A stretch of 64,000 bases of DNA from Lachnospiraceae bacterium (lineage in GTDB: Bacteria > Bacillota > Clostridia > Lachnospirales > Lachnospiraceae). The stretch covers positions 1 through 64,000 of the forward strand of contig SVFK01000006.1 in assembly GCA_015056915.1 (NCBI GenBank). Direction: 5' to 3'. Below are positions 1 through 64,000 of this stretch, in pieces. Each line of letters starts with the position of its first letter. The first letter of the stretch is position 1. The notes below the pieces were generated by a model. That model had not been told where the DNA came from and did not search any database. It was given only the letters and a program-made list of their open reading frames with translations. Made by a program: the position numbers and the translations under genes.

Positions 1-51
1 GACTGCGTCGCTTATACATCCGTTAAAAAGATAGTTAAGTAACGCGTATAT

Positions 52-124
52 TCCTCCTTAGCTCAGTCGGTAGAGCACCTGACTGTTAATCAGGGCGTCG
101 TTGGTTCAAGTCCAACAGGGGGAG
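52..124 (+). tRNA. tRNA-Asn (GTT)
   Basis: Cloverleaf: acceptor TCCTCCT/AGGGGGA, anticodon loop CTGTTAA, T-arm GGTTCAAGTCC. Confidence 0.95.
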
Positions 125-176
125 TTTTCATAGTAATACTTCTATGAAAGGTAACGCCAGAACGGCGACAACTAAC

Positions 177-248
177 GGCTCCATGGTCAAGCGGTTAAGA
201 CATCGCCCTTTCACGGCGGTAACACGGGTTCGATTCCCGTTGGAGTCA
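177..248 (+). tRNA. tRNA-Glu (TTC)
   Basis: Acceptor GGCTCCA/TGGAGTC, anticodon loop CTTTCAC, T-arm GGTTCGATTCC. Confidence 0.95.
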
Positions 249-280
249 TTTTATATGAATTCGTGCATATAATTTAATAT

Positions 281-351
281 GGCGTCTTAGCCAAGTGGTA
301 AGGCACGGGTCTGCAACACCCTTATCGCCGGTTCAAATCCGGCAGACGCCT
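281..351 (+). tRNA. tRNA-Cys (GCA)
   Basis: Acceptor GGCGTCT/AGACGCC, anticodon loop CTGCAAC, T-arm GGTTCAAATCC. Confidence 0.95.
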
Positions 352-356
352 TTATG

Positions 357-389
357 AAATCCCTAAAATTCTATTTTAGGGATTTTTCT
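357..389 (+). terminator. Rho-independent terminator after tRNA cluster
   Basis: AAATCCCTAAAAT-TCT-ATTTTAGGGATTT perfect stem followed by T-rich tract. Confidence 0.85.
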
Positions 390-514
390 TACTTTATTTG
401 AAAGCTCTCTTTATACTAAAGGAAAAACTTCTTTTTTATAAAAGTAAAAAACGCTCCAAGAGTATGTGTATTCGTTTAAGAAGAAATGCTTTTGGCAAGG
501 AGGAATTGGTTATT

Positions 515-1885
515 GTGAAAAAGGAAACCCTATCAAAGGATTTTACAAAAGGAAATGTTGCAAAGCAGTTATTCTGGTTTGCATTACCGTTTATGGCATC
601 TAATGCCTTGCAGGTGCTATATAGCACTATAGATATGATTATTGTTGGTAAATATGTGGGCACAGCAGGTCTTTCTGCGGTGTCTCAAAGTAGTTTAATT
701 CTGAATTTTGCCACTATGGTATGCTTAGGCTTTTCCAATGGTGGTCAGATTCTTGTAGCGCAGGCTCTTGGTGCCGGCAAGAGAAAGGAAATGAGTGAGA
801 TCATTGGAACATTGTTCAGTTTGATTTTGATTATTGCGCTGATAATGTCTGCTGGGATTCTGACGGCTCGAACATGGATTATGGAGATTATGAACATTCC
901 TACAGAGTCTTATGGAATGGCTATGAATTATCTTGTGATATGTGGAGCCGGCTTGATTTTTACGGCCGGCTACAACATGGTATCAGCTGTTCTGCGTGGA
1001 ATGGGTGATTCCAAGCGACCTTTTCTCTTTATCGGTATCGCATCTGCCGTAAATTTGATTTTGGATATTTTGTTTACAGGAATTTTAGGCTGGGGGGTTG
1101 CAGGTGCTGCATGGGCAACCATCATTGGTCAGGCTGTTTCTTTCCTATTCTCCTTATACTTCCTTTATCAAAATAGAGAAGCCTTTGGCTTTGACTTTAG
1201 ATTGGAAAGCTTTCGGATAAAGAAAAAGTACTCCAAAATGATTGTGGAGTTGGGCACTCCAATGGCTATTCAGGCAGGTTGCATTAATCTGTCCATGCTG
1301 TATGTGAATTCTATGGTAAATAACGTGGGAGTAGTTGCTTCTGCTACCTTTGGTGTTGGGGTACGAATCGATGATATTATCAATAAGATTTCACTAGGTA
1401 TTCAGCACGCAGCCATGCCGATGATTGGTCAAAACATTGCTGCCGGAGAACAGAAGAGGACTCGAAAAGTAGTTTGGTATACATGGCTGTTTTCAGGAGT
1501 TTTTACAGTTTGTTTTATGGCAATTTATCTTGGGTGCGGTAAAGAATTATTCATGATGTTTTCTGATGATGTACAGGTACATGAGATGTCAGATATTTTC
1601 ATTAAAGCGATTCTATGGATGTTTCCGGCGATGGCTATTATGCGTGGCAGTAATGCCTTTGTTCAGGGTATTGGTAATGCCAGACTTAGCATGGTGCTTT
1701 CCCTTTTGGACGGAGTCGTGCTGCGAATAGGTTTGAGTTGGGCGTTTGGTATTGCATTAAATTGGGGATTCTTTGGATTTGTGCTGGGATATGGACTGGC
1801 TCCATATGGATGTGCCATCCCCGGGTTGATTTATTTCCTTTCGGGGAAATGGCAACAGAGAAAGGTTCTTGCAGAGGATATATAA
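515..1885 (+). CDS. MATE family efflux transporter
   Basis: ORF 398-1885; multi-helix MATE-like sequence. GTG at 515 preceded by AAGGAGG (497-503) is a better start than 398. Confidence 0.85.
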   Translation: MKKETLSKDFTKGNVAKQLFWFALPFMASNALQVLYSTIDMIIVGKYVGTAGLSAVSQSSLILNFATMVCLGFSNGGQILVAQALGAGKRKEMSEIIGTLFSLILIIALIMSAGILTARTWIMEIMNIPTESYGMAMNYLVICGAGLIFTAGYNMVSAVLRGMGDSKRPFLFIGIASAVNLILDILFTGILGWGVAGAAWATIIGQAVSFLFSLYFLYQNREAFGFDFRLESFRIKKKYSKMIVELGTPMAIQAGCINLSMLYVNSMVNNVGVVASATFGVGVRIDDIINKISLGIQHAAMPMIGQNIAAGEQKRTRKVVWYTWLFSGVFTVCFMAIYLGCGKELFMMFSDDVQVHEMSDIFIKAILWMFPAMAIMRGSNAFVQGIGNARLSMVLSLLDGVVLRIGLSWAFGIALNWGFFGFVLGYGLAPYGCAIPGLIYFLSGKWQQRKVLAEDI

Positions 1886-1910
1886 CAGGGCTCAATTTGC
1901 TGAGTTTCTT

Positions 1911-2270
1911 CTATTTTACATACTTTTTCAGAGCATGGAAGGTCTCTTCACTGATTACATGCTCAATTTTGCAGGCATCCTCTGCAGCAGTGTCAGGAGA
2001 TACACCAAGTGTGGTAAGCCACTGAGTTAAAAAGGTGTGCCGTTCATACATTTTTTCGGCGATTTTCTTGCCGGTATCCAAAAGAGTGATATAGCCGTCT
2101 TTGTCTACGTCGATGTAGCCGTTGGTTCGCAAATTTTTCATGGCGACACTAACACTGGGTTTGCTAACAGACAGCTCCGTGGCAATATCAATAGAACGGA
2201 CTTGGCCGTTCCTCTTTCTTAGTATCAATATAGTCTCGAGATAATTCTCCGCTGATTCGTGAATTTGCAA
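1911..2270 (-). CDS. DtxR/MntR-family metal-dependent transcriptional regulator
   Basis: IHESAENYLETILILRKRNGQVRSIDIATELSVSKPSVSVAMKNL winged-helix signature; likely TTG start at 2270 preceded by GAGAGGGG. Short form without a C-terminal SH3-like domain. Confidence 0.8.
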   Translation of the reverse strand: MQIHESAENYLETILILRKRNGQVRSIDIATELSVSKPSVSVAMKNLRTNGYIDVDKDGYITLLDTGKKIAEKMYERHTFLTQWLTTLGVSPDTAAEDACKIEHVISEETFHALKKYVK

Positions 2271-2419
2271 TTTAGTACCCCTCTCTTTTGGAAAAACGGT
2301 AGTGTTCTGCCATAATCTAATATAAAAATATATGTCATACTTTAGGATAGCAGAAAAGGATAGATATTGCAAGTAATGAAGTTACTGCGTTAGAGTAAGA
2401 AAAAAATTCCAAGTAGGGC

Positions 2420-2448
2420 TTGACATATTACAAACCCAGTGATAGACT
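2420..2448 (+). promoter_or_regulatory. Predicted sigma-A promoter of feoA
   Basis: TTGACA (2420-2425), 17-bp spacer, TAGACT (2443-2448); palindrome at 2458-2471 lies over the expected start site. Confidence 0.65.
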
Positions 2449-2498
2449 CTTAAATGGTTAGTGGTGACTAATTGCCGCCTGAACAATAGGAGGACGAC

Positions 2499-2711
2499 AT
2501 GAGTTTATTAGATGCGCAAGCAGGAGAAGAATATATTATCAAAGAGATACAGACTGACGATGAAGAGTTAAATGCTTTTCTTTTTTCACTAGGTTGTTAT
2601 AGCGGGGAGCCTATCACGGTGATTTCCCATTTAAAGGGCGGATGCGTCGTTTCTATAAAGGATGGCAGATACAATATTGATAAACAGCTGGCTTCGGCTA
2701 TTATAATATAG
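2499..2711 (+). CDS. feoA: Ferrous iron transport protein A
   Basis: 70-aa FeoA/SH3-like sequence directly upstream of feoB; RBS AGGAGG. Confidence 0.85.
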   Translation: MSLLDAQAGEEYIIKEIQTDDEELNAFLFSLGCYSGEPITVISHLKGGCVVSIKDGRYNIDKQLASAIII

Positions 2712-2857
2712 TGGTGACAATACACCACATATATTTTTGACCCAGGGTTAGTCACAACTACCTTGGTTAGTTATAGCTATCTACGAAGTGCATTTTGTTA
2801 TATTTGACAATAGTTATGATATGTCTCAAGATTTGTGATTAATGAGGAGGAAATATA

Positions 2858-4873
2858 ATGAGAATTGCTTTAACAGGTAATCCGAACAGTGGTAAGACTA
2901 CCATGTATAATGCGCTTACAGGTAAGAATGAGCGTGTTGGTAACTGGGCAGGTGTTACTGTTGACAAAAAAGAGGGAAATATCAAAAAAACATACTTTAA
3001 AGGCGAAGAGGAATTGCTTGTGGTAGATTTGCCGGGTGCATATTCTATGTCACCTTTTACTTCTGAAGAAAGCATTACAAGCGGTTATGTAAAAAATGAA
3101 AATCCGGATGTTATTATTAACATTGTGGATGCAACGAATTTAAGCCGCAGTTTATTCTTTACCACACAGCTGCTTGAAATGGGTATTCCAATGGTTGTAG
3201 CTTTGAACAAGAGCGATATCAATGAGAAGAAAGAAACTGAGATTGATGCAAAAGTATTATCTGAAAGGCTTGGCTGTCCGGTAGTAAATACCGTTTCTAC
3301 CTCGGCAAGCGGTTTGAAAGAGTTGGTTAAGACTGCGGTAGGATTAAAGGGAGCAGCGCAGAAGGCTCCCTATACCCAGGCGAATATTGATCTTACTGAC
3401 AAGGCCGCTGTCGAAGCCGAGGACAGAAAGCGTTTTGATTTTGTTAATAAGGTGGTTAGAGCTGTTGAAAATCGTAAGGTTCTTACGAAGGACAGAAATA
3501 TTAATGATAAGATAGATGCGGTGATTACCAATAGATTCATAGGCATCCCGCTCTTTGTGCTGGTAATGTTTCTTGTGTTCCACATTTCTCAGACGACAGT
3601 GGGAACATGGATTGCAGACTGGCTGGTAGGCTGGATTGAAACCTTTGGTGAATGGGTATCCGGCATGATTGACGGTACCGATGTACATCCTCTTCTTGCA
3701 GCCATTCTGGTGGATGGTATTATCGGTGGTGTGGGTGCTGTTGTAGGCTTTCTTCCCCTGGTTATGGTGATGTATTTCCTTCTTGCGCTTTTGGAGGATT
3801 GCGGTTATATGGCGCGTGTGGCAGTGGTACTTGATCCTATTTTCAAGAGGGTAGGTCTGTCCGGTAAGTCAGTGATTCCGTTTGTTATCGGTACCGGTTG
3901 TGCAATTCCCGGTGTCATGGCAGCACGTACCATCCGCGACGAAAGAGAACGTAGAGCCACCGCGATGTTGACCCCCTTTATTCCCTGTGGTGCCAAGATT
4001 CCTGTTATCTCTTTGTTTGCAGGTGCGTTTTTTCCCGGGACCGGTTGGGTAGCCCCTATGATGTATTTTGGGGGTATATTACTTATTCTGTTCTGGGCGT
4101 TGGTTGTAAAATTTATTTCCGGCTATAAGTACAGAAAATCCTTTTTCATCATTGAGCTTCCCGAATATAAGGCTCCCAGTCTCGGGAAGGCTCTTATGTC
4201 CATGCTGGACCGTGGCAAGGCATATATTATAAAGGCTGGTACGATTATTCTGGTATGCAATGCTGTGATTACCATCATGGCTTCCTTTAATTGGAGCTTC
4301 CGAATGGTAGAGGATCCTGCGGAGTCTATCCTTGCAAGCATCGCTTCTCCTTTTGCAGTGATACTGATTCCCTTAGGATTTGGTGCATGGCAGCTGGCAG
4401 CAGCGGCAATTACAGGCTTTATTGCCAAGGAAGAGGTTGTTGGTACTCTTGCGGCAGTATATGCTATGGGTGAGAATATGATAAATGGTGACTTTGAAAT
4501 CGTTGAGGGCGCAGCAGCATCCGTGGCAGCAGGTATGCATGTAAACGGTGCGGAAATGACAGCAGTGGTGGCATTGGCCTATCTGTGCTTTAACCTTTTT
4601 ACGCCACCCTGTTTTGCTGCAATAGGTGCCATGAATTCCGAGATTAAGTCTAAGAAGTGGCTGTTTGCAGGTATCGGAATGCAGTTTGCAACAGGTTATG
4701 TGGTGGCATTCTTTATTTACCAGATTGGTACACTGATTACCACCGGCGCAATGGGTACAGCATTTGTTCCCGGCCTGATTGCCGTGGCAGCAATTATCGG
4801 TGCAGTGGTAGGTATTGTTGTAGGCTCCAGAAGAAAAATCAATAAGGAATATCAGTTAAAGAAGGCAGCATAG
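2858..4873 (+). CDS. feoB: Ferrous iron transport protein B (GTPase plus permease)
   Basis: G1 GNPNSGKTT, G3 DLPGAYS, NKSD motif, gate/core membrane domains with CGYMAR and GCAIPGVMA. Confidence 0.97.
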   Translation: MRIALTGNPNSGKTTMYNALTGKNERVGNWAGVTVDKKEGNIKKTYFKGEEELLVVDLPGAYSMSPFTSEESITSGYVKNENPDVIINIVDATNLSRSLFFTTQLLEMGIPMVVALNKSDINEKKETEIDAKVLSERLGCPVVNTVSTSASGLKELVKTAVGLKGAAQKAPYTQANIDLTDKAAVEAEDRKRFDFVNKVVRAVENRKVLTKDRNINDKIDAVITNRFIGIPLFVLVMFLVFHISQTTVGTWIADWLVGWIETFGEWVSGMIDGTDVHPLLAAILVDGIIGGVGAVVGFLPLVMVMYFLLALLEDCGYMARVAVVLDPIFKRVGLSGKSVIPFVIGTGCAIPGVMAARTIRDERERRATAMLTPFIPCGAKIPVISLFAGAFFPGTGWVAPMMYFGGILLILFWALVVKFISGYKYRKSFFIIELPEYKAPSLGKALMSMLDRGKAYIIKAGTIILVCNAVITIMASFNWSFRMVEDPAESILASIASPFAVILIPLGFGAWQLAAAAITGFIAKEEVVGTLAAVYAMGENMINGDFEIVEGAAASVAAGMHVNGAEMTAVVALAYLCFNLFTPPCFAAIGAMNSEIKSKKWLFAGIGMQFATGYVVAFFIYQIGTLITTGAMGTAFVPGLIAVAAIIGAVVGIVVGSRRKINKEYQLKKAA

Positions 4874-4907
4874 CTGTTGTTTTATGATGGTATAAGGAGT
4901 TATCTGC

Positions 4908-5096
4908 ATGGGAAATGTAATTGTCTTAGTAATTTTGTTTGTTATTATTGGCGCAGCCGTAGCATACATAGTGAAGGCCAAGAAGCGTGGTGTGAAGTGT
5001 ATCGGATGCTCTGCGGGTGGCGAATGTTCTCGCCGGGACGGTGCAGTTACAGCCTGCAGTGGTTGCAGTGGCGCCCAAGGAAGTAATTGTGGTTGA
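4908..5096 (+). CDS. FeoB-associated Cys-rich membrane protein
   Basis: 62 aa, one TM helix followed by Cys-rich tail (CIGCSAGGEC...CSGCSGAQGSNCG), immediately after feoB. Confidence 0.85.
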   Translation: MGNVIVLVILFVIIGAAVAYIVKAKKRGVKCIGCSAGGECSRRDGAVTACSGCSGAQGSNCG

Positions 5097-5119
5097 CATA
5101 CGAAAGAGGTATCATACAA

Positions 5120-5866
5120 ATGAAAAGACACCATATATTGGATCAAATCAGAGGTCTCACGCTGATTAGCATGATACTTTTTCATGCAGTGTGGGATCTG
5201 GTGTACATATTCGATAGAGATTGGACGTGGTTTTATTCGCCTCTGGCATATGTCTGGCAACAAAGTATCTGTTGGCTCTTTATTGCCTTATCAGGCTTTT
5301 GCTGGTCCTTGGGAAGGCATAAGCTGCGCAGGGGACTTATTGTATCGGGAGCAGGTTTTCTGGTATCTTTGGTTACGGAGCTGGTAATGCCGGATCAGAG
5401 AATCCGTTTTGGTGTATTGACTCTGCTCGGCTTTTGTATGCTGGTTATGATACCCTTGGAAAAGCTGTTATCTAAAATACCTTCATGGGCAGGACTATTC
5501 GGAAGCTTTTTGAGCTTTTTGTTAATTAGAAATATTAATGACGGTTATCTGGGATTTGAAGGCTTAAGGTTTGCAAAATTGCCTGATAACCTGTATCACA
5601 TGGGTGATATTGCTACCTTTGTGGGCTTTACGGATACGCGCTTCTACTCAACGGATTACTTCTCGGTATTCCCGTGGATATTTTTGTTTATAACCGGATA
5701 CTATGCCTATCGTCTGGCAATGCAGTATGGACTACTTGAAAAACTCTCAGAGTGGAAGCCTAAGGGGAAGTTATTAGGCTTCATGGGAAGAAAGTCACTG
5801 ATAATATACATGCTTCATCAACCGGTAATTTACCTGATACTATTTGTATGGGATAAAATAAGCTGA
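5120..5866 (+). CDS. Heparan-alpha-glucosaminide N-acetyltransferase-like (DUF1624) membrane protein
   Basis: MKRHHILDQIRGLTLISMILFHAVWDLVY motif and TM helices; start M at 5120 after AAAGAGG. Confidence 0.75.
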   Translation: MKRHHILDQIRGLTLISMILFHAVWDLVYIFDRDWTWFYSPLAYVWQQSICWLFIALSGFCWSLGRHKLRRGLIVSGAGFLVSLVTELVMPDQRIRFGVLTLLGFCMLVMIPLEKLLSKIPSWAGLFGSFLSFLLIRNINDGYLGFEGLRFAKLPDNLYHMGDIATFVGFTDTRFYSTDYFSVFPWIFLFITGYYAYRLAMQYGLLEKLSEWKPKGKLLGFMGRKSLIIYMLHQPVIYLILFVWDKIS

Positions 5867-6595
5867 TTATAACTGGCGGAATACCTCCCCGATAGGTGCG
5901 GCAATCAATAAATCGGCAATACTGTCCCTAGGTGTGGAAGACATATTGATAACTACTATTTTGTCTCCTTGGAAATAGTTAATTAAGCCTGCGGCAGGGT
6001 ATACGGCAAGCGAGGTGCCACCGATAATCAGCACCTGTGCGGTCTGAATGTGATGAATGGCAGCGTTTACAGTCTTGTCATCCAGACCTTCTTCATACAA
6101 TACTACATCCGGTTTGAGGGGACCACCACATTTGGTGCATTTTGGAATACCTTCGCTTTGTGCGATGAAGTGTGCATCATACATTTCCCCACAATGCTCA
6201 CAATAATTGCGGTGAATGGAACCGTGAAGCTCTAACACATTTTTGCTGCCGGCTGCCTGATGCAGACCGTCAATATTCTGGGTAATGACAGCTTGCACCT
6301 TTCCCTGCTGTTCCAGCTGGGCTAGTTTTCTGTGGGCATCATTGGGGAGGGCACCCAGACACAGCATTTTGTTGCGATAAAATCTGTAAAATTCTTCAGG
6401 CTTTGCTCTGTAGAAGCTGTGGCTCAGAATCCTTTCGGGAGGGTAGGCATACTGCTGATTGTACAGACCGTCAACGCTCCGAAAATCAGGAATGCCGCTT
6501 TCCGTGGATACACCGGCACCTCCGAAAAATACGATATTATCATACGTTTCAAACATTTTCTTTAATTCCGTAATTACATTTTGTGTGCTGTCCAT
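5867..6595 (-). CDS. cobB: NAD-dependent protein deacylase (Sir2 family)
   Basis: GAGVSTESGIPDFRS, TQNIDGLHQAAG, LHGS, CEHCG...CTKCGG zinc site. Confidence 0.93.
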   Translation of the reverse strand: MDSTQNVITELKKMFETYDNIVFFGGAGVSTESGIPDFRSVDGLYNQQYAYPPERILSHSFYRAKPEEFYRFYRNKMLCLGALPNDAHRKLAQLEQQGKVQAVITQNIDGLHQAAGSKNVLELHGSIHRNYCEHCGEMYDAHFIAQSEGIPKCTKCGGPLKPDVVLYEEGLDDKTVNAAIHHIQTAQVLIIGGTSLAVYPAAGLINYFQGDKIVVINMSSTPRDSIADLLIAAPIGEVFRQL

Positions 6596-6744
6596 AGCCT
6601 ACTCCTTTTTATAATATTGAAATAACAATTTAAACTTCTATTTAAATCTGTCTGAGTATCTATTATTTATTATATCCTTTTGATTTGTTGCAGTAAAGTC
6701 CAAGCCTATGCTATACTGGAGGTGTTAAGGAGAGGCGGCAATAC

Positions 6745-7578
6745 ATGAAGAAAAATAATTTAATTCCCTTTGAAAAGAGCAAAAGAGTGATACATTTGGA
6801 ACAGCGTGGCAATGCCAAAAAGAAGGCTCCTGTGTCTGCCAAAATTTTTGCGTTTCTGGGAGTGCTTTGTCTGCTGTACTGCTTATTAATTCTTTTCTTC
6901 ATGGGATATGGCACGACCTTCTTCCTGATTTGGGGTGCTATAGCGGTAGCCTGCGGAGTCCTTTCCCTACTTCTGGCACATAAAGCTTGGCTGAAGCGTA
7001 TTCCTAAGTGGTGCAAGGTTAGTTTTGTGAGCTGTTGCGCTATAGGGGGACTATTGTTTGGAATTGTGGAAGCTATGATACTTAGTGAATTTGCGGCGGC
7101 GCCACAGCCGGGAGCAGATTATGTATTGATACTGGGTGCCCAGTGGAAGGAAAGCGGGCCCAGCTATGTATTGCAAAAGCGTCTTGATGCAGCGTTGGAC
7201 TATCTGCGGAATAACCCGGAGACTTTAGTGATTGTATCAGGCGGACAGGGTAGTAATGAGCCTATTAGTGAAGCGGCAGGAATGGAGAGCTATTTGCTGG
7301 AGGCAGGCATAGCCAAGGAACGGATTCTTTTGGAGGATAAGTCTACCAATACCTGCGAAAATCTTGTGTTCAGTGAAAAGCTATTAGATAAGAGTAATGA
7401 CCGGGTGGTGCTGATTACCAACAATTTTCATATGTTTCGCGCAAGCCGGATTGCTAAGAAACAAGGCTATGTGTATGTGGAAGGATTGGCAGCAGGGTCT
7501 TACCCCGGGATGCTTCCCAATAATTTGTTGAGGGAGTTTTTTGGTGTGGTGAAGGATTTTTGTGTGGGGAATCTATGA
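6745..7578 (+). CDS. YdcF/SanA-type DUF218 protein
   Basis: DYVLILGAQWKESGPSYVLQKRLDAALDYL...VSGGQGSNEPISEA DUF218 signature with N-terminal TM helices. Confidence 0.85.
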   Translation: MKKNNLIPFEKSKRVIHLEQRGNAKKKAPVSAKIFAFLGVLCLLYCLLILFFMGYGTTFFLIWGAIAVACGVLSLLLAHKAWLKRIPKWCKVSFVSCCAIGGLLFGIVEAMILSEFAAAPQPGADYVLILGAQWKESGPSYVLQKRLDAALDYLRNNPETLVIVSGGQGSNEPISEAAGMESYLLEAGIAKERILLEDKSTNTCENLVFSEKLLDKSNDRVVLITNNFHMFRASRIAKKQGYVYVEGLAAGSYPGMLPNNLLREFFGVVKDFCVGNL

Positions 7579-7599
7579 TGATAAAAGGTAGGTGTCGAA

Positions 7600-7782
7600 A
7601 TGGATATTAATGTTGGAGATATTTTGAAATTAAAAAAACAGCATCCCTGCGGCAGCAAAGAATGGGAAGTTTTGCGCGTAGGTGCGGATTTTCGTCTGAA
7701 ATGTATGGGCTGTGGACATCAGATTATGATTGCAAGGAAATTGCTGGAAAAAAATATAAAAGAAATTCACGAAAAAGCTTGA
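7600..7782 (+). CDS. DUF951 family protein
   Basis: 60 aa, VGDILKLKKQHPCGSKEWEVLRVGADFRLKCMGCGHQIMI. Confidence 0.85.
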   Translation: MDINVGDILKLKKQHPCGSKEWEVLRVGADFRLKCMGCGHQIMIARKLLEKNIKEIHEKA

Positions 7783-7807
7783 AAACGCGCGAGGTTTATG
7801 GTAATAT
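7779..7807 (+). promoter_or_regulatory. Predicted promoter of rpsF-ssb-rpsR
   Basis: TTGAAA (7779-7784), 17-bp spacer, TAATAT (7802-7807). Confidence 0.5.
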
Positions 7808-7830
7808 ACTAACTTGTGATATATTAATTT

Positions 7831-7861
7831 CCTTGCTCACATTTTAGATGTGGGCCAGAGA
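7831..7861 (+). promoter_or_regulatory. Candidate S6:S18 ribosomal-protein leader element
   Basis: Hairpin CACAT-TTTAG-ATGTG (7838-7852) flanked by CCTTGCT and GGCCAGAGACC just upstream of rpsF; assignment inferred from position. Confidence 0.35.
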
Positions 7862-7881
7862 CCAAAAGGAGGTAACAAAGC

Positions 7882-8172
7882 ATGAACAAGTATGAATTAG
7901 CCGTTGTTGTTAGCGCTAAAATCGAAGATGATGAGAGAGCAGCAGTTGTTGATAAGTGCAAGGCTCTTGTTGAGAGATTCGGCGGTACAATTACAGAAGT
8001 GGACGAGTGGGGCAAGAAGAGACTTGCTTACGAAGTTCAGAAGATGAAAGAAGCTTTCTACTATTTCATCAGATTCGAGGCTGAGAGCACTGCACCTGCA
8101 GAGATCGAAAGCCGTATCCGTATCATGGACAACGTGATCAGATATTTATGCGTTAGACAGGACGAGGCATAA
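7882..8172 (+). CDS. rpsF: 30S ribosomal protein S6
   Basis: MNKYELAVVVSAKIEDDERAAVVDK...WGKKRLAYEVQKMKEAFYYF. Confidence 0.97.
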   Translation: MNKYELAVVVSAKIEDDERAAVVDKCKALVERFGGTITEVDEWGKKRLAYEVQKMKEAFYYFIRFEAESTAPAEIESRIRIMDNVIRYLCVRQDEA

Positions 8173-8193
8173 ATAGAAAGCGAGAAGTAAAGT

Positions 8194-8655
8194 ATGAATA
8201 AAGTAATTCTTATGGGACGTTTAACAAGAGACCCCGAGGTGAGATATTCACAGGGTGCCAGCCAGACTGCTATTGCACGTTTTTCTATTGCAGTTGACAG
8301 AAGATTTAAGCGTGAGGGTGAGCCCGATGCTGATTTCTTTAATTGTACTGCATTTGGAAAGCAGGCAGAATTCATCGAGAGATATCTGCATAAAGGTGTA
8401 AAGGTTGTTGTTTGCGGTAGAATCCAGAATGACAATTATACCAATAAAGAAGGTCAGATGGTATACAGTGTCCGCGTAATGGTGGATGAGATTGAATTCG
8501 CAGAAAGCAAGAATGCTTCTAATAATGAAGGTGGCTTTGGCGGCTATAATGGAGGCGGTTATTCAGGCGGCAATAATGCTCCCGCTCCTTCAGGAGCAGG
8601 TGATGGTTTCATGAACATCCCTGATGGCATTGACGAAGAATTACCGTTTAACTAA
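8194..8655 (+). CDS. ssb: Single-stranded DNA-binding protein
   Basis: MNKVILMGRLTRDPEVRYSQ..., Gly-rich linker, acidic tail DGIDEELPFN. Confidence 0.97.
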   Translation: MNKVILMGRLTRDPEVRYSQGASQTAIARFSIAVDRRFKREGEPDADFFNCTAFGKQAEFIERYLHKGVKVVVCGRIQNDNYTNKEGQMVYSVRVMVDEIEFAESKNASNNEGGFGGYNGGGYSGGNNAPAPSGAGDGFMNIPDGIDEELPFN

Positions 8656-8719
8656 GATTTGACAGGTCATTCGGAGGGCTTTCGAATGATATGATTTGAT
8701 TCCGATAGGAGGTAATGAC

Positions 8720-8983
8720 ATGGCTTACAATAAAGCAGAGAAATCCGATTCTCCAATGAGAAAAAAAGGCGGAATGCGCAGAAGAAAGAAAGTTTGTGTG
8801 TTCTGTGGTAAAGATAATGTTATCGATTACAAGGATACCGCTAAGTTAAAGAGATACGTATCTGAGAGAGGTAAGATTCTTCCTCGTCGTATCACCGGTA
8901 ACTGTGCTAAGCATCAGAGAGCACTGACTGTAGCTATCAAGAGAGCTCGTCACGTTGCATTGATGCCTTACGTTCAGGATTAA
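8720..8983 (+). CDS. rpsR: 30S ribosomal protein S18
   Basis: Start M at 8720 after [52 protein letters not shown]. Confidence 0.97.
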
Positions 8984-9000
8984 TTTTAAAGAAAATGTGT

Positions 9001-9038
9001 ATAAGACCGCGTATCTGATAAAGGATACGCGGTCTTAT
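9001..9038 (+). terminator. Terminator after rpsR (possibly bidirectional)
   Basis: ATAAGACCGCGTATC-8 nt-GATACGCGGTCTTAT perfect 15-bp stem followed by TTGTTTG. Confidence 0.85.
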
Positions 9039-9053
9039 TTGTTTGTTAAGGAA

Positions 9054-10742
9054 TCAAATGGCTTGTGATTCATAATATTGCTCAAGCTGTTTTCTGCATT
9101 TGTCAAAATAAATGAATAATTCCGGATCAAAAAGACTGCCAAAAGAGTTTTTGATATAATTGTAGGTGTCATCGTAGGACATTTCATCTTTGTAGCAGCG
9201 TTTGGTTACCAAGGCATCATAGCAGTCGGCTATAGCCATAATTCGTGCTTCAAATGGGATGCTTGTTCCGGACAGCTGACAGGGGTATCCGCTTCCATCC
9301 CATTTTTCGTGATGATAACGTGCAATATTATATGCGATAGTTATCATTTCAGGTTCTTCCACACCTTCAAGAATATTTGTTACAATAGCAGCGCCCTTGT
9401 CTGTATGTGTCTTTATAATGTCAAATTCTTCCGGTGTCAGTTTATCGGGCTTACAAAGAATACTGTCGTCGATAGATATTTTTCCCAAATCATGCAGTGG
9501 AGCATATTTTACTACAGCATGGTAGAAGGAAGCGGGCAAGTCGAAGCGGTTATCTGACCGAATGGCATTAACAAGAATTTGGACCACATGGCTGGTACGG
9601 TAAATGTGACCGCCTGTGTTGCTGTCCCGATTTTCTATCATGTTACCCATGGCAAACAGTATTTTATCGTGCATGGCCACAATATGAGCAGTCTTTTCTT
9701 CTACTGATTGGGCAAGTTCTAAATTATAGTTGTTTAACAGATGAATATATTTCTCGCGGTCTGTGGTGTCTATAATTTCTAATAAATATCCGCACCTAGT
9801 TCGATTGTGATAAAGGCTCTTTAAAGTGCAGTCATAATATTTGCCGTTTTCGTGATATTTTTTTATGATTTCGACATCTTCAAATTCATCAATCCATTGA
9901 GAAATGGTTTTTAATATCAGCGATTCTTTGTTTTCAATCGGAAAATCAATTTTTAGATTGTATAAGTCGGGAAAGAAATTTGTTGCTATTTTGTTGCAAC
10001 CCAGGAAATTCTTTTTTAAATCGAATGTAACATATCCATAGGTTTGCTGCAGTTGCAGGGAATTGGAAATGGACATTTCAATATCATACATGCTTATCCG
10101 ATTGGTTATGTATAAAAATATCCATTCGCACAGGATATAAATCAGAGGCACTATTTCTATGCCTTTAGGTAATAATTTGCCGAAGAGAAACGAGAAAATA
10201 CTCAAGCAGGAAATGGCGGCAAACAGTAGCATGCTTCTGAAAGAAATGCGTTTGTGTTTAATCCGGGTATGGACAATAAGGCCTAGTACAATCAAGATAT
10301 AAGCGAAGAGTATAATGTAATATAGTGTATGCATAAAGCCATATTCTTTTTCGATATAGGATATGCCGTAGGCATGCTTTAAAACATTACTCTTATAAAA
10401 AATGTTAAGATGTCCTATGCTAAGTACGCTAGCAAACATGATAACATTAACTGTTATAACAAGAAAAGTTAATAATCGCGGAATTGTGTAATTACAAAGC
10501 CGTAAAGTGGCAAATAATATATGTGGGAGTAAAAAACAACCGCCAAAATATATGATTTTGTTAGCAAGCAGGGCAGTCTCAATATTGGTTGAGGTTGCAA
10601 GCGTCAGATAGCCTACAGTGGATATAAAAGAGATATAGAACACAACTGAAATGTTGGAGTCGGAGCGTCGGTCCTGTTTGGTGATATATATGATGAGATT
10701 TATGGCACTCAAAATGACAAGGAGAATGTAATATAAGAGCAT
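9054..10742 (-). CDS. HD-GYP domain protein with N-terminal multi-TM sensor region and PAS-like segment
   Basis: HD motif [24 protein letters not shown] motif; hydrophobic N-terminus. Start taken at MLLYYILL. Confidence 0.85.
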
Positions 10743-10859
10743 ATAAGCCTCCTTTCGCATATAGAGAACAAGTTAATAAGCATGCTTTATGATAGCATGT
10801 TATAACTAAATATTCAATAATAGAGCACAAGAAATATTAAGCAGAATGGGAGAAAAGTT

Positions 10860-12227
10860 ATGGAATCATTGTGGAAGCAAGGGGTAACACTATCGGAAGG
10901 GCAGGTGCTCCAAGGGGAGATTCAAGTTCAAAATCTTATTATCGGAGGCGGGATGACGGGAATCCTGACTGCCTATTTTTTAAAGAAGAGCGGACAACAG
11001 GCTATGGTGGTTGAAGCCTCGAGCATTGCATCCGGGCAGACCCAAAATACCACAGCTAAGATTACCAGTCAGCATGGACTGATATATGAGGACATGATTC
11101 GAAACAACGGTTTTCACAGGGCGAAGGGCTATGCAGAGGCCAATGAGTGGGCCATCGGTGAATACGAAGAAATCATCAATGAAGAGGGAATTGCGTGTGA
11201 TTTTGAGAGATTACCGTCATTCTTGTATTCTACAGAGATAAAGGGAAGAGATAAATTGTTAAGAGAAGATGCAGCTGCCCAAAAGCTTGGATTGCCCACA
11301 CGCTTTTTGGAGGGAAATGTAATAAAGGAGCTTCCCTTTGAGATAACGGGAGCTGTCTGTTTTTACAAGCAGGCACAGTTTCATCCCTTGAAAGTTATAA
11401 AGAAATTGTCCGAAGGTCTTGAAATCTACGAACGCACTAATGTGTTGTCGGTAAAAGGACATAAGGTGATTACTGACAATGCTGTCATAATTGCAGAAAA
11501 TATCATATTTGCAACCCATTATCCTTTTCCTATTGTGCCGGGATTCTATTTCTTGCGTCAGCATCAGGACAGAAGCTACGTGTTGGCACTGGAAGGGAAA
11601 GGAGTTCCTAAGAAGCTTTCGGGGATGTATTATGGAATTGACGAGGGGGGACTGTCCTTTCGCAGTGCGGAAGGCAAGCTACTGTTGGGCGGAGGTTCTC
11701 ATAGAACCGGAAAGGTTAAAAGGCAGTCAAAATATGAAGGCTTTTGCTATCTGAGAGCAATGTCGGAGCGATATTATCCGGAAGGAGCAGAAGTAAGCTG
11801 CTGGGCTGCGCAGGATTGCATGCCCCATGACGGAATTCCTTTCATCGGGAAATATTCTATTTTCCGCCCATACTGGTATGTGGCAACAGGATTTCAAAAA
11901 TGGGGAATGACCTCTGCAATGATTGCGGCGAGACTTATTAGTGACAGCATTTGCGGCAAGGAAAATGCTTATCGTTCGGTATTTGCACCACAGAGGTTGC
12001 TATTTAGAGCCGGAATAAGGGATTTATGTGTGGATGTAGGAGAAAGTGTAATAGGGTTGATCAAGGGCTTTTTGGGCAAAAAGAAAAGGCGTTGCAGACA
12101 CATGGGATGTCATTTGGAGTGGAATGCCGAGGAGCAGAGCTGGGACTGTCCCTGTCATGGCTCCCGATATGACAGAAAAGGTCAACTGAAGGACAATCCG
12201 GCGCAGAGAAACATTTCCCTTTTTTGA
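10860..12227 (+). CDS. FAD-dependent oxidoreductase with C-terminal Rieske [2Fe-2S] domain
   Basis: IGGGMTGILTAYFL dinucleotide-binding motif; C-terminal CRHMGCHLEW...CPCHGSRYD Rieske motif. Confidence 0.9.
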   Translation: MESLWKQGVTLSEGQVLQGEIQVQNLIIGGGMTGILTAYFLKKSGQQAMVVEASSIASGQTQNTTAKITSQHGLIYEDMIRNNGFHRAKGYAEANEWAIGEYEEIINEEGIACDFERLPSFLYSTEIKGRDKLLREDAAAQKLGLPTRFLEGNVIKELPFEITGAVCFYKQAQFHPLKVIKKLSEGLEIYERTNVLSVKGHKVITDNAVIIAENIIFATHYPFPIVPGFYFLRQHQDRSYVLALEGKGVPKKLSGMYYGIDEGGLSFRSAEGKLLLGGGSHRTGKVKRQSKYEGFCYLRAMSERYYPEGAEVSCWAAQDCMPHDGIPFIGKYSIFRPYWYVATGFQKWGMTSAMIAARLISDSICGKENAYRSVFAPQRLLFRAGIRDLCVDVGESVIGLIKGFLGKKKRRCRHMGCHLEWNAEEQSWDCPCHGSRYDRKGQLKDNPAQRNISLF

Positions 12228-12349
12228 CAAATTAAATTGTGGCATACTGCGGTGATATTTGGTATAATGTTCGGTAAGGGGCGTATTCTGCCCTTTTGAC
12301 AGACATTATGCCATTTTTTCTTTGTTTCACAACCGAGAGGAAAGTATAT

Positions 12350-14401
12350 ATGAAAAAGAGAATTCGCCTGAAGGGAAGAATTAAAACTTACATAAAATTC
12401 AGTATTTATCTGGGAATATTAATGCTTGCCATTGATGCTGCTGTTTTTCTGGTGGATATTCATGCAGGTTTACTTGTGTTGGGCTTCGCAATATTTTATT
12501 GGGCAGTTACCTTGTACCTCTACTTTTATAATAAACCTGTTATTATGAATGAGCTGATTAGCTTTGCTACGGAGTATGGTCAGATTCAGAAGAAGCTTTT
12601 GCGCGATTTGGAGATTCCCTATGCGCTCTTGGACGACAGTGGTAAGGTAATCTGGACGAATACGGCGTTTGAGAATGTAGTACATCAGCCCAAGGGCTAT
12701 AATAAGTCTATTACATCACTTTTTCCGACTATTACCAGGGACCGTCTGCCGGATGATTCCGGTCTGGATGAAGCACAGTATGAGCTGCAATATGGTGATG
12801 GTGATTACGTGATTAAATTCCGCAAGATTTCCTTAAGGGAAATGGCGGAAAACAGTGATATGATTGAAGCAAAGGATTATAACGGTTATTTGATTGCGGT
12901 ATATCTTTTTGACGAGACTGCTTTGCATATTGCGCTACAGGAGGTTGATGACCAAAGTCTGGCGGTAGGAATGATATACCTGGATAATTATGAGGAAGCA
13001 CTGGAAAGTGTGGAAGAGGTGCGACGCTCCCTGCTGATTGCGTTGATTGACAGAAAGGTAAATAAGTATATTTCAGCCATTGATGGTATCAGCAAGAAGC
13101 TGGAAAAGGATAAATATTTAATTATTTTGAGAAAAAAAGCAGTTTCTCAGTTACAGGAGACAAGATTCGACTTACTTGAGGAAGTAAAAACTGTTAATAT
13201 AGGAAATGAAATGGCGGTAACCATCAGTATCGGTGTAGGTCTGGATGGCTTGACTTATGCTCAGAATTATGAGTTTGCGCGTACTGCGATTGATCTTGCC
13301 TTAGGACGTGGTGGTGACCAGGCGGTTATTAAGACTTCGGAAAGTATTACCTATTATGGTGGCAAGAGTCAGCAGGTAGAGAAAAATACCCGAGTAAAGG
13401 CGCGTGTAAAGGCACATGCCTTGAGAGAAATTATTACGGGCAAGGATAAGGTGTTGGTCATGGGACATCGTATGTCCGATGTGGACAGCTTTGGCGCTGC
13501 AGTAGGAATTTATCGTATTGCCCAGACCTTAGAGCGAAAGGCACATATCGTGTTAAATGATGTAACTACCTCTGTGCAGCCGCTGGTAGATTTATTTAAG
13601 AATAGTCCCGAATATGAAGAGGATATGATTATTAACAATCAGCAGGCCATAGAAGCGGCAGGAAGTAACACTGTGCTGGTAGTGGTGGACGTAAATAAAC
13701 CTTCCATTACGGAATGTCCCGAATTGTTGAAATATTGTAAATCAGTAGTGGTGTTGGATCATCATAGGCAGGGAACAGAAACGATTGAAAATGCCACATT
13801 ATCTTATGTGGAGCCCTATGCATCATCCGCCTGCGAAATGGTATCCGAGATTTTGCAATATACCTATGACAACATTAAGATACGTTCTGAGGAAGCGGAT
13901 TGTATGTATTCCGGTATTATGATTGATACTAATAACTTTATGACTAAGACCGGTGTGCGTACCTTTGAAGCGGCAGCATTTTTGCGCCGCAACGGTGCGG
14001 ATGTTACCCGTGTGCGGAAGCTGTTCCGTGAGGATGCCTTGGAATACAAGGCTAGGGCAGATGCTGTCAGCCAGGCAGAAATATATAAGCAGGTATTTGC
14101 GATATCCGTATGTACGGCAGATGAGTTGCCCAGTCCTACGATTATCGGAGCTCAGGCGGCTAATGAATTATTGAATATTAAAGGGATTAAAGCAAGCTTT
14201 GTACTGACAGATTATCAGGGCAAGATTTATGTCAGCGCCCGTTCCATTGACGAGGTAAATGTGCAGATTATTATGGAACGCATGGGTGGCGGCGGACATT
14301 TGAATACTGCAGCATGTCAGATGGAGGGAACCGGTCTTGCTGAGGCAATCGGTATTCTGAAAAGGACTATTGACACTATGCTTGAAAACAATGAAATTTA
14401 G
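12350..14401 (+). CDS. gdpP: Cyclic-di-AMP phosphodiesterase GdpP-like (PAS, degenerate GGDEF, DHH/DHHA1)
   Basis: MGHRMSDVDSFGAAVG, VVLDHHRQG (DHH), GGGGHLNTAACQ (DHHA1). Start at 12350 after GAGAGGAAAG. Confidence 0.93.
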   Translation: MKKRIRLKGRIKTYIKFSIYLGILMLAIDAAVFLVDIHAGLLVLGFAIFYWAVTLYLYFYNKPVIMNELISFATEYGQIQKKLLRDLEIPYALLDDSGKVIWTNTAFENVVHQPKGYNKSITSLFPTITRDRLPDDSGLDEAQYELQYGDGDYVIKFRKISLREMAENSDMIEAKDYNGYLIAVYLFDETALHIALQEVDDQSLAVGMIYLDNYEEALESVEEVRRSLLIALIDRKVNKYISAIDGISKKLEKDKYLIILRKKAVSQLQETRFDLLEEVKTVNIGNEMAVTISIGVGLDGLTYAQNYEFARTAIDLALGRGGDQAVIKTSESITYYGGKSQQVEKNTRVKARVKAHALREIITGKDKVLVMGHRMSDVDSFGAAVGIYRIAQTLERKAHIVLNDVTTSVQPLVDLFKNSPEYEEDMIINNQQAIEAAGSNTVLVVVDVNKPSITECPELLKYCKSVVVLDHHRQGTETIENATLSYVEPYASSACEMVSEILQYTYDNIKIRSEEADCMYSGIMIDTNNFMTKTGVRTFEAAAFLRRNGADVTRVRKLFREDALEYKARADAVSQAEIYKQVFAISVCTADELPSPTIIGAQAANELLNIKGIKASFVLTDYQGKIYVSARSIDEVNVQIIMERMGGGGHLNTAACQMEGTGLAEAIGILKRTIDTMLENNEI

Positions 14402-14422
14402 TCAGGAAAGGAATGACATCGG

Positions 14423-14869
14423 ATGAAGATTATTTTATTACAGGACGAGAAAAAGCTGGGTAAGAAGGGTGATATTATTGAAGCCAGCGAAGGCTATGCA
14501 AGAAATTATATTTTGCCCAAGAAGATTGGTGTAGAAGCAACCTCCAAGAATATGAACGACTTAAAGCTGCAGAAGGCAAATGAGCAAAAGATTGCACAGG
14601 AGAATCTGGATGCGGCAAAGGCTTTGGCGGCAGAGCTTGAGAATAAGCAGATTGTTGTAAAGATAAAAGGCGGTGAAAACGGTAAGGCATTCGGTTCCGT
14701 TTCTACGAAAGAAATTGCAGCAGCCTGCAAGGAACAGCACAATATTGAAATCGATAAGAAGAAGATTCAGTTACCTGAGAGCTTGAAGAATTTCGGTACA
14801 TATGAGGTGGCGATTAAGCTGCATCCTCAGGTGACCGGACAGTTGACTGTAAAGGTAGTGGAGGCTTAA
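14423..14869 (+). CDS. rplI: 50S ribosomal protein L9
   Basis: MKIILLQDEKKLGKKGDIIEASEGYARNYILPK. Confidence 0.97.
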   Translation: MKIILLQDEKKLGKKGDIIEASEGYARNYILPKKIGVEATSKNMNDLKLQKANEQKIAQENLDAAKALAAELENKQIVVKIKGGENGKAFGSVSTKEIAAACKEQHNIEIDKKKIQLPESLKNFGTYEVAIKLHPQVTGQLTVKVVEA

Positions 14870-14870
14870 G

Positions 14871-16220
14871 ATGCCGGCTATGGAAGAAAACGTTATCAAG
14901 AGAATATTACCTCATAGTGTGGAAGCGGAGCAGTCTGTAATCGGTTCCATGATTATGGATAGAGAAGCTATTGTAATAGCCTCTGAATTGATTGGCGGCG
15001 ATGACTTTTACAATAAGCAGTATGGCATTATATTTGAGACCATGGTGGAATTGAACAATGAGGGAAGTCCGGTGGATCTGGTAACCCTGCAGAACAGGCT
15101 GCGGGAAAAGGATGTGCCCCCGGAGGTCAGTAGTCTGGAATTTGTGCGAGACTTGATTACAGCAGTGCCCACCTCGGCAAACATTAAGTATTATGCGAAT
15201 ATTGTGGCTGAAAAGTCTACCTTACGTCGATTAATCCGTTTGAATGAAGAAATAGCCAACACTTGTTATGCCGGCAAGGAGAATCTGGAATTTATTTTGG
15301 AGGATACCGAAAAGCGGGTGTTCCAGCTGGTACAGAGGCGCAATACAGATGATTTCGTACCAATCAGGCAGGTTGTTATGAATGCCATGGACAAGATTGA
15401 GACGGCTGCGAAGAATAAAGGAAGTGTAACAGGTATTCCTACCGGCTTTACAGACCTTGATTACCGCACCGCGGGAATGCAACCCTCTGACCTTGTGCTG
15501 ATAGCAGCGCGTCCTTCTATGGGTAAAACAGCATTTGTGTTGAATATTGCCCAGTATGTGGCTTTTAAGCAAAATCTGCCCGTAGCCATATTCAGTTTGG
15601 AAATGAGTAAGGAGCAGCTGGTAAACCGTATGTTTTCTCTGGAATCCAGTGTGGATGCCCAGAAGCTCCGTACAGGACAGTTGAATGACCAGGAATGGGA
15701 AAGATTGATTGAGAGTGCCGGTGTCATTGGACGATCCAATCTGATTATAGATGATACTCCCGGTATCAGTATATCGGAGCTTCGTTCAAAATGTAGAAAG
15801 TTTAAACTGGAGAAGGGCTTGTCCATGATTATCATTGACTACCTGCAGTTGATGTCGGGCAGTGGACGAACGGATTCCAGACAGCAGGAGATTTCGGATA
15901 TCTCTCGTGCGCTAAAGGGTGTGGCGAGAGAGCTTTCTGTGCCGGTACTGGCTTTGTCCCAGTTAAGCCGTGCAGTAGAGCAGAGACCTGATCATCGCCC
16001 CATGCTTTCAGACCTGCGTGAATCAGGAGCTATTGAGCAGGATGCGGACGTGGTTATGTTTATTTATCGTGATGACTATTATAATCATGATTCGGAAAAG
16101 AAGGGTGTTTCTGAGATTATCATTGCTAAGCAGAGAAACGGCCCTATCGGAACGGTGGAGCTGGCATGGTTGCCCGAATACACTAAATTTGCTAATCTGG
16201 AACGTTCCAGACGAGATTAA
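14871..16220 (+). CDS. dnaB: Replicative DNA helicase
   Basis: LPHSVEAEQSVIGSM, Walker A ARPSMGKTAF, IIIDYLQLMSG. Confidence 0.97.
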   Translation: MPAMEENVIKRILPHSVEAEQSVIGSMIMDREAIVIASELIGGDDFYNKQYGIIFETMVELNNEGSPVDLVTLQNRLREKDVPPEVSSLEFVRDLITAVPTSANIKYYANIVAEKSTLRRLIRLNEEIANTCYAGKENLEFILEDTEKRVFQLVQRRNTDDFVPIRQVVMNAMDKIETAAKNKGSVTGIPTGFTDLDYRTAGMQPSDLVLIAARPSMGKTAFVLNIAQYVAFKQNLPVAIFSLEMSKEQLVNRMFSLESSVDAQKLRTGQLNDQEWERLIESAGVIGRSNLIIDDTPGISISELRSKCRKFKLEKGLSMIIIDYLQLMSGSGRTDSRQQEISDISRALKGVARELSVPVLALSQLSRAVEQRPDHRPMLSDLRESGAIEQDADVVMFIYRDDYYNHDSEKKGVSEIIIAKQRNGPIGTVELAWLPEYTKFANLERSRRD

Positions 16221-16228
16221 GACTAACG

Positions 16229-16265
16229 AAAGAGAACCGGTGCAAAAGATGCACTTGTTCTCTTT
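16229..16265 (+). terminator. Terminator after dnaB
   Basis: AAAGAGAAC-CG-GTGCA-AAAGA-TGCAC-TT-GTTCTCTTT followed by TTG. Confidence 0.8.
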
Positions 16266-16338
16266 TTGTTTTCTATAGATTCAAAATAAAAGGATATTGT
16301 GCGAAAGAAATAAGTAAAGCACAAGGAAAGGGGAAAAC

Positions 16339-17022
16339 ATGAGTAACTATTTATTGATTTCAGATGCGGCTAAGGAGGTACGAGTGGAGAGCCATGTGTT
16401 GCGTTATTGGGAGGAGGAGCTTCATCTTCCTATCAAGCGCAACGAATTGGGACACAGATATTATACGGTAGAGGACGTGGAGCGTTTTAAGCAGATTAAG
16501 AATATGAAGGAAAGGGGATTGCAATTGAAGGCAATTAAAATGATTTTGCGTGATGGCAAATTGAATGTACTTCCGCAGGTGGAAGAGAATATCGAAGGTG
16601 ATGAGGACAGGCCTCATATGGCCATCGATATTGTGGGTAGCTCAACACAAACGGGCGAAATTGTGCAGGAATCCAGAGAAGAAAAGGCTCAGAGACTGCA
16701 ATGGTTATTGCAGCAGTTAATCCGCGAAACGCTTCGCGAGAATAATCAGGAGCTTTGTCGTGATATTAAAGAAAGTATCGTAAAGGAATTGGATTACCAA
16801 TTTCGGACGCAGGAGGAGCGTGAGGAGGAGAGAGAGCTCCGTCAGGAACAACGCAATGAAGAGTATTACAGGATGATTGATGAACTTCTACGTAAGAAAA
16901 GTACAGGCAATCTATTGCGATTTCATCAGAAGGATGTGAAGCGAGAGAAGAAAAACAAGCGCAAGGCTAAAAGAAACAAAGCAAATGTGTTAAAAGGAAA
17001 AATGGAGAAGGTACTGGGGTAA
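16339..17022 (+). CDS. MerR-like helix-turn-helix protein
   Basis: ISDAAKEVRVESHVLRYWEEELHLPIKRNELGHRYYTVEDVERFKQIK; C-terminal coiled-coil/basic tail. Confidence 0.8.
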   Translation: MSNYLLISDAAKEVRVESHVLRYWEEELHLPIKRNELGHRYYTVEDVERFKQIKNMKERGLQLKAIKMILRDGKLNVLPQVEENIEGDEDRPHMAIDIVGSSTQTGEIVQESREEKAQRLQWLLQQLIRETLRENNQELCRDIKESIVKELDYQFRTQEEREEERELRQEQRNEEYYRMIDELLRKKSTGNLLRFHQKDVKREKKNKRKAKRNKANVLKGKMEKVLG

Positions 17023-17035
17023 GAGAAGACAAAAA

Positions 17036-17067
17036 GAAAAGACATTTCACGAATGAAATGTCTTTTC
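17036..17067. terminator. Bidirectional terminator
   Basis: GAAAAGACATTTCA-CGAA-TGAAATGTCTTTTC perfect 14-bp stem between convergent genes. Confidence 0.8.
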
Positions 17068-17112
17068 ATAAATACCTTTGATTCAAATGAATACAACTTA
17101 TAGGGCTGCAAA

Positions 17113-17283
17113 TTATTCCTCAGCAATAGCGCCAACAGGACACTGACCTGCGCAAGCACCGCAGCTGATGCAGGTATCTGCATTGATTTCGAATTTGCCA
17201 TCTCCCATGCTGATAGCGCCAACAGGGCACTGTGCTTCACAAGCACCACAAGCTACACATGCATCGCTAATTACAAATGCCAT
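17113..17283 (-). CDS. 2[4Fe-4S] ferredoxin
   Basis: MAFVISDACVACGACEAQCPVGAIS...CISCGACAGQCPVGAI; start after AGGAGG. Confidence 0.96.
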   Translation of the reverse strand: MAFVISDACVACGACEAQCPVGAISMGDGKFEINADTCISCGACAGQCPVGAIAEE

Positions 17284-17417
17284 AATAAAATCCTCCTTAT
17301 ATCTGTGTATCAAGGAATACCATTGATACAAAATTATCAATAACTATAATAATTGTAATACAAAAGAGCATCTATTACAAGAGTTATTTCATACAAATTC
17401 TCAATAGCCGAGCACAA

Positions 17418-19556
17418 TTATGAAATAATGAATTTCTCCATAGAGGTATTGAGAATACTGGTTTGTGTGGTTAAAGCATTTGCCTCGTTGGTCAGGTATT
17501 CCATCAACTGTGTCTGATTGTTCAGGGTAGCTGTTACTTCCTGAATGGAGGCAGCAGCCTGCTCGGAAACAGCGGCAATGTTGCGAATGGAATCGCTTAC
17601 CTCATCCTTGCTCAAATCTACCTGCTTCATGTTGGCAACAGTAAGGTTCAATTCGTCGATTAAAGCTTCTGCACAATCCTTGATGGAGGTAAAGACAGCA
17701 ACGGTCTGGCGGAATTGCTCTACCTGCTCATGAATACGCTGTTCGGCTTCTGCGGCAGACAGAGTAGTACGCTCTGTTGCTTCCGTGATGCGCTGAATAA
17801 TTTCCTGAATCTGGTTGCTGGATTCTTTGGATTGATCTGCCAGCTTGCGGATTTCTTCAGCTACTACAGCAAAGCCTCTGCCTAAGGTGCCGGCACGGGC
17901 AGCTTCAATAGAAGCATTCAGTGACAACAGGTTGGTTTGTCCGGCAATGCCGTCGATAACATTGACAATATTACGGATTTCGATGGAATGATTGTTAACA
18001 TCCTGAATCTCTCTTGTCAAGGTACGTGTGATTTCTACAGTGGCATCTGCATTTTTGCTGATACCGTCAACAATGGTCTGTCCCTTATCTACAGCATCCA
18101 TAACCTCATCCGCAAGACTCTCCATTGTCTGTGTCTTGTGGGAAGTTTCTGTAATATTTTCAGAGAGTTCAATCATCTTCTGGTTGCTGGCATCTGTTTC
18201 TTCGGCTTGTGTCTGTGTACCATTTGCCACTTCTTCTACGGCACGTAAAATTTCCTGCATGGATTCGTTCATGGAGGAAGTACGCTCTGCCAGTTCAGAA
18301 GACATATCATTAACCTGTTCACCGAAGCGTTGCGTATCTTCGAATAATGAGCGGATACCAAGTAAGGTATTATTCAAACTATTAGTAAGAAGCAGGAATT
18401 CATCCTTTCGCTTTGTGGTAAAGTGTACGGAGAGATTTCCTTTCTCAGCTTCCTTTAAGCCATTTACCAAATGCTTAACGGTGGAACGAATACCCCTGGC
18501 AATCACAATGCCTGTAAACAGAGCAATGGCACCTGCAAACAATACAATGAAGAAGGTGACATATGCGATGGTTCCGGCATCCTTTAATAAGCTGCTTTGA
18601 GGAACCAGGACACAGAGAGAAATGCCGGTATTGCCAACGGGCGCATACAAATAAACATATTCTTTGCCCTGCAGACGTACGGTTTTACTTTCGGAAGCAT
18701 TATTTTCCCGGCTTTGGATGTAATAATCGTTACCTACAAACCAGTGAGTATCTGCATCACCTGTATTATAAAAGCTTTCCTGTCCCTGGATGGTGCCGAT
18801 TTCTCTTCCATCAGCGGATACCAATGCTTTGATACTGCCATCGCCGGTATCCAGATTGGTAAGCATATTCTCCACAACAGCCATATCAATATCCAGAACT
18901 AAAACGGTTCCTGTCTGCATGATTTTCTGGATATATGCAAAAGCGTAATTAGAGGACTTTGTTTTCAGGTTCTCGTCAACAAAGGGGTGGTAACCCATCC
19001 ATGTAGAAGCTTGCGCCTTATTCTTCTTAAAGAAGCTTCCTTCCGGAGATTCCTCGAACAGCGCATAATAGTCGTCAGGCAGGGTTCCGGTCAAGGAAGT
19101 GACAGATTTACCCTGATCCGGAATAATGGAGTAACTGAAAAGATATTCATTCGCAATCTTCATTTGTCCCATGAGAGATTGGATTTCAGTATACATATCT
19201 GCATAAGCGCTGTCTGCTCTGTCATAATTCTGGTAATAATTCTTGATTGTGCTGTGGGTTACAAGCTCGGCACCCTTAGAAGAGACTGAGCCGCAGACTA
19301 CACTGAGGTAATCGGCGGATGCATCTACCGTTGCCATGGCGGAATCCTTACATTGATTCAAGATTGCATTGGCTGCGGTCTGATAAGACACAAAACCAAG
19401 TACAATCATCAACAGAACGGGTAGTATGGCAATCAGCATGAGAGATCTCATAATACCTTTGCCGGAAATGTTTTTTAATACTTGTTTGAAATTAACTGCT
19501 TTTTGCTTGGGTTTTGCCTTTTTGGGGGCGGCGTTCTTTGGTGTTTTCCCTTTCAT
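17418..19556 (-). CDS. Methyl-accepting chemotaxis protein with extracellular Cache-like domain
   Basis: HAMP region and signalling hairpin [42 protein letters not shown]; two TM segments. Confidence 0.93.
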
Positions 19557-19670
19557 ACATCGTACCTCACAATTATTTTGTTGCACATTTTTCTAAAAAC
19601 AGCTTATATATAAAAATATTATGCCATATGTGGTTAATAAATGCGACAATTTATTGGGAATTTTTGCACT

Positions 19671-19698
19671 AAAAAGAGGGTGTTTTTGAACACCCTCT
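19671..19698 (-). terminator. Terminator downstream of pflA
   Basis: AGAGGGTGTT-TTTG-AACACCCTCT; A-run on + strand gives a U-tract on - strand. Confidence 0.8.
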
Positions 19699-19701
19699 GT
19701 C

Positions 19702-20460
19702 TTAACAGGAAGTGGCTTCCGCGCGCCTTTTCTTAATGCCCTCAATAATAACCTTTTTCTTTTCCAGAAGAGCATCCTTATCCATGGCAGGAACGCCGTG
19801 AAGCTTATATTCCATGCCCAGCTTTTCGTATTTATTTTCACCCATCGTATGATAGGGAAGTGCATCTAATGCTTTCAAATTTTGAAATTGACCAATAAAA
19901 TATCCCAGCTGGAATAAATATTCATCCTCATCTGTAATTCCGGGCACAACAACATGTCGAATCCACATATCTACGTTCTTGTCGTTGAGATACGCAGCAA
20001 ATTTAAGAATATTGGTGTTGGACTGCGCGGTGAGCTCAAGATGGTGGGCTTCATCAATGTGTTTAATGTCTAACATGACAAGGTCGGTCAGCTCCATTAA
20101 GGAATCGAGCTTTTTCAAATATGCTTCGTTCTCCGGGTTGAAGGTGATTCCGGAGGTGTCAATACAGGTGTGAATCTGATTCTTTTTCGCAAGTGTAAAT
20201 AAATCAATCAGAAAATCAACCTGCAACAGAGGCTCGCCACCTGTGACAGTAATACCGCCGCCGTTATAAAATGGTTCGTTGCGCTTGTACTGTTCGATGA
20301 TATATTCGGCATCCATGAGTGTTCCGCCATTTACCTCCCAGGTGTCGGGATTGTGGCAATATGCGCAACGCATGGGACAACCTTGTGTAAAAACGACAAA
20401 GCGTGTTCCTGGGCCGTCTACGGTTCCAAAGCTTTCCAGTGAGTGAATTCTGCCTTTCAT
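19702..20460 (-). CDS. pflA: Pyruvate formate-lyase activating enzyme (radical SAM)
   Basis: GRIHSLESFGTVDGPGTRFVVFTQGCPMRCAYCHNPDTW. Confidence 0.96.
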   Translation of the reverse strand: MKGRIHSLESFGTVDGPGTRFVVFTQGCPMRCAYCHNPDTWEVNGGTLMDAEYIIEQYKRNEPFYNGGGITVTGGEPLLQVDFLIDLFTLAKKNQIHTCIDTSGITFNPENEAYLKKLDSLMELTDLVMLDIKHIDEAHHLELTAQSNTNILKFAAYLNDKNVDMWIRHVVVPGITDEDEYLFQLGYFIGQFQNLKALDALPYHTMGENKYEKLGMEYKLHGVPAMDKDALLEKKKVIIEGIKKRRAEATSC

Positions 20461-20533
20461 ATAATTCCTTTCTGAATATCCGTTCAATTATTTGCAGGAT
20501 ATGCTTGTCCTCTGTGAGAGGTGTGATGTTAGA

Positions 20534-20562
20534 AAACCCGGGAAGACATTCCTCCCGGGTTT
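20534..20562 (-). terminator. Terminator/attenuator-like hairpin between the glycyl-radical ORF and pflA
   Basis: AAACCCGGGA-9 nt-TCCCGGGTTT, GC-rich stem; on the - strand followed by TTCT rather than a long U-tract. Confidence 0.55.
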
Positions 20563-20590
20563 CAAGCTTTTTCTTTTGTAGGTAGTATGC

Positions 20591-20833
20591 TTAGATGCTC
20601 TCGTGGAAAGTACGAGAAATAACATCAGCCTGCTGTTCAGGAGTTAACTTAATGAAGTTAACAGCGTATCCGGATACGCGGATAGTAAGCTGAGGGTAAT
20701 TCTCAGGATGTGCCTGAGCGTCTAATAACATATCTCTGTTTAATACATTTACGTTAAGGTGATGACCGCCTTTTACTACGTAGCCATCTAATAAAGATAC
20801 AAGGTTATCAACCTGTGCTGTATTTGCTGCCAT
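20591..20833 (-). CDS. Stand-alone glycyl-radical domain of pyruvate formate-lyase (80 aa)
   Basis: [58 protein letters not shown]; own SD AGGAGG. Confidence 0.93.
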
Positions 20834-20848
20834 GATTTATTCCTCCTA

Positions 20849-21052
20849 TTATTGATAATCGTCTAAACCCTGTTCAAGGGTGGGTACACTGCAGGCTAAC
20901 GGTGTTCTGGAACAATCCGTACAGCCCATTGTCTGAACGTTCTTTGATTGTTTTTCTGTGGCATCGAAATCAACATTTACATGTCCGACTCCGTTTGCAA
21001 TACCGGAATCCAGCATTTTTACAAGATCTTCAATCATTGTTTTTTCGTCCAT
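20849..21052 (-). CDS. Small Cys-containing protein (67 aa) resembling the N-terminal half of the PFL glycyl-radical domain
   Basis: IEDLVKMLDSGIANGVGHVNVDFD aligns to [24 protein letters not shown] of the next ORF, then GCTDCSRTPLACSV; no RVSGYA loop. Own SD AAAGGA. Confidence 0.75.
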   Translation of the reverse strand: MDEKTMIEDLVKMLDSGIANGVGHVNVDFDATEKQSKNVQTMGCTDCSRTPLACSVPTLEQGLDDYQ

Positions 21053-21073
21053 GGTGTGTCCTTTCTAAACTTA

Positions 21074-23113
21074 CTAGTTATTCAGATCAAGCTCGATATC
21101 GCCTGCGAATACTGCATCTTCCTTACCGAGTGCTCCGGGGATGATGGTGAAGGTATTGGAAATACCGTCCTGTGCATCCTTGAAAGGAAGCTTGGATACA
21201 GAAGCAAGAGATGCTACTGCACCGTGGGTATCACGACCGTGCATAGGATTAGCACCGGGAGCGAAAGGCTGACCTTTCTTACGTCCATCAGGAGTATTAC
21301 CGGTAGCCTTACCATAGGTAACGTTAGAGGTAATGGTCAGGATGGAGGTGGTAGGAACACCGTTTCTGTAGGTGTGATGTCTTCTGATAGCGGTCATGAA
21401 CTTATGAACGATATCCTGAGCGATATCATCTACGCGGTCATCGTCGTTACCATACTTAGGGAAGTCACCGGTGGTCTTGAAGTCAACGATAACGCCGTCT
21501 TCATCACGAATAACTTCAACCTTAGCATACTTAATAGCAGATAAGGAGTCAGCTACGATGGACAGACCTGCAACACCTGTTGCGAAGTATCTCTTAACAT
21601 CTCTGTCATGAAGAGCCATCTCTGCTCTCTCGTAGCAGTACTTGTCATGCATGTAGTGGATGATGTTCAGAGTATTAACATAAACATCTGCCTGCCACTC
21701 GATCATATCCATAAACTTGTCATATACATCATTGTATTCAAGAACGTCACCTTCAACAGCGCGGTACTTAGGACCAACCTGCTTCTTGGTTACTTCGTCA
21801 ACACCACCGTTCAAAGCGTACAGCAAGCACTTAGCAAGGTTTGCACGAGCGCCGAAGAACTGCATTTCCTTACCGATTACCATGGAGGATACACAACAAG
21901 CGATACCGTAATCATCACCGTGGGATACTCTCATCAGGTCGTCGTTCTCATACTGGATGGAAGAGGTCAGGATAGACATCTTTGCACAGTATTTCTTCCA
22001 AGCTTCAGGAAGTCTGGTGGACCAAAGTACAGTAAGGTTAGGCTCAGGAGATGCACCTAAGTTGGTCAGGGTGTGCAGATAACGGAAGCTCATTCTGGTA
22101 ACCAGAGGTCTGCCGTCAACGCCAACACCAGCCAGAGACTCGGTTACCCATACAGGGTCACCAGCGAAGATCTGGTTGTACTCAGGTGTACGAGCAAATT
22201 TGATAAGACGTAACTTCATGATGAAGTGGTCAACAAATTCCTGAATCTGCTCTTCGGTAAAAGTACCGTTAGCTAAGTCTCTCTCTGCATAAACATCAAG
22301 GAAGGTAGAAGTACGTCCAAGGGACATAGCAGCACCGTTCTGCTCCTTAACTGCACACAGATATCCGAAGTAAGTAGCCTGAATGGCTTCCTGTACGTTA
22401 GAAGCGGGCTTGGAGATGTCACAGCCATAGGAAGCTGCCATTTCCTTCATCTGCTTCAGAGCAACAATCTGCTCGGAGATTTCTTCACGAAGACGGATAA
22501 CATCATCAGTCATTACACGACCGGTGGAATCCTTCTGCTCAAGCTTATCCTCAATCAGTCTGTCAATACCATACAGAGCAACACGTCTGTAATCGCCGAT
22601 GATACGTCCGCGTCCGTAAGCATCAGGAAGACCTGTAATAATGTGAGAAGAACGGCAAGCTCTCATCTCTGCATTATATGCATCGAAACAACCTGCGTTG
22701 TGTGTCTTTCTGTGAGTAGAGAAAAATTCGCTGATCTCAGGATCAACTTCATATCCGTTATCGGAGCAAGCTTTCTCAGCCATTCTGATACCGCCGTAAG
22801 GCTGTAAGGAACGCTTGAAAGGCTTGTCAGTCTGGAAACCTACGATGGTCTCCTTGCTCTTGTCTAAATAGCCGGGGCCGTGAGATACGATAGTAGAAAC
22901 AACCTTGGTATCCATATCAAGAACACCGCCTGCTTCTCTTTCCTTCTTCTGTAACTCAAGTACCTGTGCCCACAAATCCTTTGTGTTCTGTGTAGCGTCA
23001 GCTAAGAAACTTTCATCACCGTCATAAGGATGATAGTTCTTCTGGATGAAGTCACGAACGTTAACTTCTTTTTCCCATTTGCCGCCTACAAAATCTTTCC
23101 ATTCTGGTCTCAT
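21074..23113 (-). CDS. Pyruvate formate-lyase core lacking the C-terminal glycyl-radical domain
   Basis: 679 aa from MRPEWKDF; active-site [30 protein letters not shown]; stops after [33 protein letters not shown]. Confidence 0.95.
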
Positions 23114-23205
23114 TTTGAAATAGCCTCCTATAAAATTTGAATTAGTATAATAAGTTTTAAGCGCCGCCTTGGGCAACGCCTTAGTGCCTTCTAATCCTTA
23201 GCTTC

Positions 23206-23234
23206 ATTATATGAAAAACAAAGTTTGGAGTCAA
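23206..23234 (-). promoter_or_regulatory. Predicted sigma-A promoter of the pfl operon
   Basis: On - strand TTGACT, 17-bp spacer, TATAAT. Confidence 0.75.
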
Positions 23235-23391
23235 GGTCGGTAGTGTACTTTTTTCTATACAAAGTCAGTGTGAATAAGGGTTTTTGGCAAAAAAAACAAG
23301 AAATTTATAAAGATTTATGAATTTGGAATGGCTTGTCAGATTTTGGGGAGTATGCTAGTATAAAGAAAGAAGTTTAGAAAGGAGAAAGAAC

Positions 23392-23583
23392 ATGGGCAAA
23401 ATAACAAAGGATATGACAATCGGAGAAATTCTGCGTACCAATCCCAATGTGGCACCTGTTTTGTTAAATGCAGGTATGCATTGTCTGGGATGTCCTTCTG
23501 CACAGGGTGAATCCTTAGAAGAAGCGGCTATGGTACATGGTATAGATGTTGATGCGCTTATGGCAGCTATCGAGGCAGTATAA
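23392..23583 (+). CDS. DUF1858 domain protein
   Basis: [45 protein letters not shown]. Confidence 0.9.
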
Positions 23584-23602
23584 AAAGTGTGAGACTGCAT
23601 GC

Positions 23603-23635
23603 AAAAAGCTTCCCTTTATCGGGGAAGCTTTTTTT
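23603..23635 (+). terminator. Terminator after DUF1858 gene
   Basis: AAAAAGCTTCCC-loop-GGGAAGCTTTTTTT. Confidence 0.85.
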
Positions 23636-23669
23636 GATTCCTATTTTATCAAATATCATCAGCCTTGAA

Positions 23670-24398
23670 TCAATTGGCACCGCTTAAAGACTGCAATGCG
23701 TTTTCTGCAACTAATGGTTTAAAGTGCTCTTCGAGATATACATGATTCATGGAAGAGGAACGCTGCAAGCTACCGTATTCCGAAAGACAGAAGCAAACAC
23801 GGTCAAAGGCTGCTTTGTCCGCTGTGCCCTGTGTTAATACCAGTAAATACTTACCACTCTTTTCATCTTTATATAATGCACTTTGTCCTTGGTAATAGTG
23901 TCCAACGATGCCGGCAGCATTCATGACCTGTTGCAGAGAATCCATATGGAAAATCCGCATAGGGGAGTTGCTCTCCTCCTTGGCAGGGGTTTCTGCTGCA
24001 GCGGTGGCACGACCACTGTGCTTACCGGAGTCCTGAAGCCTACGGAACAGGTCGGCTATTTCATCGGAGCTGCCTTCTTCCTCGTAGTAATCATCTTCAT
24101 CCTCGGTAACGGAAGGTGCAAAACGTGAAAAACGGGTATCCAGCTCTTCGGGGTCTTCCACCTTGGTAATAATCAGAACAATGCATTCTGAATTGAGCGG
24201 CACGGCTTCAATCATTAAGGGAATATCTTCTGCTTCAAATCCAAATTCAAAATTTGCCTGCTGCATCATATCACGAAAAAGATTTTTGGCTTTTTCGGTA
24301 CCGTATGCTAATTCACTTATTTTTAATTCACGACTTGCCAGATCTTCTCTGGTAAGTGTACAACGAATCTGATTTTCATTTATTTTTTCTATCTTCAT
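23670..24398 (-). CDS. mecA: Adaptor protein MecA
   Basis: MKIEKINENQIRCTLTREDLASRELKISEL...; acidic linker; C-terminal MecA domain. Confidence 0.88.
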   Translation of the reverse strand: MKIEKINENQIRCTLTREDLASRELKISELAYGTEKAKNLFRDMMQQANFEFGFEAEDIPLMIEAVPLNSECIVLIITKVEDPEELDTRFSRFAPSVTEDEDDYYEEEGSSDEIADLFRRLQDSGKHSGRATAAAETPAKEESNSPMRIFHMDSLQQVMNAAGIVGHYYQGQSALYKDEKSGKYLLVLTQGTADKAAFDRVCFCLSEYGSLQRSSSMNHVYLEEHFKPLVAENALQSLSGAN

Positions 24399-24567
24399 AC
24401 AACAACCCTTCCTTTCTGCATCTGTAGATGCCAAGTGGTGTGTAATCATCAAGGCTGTAGAAAAATTTGATTAAAAGTATCTTATACTTTCACCTCTTTT
24501 TAGTCAATAGACACAGAAGCAGTTTAATAAAAAATTATGAAATTTATGCTTCTTTTACAAAGTGCCT

Positions 24568-24596
24568 TGCCAAAATAAGGTATTTCGATTATAATG
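24568..24596 (+). promoter_or_regulatory. Predicted strong sigma-A promoter
   Basis: TTGCCA (24568-24573), 17-bp spacer, TATAAT (24591-24596). Confidence 0.75.
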
Positions 24597-24601
24597 CACT
24601 T

Positions 24602-24894
24602 GTAAATGCCTTCGCAACCTAAGTACGGGAAGGAGGCAGACAGTCTTGATTTCTGGTTGATTTGTCGGGAACAGTTCGTTCCGATTCATCCTTTATTTTA
24701 TGTTATCTTTCTAAAAACATTATATCATATTATATGGCAAATTTGTATCCTATGATATACATTTAAGGATGTCTTACAAGCATATACGTGCTTGTTCATA
24801 GTAATTCAACTAATACTTTTCACATTTATAATTCAAATTAAACATGATTCATTTAGGTTTTTTTAACCATTTTAGTACTGTCGAAGGCATTTGC
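24602..24894 (+). ncRNA. Candidate structured RNA or long structured 5' leader
   Basis: Expected start site at about 24603 coincides with one arm of a 13-bp long-range helix GTAAATGCCTTCG/CGAAGGCATTTGC (one G-U); internal hairpin CAAGCA-TATACG-TGCTTG (24777-24794) and TCGGGAAC/GTTCCGA. Confidence 0.45.
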
Positions 24895-24989
24895 TTTATC
24901 CTGAATTTGTTGGCAGAACACAAGCCTTTAGGGAGATTGATATATCACAGATTCTTTTGGTCCGAGGCTTGTGGACGGAGGAAATAACC

Positions 24990-25223
24990 ATGAAAGGAGA
25001 TTATGCAAAAGAAAGAAAACCGATGCAAACCAGAGCCAGATTGTCATCTTATCTGGAAGGACTGCAGAAATCGGGCGTTGAATTTTTTATTGACGGAGAA
25101 GCTGTGCTTCCCCGTGATATTATGCAGCGAACGGTACAAGAGCAGTATGCGTATATGGCAGATTATGTTCTGGGAGAAAACGGAAAAGTGCAGCAGGTCC
25201 GCTTTGACAGAGTGGAGCTGTAA
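24990..25223 (+). CDS. Small protein of unknown function
   Basis: 77 aa from MKGDYAKERKPMQTRARLSSYLEGLQKSGVEFF after GGAGG; part of ORF 24891-25223. Confidence 0.6.
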   Translation: MKGDYAKERKPMQTRARLSSYLEGLQKSGVEFFIDGEAVLPRDIMQRTVQEQYAYMADYVLGENGKVQQVRFDRVEL

Positions 25224-25334
25224 GCGGCATGCTTAACCATACACAGGATTGCCTCTTATGCAGGTACATGCCGTACAGTAAAAGCTGGAAATTTGTCAAA
25301 TTTGGTAATGACGGCACAAGCTTAGTGTGTTAGA

Positions 25335-25384
25335 ATGTAACTGTTCGGTTAATGAACGACTTCGGTCTAATCGAACAGTTACAT
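25335..25384 (+). other. Long hairpin with internal UUCG hairpin
   Basis: ATGTAACTGTTCG (25335-25347) / CGAACAGTTACAT (25372-25384) perfect 13 bp; loop contains GAC-TTCG-GTC. Confidence 0.7.
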
Positions 25385-25427
25385 GACACGATAAAGCGTG
25401 CCTTGTGTGCGCGGATGGGAGCTAATA

Positions 25428-27125
25428 ATGAAGAGAATAATACCTGTTGCTGTAGCGTTGCTTTTAATTCTATTGATTGCGGGCGTTACGGTAGGAAGCT
25501 ATTTGCTCGACAAATACTCTTATAGTAAGGAACGAGCTGATTGGAATGAATATTATCAGGTGTCGGGGAATCAAAGTGCAATTATCTTACAGGATGAGAT
25601 GATTGCGGAAAAAGCGGTAATAAAAGATGGAATGTACTATTTTGACCTGACAACCGTTCATAAATATTTTAATGAGATTTTCTATGTGGATATGACGGAA
25701 AACATTTTGTTGTATACCACAGCAACCGAAATTATACGCTCTAATTTTGGAGAAACCACTTATACTACGCCGGCAGGAACACAGGATGCAGGCTATGTGA
25801 TAAGCTATGTAGAAAACGATGTGGTATATGTGGCAGCTGATTATGTGAAGCAGTATACGAATTATTCTTATGATGTCTATGATTCTCATATTCAAGTATA
25901 TACGGAATGGGGGAGAAAGGAGATAGCAGAAATCAGTAAGGATACGGCAGTGCGCTTAAAGGGTGGTATTAAGAGCCCTATATTGAAGGATTTGACAGCA
26001 GGCGACACTGTGGAGATTCTGGAGCAGATGGATACCTGGAGTAAAGTAAAAACTGCTGATGCTGTGATTGGATATGTGGAGAATAAGCGGTTAAGCAATC
26101 AGACCACAGTACAGGAGACTCCGGTAACGGATTATGTGGCACCGGAATATACTTCGCTGACTATGGAAGGAAAGCTGAGTCTGGGTTGGCATGCAATCGG
26201 TGGAGAAGGCGGTAATTCCACACTGGAGGAAATGGCTGCCGGGGCTCAGGGAATGAATGTAATCGCTCCTACATGGTTTAGCTTAAATGATGAAGAGGGA
26301 AATTTCAGAAGCTTTGGTTCTGCAGATTATGTAAACCGAGCTCATAATATGGGGCTTCAGGTATGGGGTGTTTTAGATGATTTTAATTACAACAATGAGA
26401 CCGGTGCCGGCTTAAGCGTATACAATGTATTGTCATCTACAACAAAGAGACAGAAGCTTGCACAGAATATAACAGATGTGGCCTTAAGTCTGGGGCTGGA
26501 CGGTATTAATCTTGACTTTGAGCGATTGGGTGCAGACAGCGGAGTCCATTTTGTACAGTTTTTGAGAGAATTGTCGATTTTGTGCCGAAGCAATGGCTTG
26601 GTGCTTTCCGTAGACAATTATGTTCCTTTTAACTTTAATGATTACTATCGACTTGATATTCAGGGGCAAGTTGCAGATTATGTGATTATTATGGGTTATG
26701 ACGAACACTGGCATGGAAGCGGAGACCCAGGAAGTGTGGCAAGTATTGATTATGTAACCGGTGGTATTACCAGAACGCTGGAGGAGGTGCCGGCAGGAAA
26801 GGTAATAAATGCATTACCGCTCTATACCATTCTGTGGCGAATTGAAGGTGCTGAGGTTACGGATGAGTATCTGACCTTCAATAATACGGAAGATTTCTTA
26901 AACAGATTAAGTGTGGAGCCGGAATGGCAGGAGAGTACCTGTCAGAATTATGCAGAGTGGACCTCCGGTAGTGTGACCTATAAGATATGGCTTGAGGATA
27001 TGGAATCCTTACGTGTGAAGCTAAGTGTTATGAGTGCAAACGAGATTGGTGGTGTGGCAGTATGGCGCCTGGGCTACGGAACACCGGCTATCTGGGAATT
27101 AATTAGCGCCTATGTCAATTCATAG
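25428..27125 (+). CDS. Membrane-anchored glycoside hydrolase family 18-like protein with SH3-like domain
   Basis: N-terminal TM, SH3-like segment, LDGINLDFERLG GH18-type catalytic motif, YaaH-like C-terminus VWRLGYGTPAIWELI. Confidence 0.85.
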   Translation: MKRIIPVAVALLLILLIAGVTVGSYLLDKYSYSKERADWNEYYQVSGNQSAIILQDEMIAEKAVIKDGMYYFDLTTVHKYFNEIFYVDMTENILLYTTATEIIRSNFGETTYTTPAGTQDAGYVISYVENDVVYVAADYVKQYTNYSYDVYDSHIQVYTEWGRKEIAEISKDTAVRLKGGIKSPILKDLTAGDTVEILEQMDTWSKVKTADAVIGYVENKRLSNQTTVQETPVTDYVAPEYTSLTMEGKLSLGWHAIGGEGGNSTLEEMAAGAQGMNVIAPTWFSLNDEEGNFRSFGSADYVNRAHNMGLQVWGVLDDFNYNNETGAGLSVYNVLSSTTKRQKLAQNITDVALSLGLDGINLDFERLGADSGVHFVQFLRELSILCRSNGLVLSVDNYVPFNFNDYYRLDIQGQVADYVIIMGYDEHWHGSGDPGSVASIDYVTGGITRTLEEVPAGKVINALPLYTILWRIEGAEVTDEYLTFNNTEDFLNRLSVEPEWQESTCQNYAEWTSGSVTYKIWLEDMESLRVKLSVMSANEIGGVAVWRLGYGTPAIWELISAYVNS

Positions 27126-27150
27126 ATGAAACAAGGTAAGCAATAAGAAT

Positions 27151-27174
27151 GGGCTGTCGCAAATGCGACAGCCC
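27151..27174. terminator. Bidirectional terminator
   Basis: GGGCTGTCGC-AAAT-GCGACAGCCC between convergent genes. Confidence 0.8.
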
Positions 27175-27201
27175 GATTTGTTTTTAGTGATTTGTTAAAG
27201 A

Positions 27202-27996
27202 TTAAACTCTTTTCAAAGCACGCTTGCCTAACAGACATACAACAGCAGTACCTAATAACAGGAAGATAGAATTGTTTTCTCCGGTCTTGGGAACATCATC
27301 ATATTCATCTGCGGATACAGCCGGCTGAGTGGTTGCAGGGGCAGAAGGAGTAGTTGAGGGAGTGGTGCTGTAGTATGTAGCATCCGTTAAAATGGTTGCA
27401 TAGCTGATATTGAGTTTACCTTGAGCCACATTGTACATTTCAAAATGTACGCGACCATCATCAGTCTTTCTGATTACATGATCTACAGTACCGTCTGCGG
27501 TTGCACTACCGGTGGATTGTGCCATGGTATCAATAAAGGTTAAATCGTTCACATTGCCGTGGAAGCTTGCAGCGGCAAAATCATACAGATAAGCATCGTT
27601 TACATCGCCGGTAACAGCAGCACTGGAACCGCTGAGAACATAGCACTGATCCACACCCTTGGTGCTTACAACAGCGGAGGAATTCTGCGCTACAGTCAGA
27701 TTGCTCAGCTTAACGCCAACTTCTATGTTGAGATGAGGTGCATATCCGTTGTTGTCTACTACGATTACATCGCCGTCCTTAATTAAATCATGCAGATACA
27801 TAAGGTTGTGGTGGGTTGCGGAATCGTTCCAACCGCCGGTCTGGTATCGCCAGTCCTGAACATCGGTGACATACTTGATATAGTAGGTTACGGGCTCGTC
27901 TGCGGAAGCTGTCATCGCATTGACACCGGGAAGTAGTGCGCAGATCGCCGTTGCGGTCAGTAGTGCTACAAATTTTTTCAGTCTGTTCATTTTCAT
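27202..27996 (-). CDS. Secreted cell-wall-sorted protein with VPKTGE sorting signal
   Basis: N-terminal signal peptide; Ser/Thr/Pro-rich linker; C-terminal VPKTGENNSIFLLLGTAVVCLLGKRALKRV. Confidence 0.8.
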   Translation of the reverse strand: MKMNRLKKFVALLTATAICALLPGVNAMTASADEPVTYYIKYVTDVQDWRYQTGGWNDSATHHNLMYLHDLIKDGDVIVVDNNGYAPHLNIEVGVKLSNLTVAQNSSAVVSTKGVDQCYVLSGSSAAVTGDVNDAYLYDFAAASFHGNVNDLTFIDTMAQSTGSATADGTVDHVIRKTDDGRVHFEMYNVAQGKLNISYATILTDATYYSTTPSTTPSAPATTQPAVSADEYDDVPKTGENNSIFLLLGTAVVCLLGKRALKRV

Positions 27997-28008
27997 AATG
28001 AAACCCTC

Positions 28009-28920
28009 CTAGTTTGTTGTTTGCAAGTCATCCTGTACGGGCAGGTAGTTGTCACCGCTTTCGACTTCCTTGGCCACCACCACAAATCTTCCCTGCTCTA
28101 CGTGGTATACACATGTGGACAGGGTGAGGAAGTGATCGCCGAATTCGGCGGTAACACCGGTATCGTATAGGGATAATTTTTTAATATTGTTATAAAAGTC
28201 ATCAAATTCTTCCTGTGTGTCTGCCTGGAAAAATTTGTAGAACTTAAATACCTGGTCGCTTTTCTTGTATACCTGAGAACGGAATACGGCGATTACCTCG
28301 TAATTGCGTTGGCATTCTTCGGTATATAGGACGATTTGTTTGTGATGCTCGTAATAATCCTTGTCTTCATAATCTGTCAGATTGCCAAACATTGCACCGG
28401 AACGCATGTTGTGTCCGTGGATAATCAGATTAGTGCTTAACGGTTCTAAGGAGCTGTCAGTATCCAGAATCAGGCAACCGTTTTGATTGTCAGAGCCATC
28501 GAAATCCCGATAGAGATAATAGTTTTCATCGCGTGGTGTCCACATAACCGGATAATCGATAGTAGTGTCCGGAATCTGAATCCAGGCGGCCATATCCCCG
28601 TTGGCTTCAAAAGCTTCTGTATAAGGGTTGGGCACGCGCATATCCGGTGTGGGTGCGGGTGTTTCGTCAGGCTCCGGTGAAGGAGTAGCCGTATCGTTGT
28701 CTGTAAAGATGACCGGCTCCGGTGTGGGAGCAGTGGTCTCTATGTCGTCCTCCGATGTGGGAATCTCAGCCGGGGCGGGCGAAGGCTGTAATGCTTCTAT
28801 GGTTTCCAGAGTGTGCCTGTTGTCAAGAGATTGGCGAAGCAGTAATATTCCGGCAGCAACCAGACAACCTACGGCAATAATTGTAAGTAAAATTGAAATA
28901 AGTTTCTTCTTTTTTTCCAT
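28009..28920 (-). CDS. srtB: Class B sortase
   Basis: IPDTTIDYPVMW, LIIHGHNM, FLTLSTCVY catalytic Cys, RFVVVAKEV; start at MEKKKKLISI. Confidence 0.9.
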   Translation of the reverse strand: MEKKKKLISILLTIIAVGCLVAAGILLLRQSLDNRHTLETIEALQPSPAPAEIPTSEDDIETTAPTPEPVIFTDNDTATPSPEPDETPAPTPDMRVPNPYTEAFEANGDMAAWIQIPDTTIDYPVMWTPRDENYYLYRDFDGSDNQNGCLILDTDSSLEPLSTNLIIHGHNMRSGAMFGNLTDYEDKDYYEHHKQIVLYTEECQRNYEVIAVFRSQVYKKSDQVFKFYKFFQADTQEEFDDFYNNIKKLSLYDTGVTAEFGDHFLTLSTCVYHVEQGRFVVVAKEVESGDNYLPVQDDLQTTN

Positions 28921-29068
28921 ATTCCTATTATACGTCAGAAAAAGAGTCCCATGCAACTGTTTTAGAGGGATAATTTTTAAAAAATTCTTAATTTTTTGGA
29001 AAAGATAGAAAGTTATTGCTGTGACTCTTATGCGCATATAATGCTACAAAAAAGAAAAGAAATAAGCT

Positions 29069-29770
29069 ATGAATAAGAAACAACATAAGGTAATGACAAT
29101 CATTATGGGAATATTGTTGGTGGTTTCCATGCTTTTCATAGGAAAAGAGACTGCCTCCTATGTAGGAAGCGCCAGCATAAAGATACAGCAGCCCTGTGTG
29201 GTAATTGATGCGGGGCATGGCGGAGAAGACCCGGGAAAGGTCGGAATCAATGGTGCGCTGGAAAAGGATATTAATCTGCAAATAGCCCTTTTGGTAAAGC
29301 AATATCTGGAGCAGAATGATATAAGAGTCGTGATGACCAGAGAGGATGAGAATAGCTTGAATGATGCCAATGCATCCAACAAAAAGGTGCAGGATATGAA
29401 ACGTAGGATTGCCCTGATTGAAGAGGCGGCACCCTTACTTACAGTGAGTATTCATCAAAACAGCTATCCTGAAGAATATGTACATGGTGCGCAGGTGTTT
29501 TACTATGAGGGAAGCACTCAGGGGAAACAACTGGCAGAAGTGATACAGAACCAGTTTGTCAAAAGAGTTGACCCTGAAAACAAGCGCCAGATTAAGGCTA
29601 ATGACAGCTATTATTTGTTAAAGAAGACTCAGACTCCCATTGTTATTGTGGAAAGTGGGTTTCTTTCCAATCAGGCGGAAGCGGAAAAACTCTGTACAAG
29701 AGAGTATCAGGAACGAACTGCATGGGCTATTCATATGGGCATCCTGCAATACTTAAACGGCAGTGATTAA
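29069..29770 (+). CDS. cwlD: N-acetylmuramoyl-L-alanine amidase (CwlD-like)
   Basis: VVIDAGHGGEDPGKVGINGALEKDINLQIA...SIHQNSY...VESGFLSNQAEAEKL. Confidence 0.88.
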   Translation: MNKKQHKVMTIIMGILLVVSMLFIGKETASYVGSASIKIQQPCVVIDAGHGGEDPGKVGINGALEKDINLQIALLVKQYLEQNDIRVVMTREDENSLNDANASNKKVQDMKRRIALIEEAAPLLTVSIHQNSYPEEYVHGAQVFYYEGSTQGKQLAEVIQNQFVKRVDPENKRQIKANDSYYLLKKTQTPIVIVESGFLSNQAEAEKLCTREYQERTAWAIHMGILQYLNGSD

Positions 29771-29839
29771 TTTCTTTCATTTTTGCGGAAAATGTGATAT
29801 ACTAACTAAAGTATACAGATTGATAGAAGGTGCTGTTAG

Positions 29840-30904
29840 ATGGATACAGAAATTATTAAGATTGCAGACAGTGGTGACTTATCGGAGGCGGACGATGCCA
29901 AGCTGCGGGCTGCGGGTGAAATTGTGCGGCAGGGTGGTTTGGTGGCTTTCCCTACGGAGACGGTATATGGCTTGGGCGGAGATGCTTTGAATAAAGAATC
30001 CTCTCATAAAATATATGCGGCGAAGGGACGTCCCTCTGACAATCCACTGATTGTTCATATCTGTGAATTTGAAGACATATACCCCATTGTGAGGGAAGTG
30101 CCGGAGGATGCAAAGAGGATAGCGCAAGCGTTCTGGCCGGGTCCCCTTACCATGATTTTACCAAAGTCGGATAAGGTTCCTTCCGAGACGACGGGGGGAT
30201 TGGATACGGTGGCTGTGCGCATGCCGGCGCATCCGGTGGCGCAGAGGTTGATTGCCTATAGCGGCGGTTATGTGGCAGCACCAAGTGCCAATACTTCAGG
30301 AAAACCAAGTCCTACGGTTGCCAAATATGTAGTGGAAGATATGCATGGGAAAATAGACGTTATTATTGATGGCGGAGAAGTGGGAATCGGACTGGAATCC
30401 ACTATTATTGATTTGACGGTATCGCCTCCTATGGTATTGCGCCCCGGCTATATAACCCGAGAAAAGCTGGCAGAGGTGCTTGGACAGGTTGAGAGTGATG
30501 TGACAATCTTAAGGGAAGATAGCGGTCAGGCACCCAAAGCCCCCGGTATGAAATACAGACATTATGCACCGAAGGGGGAACTGACTATTGTACAGGGTGA
30601 AGCCCGGAAGGTGATGGAATATATTAATGATTGTTCGGCAGAGGATAGAGAAGCCGGACAAAGAGTTGGTGTGATTGCCACGGCAGAAATGAAAGAACAC
30701 TATTGTGCTGATGTGGTGAAAAGTGTGGGAAGTCGAAAGGATGAAGAGAGCATTGCCAGACACCTTTATACCATATTGAGAGAATTTGATGATGAAGGCG
30801 TTACCAGAATTTATTCCGAGGGCTTTGTGGCGGAAGGTTTTGGACAGGCCATCATGAACAGATTATTAAAGGCAGCAGGACATAGTGTTGTAGAGTTGAA
30901 ATAG
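29840..30904 (+). CDS. L-threonylcarbamoyladenylate synthase (Sua5/YwlC)
   Basis: GGLVAFPTETVYGLGGDALN...AKGRPSDNPL...APSANTSGKPSPT; C-terminal Sua5 domain. Confidence 0.95.
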   Translation: MDTEIIKIADSGDLSEADDAKLRAAGEIVRQGGLVAFPTETVYGLGGDALNKESSHKIYAAKGRPSDNPLIVHICEFEDIYPIVREVPEDAKRIAQAFWPGPLTMILPKSDKVPSETTGGLDTVAVRMPAHPVAQRLIAYSGGYVAAPSANTSGKPSPTVAKYVVEDMHGKIDVIIDGGEVGIGLESTIIDLTVSPPMVLRPGYITREKLAEVLGQVESDVTILREDSGQAPKAPGMKYRHYAPKGELTIVQGEARKVMEYINDCSAEDREAGQRVGVIATAEMKEHYCADVVKSVGSRKDEESIARHLYTILREFDDEGVTRIYSEGFVAEGFGQAIMNRLLKAAGHSVVELK

Positions 30905-30942
30905 TTATTAAAAATAAAAATGATATATAAGGAGGTAGCATT

Positions 30943-31368
30943 ATGATAGCAATCGGAAGTGATCATGGTGGATTTGATTTAAAGGAAAAGGTGGTTGAAT
31001 ATTTAAAAAGCCATAATATTCCTTATAAGGATATGGGTTGCAACAGCAAGGACAGCTGTGACTATCCGGTATTTGGACGCGCGGTGGCACAGGCTGTAGC
31101 ATCCGGAGAGTGCGAGAAGGGAATTGTAATCTGTACCACCGGAATCGGCATCAGCATTACAGCCAATAAGGTTAAGGGAATTCGCTGCGCATTGTGCGCA
31201 GATACCTTGTCTGCAAAGCTGACCCGTCTCCATAATAATGCCAATGTTCTGGCTATGGGAGCCGGTATTGTGGGCGATAATCTGGGAATAGAAATCGTAG
31301 ACACCTTCCTGAATACAGAATTTTCGGGAGAGGAAAGACATCAGCGCAGAGTGGATTTGATTGAGTAG
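30943..31368 (+). CDS. rpiB: Ribose 5-phosphate isomerase B
   Basis: [17 protein letters not shown]...[26 protein letters not shown]. Confidence 0.95.
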
Positions 31369-31379
31369 GAGGAAATCTT

Positions 31380-32009
31380 ATGGCAAAAGTAGTGGTTATG
31401 AATCATCCCTTGATTCAGCATAAAATCGGTTTTATTCGGAGAAAGGACACCGGAACCAAGGATTTCAGACAGACCATCAGTGAGATTGCAATGCTGATTT
31501 GCTATGAAGCCACCAGAGATTTGAAACTGGATGAGGTTGAGATAGAGACACCTATCTGCACTACAAAGGCAAAGGAATTAAAGGGTAAGAAAATGGCTAT
31601 TGTTCCTATTCTTAGAGCCGGACTTGGCATGGTGGACGGTGTGTTGAATTTGATTCCGGCAGCAAAGGTGGGGCATATCGGTCTGTACCGTGATCCGGAT
31701 ACCTTAAAGCCGGTAGAATATTATTGCAAATTACCTGCGGATTGCGCAGAAAGAGAAGTGTTTGTGGTGGACCCCATGCTGGCAACAGGCGGTTCCTCTG
31801 TGGCTGCTATCCAGATGCTGAAGGACAAGGGGTGTAAGAACATTCACTTTATGTGCATTATTGCGGCGCCGGAAGGTGTAAAGGCTATGGAGGAAGCTCA
31901 TCCCGATGTGGACATGTATATCGGTGCCATGGATGAGAAGCTGAATGACCATGGTTATATTGTTCCGGGTCTGGGAGATGCCGGTGATCGTATTTTCGGT
32001 ACGAAGTAG
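31380..32009 (+). CDS. upp: Uracil phosphoribosyltransferase
   Basis: [24 protein letters not shown]...[16 protein letters not shown]. Confidence 0.96.
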
Positions 32010-32024
32010 GAGAGGGATAAGCTT

Positions 32025-32525
32025 ATGGATATGAAACCAAAGAGCGCAAAGCGCAGGGACTATATCAGTTGGGATGAGTATTTTATGGGAGTTGCACATT
32101 TGGCAGGGATGCGCTCCAAGGACCCCAATACACAGGTGGGTGCCTGTATTGTCAGCGACAATCATAAAATATTATCTATGGGGTATAATGGTTTTCCGCA
32201 GGGATGTTCCGATGATGATTTTCCTTGGGATAGAGAAGGAGAAGTACTGGACACCAAATATCCTTTTGTAACGCACAGTGAACTGAATGCTATATTAAAT
32301 TATCGTGGAGGTTCATTAGAGGGAACCAAGCTGTATGTCTCTTTGTTCCCGTGTAATGAATGCGCAAAGGCAATTATACAGGCCGGCATCAAAACAGTAG
32401 TGTATGCCAGTGATAAATACGATGGTACGCCAATGAATATTGCATCCAAGAGAATGTTTGATGCGGCAGGAGTGCAGTATATTTTATACCAGAAATCAGG
32501 AAGAGATATACATATTGAGGTGTAA
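32025..32525 (+). CDS. comEB: dCMP deaminase family protein
   Basis: DPNTQVGACIVSDN...HSELNAIL...FPCNECAKAIIQAG zinc deaminase motif. Confidence 0.9.
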   Translation: MDMKPKSAKRRDYISWDEYFMGVAHLAGMRSKDPNTQVGACIVSDNHKILSMGYNGFPQGCSDDDFPWDREGEVLDTKYPFVTHSELNAILNYRGGSLEGTKLYVSLFPCNECAKAIIQAGIKTVVYASDKYDGTPMNIASKRMFDAAGVQYILYQKSGRDIHIEV

Positions 32526-32575
32526 CAGGCAATAACAGAAGCTGCAAAGTATCGGCAATAGGAGAGGATTTGTAA

Positions 32576-33736
32576 TTGAAGGTTTTACGTAAGATGGTGG
32601 CTGTGTGTATGGTTACGATTATGGTGGGTTTGCTATCGGCGGATTGCATAGTGGCGACAGCAACTTCTACCATGCAACAGATTCAACAGCAGGAACAGCA
32701 GAAAAACGAGCTGGAGAATCAGTTGAGCCAGACACAGGAGAACTTAGAGGACCTAAAGGGGGAACACAGTACCCTGAAGGGAGAACTGAATAATCTGAAT
32801 ACACAGCTGACAGAAGTAAGCGAGAATCTTGCCTCCCTTGAACAGCAGATTGCAGATAAGGAGCAGGAGATTTCCGATACGCAGGAAAGTCTGGCGGAGG
32901 CGAAGGCTACTGAAAGCTGGCAATACGACAGCATGGTAATACGCGTGCAGTCCATGTATGAGATGAATGAAAGTAGCTATGTCAATGCTATTTTGAGCAA
33001 GGGAAGCTTTGATGAGATGCTTAATGCGGCAGACTTTTTTGAACAGATAGCAGCATATGACAAGCTGAAGCTGGAAGAGTTTAAAGAGAACCGTAGGCTG
33101 ATAGAAGAGCAGGAGGCGTGTCTTCAGAACGAGAAGATAGAATTGGACAACCTGTTGGTGGCTGCGGAGGCTGAAAAGAGCAAGGTATCAGGGCTGATTA
33201 GTCAGACCTCCAATACCATGGCACAATATGCGGAACAGATATCTGATGCGGAACAACAGGCATTGGCATATGAGGCTGAGATTAAGAAGGCTGAAGAAAA
33301 TCTGGATACGCTGAGAAAGAAGCTGGCAGAAGAAATGGCATTGTCCCAGACGGCAGCCAATTCTACCTGGCGGGATATTTCCGAGGTGAGCTTTGCAGAA
33401 GGAGACAGATATCTGCTTGCTAATCTCATCTACTGTGAGGCGGGCGGAGAGCCCTATGCCGGGCAGGTGGCTGTAGGTAGCGTGGTAATCAATCGTGTGT
33501 TAAGCTCGGTATTCCCGGATACGGTGGTAGGAGTCATCTATCAGAGACGCCAATTCTCGCCTGTAGCCAGTGGAAGACTTGAATTGGCACTTGGAGCCAA
33601 CAAAGCAACGGAAAGCTGCTATCGGGCTGCGGATGAGGCGATGTCAGGAGTGACCAACGTGGGCAACTGCGTTTTCTTTAGAACGCCCATTGAGGGTCTG
33701 ACCGGTATTAATATCGGCGGACATGTCTTCTACTAA
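32576..33736 (+). CDS. Secreted coiled-coil protein with C-terminal SleB-type cell wall hydrolase domain
   Basis: TTG start after AGGAGAGG; long coiled coil; LANLIYCEAGGEPYAGQVAVGSVVINRVLS... Confidence 0.9.
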   Translation: MKVLRKMVAVCMVTIMVGLLSADCIVATATSTMQQIQQQEQQKNELENQLSQTQENLEDLKGEHSTLKGELNNLNTQLTEVSENLASLEQQIADKEQEISDTQESLAEAKATESWQYDSMVIRVQSMYEMNESSYVNAILSKGSFDEMLNAADFFEQIAAYDKLKLEEFKENRRLIEEQEACLQNEKIELDNLLVAAEAEKSKVSGLISQTSNTMAQYAEQISDAEQQALAYEAEIKKAEENLDTLRKKLAEEMALSQTAANSTWRDISEVSFAEGDRYLLANLIYCEAGGEPYAGQVAVGSVVINRVLSSVFPDTVVGVIYQRRQFSPVASGRLELALGANKATESCYRAADEAMSGVTNVGNCVFFRTPIEGLTGINIGGHVFY

Positions 33737-33804
33737 GAGGTATGGTTGGCTGTTTTATTGTAAAGTTAATTTTTTCACACCTAGGTGGAACGGTCACCTG
33801 CACA

Positions 33805-33832
33805 AAAAATAGAGGCATATGCCTCTATTTTT
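33805..33832. terminator. Terminator (perfect palindrome)
   Basis: AAAAATAGAGGCAT/ATGCCTCTATTTTT. Confidence 0.8.
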
Positions 33833-33968
33833 GTCCCAGCTCATAAAAAGCACGAACGGTCGTAAATTCCAAAGTTACGCACATTTAGAAATTCCATCAT
33901 TTGTTTCGCAACCAGGTGCATGGGAATTACCTTTACAATAAAACGGTTTGCACCATGCCATTGTGTGG

Positions 33969-35003
33969 CTACAGTCCCATTTTTTCTAAGTGATCCTGTA
34001 AGCGGTCAAATTTATCGCGGTATATCAAGGTGAGTAGGTTATTTAACTGGCGTAGGCATTGACTTAACTGTTCGGCAGTTATCAATTCTTTGTCAAAGGC
34101 CTCTGCAAGCTCATCCAAATCCACTACCTGCACGGTGCCATCGGGATAAATGATGACATCTGCCAACAAATCTGTGACGGTTAAGGTGTTTTCGGTCTCA
34201 TTATAATCATAATCCACCACATCACAATACCAATAAAGAAGCGAATTGTCATGGCGATAAAATTTGCTGATTTTGATGCCTTCCTTCAAAAAATAGCAGG
34301 AACAGCCGTGGGAAAAGGTGGTCTTGGGGTTTAAAGTGTTCCATTTGGTGATAATCACTGTGTCGCTCTGCTCCATAATCTGGTCATCCTTAAGAAGGAT
34401 GCATTCTGCGGGAATCAGGCGCTTTCTGTATAGCTTAAGGGGTTTCATAGTTACTCCTTTCTGCCGGATGGGCATGTAAGCTGTGGGAATGGGATGAAGG
34501 GCTGCGGTGGTATGGTGTGGGGGCAAAGCTCCTTTTCCATCCATATCATACCATTTCCCCTGTTTATACCCGGAGGCGTGAAAATGGGCTACCGTTTGAT
34601 AGTCAAAATGCTCGTGAAAAGCAATGCTTTCAGGGTTGGGATAGGCTATGCAGGCACAGAGATTGCAAATGTGTTGTTGCTTCAGAGTATCCTCCAGAGT
34701 GCTGTATAATGCCTTGCCGATGCCGTTTCCATGAATATCCTCCCTGACATAAATGGAGGTTTCCACGGACCAGCTGTAGGCGGCACGTGTTTTGAAATCT
34801 GAGGCATAGGTATAACCTAAGATGTCACCCTTTTCTTCTGCCACAAAAAATGGATATTTCTGCAAAGTATTTTGGATGCGTGCAGTAAATTCCTCGAAAG
34901 TGGGTACGCTATATTCAAAAGTGACGGCTGTATTTTTTACGTAATATGCATAAATTTTTAAAAGGGCGGAAGCGTCCGCGAGGGTAGCAATTCGGATGTT
35001 CAT
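33969..35003 (-). CDS. GNAT acetyltransferase fused in frame to DUF402 domain; fusion probably caused by a frameshift
   Basis: N-terminal PAT-like GNAT (SIYVREDIHGNGIGKALYSTLED); C-terminal DUF402 from MKPLKLYRKRLIPAECI (33969-34448) with its own SD AGAAAGGAG. Confidence 0.8.
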   Translation of the reverse strand: MNIRIATLADASALLKIYAYYVKNTAVTFEYSVPTFEEFTARIQNTLQKYPFFVAEEKGDILGYTYASDFKTRAAYSWSVETSIYVREDIHGNGIGKALYSTLEDTLKQQHICNLCACIAYPNPESIAFHEHFDYQTVAHFHASGYKQGKWYDMDGKGALPPHHTTAALHPIPTAYMPIRQKGVTMKPLKLYRKRLIPAECILLKDDQIMEQSDTVIITKWNTLNPKTTFSHGCSCYFLKEGIKISKFYRHDNSLLYWYCDVVDYDYNETENTLTVTDLLADVIIYPDGTVQVVDLDELAEAFDKELITAEQLSQCLRQLNNLLTLIYRDKFDRLQDHLEKMGL

Positions 35004-35132
35004 GATAGATTTTGTCCTTGTTCTGATGTCTGATGTTAATTCTTTGTTAAAATACTACAGCGGACGGTGATAGGAGTCAATGAAATTTTTGCGCATATTT
35101 GCAAATTTTTACTAATATGGGTGGGGTTTCCC

Positions 35133-35161
35133 TAGACATTTGCCAAGAATTTCGATATAAT
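35133..35161 (+). promoter_or_regulatory. Predicted promoter of the atp operon
   Basis: TAGACA (35133-35138), 17-bp spacer, TATAAT (35156-35161). Confidence 0.7.
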
Positions 35162-35176
35162 CTAACATAGGTTGTT

Positions 35177-35494
35177 TTGGTTACAATTTGCAGAAAAGAA
35201 GGTGTTGTGGTGTCCGGAAATCACAAAAAGCATTATACCAAAAGTGTATATCGTTCCCTTGTGCTGATTACACAATTTGGACTTAATATGCTGGTCCCTA
35301 TCTGCCTGATGTCAATATTAGGAATATATCTTGATAAAAGGTTTGACACTTCTTTTTTGATGATTCTTGGGTTTTTTATAGGGGCATTGGCAGGAGGACA
35401 GAATGTTTTCCGCCTGGCAAGCAAAGTATATGGTAATTCCGAAAAGAGTGACCGCGGTGCGACTGAAAACTCGAGGAAACAGTCCGGAAAGTGA
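35177..35494 (+). CDS. AtpZ/AtpI-like small membrane protein
   Basis: Two TM helices, MSILGIYLDKRFDTSFLMILGFFIGALAGGQNVFRL; first gene of atp operon. Confidence 0.75.
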   Translation: MVTICRKEGVVVSGNHKKHYTKSVYRSLVLITQFGLNMLVPICLMSILGIYLDKRFDTSFLMILGFFIGALAGGQNVFRLASKVYGNSEKSDRGATENSRKQSGK

Positions 35495-35967
35495 GCTTGA
35501 AAGTGAAGATATTAGAAATATTAAAGCAGAAAAACAGGACACTTTTAGAAATGTATCTGGGAATGATTTTTTTCGGACTCATCTTCCAGATAGTAGGAGT
35601 ATTACTTGTTCAGGACCGGCTTCGCTATTCGGTAAGTCTGTGGTTTGGTATCCTGATGGCAGCAGTCAGTACGATGCATTTGTATCGGACGTTGGACAGA
35701 GCACTTGACTTTGAGGAAAAGACAGCTTCCAAGATGATTTTTCGTGGATACCTGATACGCTATGTGGCGGTTGCACTGATTTTGCTGATTGCCATGTTGA
35801 CTGATACCCTGAATCCGCTAGTGTTGTTTTTGGGGTATATGAGCTTGAAGGTAACGGCGCTCATTCAGCCGATTACTCATAAATTATGTAATAAACTGTT
35901 CCATGAGACAGATCCTGTGGCACAGCCGTTGCCGGAGGATGAATCGGAACAGATATCAAATGAATAA
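35491..35967 (+). CDS. ATP synthase subunit I-like membrane protein
   Basis: Four TM helices, position directly upstream of atpB, 4-nt overlap with previous ORF. Confidence 0.7.
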   Translation: MSLKVKILEILKQKNRTLLEMYLGMIFFGLIFQIVGVLLVQDRLRYSVSLWFGILMAAVSTMHLYRTLDRALDFEEKTASKMIFRGYLIRYVAVALILLIAMLTDTLNPLVLFLGYMSLKVTALIQPITHKLCNKLFHETDPVAQPLPEDESEQISNE

Positions 35968-35979
35968 GGAGGTGAAATT

Positions 35980-36714
35980 ATGGGACATGGAATTTTGTTA
36001 TCCGGCACTGAGAGCAATATTGACTTTATGATTCATGGAGTCTGTAAGTATTCCTTTTTTGGTCACGAGGTGTGGATAACAACGACACATGTGTGTATTC
36101 TGATTATCATGTTGATTCTCATCGGCTTTGCCATTGCAGCTAATCGTGCAATAGCCAAGGCCAGTGAAGTGCCGACGGGCTTTCAGAACGTTGTTGAGCT
36201 GATTGTGGAAAAGCTTGATGGTGTGGTGGATGGACCAATGGGGAAAAGTGCTCCGAAGTTTTATAACTACATTGGTACAATCTTTATCTTCATTCTTGTC
36301 AGCAACATATCGGGTCTGTTGGGCTTGAGACCGCCTACAGCCGATTACGGTGTGACACTTCCGCTGGGTATTCTGACCTTTGTGATGATTCATTTTAACA
36401 AGTTCAGATACCAGAAGCCAAAGGATATTTGGGCAGGCATGTGTTCGCCACTGCCGCCATGGCTGCCAATCTGGTTGCCCATAAACCTGATCAGTGATAT
36501 TGCGGTGCCGATTTCCCTTTCCCTGCGTCTTTTTGCCAACATTCTATCCGGTACGGTTATGATGACACTGATTTACGGATTGTTGGGATGGATTGCAACG
36601 GCATGGCCGGCGGCATTGCATGTATACTTTGACTTGTTCTCCGGAGCGATTCAAACATACGTATTCTGTATGCTGACAATGACATACATTTCAGACGCGC
36701 GTGGTGATAACTAA
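35980..36714 (+). CDS. atpB: ATP synthase subunit a
   Basis: ISLSLRLFANILSGTVMMTLIYGL conserved Arg helix. Confidence 0.96.
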   Translation: MGHGILLSGTESNIDFMIHGVCKYSFFGHEVWITTTHVCILIIMLILIGFAIAANRAIAKASEVPTGFQNVVELIVEKLDGVVDGPMGKSAPKFYNYIGTIFIFILVSNISGLLGLRPPTADYGVTLPLGILTFVMIHFNKFRYQKPKDIWAGMCSPLPPWLPIWLPINLISDIAVPISLSLRLFANILSGTVMMTLIYGLLGWIATAWPAALHVYFDLFSGAIQTYVFCMLTMTYISDARGDN

Positions 36715-36790
36715 AAAAGCAGAGGTTATTTTCACGACTCAAAATGGTAATACAATTTAACAATTTTATAAAATAAGGTGTTATACCTAA

Positions 36791-37060
<270 letters not shown>

Positions 37061-37108
37061 GATAAGGGACACATCATGTCTTTATTTATGGTAGAAAGGA
37101 GGTAAAGA

Positions 37109-37638
37109 ATGATACTTTTAACAGGGGGCGAGTCCATGGAGAGATTGTTTGACCTGGACATGCAGCTGGTAGCTGATTCCTGCCTGACTATTATTGCTGT
37201 TACCGTTCTGTTCCTGGTAATGAGCTACTTCCTGTTTAATCCTGCCAGAAAGCTGTTAAATGACCGTAAGGAGAAAATCCGCGGAGAGCTGGAAGAGGCA
37301 AAGGAGAATCAGGAAACAGCAGCGAACCTGAAAGCAGAATATGAAAGCAAACTGAAGGAGATTGACAAGGAGGCGGAAAGCATCTTGAGTGATGCCCGTA
37401 AGCGTGCCCTTGCCAATGAAAATCAGATTATTGCCCAGGCAAAGGAAGAGGCTAACCGTATTATTGAGAGAGCACGTGTAGAAGCGCAGCTTGAGAAGCA
37501 GAAGATGTCCGACGAAGTGAAGAAGGAAATTATCAACGTGGCATCTATGATGGCTGAGAAGGCGGTAAAGGCTTCTATCGATATGACAGTACAGAATCAG
37601 TTGATAGATGATACTCTGAAAGAAATGGGTGATGACAC

Positions 37639-37651
<13 letters not shown>
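37109..37651 (+). CDS. atpF: ATP synthase subunit b
   Basis: N-terminal TM, LLNDRKEKIRGELEEAKENQETAANLKAEYESKL coiled coil; SD AGGAGG. Confidence 0.93.
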
Positions 37652-39724
<2,073 letters not shown>

Positions 39725-39804
39725 AAAATGCGAAAGGTGATTCAGGATCTGCCTGATGTGTAGATTGTGAATTACCTGTATCGTTTATGATGGAGGCTTT
39801 AAAT

Positions 39805-40668
39805 ATGGCATCAATGCGTGATATAAAGCGCCGGAAGAGTAGTATTCAGGGTACTCAGCAGATTACCAAGGCCATGAAGCTCGTCTCTACCGTAAAGCTG
39901 CAGCGTGCAAGGGCAAATGCGGAACGCTCCAAATCATATTTTGACTGCATGTTCCGGACGGTGAACAGTATTCTTTCCCGTGTGGGTCATGTGGAGCACA
40001 AGTATCTGCTCCCCGGTAATTCGCAGAAAAAAGCGGTGATAGTAATTACCTCCAATCGTGGACTGGCAGGCGGCTACAATTCTAACGTTGTAAAGCTGGT
40101 TACCAGACATGAAAGCTGGAACAAAGAGGATATCGTTGTGTACGCTATCGGTAATAAGGGAAGGGAAGCTCTGGCAAGAAACGGCTACGAGATAAAAGAG
40201 GTGCTTTCCGAGGTTGTGGAAGAGCCTGCCTATACAGATGCGATGCTGTTGTCGCAGCGTCTGCTGAAGGCCTTTGCGGAGGATGAAATAGGTGAGATTT
40301 ATCTTGCATACACTTCCTTTAAAAATACGGTGAGTCATGAACCGAAGCTGTTGAAGCTGTTGCCTGTAGAATTTGAGGAGCAGTCCGCGGAGGAAGCTAA
40401 GGAACAGAATTCTATTATGAATTTTGAGCCCGAGGACGTAGAGGCTTTGGATATGATTGTTCCGAAATACATTACCAGCTTAATCTACGGAGCATTGACA
40501 GAGGCAGTTGCCAGTGAAAACGGTGCACGTATGCAGGCGATGGATAGTGCGACCAGCAATGCTGAGGAAATGATAAGCGATTTGGCGCTGAAATATAACA
40601 GAGCAAGACAGGGCTCTATTACACAGGAATTGACCGAGATTATTGCAGGTGCGGAAGCACTTGGCTAG
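39805..40668 (+). CDS. atpG: ATP synthase subunit gamma
   Basis: MASMRDIKRRKSSIQGTQQITKAMKLVSTVKL...SEEMISDLALKYNRARQGSITQELTEI-type C-terminus. Confidence 0.97.
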   Translation: MASMRDIKRRKSSIQGTQQITKAMKLVSTVKLQRARANAERSKSYFDCMFRTVNSILSRVGHVEHKYLLPGNSQKKAVIVITSNRGLAGGYNSNVVKLVTRHESWNKEDIVVYAIGNKGREALARNGYEIKEVLSEVVEEPAYTDAMLLSQRLLKAFAEDEIGEIYLAYTSFKNTVSHEPKLLKLLPVEFEEQSAEEAKEQNSIMNFEPEDVEALDMIVPKYITSLIYGALTEAVASENGARMQAMDSATSNAEEMISDLALKYNRARQGSITQELTEIIAGAEALG

Positions 40669-40703
40669 CAATCATTCTTGTGCTTGTATGACAGAAATGT
40701 TGA

Positions 40704-42131
<1,428 letters not shown>

Positions 42132-42181
42132 CATAGATGGGCATCTGCGTTGTGTAGATGCGGAAAGGCGTGGAAAGTAAT

Positions 42182-42586
42182 ATGGCAGAAAACAAGAGCT
42201 TTCAGCTTCGCATTATAACACCGGACAGAGTGTTTTATGAGGGCGAGGTTGATATGGTGGAATTTAATACCACAGAAGGCGAAATCGGTGTTTTGCCGGG
42301 ACATATTCCACTGACAGTAATTATTAAACCGGGCATTCTGCATATTTATGAAGCAGAAGCAGAGAAACACGCAGCACTTCATTCAGGATTTGCTGAGGTT
42401 TTGCCGGAGAGTGTTACCATCTTGGCAGAAATCGTAGAATGGCCGGAAGAAATTGATGAGCATCGTGCGGAAGAAGCACTTCATCGTGCTGAGGAAAGAC
42501 TTCGCAGCCGTACACCTGAGACAGATATTGCAAGAGCAGAGACAGCACTTCTGCGTGCAATGGCTCGTATTGAGGTGTTGAGGTAA
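42182..42586 (+). CDS. atpC: ATP synthase subunit epsilon
   Basis: LRIITPDRVFYEGEVDMVEFNTTEGEIGVLPGHIPLT. Confidence 0.95.
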   Translation: MAENKSFQLRIITPDRVFYEGEVDMVEFNTTEGEIGVLPGHIPLTVIIKPGILHIYEAEAEKHAALHSGFAEVLPESVTILAEIVEWPEEIDEHRAEEALHRAEERLRSRTPETDIARAETALLRAMARIEVLR

Positions 42587-42617
42587 GGCTCCAAGAACAA
42601 AATAATAATGTTACATG

Positions 42618-42710
42618 ATAAGTTTCGGATTCACAAGACACGCATAGCGCGCATAGGTTATAGAAAAGTATCTATGAGGCACTGTGTATGGATTGGAATC
42701 CGAAACTTAT
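42618..42710 (+). repeat. Perfect 15-bp inverted repeat spanning a leader and the start of the following ORF
   Basis: ATAAGTTTCGGATTC (42618-42632) and GAATCCGAAACTTAT (42696-42710); ATG of ORF at 42688. Confidence 0.9.
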
Positions 42711-43107
42711 TTCTTCCTATCCGGGAAATGTACCGTTGCCTTTTTTTATGGCACATCCCGGGTATTTGGGAGCAGAGCAGGAAAAGGTGTTGCTTCAGGA
42801 TTTGGAATATTTACAGCAAACCTATCCTAATGAGGTAAAGCGCTATATGCGCAAGGTGGCTGAAATTTTGGACAAATTCGATTATGAGGGCAGCATGATT
42901 TACGATGAATATCCGGACAGATACTGTTTGCAGAGGCTTGCAGGGACAATTGTTCAGATATTGAAGAGAGAAGAAAAGGAGCTACCTGAAGAAAAACGTA
43001 CAACCGAAGATAAGTGGATGTGGTTGGAGGATATGATGCAGGTGCTTTTGTGCAATGAGATTTACAAGCGCAGACACGGTGGGCGCAGAGGTTTCTTAAA
43101 ATTTTAG
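42688..43107 (+). CDS. Protein of unknown function (139 aa)
   Basis: ORF with GAGG eight bases upstream of ATG; MDWNPKLISSYPGNVPLPFFMAHPGYLG. Confidence 0.7.
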   Translation: MDWNPKLISSYPGNVPLPFFMAHPGYLGAEQEKVLLQDLEYLQQTYPNEVKRYMRKVAEILDKFDYEGSMIYDEYPDRYCLQRLAGTIVQILKREEKELPEEKRTTEDKWMWLEDMMQVLLCNEIYKRRHGGRRGFLKF

Positions 43108-43123
43108 TTGTGAAAATGCGATA

Positions 43124-43177
43124 AAGTTATTACAATAGAAACAGGCTTAGGCTATGAGTATTGTAATAACTTTTTTT
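43124..43177 (+). terminator. Terminator
   Basis: AAGTTATTACAAT-23 nt-ATTGTAATAACTT followed by TTTTT. Confidence 0.8.
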
Positions 43178-43219
43178 GCGAGGAATTGTAATAAACACAT
43201 TACAAGAGTGTGAATCAAT

Positions 43220-44389
43220 ATGGATGAATTAAAGTGCATTTTACAAGAGACAATAAATCAGGAATTAGTACAGGTTATATTGAGTAATACCAAGGATGCG
43301 GAGCGGGCTGCCAAGGTGAAGGTACGTCCGGTCAGGATAAAAGGGGAGCTCCTTTTTCAGGAGACCCTGTATCGGGGAACCCAGGTATTTCACGACAATT
43401 TCACTGCAGAGGAAATGATTTTGCGAATATCAGATTATTTGCAGGAGCTGTTTAAGCAGGGCGAAATTAAATGTCAGGAAGAAGAGGCTACCATCCTTGT
43501 CAGCAAAAAAGGCAGAATGACAATTAAGCGGAAAAAGAAAAATCAAGAAATGATAAGAAAGGAAGCGCAGGCAGCAGGTCTGGCACTGGAACACAATCGA
43601 ACCAAGCAGTATATTTTACAGGAGGGAAAGCCTGTTGATTTTCTGGTTGGTTTAGGTGTACAAACACCGGATGGCAAGGTGACCAAAGCAAAATATGATA
43701 AATTTCGCCAGATTAACAGATATCTGGAATTTATAGAAGATGTATTGGAGGCGCTACCGAAGGATAGGACAATCCGTATTATTGATTTCGGCTGTGGTAA
43801 ATCCTATCTGACCTTTGCTATGTATTATTATTTACATGAATTGCAAAAGAGGGACATTGCAGTCACCGGATTGGATTTGAAGGTGGATGTGATTGACCGC
43901 TGTAATCAGCTGGCAGAGAGTCTGCATTATGATAAGTTACATTTTGAGAAGGGAGACATCAGTACCTATAAAGGCGCAGATGCGGTGGACATGGTAGTAA
44001 CCCTTCATGCATGTGACACAGCAACGGATTATGCATTGGAGAAGGCAGTGAAATGGGGAGCAAGTGTTATTATGGCGGTGCCGTGTTGTCAGCATGAGTT
44101 GAACAAGCAGATAAAATGTGACACGCTACAGCCTATATTAAAATATGGTTTGCTTAAGGAGCGGATGGCAGCATTGATTACGGATGGTTTGCGCGCCAAT
44201 TTGCTGGAGCAGCAAGGATATGATGCACAGATATTGGAATTTATTGATATGGAGCATACACCCAAGAATATATTGATTCGTGCAGTGCGCAGAAAAGGAA
44301 TGCAGCCTAAAGGGAGAAAGAATGATATTACCCCTATTACAGAATTTTTGCAGGTTACCCCTACGCTGGAACATTTGATGAAGGAATAG
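43220..44389 (+). CDS. Class I SAM-dependent methyltransferase
   Basis: IRIIDFGCGKSYLTFAMYYYL motif I; VTLHACDTATDYAL; MAVPCCQHELN. Confidence 0.82.
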   Translation: MDELKCILQETINQELVQVILSNTKDAERAAKVKVRPVRIKGELLFQETLYRGTQVFHDNFTAEEMILRISDYLQELFKQGEIKCQEEEATILVSKKGRMTIKRKKKNQEMIRKEAQAAGLALEHNRTKQYILQEGKPVDFLVGLGVQTPDGKVTKAKYDKFRQINRYLEFIEDVLEALPKDRTIRIIDFGCGKSYLTFAMYYYLHELQKRDIAVTGLDLKVDVIDRCNQLAESLHYDKLHFEKGDISTYKGADAVDMVVTLHACDTATDYALEKAVKWGASVIMAVPCCQHELNKQIKCDTLQPILKYGLLKERMAALITDGLRANLLEQQGYDAQILEFIDMEHTPKNILIRAVRRKGMQPKGRKNDITPITEFLQVTPTLEHLMKE

Positions 44390-44398
44390 AAAAGATAT

Positions 44399-46927
44399 AT
44401 GAAGAAGACGATTATAAAAGTATCGGTTTTTGTGGTGAGCTTTCTTGCTTCACTGCTAATCATCGGAAGTATTATGAATAAGGGACATAATAATTTGACC
44501 ATGGAGATGGCACCGGCCGGCTTTCCTATTATTACAATGGAGAGAGATGGGATACGGTATAATGAGCTCCACGGTTACAAGGAGCCTATGGAAACGGCTT
44601 TTCAGAGGGATACCATAACGGTACTGGGAGAGAATCGTAATACGGATTTTGTGATTGATACCTATGGGCGACAGGTGACAGGCATTTCTGTTCAGGTGCG
44701 TAATGTTGACGGAAGCCGATTGATTGAAGATACACCGGTTACTAACTATCGTTCGGAGAAGGGCACTATCTATGGCACTGTGTCTCTAAAGGATCTGATT
44801 GAGAAGGATACTGATTACAGTATGACCCTTGTGCTGGAGTTGGATGGCGAGGAGAAGCTTTATTATTACACCAGAGCAATCTGGAGTGATACCATGAACA
44901 TTGTGGAAAAGCTGGCCTTTGTGGAAGATTTCCATGCTAGATTGTTCGATAAGGTTGCAGCAAAGGAAATAGCAAAATATCTGGAAACAAATTCTAAGCT
45001 GGAGGATAACAGCTCCTTTCATAAGGTCAATATTCATAGTAGCTTTAAACAGATTACCTGGGGAGATTTGGCAATAGAAGAGGTAACTGAGCCGGTAATA
45101 CAACTGACGGAGATTGTGAGCCAGACGGCATCCTGCCTGGTCAGATATTATGTGTGTACCACGGAAGAAGGAAAACATACTTATTATGAGGTCGAGGAGC
45201 ATTATCGACTGCGCTATACGCCTGACAGAATGTATTTGTTGGACTATGAGAGGACTATGACCCAGATACCCGATGTGGAGCAAATGTATGCTAACGACAA
45301 GATTCTTTTAGGTATTACGGATGAAAACGTGTCCATGGTAGAAAGTGCTGATGGTAATATCGTTGTTTTTGAAGTAGCCGGCAGACTCTGTAGCTATAAC
45401 GTAACAACGAATAAGCTTGTAGTTATTTTTTCCTTTTATGATGCAGAAAACGGTGATGCACGTACTATGTACAGACAGCATGACATCAAGATTTTAGATG
45501 TTGATGAGGGCGGCAATGTCAAATTTGCTGTTTATGGATATATGAGTCGCGGCAGACATGAGGGTGAAGTGGGAATTCAGTTGTATTCCTATGACAATAC
45601 ACTGAACACGATTGAGGAGAGTGTCTATATCCCGTATCAGAAGAGCTTTGCTGTCTTAAAGGAAGAGATGGAGCAGCTCCTTTATTTAAACCGTGACCAA
45701 CAATTATATTTAGCATTAGAAAATTCCGTGTATGGAATTGATTTAGTAGAGAAGACATACGAAAGACTGGTTGATATTACACAAGACGATTGCATTCAGG
45801 TATCCGATAATCACAAAATTATTGTTTGGCAGGAAGGAAAAGATATCCATCATTGCAATCAGTTAAATGTGAGAAATTTGAATAGTGACAAACAGAGTGT
45901 TATCACAGTGGGCGTCGGGGAAGCAATCCGTCCCCTTGGCTTTATGGGAGAGGATGTTATCTACGGTGTGGCTAAGAATGCTGACATTGTGGAGGAGCAT
46001 TCCGGAAGCATATTCTTCCCTATGTACAAAATATGCATATGTAATTCCAACGGTGAATTGTTGAAGGAATATCAGCAGGAAGGAATTTATGTAGAAAATT
46101 GTAGCGTCATGGGCAATCAGATTACCTTAAATCGTCTGCAGAGAGATGAAAGCGGTATTTATGAAGAAATCGAGGAAGACCACATCATGAATAACGTAGA
46201 AGAGGAAGTCGGCAAAAATATTGTCGTGGCTGCCGACATAGACACTTATGAGAGATATGTGCAGATTCAGACAAAGGCTACCATTGATCGTAAGACCATA
46301 AAAATCCTGACCCCGAAGGAAGTGGTATTTGAAGGAGGCAGAGAGCTGGAAATCATATCTGACAGAGAGTCTCCAAGGTACTATGTCTACGGACCCTACG
46401 GAGTTGATTCTATCTATAATTCTCCCGGCAGGGCGGTCAATCGCGCGTATGAAATTTCAGGTGTAGTAACCAATGACACCGGTAAATGCCTCTGGCTGAA
46501 AGGTAACCTTGTAACGCGGAATCAGATAATGGCGATTAAGGAACAGCGCGTTACAGAAGAAAAGAACAGTTTGGCTGTTTGTTTGGATACTATGCTGGAT
46601 TTTGAAGGAATTATCCGAAATTCTGAATACCTGTTAAATCAGGGACAAAATGTCATCGAGATATTGCAAGACAATCTGCCTGATGCACAGGTGATTGATT
46701 TAAGCGGATGTATGCTGGAAGCGACATTGTATTATCTCAATCAAGATATTCCTGTTTTGGCATTGCTGGAAAATGGAGAAGCAGTGCTGATTACCGGCTT
46801 TAATGAATACAATGTAGTCATTATGGAACCCTCTGCAGGCACCCTTTACAAGAAAGGAAAGGGCGATGCTACAGAATGGTTCCTTGAAAACGGCAACCAC
46901 TTTATTACCTATATGCCTGTGGAGTGA
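44399..46927 (+). CDS. Large membrane-anchored protein with C-terminal C39-like domain
   Basis: N-terminal TM; C-terminal LAVCLDTMLDFEGI...VLITGFNEYNVVIMEPSAGTLYKK resembles the C39 peptidase fold. Confidence 0.6.
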   Translation: MKKTIIKVSVFVVSFLASLLIIGSIMNKGHNNLTMEMAPAGFPIITMERDGIRYNELHGYKEPMETAFQRDTITVLGENRNTDFVIDTYGRQVTGISVQVRNVDGSRLIEDTPVTNYRSEKGTIYGTVSLKDLIEKDTDYSMTLVLELDGEEKLYYYTRAIWSDTMNIVEKLAFVEDFHARLFDKVAAKEIAKYLETNSKLEDNSSFHKVNIHSSFKQITWGDLAIEEVTEPVIQLTEIVSQTASCLVRYYVCTTEEGKHTYYEVEEHYRLRYTPDRMYLLDYERTMTQIPDVEQMYANDKILLGITDENVSMVESADGNIVVFEVAGRLCSYNVTTNKLVVIFSFYDAENGDARTMYRQHDIKILDVDEGGNVKFAVYGYMSRGRHEGEVGIQLYSYDNTLNTIEESVYIPYQKSFAVLKEEMEQLLYLNRDQQLYLALENSVYGIDLVEKTYERLVDITQDDCIQVSDNHKIIVWQEGKDIHHCNQLNVRNLNSDKQSVITVGVGEAIRPLGFMGEDVIYGVAKNADIVEEHSGSIFFPMYKICICNSNGELLKEYQQEGIYVENCSVMGNQITLNRLQRDESGIYEEIEEDHIMNNVEEEVGKNIVVAADIDTYERYVQIQTKATIDRKTIKILTPKEVVFEGGRELEIISDRESPRYYVYGPYGVDSIYNSPGRAVNRAYEISGVVTNDTGKCLWLKGNLVTRNQIMAIKEQRVTEEKNSLAVCLDTMLDFEGIIRNSEYLLNQGQNVIEILQDNLPDAQVIDLSGCMLEATLYYLNQDIPVLALLENGEAVLITGFNEYNVVIMEPSAGTLYKKGKGDATEWFLENGNHFITYMPVE

Positions 46928-46942
46928 CGGATTCGTCACAAT

Positions 46943-47437
46943 TCATTTCGTGGCAGGAAAAAGGTGCTTGCGGTATTTAGAGAGGGCACTGTGGAGGAGA
47001 AGACCCAGGATACCGCAGGAGATAATTTCTCCAATGCCTACTGTAATCATGAAGTAGGGGATGGAGCCTTCAAATTGATACACATATGACAATATAAAGG
47101 GCACAATCAGGGTGTTGGCAATAATGGGAGGCAAAGGTGCAAGCCATTTACTGCGACGGCGCAAAAGGTATGTCCCAAGGGCGCCCAATAATGTGGCGAT
47201 GCTTCCGAAAATAATATCCCATATCATGCAGCCGGTTAAAAAATTGCTTAGAATACAGCCCAGAAACAGCCCGGGGATAGCAGCAGGGGTAAATAGGGGT
47301 AGAATGGTTAAAGCTTCCGAAATGCGGATTTGAATGGCATGGTTAGCCAGTCCTAAAGAGTTGGCTAACAGTGTCAGCACGACATAGAACGCAGCAATTA
47401 CAGCTGCGTTGACAATAAAAAGTACTCTCTTATTCAT
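46943..47437 (-). CDS. queT: QueT-family queuosine-precursor transporter (ECF S component)
   Basis: IQIRISEALTILPLFTPAAIPGLFLGCILSNFLTGCMIWDIIFGSIATLLGALGTYLLRR. Confidence 0.88.
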   Translation of the reverse strand: MNKRVLFIVNAAVIAAFYVVLTLLANSLGLANHAIQIRISEALTILPLFTPAAIPGLFLGCILSNFLTGCMIWDIIFGSIATLLGALGTYLLRRRSKWLAPLPPIIANTLIVPFILSYVYQFEGSIPYFMITVGIGEIISCGILGLLLHSALSKYRKHLFPATK

Positions 47438-47446
47438 TTAAGTCTC

Positions 47447-47498
47447 CTTTAGTTTTGTTTTTTCTCCGACCTTGGGACGGGTAGGTGAGGAAGGTCTC
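47447..47498 (-). promoter_or_regulatory. Probable preQ1-I riboswitch upstream of queT
   Basis: - strand GACCTT-CCTCACCTACCCGTCCC-AAGGTC followed by GGAGAAAAAACAAAACTAAAGGAG: short stem, C-rich loop, A-rich tail running into the SD, adjacent to queT. Confidence 0.6.
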
Positions 47499-47644
47499 GA
47501 ACTCACCGTGATGCTTGCCGCAAAGTGAGTATTAAAAAACGATGCGACTATGTGAGTGTATCATAGCTGCGGGTAGAAAGCAACTACTTCTTATCTTCTG
47601 CTGGCAACTGTTATAGCTAAATAAACTAATGTTTTTGAAAGAAA

Positions 47645-47672
47645 ATGTCGATAATAAAATGCCGATAATAAA
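47645..47672 (+). promoter_or_regulatory. Candidate sigma-28-type -10 elements in a 14-bp tandem duplication
   Basis: ATGTCGATAATAAA then ATGCCGATAATAAA; the second contains GCCGATAA upstream of flagellin. Confidence 0.5.
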
Positions 47673-47712
47673 ATGAGAAACAATTTAGTTATAACTGTTG
47701 TGGAGTAAAAGG

Positions 47713-49470
47713 ATGAACATTGTTGCGCATAATCTTTCTGCTATGAACACTCAGAGGCAGTTTGGAATAAATACAAGAAATAAAGCAAAGTCAATAGAAA
47801 AGTTATCATCAGGCTATAGAATCAATAGAGCTGCTGATGATGCCGCAGGATTGGCCATTTCAGAAAAAATGCGAAGACAGATTCGTGGTTTGTCACAGGG
47901 TATAGAGAATACTCAGGATGGGATATCGCTCTGTCAGGTTGCGGATGGAGCGTTGGCCGAAGTGGATGACATGCTTCATCGTATTACAGAGCTTTCCGTA
48001 AAGTCAGCCAATGGGACCAATTCTGCAATAGATAGACAATACATACAAAAAGAAATACAGCAGTTGCTGACTGAGATAGACAGAGTCGGAGACACGACTA
48101 CTTTTAACGAGCAGCCGGTATTTAAAGGTGTGGACAAGGGAATACAAAATGTTGACGGTACGGATGCCAGTTTTGGAGACGTGCCTTTTTCTGATTTCAA
48201 GCTGGCAGATGTCGATTTGGGAAGAACTCCTATATCTGCGGGAGAAGGCGCAGATATATTGCGATTGCAGGCTATTGTAGACAATGATGCATCGACATTA
48301 AACGGACAAACCTTTAATTTGATTTATGGTAGTGGTAGCACGTCTAATTCCTCGTTTAGAATCACAGATGCGCAGGGGAATCAAACAATAGTGAACATGG
48401 AGGAGTTGACAGCCACTAATTTTACTTTTGATGGAAGTGACTCATGGTCCAGAGAATTTGCTTACTCATCGGGAAGCGGATTGGACGTTAATATTAAGCA
48501 GACCGTTCAGGTACAAGATAACTCTGATAGTGAGAAAAATTATGTTATTTCTTACGAGTTTGAAAAGTCCGATGATGTAAAAGATTTAGAATTTATGTTC
48601 CATGCAGATACCGCATATAACAATAATGACTTATGCGAAGGATATTTTATTGCTGGTAACAGGGTAGAGAAGTACTGTGTATATACTCAAAATGATTCGG
48701 CTTTAACAGATGGTTCCAATTCTGACTACATATATAGCGGAATCCCCAATAGTCTGTCTATCATAGATGTAGACAATGCGCTGTCCTTTTCTGAGAAAAT
48801 TTCTTTTGGAGCAGGAATTACACCTGATAGTGTATCAATCGGTCATTATGCTAATATTGATGATTGGGGTTATTATGAGATGCTTGATAGCAATCTTGGA
48901 AGAAATGCCGAGCGTACAGATTTGGGATTTAGCTTATACTATGATTTGAAGGATTGGTCACAGGGAAGCAAGACAATAACCTTCAATTATGGTATTGCGA
49001 GCACAGAAAAGGACGACAACTTGAAAGATGTGGCGCTTAAAAAGGATACAAGTGTTGCGGCAGAGCATCTTGATGAGTGGTCAGTGTGGATTCAATCCGG
49101 AACAGAAGCTGAAGTTGGCATGTATGTGACAATAGATGAAATGAATACAGATGTTCTTGGTATTAAGGGATTGGATGTATCTACAGTAGAAAGTGCAAAG
49201 CGTGCTATTAGTGCAGTAAAAGGTGCATTACAAAAAGTAACAGAGAACCGCAGTAAAATAGGCGCACAGCAGAATCGTTTAGAGCATACCGTAGCTAATG
49301 AGGAAAATATTGTAGAAAACACCGCGGCGGCAGAATCTCAGATTAGGGATACTGATATGGCAAAAGAAATGGTTAGGTTATCTAACATCAACATTTTGGA
49401 ACAGGCAGGTAATGCGATGATGGCACAGGCCAACCAAAGTAACCAAGGTGTACTTAGTCTGTTGAGCTAA
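47713..49470 (+). CDS. Flagellin
   Basis: N-terminal MNIVAHNLSAMNTQRQFGINTRNKAKSIEKLSSGYRINRAADDAAGLAISEKMR; C-terminal ESQIRDTDMAKEMVRLSNINILEQAGNAMMAQANQSNQGVLSLLS. Confidence 0.97.
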   Translation: MNIVAHNLSAMNTQRQFGINTRNKAKSIEKLSSGYRINRAADDAAGLAISEKMRRQIRGLSQGIENTQDGISLCQVADGALAEVDDMLHRITELSVKSANGTNSAIDRQYIQKEIQQLLTEIDRVGDTTTFNEQPVFKGVDKGIQNVDGTDASFGDVPFSDFKLADVDLGRTPISAGEGADILRLQAIVDNDASTLNGQTFNLIYGSGSTSNSSFRITDAQGNQTIVNMEELTATNFTFDGSDSWSREFAYSSGSGLDVNIKQTVQVQDNSDSEKNYVISYEFEKSDDVKDLEFMFHADTAYNNNDLCEGYFIAGNRVEKYCVYTQNDSALTDGSNSDYIYSGIPNSLSIIDVDNALSFSEKISFGAGITPDSVSIGHYANIDDWGYYEMLDSNLGRNAERTDLGFSLYYDLKDWSQGSKTITFNYGIASTEKDDNLKDVALKKDTSVAAEHLDEWSVWIQSGTEAEVGMYVTIDEMNTDVLGIKGLDVSTVESAKRAISAVKGALQKVTENRSKIGAQQNRLEHTVANEENIVENTAAAESQIRDTDMAKEMVRLSNINILEQAGNAMMAQANQSNQGVLSLLS

Positions 49471-49481
49471 TAAGAATAAAG

Positions 49482-50039
49482 CTAAAGCAAGGCCGACCTG
49501 TTTAAACGATTGCGCACCTGATAGCCGATTGTCATTGCAAGTGCTAATTTGATAAGGTCACCAAGGATGAATGGAAGTACACCGGTGACTAGAGCGGAAG
49601 AAAAAGTCAGCCGGGCTTCGCGAGCCAGCCATATAGTCCCAAATGCATAGCAGACAGCGGTCCCTAATAACATTCCCAAAATACAGATAAAAGGGCGATG
49701 ATACCATTTATCCACAAAAGCTCCGCAAATCAATGCAATAAACAGATATCCTATGATAAAACCGCCTGTGGGACCAAACAGTTTCCCGGCACCGCCACTA
49801 AATCCGGAAAAAACAGGTAATCCGGCAAAGCCTAAGAGCAGGTATAGGGTTACGCTGATAATGCCGCGTTTCATTCCTAAAACAGTTACCACAAAATAAA
49901 TGGCAAGTGTGCCCAATGAAAGTGGAACAGGGCTAAAGGGCAGGAAGATGGAAATAGGGGCTATTATACAGAGAATGGCAGTCATAAGACCTATAAGAGC
50001 CATTTGTCCGGTATTAATTGTAGTATTTGTATTGTGCAT
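49482..50039 (-). CDS. bioY: Biotin transporter BioY
   Basis: PLSLGTLAIYFVVTVLGMKRGIISVTLYLLLGFAGLPVFSGFSGGAGKLFGPTGGFIIGYLF. Confidence 0.93.
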   Translation of the reverse strand: MHNTNTTINTGQMALIGLMTAILCIIAPISIFLPFSPVPLSLGTLAIYFVVTVLGMKRGIISVTLYLLLGFAGLPVFSGFSGGAGKLFGPTGGFIIGYLFIALICGAFVDKWYHRPFICILGMLLGTAVCYAFGTIWLAREARLTFSSALVTGVLPFILGDLIKLALAMTIGYQVRNRLNRSALL

Positions 50040-50046
50040 TTTGGAA

Positions 50047-51231
50047 TTACAGCTCGCCTCTTTTGTATTTAGCAACAATGCTTTGGATTCGCTCGTTAGG
50101 ATTCAGTAAATCGCTGATAGAGGAATCGTGATTGAGAGTATCAATAATGTAAGCAATATATTTGCTCAGATCACAGTTGATATACCACTCCCGCTGCAAT
50201 AATTCGGGAGTCTGATATATCAGATTGGTAGTGAGTACCTTATCGATAATACCGTTTTCATATGCTTTATCAAATTTCTCCAAGCCACTGGTAAACAGAC
50301 CAAAGGTGGAGAACACAAATATCTTGTTGGCCTTGCGCTCCTTGAGAGCAGCAGCAACTTCTAATACACTTTCACCGGAAGAAATCATATCATCAATGAT
50401 AATCATGTCCTTACCTTCTACGCTTGTACCAAGAAATTCATGCGCAACAATAGGGTTACGTCCGTTGACGATTCTGGTATAGTCGCGTCTCTTGTAGAAC
50501 ATACCCATATCAAGACCCAACACGTTAGCAACATAGATAGCACGTCCCATACCACCCTCGTCGGGACTGATGACCATCATGTGGTCAGAATCAATTTGCA
50601 GATTCTTTTCGTTGTTCAGCAAGCCTTTAATAAACTGATAGGCAGGCTGTACAGTTTCAAAGCCGTGCAGAGGAATTGCATTTTGTACTCTGGGGTCATG
50701 TGCATCAAAGGTGATGATATTGTCAACACCCATGCGAACCAATTCCTGCAATGCGATTGCACAGTCAAGAGATTCACGGGAAGTTCTCTTGTGCTGACGA
50801 CTTTCATATAAAAAGGGCATAATTACAGTGATACGGCGAGCTTTACCGCCTACCGCTGCGATGATACGTTTCAAATCCTGATAGTGGTCATCAGGTGACA
50901 TATGATTTTCATGTCCACAAAGCGAGTATGTCATGGAATAATTTAAAATATCAACCAGGATGTAAAGATCAGTACCGCGGACGGACTCGAGAATCATGCC
51001 CTTGGCTTCACCGGAGCCGAAACGAGGTACTTTGGCATTCAGCAGATAAGAATCTCTCTGATAACCTGAAAAAGCAAGGGAATCCTTGTGTTCACTTTCA
51101 CGTTCTGCTCTCCACTTTACAAGATATTGGTCAACTTTTTCGCCTATGCGTTTGCAGCCCTCCAGAGAAATAATCCCCAATGAACCCACAGGGATGGTTT
51201 CCAAATTTCTTTTTTCTTCGCGGTTGCCCAT
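50047..51231 (-). CDS. prs: Ribose-phosphate pyrophosphokinase (long form)
   Basis: ITVIMPFLYESRQHKRTSRESLDCAI, FDAHDPRVQNAIP, MIIIDDMISSGESVLEVA. Confidence 0.92.
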   Translation of the reverse strand: MGNREEKRNLETIPVGSLGIISLEGCKRIGEKVDQYLVKWRAERESEHKDSLAFSGYQRDSYLLNAKVPRFGSGEAKGMILESVRGTDLYILVDILNYSMTYSLCGHENHMSPDDHYQDLKRIIAAVGGKARRITVIMPFLYESRQHKRTSRESLDCAIALQELVRMGVDNIITFDAHDPRVQNAIPLHGFETVQPAYQFIKGLLNNEKNLQIDSDHMMVISPDEGGMGRAIYVANVLGLDMGMFYKRRDYTRIVNGRNPIVAHEFLGTSVEGKDMIIIDDMISSGESVLEVAAALKERKANKIFVFSTFGLFTSGLEKFDKAYENGIIDKVLTTNLIYQTPELLQREWYINCDLSKYIAYIIDTLNHDSSISDLLNPNERIQSIVAKYKRGEL

Positions 51232-51283
51232 GAAAAAGTCCTCACTTTCTAAACATTTAACACATCCATTTGTATATAACAGA

Positions 51284-52276
51284 TTAATCGGCTGATAAGT
51301 TGGCAGCACGTTTTTTGTGCATGCGAATATCAGGACCTGTCAGCTTACAGATTGTATAATTGCTGGTGATTCTGGAAAATATTCTGTCCGAATATCGGTC
51401 ACGCAACTCTTCCAAACTGAGATTAGTAGAGATAATGGTAGCCTTCTTGCGCAAGTGTCTCTCGTTCAGACATGCAAACAACTGAGAAGTTACAAAGGTA
51501 TTTGTCACTTCAGTACCAAGGTCATCAATAATCACCAAATCACAATTGTATAAGTCTTTGTAAAAATTGTAAAGAGTTTCTTTTGCTTTTGCATCAAAAG
51601 AATAGCGTGCCAGAGTATCAAATAGTCCTGAAGAACTGAAATAGATAACAGAATGTCTATTTAAAAGAAGCTCATTGGCGATACATCCTGATAAAAAGCT
51701 CTTACCAGTTCCTACTGTACCATAAAAGAAGAGATTGTGGTAGTCTTGTTTGAAGTTTTGTACAAAATTCTGGCAGATTTCTACGCACTTCTCAAAGCGT
51801 ACCAAATCATCCCCCTGATAGTATTCATAGGAGAGAGTAGAAAAATTCTCTTCAGCAATGATTTCCTGAATATTTGATTGTTCGTAAAGGAAAAAAATCT
51901 CCTGCTGTTGGAAGCAATGACACTTTTCCTTTAAACCGTCGGCTGTTTCCGTATAACCGGTGTCCTTGCAGGTGGAACAGGTATAAATCGGCTCAAGATA
52001 ATTCTCCGGCAAGCCTGCGTCGTTTAAAAGCAGCTTCTTCCTTTGGGCAATATGAACCAAGGAAGCATGCAAATCGGAGAGTGCAGCCTCGTCACCATCA
52101 AGCATCCGTTTTGCCTTTGCTACGGAAATACTTGCTACAGAGGCATCAAGCTCTTCAAATTCAGGGATTGCTTTGTATACCTGCCGACGACGTTCTTCGA
52201 CGAGATGACGATTGTAGTCCTGAGTCTGTTCGTATCTTTTTATAATGGTTTTATACTGAGTGTTGTTCAGTGCCAC
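51284..52276 (-). CDS. DnaC/DnaI-like ATP-binding helicase loader
   Basis: FFYGTVGTGKSFLSGCIANELL Walker A, LVIIDDLGTE Walker B; CSTCKDTGY...CHC zinc motif. Confidence 0.92.
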   Translation of the reverse strand: MALNNTQYKTIIKRYEQTQDYNRHLVEERRRQVYKAIPEFEELDASVASISVAKAKRMLDGDEAALSDLHASLVHIAQRKKLLLNDAGLPENYLEPIYTCSTCKDTGYTETADGLKEKCHCFQQQEIFFLYEQSNIQEIIAEENFSTLSYEYYQGDDLVRFEKCVEICQNFVQNFKQDYHNLFFYGTVGTGKSFLSGCIANELLLNRHSVIYFSSSGLFDTLARYSFDAKAKETLYNFYKDLYNCDLVIIDDLGTEVTNTFVTSQLFACLNERHLRKKATIISTNLSLEELRDRYSDRIFSRITSNYTICKLTGPDIRMHKKRAANLSAD

Positions 52277-52316
52277 GATAATCTCCTTTTATATCATGAA
52301 AAAAGCATATAACGAG

Positions 52317-53417
52317 CTAATTGCTGAGAAGCTCACGCTCTAATTCATCAAAGTCATAACAATTCTGAGTGAATTGGTTAAATTTGTTGCTTACGGTAGG
52401 CTTGGCTGCACTACGCCTCTTTTGATAGAGCGAATCGATTTTATGGATGTCGGCTTTGTGATGTACATTTTCACGCTTCCAGCTGCCGAGAATGCTCTCT
52501 GCATATTCAAAACGATGTCTGTCTGTAGCCAGAACTGTGCGCTCGCAGGCCTCCAAAATAATATCTGTACTAAAGCCGTATTCTTTGATCCAGCGGTTGA
52601 TGAATTCCATCTCCTTTGCGGTAGGAGAACCGTTTTTGCCCAGCTCATTCATAATGGCATAGACGTTCTTATCGTACTTGGTAGCGTATTTCTGTGCCTG
52701 CTTGGGAGTGGTAATTCCCTGCTCTGCCCAGCTGATTGCAACCTTTTCTATGTATTTGAAATCCTTTTTGCCGCGGTCTACGCAATATTGAATTAAATAG
52801 TCAATCAAATCCTCGGAAAAATGCAGTGTATCCGTAAAGAACAGGATGGTCTTCATCTCGGAAGCGGATAAGGGCTTACCAATATAAGATTCTGCAATAA
52901 AAAGAAGCTGTGCGGTGGTCTCGCGTTCTTTAAACTCACGCAGCTGATCCAAGGAATACGACGGCTTGTTAAAAGCAGGCTTGTCTGCTTCCGGCGAAGC
53001 AGAGGCAGAATATTCCGCACTCTGTGGGGTATGCAAAGTGGGTGTCAGTGAGCTGATGGCAGCGGGTGCTGATGTCAACGCAACATTATTCCGGGCAATA
53101 GGCGTGGTTACCTCTGCAGAAGCTGTTAAGTCACGCAGATGGATGCCTACCAGATTTTTGTCATCATCATAGTCCAGATCTAAAAGCTGGTGCTTCTCCC
53201 AATATTTTAAAGCGCGAATAACATCCTTCTCGGTATGATTAAACTTGTCCGCAATTCCGGACACACTAATAGCCTGATTGGCATTTAGCATGCGAATCAG
53301 GTAAAAATAGACCTTCAACTGCGCGTCGTTTGCATCCTTCATATACTGATCGATAAAAATGTTGGACACAACAGTAGAGTCTGCATAGTTGTCCTTATAA
53401 ATTGTTAAGCGTGCCAT
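52317..53417 (-). CDS. DnaD domain primosome protein
   Basis: N-terminal winged helix; DnaD-like repeats KEMEFINRWIKEYGFSTDIILEACERTV and YAESILGSWKRENVHHKADI. Confidence 0.88.
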   Translation of the reverse strand: MARLTIYKDNYADSTVVSNIFIDQYMKDANDAQLKVYFYLIRMLNANQAISVSGIADKFNHTEKDVIRALKYWEKHQLLDLDYDDDKNLVGIHLRDLTASAEVTTPIARNNVALTSAPAAISSLTPTLHTPQSAEYSASASPEADKPAFNKPSYSLDQLREFKERETTAQLLFIAESYIGKPLSASEMKTILFFTDTLHFSEDLIDYLIQYCVDRGKKDFKYIEKVAISWAEQGITTPKQAQKYATKYDKNVYAIMNELGKNGSPTAKEMEFINRWIKEYGFSTDIILEACERTVLATDRHRFEYAESILGSWKRENVHHKADIHKIDSLYQKRRSAAKPTVSNKFNQFTQNCYDFDELERELLSN

Positions 53418-53547
53418 AGTAACACAATCCTTTCACATCACACATCAACCTTGCCTTTACAAGCATTTCAAAGTATAGCATAAGGTTTCCAAAAAAGAAA
53501 TAGTAAATTTGCCGGAAAGCCTTGAAAACACTGGGTTTCCGGCAAAC

Positions 53548-53718
53548 TGTGGAAGCTGTGGAAATTGTGGATAACAATATTAGGATTTGTTAAGAATATG
53601 CGTAAAATAAGGAAGCGTGTTACAAATTCTGGAAGAGAAAATATCCACAATAAAACAAAAAATATCCACAGCCAAAGAATGAAAAAGGAACATTCTTTTC
53701 TGTGGATAATGTGGACAA
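53548..53718. promoter_or_regulatory. Cluster of DnaA-box-like 9-mers
   Basis: TGTGGAAGC, TGTGGAAAT, TGTGGATAA contiguous at 53548-53574; ATATCCACA at 53641-53649 and 53662-53670; TGTGGATAA, TGTGGACAA contiguous at 53701-53718. Confidence 0.7.
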
Positions 53719-55116
53719 CTAAATTCCAAGAAGGTTTTCCCCGATTTTAAGCACATCCCCTGCCCCCATAGTTATCAACAGGTCGCCGTTTGTGCAATTT
53801 TTTAATAAAAAATTTTCTATTTCATCGAAGGAAGGAAAATAGAAGGCTTCGTGCCCCAATGCCTGAATTTCTTCTTGTAAGGTTTCGGAGCTGACCCCCA
53901 GCGTATCGGTTTCCCTTGCGGCATAAATATCAGCCAACACAATCTTGTCAGCCAGAGAAAGTGCCCGGGCAAAGTCCTTCATAAAGGCCTTTGTTCTGGT
54001 GTAGGTGTGGGGCTGAAATACACACCAGAGGGTATTGTGGGGGTAATCGCGGGCTGCTGTTAAGGTTGCAGTAATTTCGGTGGGGTGATGGGCATAATCA
54101 TCTATTATGGTAACGCCGCCGATGCAACCTTTGTATTCAAAACGTCTGTCAGTACCGGTAAAAGCATGGAGTCCTTTGATGGTGTCTGCTCTGTCTATGT
54201 GCAGCAAATCGGCAAGTGCTATGGCTGACAGCGCATTGCTGATATTATGCTGACCGGGTACCTGCAGGTCAAATTTCTGAGTCGGCCCCTGAGGACTGTG
54301 TACCAGAAAGGTGGGATGACCGTATTCGTTACAGCTGATGCCGGAGGTGTGGTAATCTGCCGGAGTGCCGTCGCTGTTTTTGCAGTTACTGCAATAGGTA
54401 ATAACCTGACAGGAAAGCCCTTCTGTAATCTTACGGAAATCAGGAATTTCACCGTTGATAATCAGACACCCGTCGGCGGGAAGTAATTTGGCAAATTCGC
54501 GGAAGGAATGACGGATGTCATCGATGTCCTTGAAGAAATCCAAATGATCTTCTTCTATATTTAATATAATACTGATTTTGGGAGAAAAGCTCAAGAAGCT
54601 GTTGGTGTATTCGCAGGCTTCTGTTACGAACAGGTCGGTCTGTCCTACGCGGATATTACCGCCGATGCTTTTCAAAATACCGCCGATGGATAAGGTGGGG
54701 TCGGTATCTGCCTGCAACAGAATCTCACTGACCATTGAGGTGGTTGTTGTCTTGCCGTGAGTACCGCTGATGGCAATGGGGGTCTGATAATTCTGCATAA
54801 GCTCACCCAACAGCTCGGCTCTGGTCAAAAAAGGAATTTGTTTATTTATAGTTGCAATATACTCAGGATTATCGTGAGAAATTGCGCTGGTAAATACCAC
54901 ACAGTCTATGTCATCGGTAATATTTTCTGCCCGCTGTCCGTAAAATACAGAAATGCCCTTTTGCTCCAGACTTTCTGTCAGTGCACTTTTGGTTCGGTCA
55001 GAACCGGATACACGAAAGCCTGCGTTGTGAAGAATCTCTGCAAGACCGCTCATGCTGATACCGCCGATGCCGACAAAATAAATAGATGTGGGATGATTAA
55101 AATCAATTTGATACAT
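53719..55116 (-). CDS. murC: UDP-N-acetylmuramate--L-alanine ligase
   Basis: YFVGIGGISMSGLAEIL, ISGTHGKTTTTSMVSEIL, IIDDYAHHPTEI. Confidence 0.97.
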   Translation of the reverse strand: MYQIDFNHPTSIYFVGIGGISMSGLAEILHNAGFRVSGSDRTKSALTESLEQKGISVFYGQRAENITDDIDCVVFTSAISHDNPEYIATINKQIPFLTRAELLGELMQNYQTPIAISGTHGKTTTTSMVSEILLQADTDPTLSIGGILKSIGGNIRVGQTDLFVTEACEYTNSFLSFSPKISIILNIEEDHLDFFKDIDDIRHSFREFAKLLPADGCLIINGEIPDFRKITEGLSCQVITYCSNCKNSDGTPADYHTSGISCNEYGHPTFLVHSPQGPTQKFDLQVPGQHNISNALSAIALADLLHIDRADTIKGLHAFTGTDRRFEYKGCIGGVTIIDDYAHHPTEITATLTAARDYPHNTLWCVFQPHTYTRTKAFMKDFARALSLADKIVLADIYAARETDTLGVSSETLQEEIQALGHEAFYFPSFDEIENFLLKNCTNGDLLITMGAGDVLKIGENLLGI

Positions 55117-55165
55117 ATTTACACTTCCTTACTCTTTTATATGTAAGATGTATGGTTAACATATG

Positions 55166-55215
55166 AAAGCAAGAAACACCAGAGCATAAATATATTATAT
55201 GCCGGTGTTCGCTTT
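55166..55215. other. Three-segment hairpin in the murC-glgC divergent intergenic region
   Basis: AAAGC/GCTTT, AACACC/GGTGTT, GCATA/TATGC nested arms. Confidence 0.6.
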
Positions 55216-55411
55216 TCGTACTACATTATATTATATACAGATTCATACAAAAAAACAAATAATAAATAAAAATGTTGAAATTGACGGTAATAATGACTGA
55301 TAGAAATATTTGGAATGGGATAAATTAACAAAATATTATCCAGAAACAGGCTAAATATGTAAAAAATAGACATGAATTGGCTAAAAAAGCAAAATATTTT
55401 CGTAATAAATA

Positions 55412-55440
55412 TTCACTTTCGGGGGGCGGTGTGATATAAT
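55412..55440 (+). promoter_or_regulatory. Predicted promoter of glgCD
   Basis: TTCACT, 17-bp spacer, TATAAT. Confidence 0.55.
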
Positions 55441-55512
55441 CAATGTATCATCCTAACGGATAGAATAGCAGTTAAAGTACTAATGAGTAGAAGACTAGAT
55501 TGAGGTGAGGAC

Positions 55513-56781
55513 ATGATCAAGAAAGAAATGATTGCCATGCTTTTAGCTGGCGGACAGGGTAGCCGTCTTGGTGTATTGACATCCAAGGTTGCTAAGCCTG
55601 CAGTTGCATTCGGAGGAAAATATCGCATTATCGATTTCCCCCTTTCTAATTGTATTAACTCCGGAGTTGATACAGTGGGTGTATTGACACAGTATCAGCC
55701 CTTGCGGTTGAATTCTCATATCGGAATTGGTATTCCGTGGGATCTCGACCGAAATATTGGCGGCGTTGCAGTACTGCCTCCTTATGAGAAGAGCGCAAAC
55801 AGTGAATGGTATACTGGTACAGCAAATGCTATTTATCAGAACCTAGAGTATATGGATAGCTTCAATCCTGAGTATGTATTGATTCTTTCCGGTGACCATA
55901 TTTACAAGATGGATTATGAGGTTATGCTCGATTTCCATAAGTCAAATAATGCAGAGGTTACGATTGCAGTTATGCCTGTTCCTATCGAGGAAGCCAGCCG
56001 CTTTGGTATTATGATTACTGATGAAAACAGGAGAATAACCGAATTTGAGGAGAAGCCGGCCAATCCCAGAAGCAATCTGGCAAGTATGGGTATTTATATC
56101 TTTAACTGGAAGACCTTAAAGGAAGCTTTGATTGCAATGGCTGATCAGCCTGCCCTTGACTTTGGTAAGCATGTAATTCCTTATTGCCATGAGAAGGGTT
56201 CACCTCTTTATGCATATGAATTTACGGGTTACTGGAAGGATGTAGGAACCCTGAATTCTTATTGGGAAGCCAATATGGAGCTTATCGATATTGTTCCTGA
56301 GTTTAACCTCTATGAAGAGTATTGGAAGATTTATACCAAGACAGAGATTCAGCCGCCTCAGTACATTGCTGATAACAGCATGGTAGAGCGCAGTATTATC
56401 GGTGAAGGAACAGACATCTACGGCGAGGTATACAATTCCGTTATCGGTTGCGGTATTACTATCGGTAAAGGAACTGTTGTACGTGATTCCATTATCATGA
56501 ACCAGACCCAGATTGGTGATGGCTGCGAGTTGAATAAGGCAATCATCGCAGAGAATGTTAAAATCGGTAATAATGTAAAACTGGGCGTAGGTGAGGAAGT
56601 TGATAACGACACAGCACCCCATATCTACAATCATGGAATCGTAACTGTAGGCGAGAAGAGCGTAATTCCTGACGGAATCACCGTTGGTAAGAATTCCGTT
56701 ATCTTCGGAGTTACTTCAGCTGCTGATTATGAAGATTCCCATCTTGCAAGCGGCAGAACATTGATTAAGGCAGGTGAATAG
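55513..56781 (+). CDS. glgC: Glucose-1-phosphate adenylyltransferase
   Basis: [43 protein letters not shown]. Confidence 0.97.
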
Positions 56782-56783
56782 TA

Positions 56784-57902
56784 GTGAGAGCGATTGGAAT
56801 TATTTTAGCAGGTGGTAATAACCATAGAATGAAGGAGCTGTCCCAGAAGAGAGCAATCTGTGCAATGCCTATTGCAGGCAGCTACCGTAGTATTGACTTT
56901 ACCCTGAGTAATATGTCAAATTCCCATATTCAGAAGGTGGCAGTATTTACACAGTACAATGCGAGAAGCCTGAATGAGCATCTGAATTCCTCCAAGTGGT
57001 GGGACTTCGGACGTAAACAGGGTGGTTTATATGTATTTACTCCCGCAGTGACCTCAGAAAACACCAACTGGTACAGAGGTACTGCTGATGCGATTTATCA
57101 GAATTTACACTTTTTGAAAAATAGCCATGAACCATATGTAGTAATTGCATCCGGTGATGGCGTATACAAGATGGATTTCAATAAGGTATTGGAATATCAT
57201 ATTGAGAAGAAAGCAGATATTACGGTTGTATGCCGTGATATGGAAGCTGGCACCAATGTGGAACGCTTTGGTACTATCCGTATGAACGAGGAGAGCCGTA
57301 TTGAGGAATTGGAGGAGAAGCCTCTTCAGGCTAAGACCAATACCATTTCCTGCGGTATCTATGTAGTGCGCCGTCGTTTGCTGATTGAAATGATTGAGAA
57401 GTGTGCAGAGGAAGACAGATATGATTTCGTAAGAGACATTCTGATTCGTTATAAGGATATTAAGAGAATCTTCGGCTACAAGATTAAAGATTATTGGAGA
57501 AATATTGCATCTGTTGATGATTATTTCAATACTAATATGGATTTCCTGAAGCCGGAAGTAAGAGACTATTTCTTCAAGCAGTACCCTGATATTTATTCTA
57601 AGGTGGATGATTTGCCGCCTGCAAAATACAATACAGGTGCAAAGATTAAGAATAGCTTAATTTCCAGTGGATGTATTGTGAACGGCACAGTTGAAAATTC
57701 CGTAATCTTTAAGAAGAGTTATATCGGAAATAATTGTGTCATCAAGAATTCCATTATCTTAAATGATGTATATATCGGAGATAACACATATATCGAGAAC
57801 TGTATCGTAGAAAGCCGCGATACCATTCGTGCGAATTCCCACTTTGTAGGAGAAGGCGATATTAAGATTGTGTTAGAGCGTAACGAACGATATGTTATCT
57901 AA
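56784..57902 (+). CDS. glgD: Glucose-1-phosphate adenylyltransferase subunit GlgD
   Basis: GTG start; divergent GlgC paralogue IILAGGNNHRMKELSQKRAICAMPIAGSYRSIDFTLSNMSNS. Confidence 0.94.
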   Translation: MRAIGIILAGGNNHRMKELSQKRAICAMPIAGSYRSIDFTLSNMSNSHIQKVAVFTQYNARSLNEHLNSSKWWDFGRKQGGLYVFTPAVTSENTNWYRGTADAIYQNLHFLKNSHEPYVVIASGDGVYKMDFNKVLEYHIEKKADITVVCRDMEAGTNVERFGTIRMNEESRIEELEEKPLQAKTNTISCGIYVVRRRLLIEMIEKCAEEDRYDFVRDILIRYKDIKRIFGYKIKDYWRNIASVDDYFNTNMDFLKPEVRDYFFKQYPDIYSKVDDLPPAKYNTGAKIKNSLISSGCIVNGTVENSVIFKKSYIGNNCVIKNSIILNDVYIGDNTYIENCIVESRDTIRANSHFVGEGDIKIVLERNERYVI

Positions 57903-57935
57903 CACATGGGACAAAAAGATAGACTAAAGGGGGCA

Positions 57936-58217
57936 ATGCAGATGCAGATTACAGATGTACGAGTTCGTAAGATTACTAAAGAAGGCAAAATGAAAGCCAT
58001 TGTTTCCATTACTCTGGATGATGAGTTTGTAGTGCATGATATTAAGGTCATTGAGGGTGAAAAGGGGTTATTTATTGCAATGCCCAGTAAGAAGGCTTCA
58101 GATGGCGAATATCGTGATATTGCACATCCGATTAATTCATCCATCCGCGAAATGATTCAAAATACTATTTTGGATTACTATACAAAAGCGTTAGAAGTTC
58201 CGGATGATGTAGTATAA
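57936..58217 (+). CDS. spoVG: SpoVG family septation regulator
   Basis: [51 protein letters not shown]. Confidence 0.95.
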
Positions 58218-58238
58218 GTTTTATGGAGCAAACATAAA

Positions 58239-58270
58239 AGGGCCACGATGCAATCCTGCATCGTGGCCCT
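58239..58270. terminator. Bidirectional terminator
   Basis: AGGGCCACGATGCA-ATCC-TGCATCGTGGCCCT. Confidence 0.85.
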
Positions 58271-58294
58271 AATTGTTGTCTTTAAATCAATTGC

Positions 58295-59542
58295 TTACTT
58301 TTTATACAATTCTTCCGGTGTGAATAAATGTCTGGGAATACCGTCAACCATAATCGGAGTTACATCGCCCTGAACAAGAGGTTTTACATAAGTGATGAAT
58401 TCTTCTGTTACATAAGCACCATCTTCTGTAATCCAATTTCTGGGAACACATTTTTCATCGTTTGCAATCTTATGTACGTCACGAACAGCAGTACCACTCT
58501 GGTAAGGTTCATCAGAAAATCTCTGAAGAACAACCATCTGACCGGTCTCACCTTCATCAGCCGCTTTTACAGCAGCACCACCTGCCTGGAATGCCTCCAG
58601 AAGGTCTACACGAGAAGCCAAGTGGGAACCTGCTCTCTGCAGTGTACTGAATTCAATGGCACGTGTCTTACAGCCCAATTCTGCAGCAATATAGGTTGCA
58701 AGATAAGAAGCGGTACCGGATAACTGCTTATGTCCGAATGCATCTACAAAGTTGATGTCATTACCTAACTCACATACATATTTGCCGTCTTCGGTATGAA
58801 TACCTTCGGATACGGCTACAACAACAGAGGTCTTTTCCTTTAAGAACTTAGCAACTCTTTCTTTGAAGTTATCAAGATCAAAGGTAACCTCAGGCAGATA
58901 AATCAAATCAGGACCTTCGCAATCCTCGCCTTTGGAAAGGATGGTAGCACCGGTTAACCAGCCGGCATTACGTCCCATAACCTCAACAATAGTAACCAGA
59001 CCGGCAGGATATTCCAGACAGAAACCGTCACGAATAATTTCCTTCATAGAGGTGCCGATATATTTTGCAGCACTTCCGAAGCCGGGGGTGTGGTCAGTTA
59101 ATGCAAGGTCATTATCGATAGTCTTGGGACAACCGATAAAGCGTGTGGTATGTCCTGTCAAAACTGCATAATCAGATAATTTCTTGATGGTATCCATGGA
59201 GTCGTTTCCACCGATATAAATGAAAATTTCAATATCGAGCTTGTCCAGAATACTGAAAATCTTCTCATATACAGCTTTATCCTCGTGTATTCCCGGCAGC
59301 TTATAGCGGCAAGAGCCTAAGTAAGCAGCAGGAGTTCTCTTTAATAACTCCACATCCAATTCTGTCTTGATGTGATCTGATAAATCAAGATATTTTTCGT
59401 TTAATAATCCTTGTATACCGTGAAGCATACCGTATACTTTTTTGGCTCCGCGATCAATAGCTGTGCGGTATACGCCGGCAAGACTGGAATTAATCGCAGC
59501 AGTAGGACCACCAGATTGACCTACAATAACATTTCGTGTCAT
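58295..59542 (-). CDS. 6-phosphofructokinase, probably PPi-dependent
   Basis: VGQSGGPTAAINSSLAGV; YIGGNDSMDT; CPKTIDNDL (Lys in place of the Gly of ATP-type PGTIDND). Confidence 0.88.
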   Translation of the reverse strand: MTRNVIVGQSGGPTAAINSSLAGVYRTAIDRGAKKVYGMLHGIQGLLNEKYLDLSDHIKTELDVELLKRTPAAYLGSCRYKLPGIHEDKAVYEKIFSILDKLDIEIFIYIGGNDSMDTIKKLSDYAVLTGHTTRFIGCPKTIDNDLALTDHTPGFGSAAKYIGTSMKEIIRDGFCLEYPAGLVTIVEVMGRNAGWLTGATILSKGEDCEGPDLIYLPEVTFDLDNFKERVAKFLKEKTSVVVAVSEGIHTEDGKYVCELGNDINFVDAFGHKQLSGTASYLATYIAAELGCKTRAIEFSTLQRAGSHLASRVDLLEAFQAGGAAVKAADEGETGQMVVLQRFSDEPYQSGTAVRDVHKIANDEKCVPRNWITEDGAYVTEEFITYVKPLVQGDVTPIMVDGIPRHLFTPEELYKK

Positions 59543-59808
59543 GTTAATACCTCCTGATAAAATGAACATTTTCTCTATTTTAATACATTTTACTGCTTAT
59601 TTCCACAATTTTTTACTTTTTCTTTAAAATTAGCGGGGAAAAGGTTATTGTGGGTTCGTACTTGAAGCAGGATATGTCTTGTTTGAAAAATAAGGGTATG
59701 ATAAAATAATAAGCAATATTATCTGAATGAAAGAGAATGCAATTATCAATAGTGATTTGAGACAAGAGAGAAGGAATTGCATATAACCATCAGAATAAGG
59801 AGAAGACC

Positions 59809-60393
59809 ATGTACATTATCGTAGGCTTGGGTAATCCCAAAAAGGAATATATAAACACAAGACATAATATCGGTTTTGATGTAATAGACAAATTAGCGGA
59901 GCAGGAAAAGATTGCCGTGCTGGAAAAAAAGCACAAGGCTATCATCGGTAAAGGTTATATAGCCGGCCAGAAATGTATTTTGGCCAAGCCTCAGACCTTT
60001 ATGAATCTCAGTGGGGAGAGTGTCAGGGAAATCATTGATTATTATAAGGTGGATGAGACTGAGGAGCTGATTGTGATTTCTGATGACATCAGTCTGGATG
60101 TAGGACAGCTGCGTATTCGTAAAAAGGGAAGTGCGGGCGGACATAATGGCTTGAAAAATATTATTGCACATCTGGGGCATGATACTTTTATGCGTGTGAA
60201 AATGGGTGTCGGCGAGAAGCCAAAGGGCTGGGATCTGGCAGATTATGTGCTGGGACATTTCACACCGGATGAACGGAAACAGATGGATGAAGCATCAGAG
60301 CGAGCAGCAGATGCGATTCGAATGATGATTACCGGAGACGTAGACAGAGCAATGAACGAATATAATAAAAAGACGGAAGGCGCCGGGAGGTAA
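59809..60393 (+). CDS. pth: Peptidyl-tRNA hydrolase
   Basis: MYIIVGLGNPKKEYINTRHNIGFDVID...KPQTFMNLSGESV...GSAGGHNGLKNII. Confidence 0.97.
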   Translation: MYIIVGLGNPKKEYINTRHNIGFDVIDKLAEQEKIAVLEKKHKAIIGKGYIAGQKCILAKPQTFMNLSGESVREIIDYYKVDETEELIVISDDISLDVGQLRIRKKGSAGGHNGLKNIIAHLGHDTFMRVKMGVGEKPKGWDLADYVLGHFTPDERKQMDEASERAADAIRMMITGDVDRAMNEYNKKTEGAGR

Positions 60394-60396
60394 TAC

Positions 60397-63300
60397 ATGC
60401 AGGCATTACTTGCACCGCTTAAAAATCTGGCGGAATATGACAGCATTAAGTCTGTTTTGAAAAAGGGAAGAGCAAACGTGGCTCTTTCCGGCTGCGTGGA
60501 CTCACAAAAACTCCATATGATATATGGACTTAGCGATGGCTTGAAATACAAAGTCATCGTTACTTATAGTGACTTAAAGGCAAAAGAGATATATGAGGAA
60601 TATAAATTTTATGACAGAAATGTCATGTTTTATCCGGCAAAGGATTTGATTTTTTTTCAGGCAGATATTCACGGTAATCAACTGATAAAAGAACGCATCC
60701 GCACGTTGCGCAGGGTGATGGAGCAAAAGCCGATTACGATTATTACTACCTATGCGGCGCTGATGACTCCGCAGGTTATGTGGGAGGAGCAGGATGTTAT
60801 TGAGGTGCAAAGAGGCGGTAGCTTAGATGAAGTGACACTGGCCAAACGTCTGGTGGCAATGGGCTATGAAAAGAGCTATCAGGTGGAGAGTCCGGGACAA
60901 TTTTCCATTCGCGGCGGTATCGTGGATGTATTTGACCTGACGGAGGAAAATCCCTATCGAATTGAGCTGTGGGGAGATGAAGTTGAGTCCATACGCAGCT
61001 TTGATATTTTGAGTCAGCGTTCCATAGAAAAGCTGGAGAGCATTCGCATTTTTCCTGCATCGGAGTTTGTGCTGGATGAGGAGCGCATCAAGGCAGGACT
61101 TGCCAAGCTGGAAAAGGAAGCCGTGAAGCAGGAAAAAATCTTTCGGGAAGCGCATCAGCCCGAGGAAGCGCACAGAATTGTAACGCAGGTGAAGGAATTA
61201 AAGGAGCAGCTTCTGGAATTTCAAAGCAAAATGAATCTGGAAGGGTATATCCGCTATTTTTATGATGAGACCGTAACACTTCCGGAATTATTAACCGGTA
61301 TGGCTGTAGGTTCAGGCGGTACTGCCAATAATCTTGTCTTCTTTATTGATGAGCCTATCCGTGTTAAGGAACAGGCCGATGCCATTGAAGCAGAATTTCG
61401 GGAAAGCATGGAGCAGCGTGCCCGTAAGGGCTACATTTTGCCCGGGCAAATGGATATTTTGTACAGTGGGGAGCAGGTGGCTGCAAAGCTTTGCAGAAGT
61501 AATATTGTGACATTGGCTACCATGGAGAGTAAAAAGAGCTATTTTAAGTCGGAGCTTAAGGCAGATATTTCTGCCAGAAATCTGGCGCCCTATAACAATA
61601 GCTTTGAGGCATTGGTAAAGGATTTGAAACGATATCGCAGGAATGAGTACCGTGTGCTTTTGCTGTCCGGCTCCCGAACCCGAGCCAAGCGCCTGGCGGA
61701 GGATTTGCGGGAACAGGAATTGACAGCAGTTTATACGGAAGACCCCATGCGTGAGGTGCAATCAGGCGAAATTCTGACCTATTATGGTCATGTGAAGAAA
61801 GGGTTTGAATATCCGTGGCTTAAATTTGTGGTGCTCTCGGAAACAGATATATTTGGTGCCGAAAAGAAGAAAAAGAAGAAGAAAAAGCTCTATCAGGGGC
61901 AGAAAATAAATGACTTTAATGATTTAAAGGTGGGTGATTATGTCGTACATGAAACCCACGGACTGGGCATCTACCGCGGTATTGAAAAGGTAGAAATGGA
62001 GAAGGTAGTAAAAGACTATCTGAAGATAGAATACCGTGATGGCGGCAATCTGTACATTCTGGCAACGGGACTGGATGTGATTCAGAAATATGCCTCTGCC
62101 GATGCCAAGAAACCGAAGCTGAATAAGCTGGGCACCAAGGAGTGGGAACGAACCAAAACCAAGGTACGCAGTGCGGTGAATGAGGTGGCCAAGGATTTGG
62201 TGGAGCTGTATGCAATCCGTCAGGCAAGCAACGGCTACCAGTTTGGCCGGGATACAGTATGGCAGCGTGAATTTGAGGAAATGTTTCCTTTCGAGGAAAC
62301 CGATGATCAGCTGGCGGCTATTGCCGATACCAAGGCAGATATGGAAAGTCATAAGATTATGGATCGTCTTATCTGTGGTGATGTAGGCTACGGTAAGACG
62401 GAAATTGCCATTCGTGCCGCATTTAAGGCAGTGCAGGAGGGCAAGCAGGTAGTGTATTTGGTGCCTACCACCATTTTGGCTCAGCAACATTACAACACCT
62501 TTGTACAGCGCATGAAGGATTTTCCTATAAGGGTAGATTTGCTGAGTCGTTTCCGCACGGCATCTGAGCAGAAAAAGACGATTACGGATCTGAATAAGGG
62601 ATTTGTTGACATTGTAATCGGCACCCACAGAGTGCTGTCGGAGGATGTGAAATTCAAGGATCTTGGATTGTTGATTATTGATGAGGAACAGCGCTTTGGT
62701 GTGGCTCATAAGGAGAAAATCAAGAAGCTGAAGGAGAATGTTGATGTATTGACATTGACGGCAACACCGATTCCCCGAACTCTTCATATGAGCCTGATTG
62801 GAATACGTGATATGAGTGTACTGGAGGAGGCGCCGGGTGACAGACTGCCTATCCAGACCTTTGTATGCGAATATAATGAAGAGATGGTGCGTGAGGCGAT
62901 TGTACGCGAAATGGCAAGAGGCGGTCAGGTATATTACGTTTACAATCGTGTAAATAATATTGGGGATATTGCGGCGCAGCTTGCCAAATTGATACCGGAG
63001 GCAAATGTGGCATACGCTCATGGTCAGATGAAGGAGCATGAGCTGGAGCGGATAATGTTTGATTTTATCAATGGTGATATTGATGTACTGGTGTCCACTA
63101 CCATTATAGAGACCGGACTGGATATCTCCAACGTTAATACCATGATTATTCATGATTCCGACAATCTCGGCTTATCCCAGCTCTATCAGTTACGTGGGCG
63201 CGTAGGACGTTCCAATCGCACAGCCTATGCCTTCCTGATGTATAAGCGAGACAAGATGCTGAAGGAGATAGCGGAGAAGCGCCTTGCTGCCATTAAGGAA

Positions 63301-63945
63301 TTTACGAATCTGGGAAGCGGTTTTAAAATAGCCATGCGAGATTTGGAAATCCGTGGTGCGGGCAATCTGTTAGGAGTGCGCCAACACGGTCATATGGAAG
63401 CGGTCGGCTATGATATGTATTGTAAGATGTTGAACGAAGCAGTCAAAAGCCTTAAAGGCATTCCTACCATCACAGATTTTACCACAGTGATAGATTTGGA
63501 TGTGGATGCTTTTATTCCTGCCACTTATATTGTAAATGAGACCCAAAAGCTTGATATTTATAAACGAATCGCCGGCATTGAGAATCTAAAAGAACGTGAT
63601 GATATGAAGGATGAGCTGTTAGATCGTTTTGGCGAGATACCCAAATCGGTAGAGAATCTGCTTCGCATAGCCTTGATTCGCGTGGCGGCACACGGTCTGT
63701 ACATGACGGAAATCAAGGGAAAAAATCAACGGATTACTTTTACCTTCCGAACGGATGCAGCGATTGAACCGGCAGGTATTCCGGGGCTACTCAAGAAATA
63801 CGGAAATGCTTTAAGCTTCACTGCCTACGGCAATCCGTTTTTCACATATAAATATAAAAAGACCGGGCTGGTAGAAACGGATGCGGAGCTGCTTTTGGAT
63901 ATGACGGAGAAGCTGTTGGAGGAAATGAAAGTGCTACTTGTATAG
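60397..63945 (+). CDS. mfd: Transcription-repair coupling factor
   Basis: UvrB-like N-terminus, RID (VVHETHGLGIYRGIEKVE), helicase motifs GDVGYGKTEIAIRAA, DEEQRFGV, QLRGRVGRS. Confidence 0.97.
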   Translation: MQALLAPLKNLAEYDSIKSVLKKGRANVALSGCVDSQKLHMIYGLSDGLKYKVIVTYSDLKAKEIYEEYKFYDRNVMFYPAKDLIFFQADIHGNQLIKERIRTLRRVMEQKPITIITTYAALMTPQVMWEEQDVIEVQRGGSLDEVTLAKRLVAMGYEKSYQVESPGQFSIRGGIVDVFDLTEENPYRIELWGDEVESIRSFDILSQRSIEKLESIRIFPASEFVLDEERIKAGLAKLEKEAVKQEKIFREAHQPEEAHRIVTQVKELKEQLLEFQSKMNLEGYIRYFYDETVTLPELLTGMAVGSGGTANNLVFFIDEPIRVKEQADAIEAEFRESMEQRARKGYILPGQMDILYSGEQVAAKLCRSNIVTLATMESKKSYFKSELKADISARNLAPYNNSFEALVKDLKRYRRNEYRVLLLSGSRTRAKRLAEDLREQELTAVYTEDPMREVQSGEILTYYGHVKKGFEYPWLKFVVLSETDIFGAEKKKKKKKKLYQGQKINDFNDLKVGDYVVHETHGLGIYRGIEKVEMEKVVKDYLKIEYRDGGNLYILATGLDVIQKYASADAKKPKLNKLGTKEWERTKTKVRSAVNEVAKDLVELYAIRQASNGYQFGRDTVWQREFEEMFPFEETDDQLAAIADTKADMESHKIMDRLICGDVGYGKTEIAIRAAFKAVQEGKQVVYLVPTTILAQQHYNTFVQRMKDFPIRVDLLSRFRTASEQKKTITDLNKGFVDIVIGTHRVLSEDVKFKDLGLLIIDEEQRFGVAHKEKIKKLKENVDVLTLTATPIPRTLHMSLIGIRDMSVLEEAPGDRLPIQTFVCEYNEEMVREAIVREMARGGQVYYVYNRVNNIGDIAAQLAKLIPEANVAYAHGQMKEHELERIMFDFINGDIDVLVSTTIIETGLDISNVNTMIIHDSDNLGLSQLYQLRGRVGRSNRTAYAFLMYKRDKMLKEIAEKRLAAIKEFTNLGSGFKIAMRDLEIRGAGNLLGVRQHGHMEAVGYDMYCKMLNEAVKSLKGIPTITDFTTVIDLDVDAFIPATYIVNETQKLDIYKRIAGIENLKERDDMKDELLDRFGEIPKSVENLLRIALIRVAAHGLYMTEIKGKNQRITFTFRTDAAIEPAGIPGLLKKYGNALSFTAYGNPFFTYKYKKTGLVETDAELLLDMTEKLLEEMKVLLV

Positions 63946-64000
63946 AATTTGTGAAATAAATTAAAAATTGCTTTATAAATATTGACCTTCCCCTTTGTGG

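Follow-up and report, generated by a model that had tools for sequence, protein, structure and literature searches.

Seven DnaA-box-like 9-mers are crowded into 171 bp (positions 53548-53718) of the gap between murC and dnaD in the window (the whole stretch of Lachnospiraceae DNA that was analysed, 64,000 nucleotides), which raises the question of what such an array does beside the genes for helicase loading. The initial annotation had proposed either control of the primosome operon or a titration site for DnaA, and both proposals are weighed below together with further readings.

The box array and the dnaD promoter

All seven 9-mers were found where the initial annotation had placed them, and coordinates and strands agreed with the arrangement it had described, i.e. 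three contiguous boxes, two contiguous boxes and two inverted boxes between them; the flanking genes were likewise as claimed, with the end of murC at 53719 and the start of dnaD at 53417. Box 1 (TTGTCCACA, 53710-53718, minus strand) starts one base past the murC stop codon, where the array begins, and opens a contiguous tandem pair that is closed by box 2 (TTATCCACA, 53701-53709, minus strand), an exact match. The two inverted boxes on the plus strand, both ATATCCACA, are box 3 (53662-53670) and box 4 (53641-53649), the latter 21 bp or two turns past the former. The promoter-proximal tandem run lies on the minus strand and consists of box 5 (TTATCCACA, 53566-53574, exact), box 6 (ATTTCCACA, 53557-53565, two mismatches), contiguous with box 5, and box 7 (GCTTCCACA, 53548-53556, three mismatches with the TCCACA core retained), contiguous with box 6. 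The boxes match the DnaA consensus TTATNCACA (PMC4447404), two of them exactly, three with one mismatch, one with two and one with three; the window genome has weak versions of boxes 6 and 7.

With a loose box definition, i.e. one admitting all seven 9-mers, 73 box-like sites were counted in the 64-kb window. The TTATNCACA-like 9-mers were clustered above chance: the densest 171 bp were exactly 53548-53718 with seven boxes, compared to at most two in the windows listed elsewhere, and the densest 171 bp of 60 order-3 Markov control sequences of 64 kb contained one to three. Genome-wide ranking of boxes in the window's genome was based on pattern searches, in which the contiguous tandem pair TNTCCACANTNTCCACA occurred three times, twice within the array and a third time at G000:C1:156133-156149 (L116). 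The complete genome of Lachnospiraceae bacterium GAM79 contained this pair once, at the same murC-dnaD locus.

All genes at the locus are encoded on the minus strand. The upstream neighbour murC (UDP-N-acetylmuramate ligase family) spans 53719-55116, dnaD (PF07261, 366 aa) spans 52317-53417, and a dnaC/dnaI-type helicase loader gene follows directly downstream at 51284-52276; the 'dnaC' of this locus thus denotes a DnaC/DnaI-type AAA+ loader and not the DnaC helicase of B. subtilis. The end of the array is 130 bp away from the dnaD start codon. Between the two lies a conserved extended -10 promoter of the dnaD operon (TATGCTATACT, pattern TRTGNTATAMT, 53472-53482, minus strand), and in the window box 5 starts 92 bp from it; the -10 element is free of box overlap, and the arrays are all upstream of it. 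A conserved element of the -35 region (CTATTTCTTTTTT, CTATTTCTTTTT; 53491-53503, minus strand) keeps a constant spacing to the extended -10. The strongly conserved CTATTTCTTTTT element replaces a normal -35 hexamer and fits neither that of sigma-A nor a DnaA-trio kept across the family. A consensus scan for promoters and terminators picked up neither the dnaD promoter nor the murC terminator described below, as it demands a -35 hexamer and accepts no loop longer than 8 bases.

Conservation across Lachnospiraceae and helical phasing

For a close set, a DnaD search yielded 80 Lachnospiraceae-type loci, with 78 readable gaps including that of the window. murC was located upstream of dnaD at every locus whose contig extends far enough, the 5' tandem pair was present in 73/78 loci, the first inverted box at 38-52 bp in 77/78, and a contiguous 3' run, made up of two or three boxes, in 67/78. 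For a family-wide search, a model built from sequence alone on the first 80 bp was applied to 299 genomes across Lachnospiraceae, nearly all from different genera, and matched in 209; the best 30 of these matches were murC-dnaD loci without exception (30/30). The resulting family set, additional to the close set, comprised 111 analysed loci, 107 of them murC-dnaD and about one per genus. In these 107 loci the gaps contained on average 6.6 boxes versus 0.24 in Markov-1 shuffles, and 88 had exactly two same-strand tandem runs, with an opposite-strand tandem run in 0/107; the distance from the start of the pair to the inverted box was 46-49 bp in 100 family loci. The shared layout consists of a tandem pair at the murC stop codon, inverted boxes about 48 bp on, a tandem run and the extended -10. 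Conservation of the 9-mers in syntenic relatives, on which the initial annotation had staked its reading beforehand, was thus strong, both in the 78 close-set gaps and in the 107 family loci.

Twenty Lachnospiraceae without a match to the model all retained murC-dnaD, 18 of them with at least one box, and several had a compact promoter-proximal array alone, without the box terminator. In 26 Clostridia outside Lachnospiraceae, dnaD was found without murC upstream and without a box cluster, with dnaC downstream in most. Given its presence with murC-dnaD and its absence from these 26 other Clostridia, the array goes together with the gene neighbourhood, and among the genomes examined it is a Lachnospiraceae-restricted element. 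This restriction, the spacing phase and the terminator stem formed by boxes 2 and 3 go beyond the initial annotation.

A scan of 291 Clostridia with model R1 also gave matches outside the family, which were, as far as examined, other DnaA-box clusters and not murC-dnaD loci. In several Clostridia, these were dense box arrays with tandem pairs by the sporulation regulator genes spo0A (L191, L205) and sigH (L189, L192) and upstream of hpf, the gene for the ribosome hibernation factor (L196, L200, L203, L185); further matches were near dnaA among others, with gene names assigned by NCBIfam. The genes spo0A, sigH and hpf are possibly further stationary-phase genes controlled by DnaA.

Many values were seen for the spacing between the 5' pair and the 3' run; nearly all fell within 77-189 bp, were unevenly spread and in the family set peaked at multiples of 11.1-11.2 bp. 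Periodicity in the family set gave a resultant of 0.59, compared to a null maximum averaging 0.17, with 0/5000 jittered sets as strong, and p = 0.0014 with each distance counted once; this and the other phasing p-values are somewhat optimistic, as the 11-bp period was chosen after seeing the data. For the close set, the period was 11.2 bp (0/5000 jittered sets; p = 0.07 with each distance counted once). Ancestry was controlled for with 70 pairs on edge-disjoint paths of the DnaD tree, and the differences in the 29 sister pairs differing by more than 4 bp were near multiples of 11 (p about 2.5e-4), so that the independent-pair test agrees with the 11-bp period.

The boxes also stand in a fixed relation to the promoter, as expected of a DnaA-regulated promoter. 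The distance from the run to the -10 was 90-93 bp in 68/73 close loci, and over the genera mostly 71, 80-82, 91-92 or 102-103 bp; scored with a 27-mer, this spacing changes in steps of about 10-11 bp and not in a 9-bp register, with some register noise remaining. In vivo, loops of lac repressor in E. coli show 11.08-11.60 bp per turn, owing to negative supercoiling in the living cell (PMC1762422), and the steps of about 11 bp are consistent with a complex in the cell that is looped or face-matched. Together with the stepped run-to-promoter distances, the pair-to-run steps point to an assembly that depends on the face of the DNA. The site seems to preserve helical phasing as a natural record, in which spacing has drifted by whole turns over about 180 loci.

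Titration sites of the datA/DBC type, exemplified by B. subtilis clusters and E. coli datA, lower free DnaA, and their deletion leads to early initiation. If the array were such a site, its boxes would soak up DnaA and delay initiation, and the nearby dnaD promoter would be incidental. Dense high-quality boxes away from oriC are in line with this, as is the position of some B. subtilis clusters between gene ends, e.g. gcp/ydiF (PMC4447404). However, titration requires no fixed phase relative to the -10 element and no constant strand, and it would not bind the array to dnaD in every genus; moreover, where boxes vanish, it is often the promoter-proximal ones that remain. We therefore regard titration as unlikely to be the function: it would arise as a side effect, without explaining the promoter phasing. 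Of the two proposals of the initial annotation, control of the operon was borne out by the promoter-locked, helically phased layout, and pure titration was not.

As DnaA is assigned as the binding protein from the motif, a different DNA-binding protein with a TTATCCACA-like site might instead use the array. This we consider improbable, given that the motif is the DnaA box, that the region upstream of dnaA in GAM79 is built from this motif too, and that the target genes are replication-initiation genes.

Position relative to the origin and the murC terminator

An origin or auxiliary origin, at which DNA would be unwound and the helicase loaded, was considered for two reasons: the tandem boxes lie upstream of an AT-rich stretch with the DnaA-trio-like CTATTTCTTTTT, and recruitment of DnaD to regions bound by DnaA is reported for B. 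subtilis (Smits 2011, as cited in PMC7561715). A search for dnaA in the window's own incomplete assembly gave no match, and the position of the origin was examined in GAM79. There, dnaA is located at coordinate 122, its upstream region has its own cluster of the same TTATCCACA boxes, and the sampled GC skew flips at dnaA and near 2.0 Mb. The murC-dnaD site at 3.289 Mb of 4.08 Mb is about 0.79 Mb from the origin and inside one replichore, away from any skew switch near dnaA; the skew analysis that the initial annotation had called for thus sets the site apart from the origin. Further, CTATTTCTTTTT is readable as four DnaA-trio repeats in 33/71 close loci, but this frame is intact in only 5/79 family loci and is located some 44 bp away from the run, not next to the boxes. 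The GAM79 skew and the loss of the trio frame in the family rule out a reading as oriC, and make an origin of any kind at this site very improbable. In GAM79, TCCACA...TCCACA pairs were strand-biased by replichore, nearly all being on the minus strand on one arm and on the plus strand on the other.

The intrinsic terminator of murC (53654-53708, minus strand) consists of a hairpin and a T tract, with box 2 as the 5' arm and box 3, directly followed by the T tract, as the 3' arm of its outer stem. The minus-strand RNA of the hairpin (53663-53708) has a folding energy of -20.6 kcal/mol and a z-score of -5.6, with z-scores of -4.5 to -10.4 across six loci, and a T-rich tail was present in 93/106 family loci; the element thus has the form of an intrinsic terminator, a stable hairpin just past the gene and then a T tract. 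In the alignment, 91.1% of cells pair, and four inner pairs covary with compensation (78 cells changed on both sides versus 27.3 shuffled), while sliding the partner by one column abolishes the pairing. This covariation of base pairs in the inner stem shows selection on an RNA hairpin. In 50/51 sequences, the box core of the stem has stayed the same; as the outer stem would be free to drift under an RNA role alone, its invariance shows a second constraint, which matches the DnaA box. In some genera (L282, L288), murC has another terminator hairpin, immediately next to the boxes, such that the box-built stem is not the sole solution.

That the 'boxes' are nothing but the stem of the murC terminator, as their hairpin with T tract, its 91.1% pairing and the covarying inner pairs might suggest, is extremely improbable and was rejected, given that boxes 1, 4, 5, 6 and 7 lie outside the hairpin, that several genera retain boxes without it, and that the inner stem varies freely with compensation against an invariant outer stem. 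A box-built terminator acting as a switch, in which DnaA on boxes 1-4 would alter the balance between a stop after murC and read-through into dnaD-dnaC, is doubtful; it would couple replication state, helicase-loader supply and a peptidoglycan-synthesis gene at one element.

Probable DnaA control of dnaD-dnaC in relation to known systems

On the basis of its sequence and conserved architecture, the murC-dnaD gap is probably a DnaA-responsive control region of the dnaD-dnaC helicase-loading operon. DnaA would bind the tandem pair and the inverted boxes upstream as well as the tandem run by the promoter. With the two arrays on the same face of the helix, bound DnaA could join across the gap, either in a loop or in a continuous complex, and this complex would meet RNA polymerase at the extended -10 promoter at a fixed angle. 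Boxes 2 and 3, doubling as the outer stem of the murC terminator, would shield dnaD from murC read-through.

The sign of regulation does not follow from conservation alone. In B. subtilis, DnaA activates sda and represses several operons (PMC4447404), providing precedent for both signs. As no box lies on the -10 element, face-dependent activation or loop-mediated modulation appears likelier than simple occlusion, and we slightly favour activation. DnaD is a direct binding partner of DnaA in B. subtilis (PMC7561715) and might therefore act back on the promoter of its own gene. As dnaD is not among the published strong DnaA sites of B. subtilis (PMC4447404), its control by DnaA has no direct precedent. 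Control of DnaD and the loader by DnaA, if real, would join initiator activity and the capacity for helicase loading in one feedback circuit, operating in a dominant family of gut bacteria.

Literature searches, with most subscription journals outside their reach, found no report on the murC-dnaD site, none that links DnaA boxes to dnaD in Clostridia, and nothing relevant on such boxes in Lachnospiraceae; as far as the searched literature shows, DnaA boxes doubling as a terminator stem are undescribed. The closest parallel to the array is the sda/yqeG cluster of B. subtilis, in which several boxes lie upstream of a promoter and DnaA acts as a transcription activator (PMC4447404); unlike there, the target here is the helicase-loading operon, the tandem runs are fixed and phased, and two boxes are part of a terminator. 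With gcp/ydiF and other clusters of B. subtilis the array shares dense boxes outside oriC, but it is promoter-locked and conserved at one locus over about 107 genera. The same box consensus and a clustering of boxes are found in oriC1/oriC2 of Clostridia (C. difficile, PMC7561715), whereas the array is without dnaA/dnaN, off the skew switch and without a conserved trio. A tie between DnaA and transcription termination has been proposed for the DnaA-dependent riboswitch of the E. coli his operon, which is described as acting in attenuation control (PMC10989985); here, in contrast, the boxes themselves form the terminator stem, at the end of the upstream gene. Gene-regulating DnaA-box clusters are thus already known, and new are the target operon, the fixed and phased layout throughout the family, and the second role of two boxes in a terminator stem.
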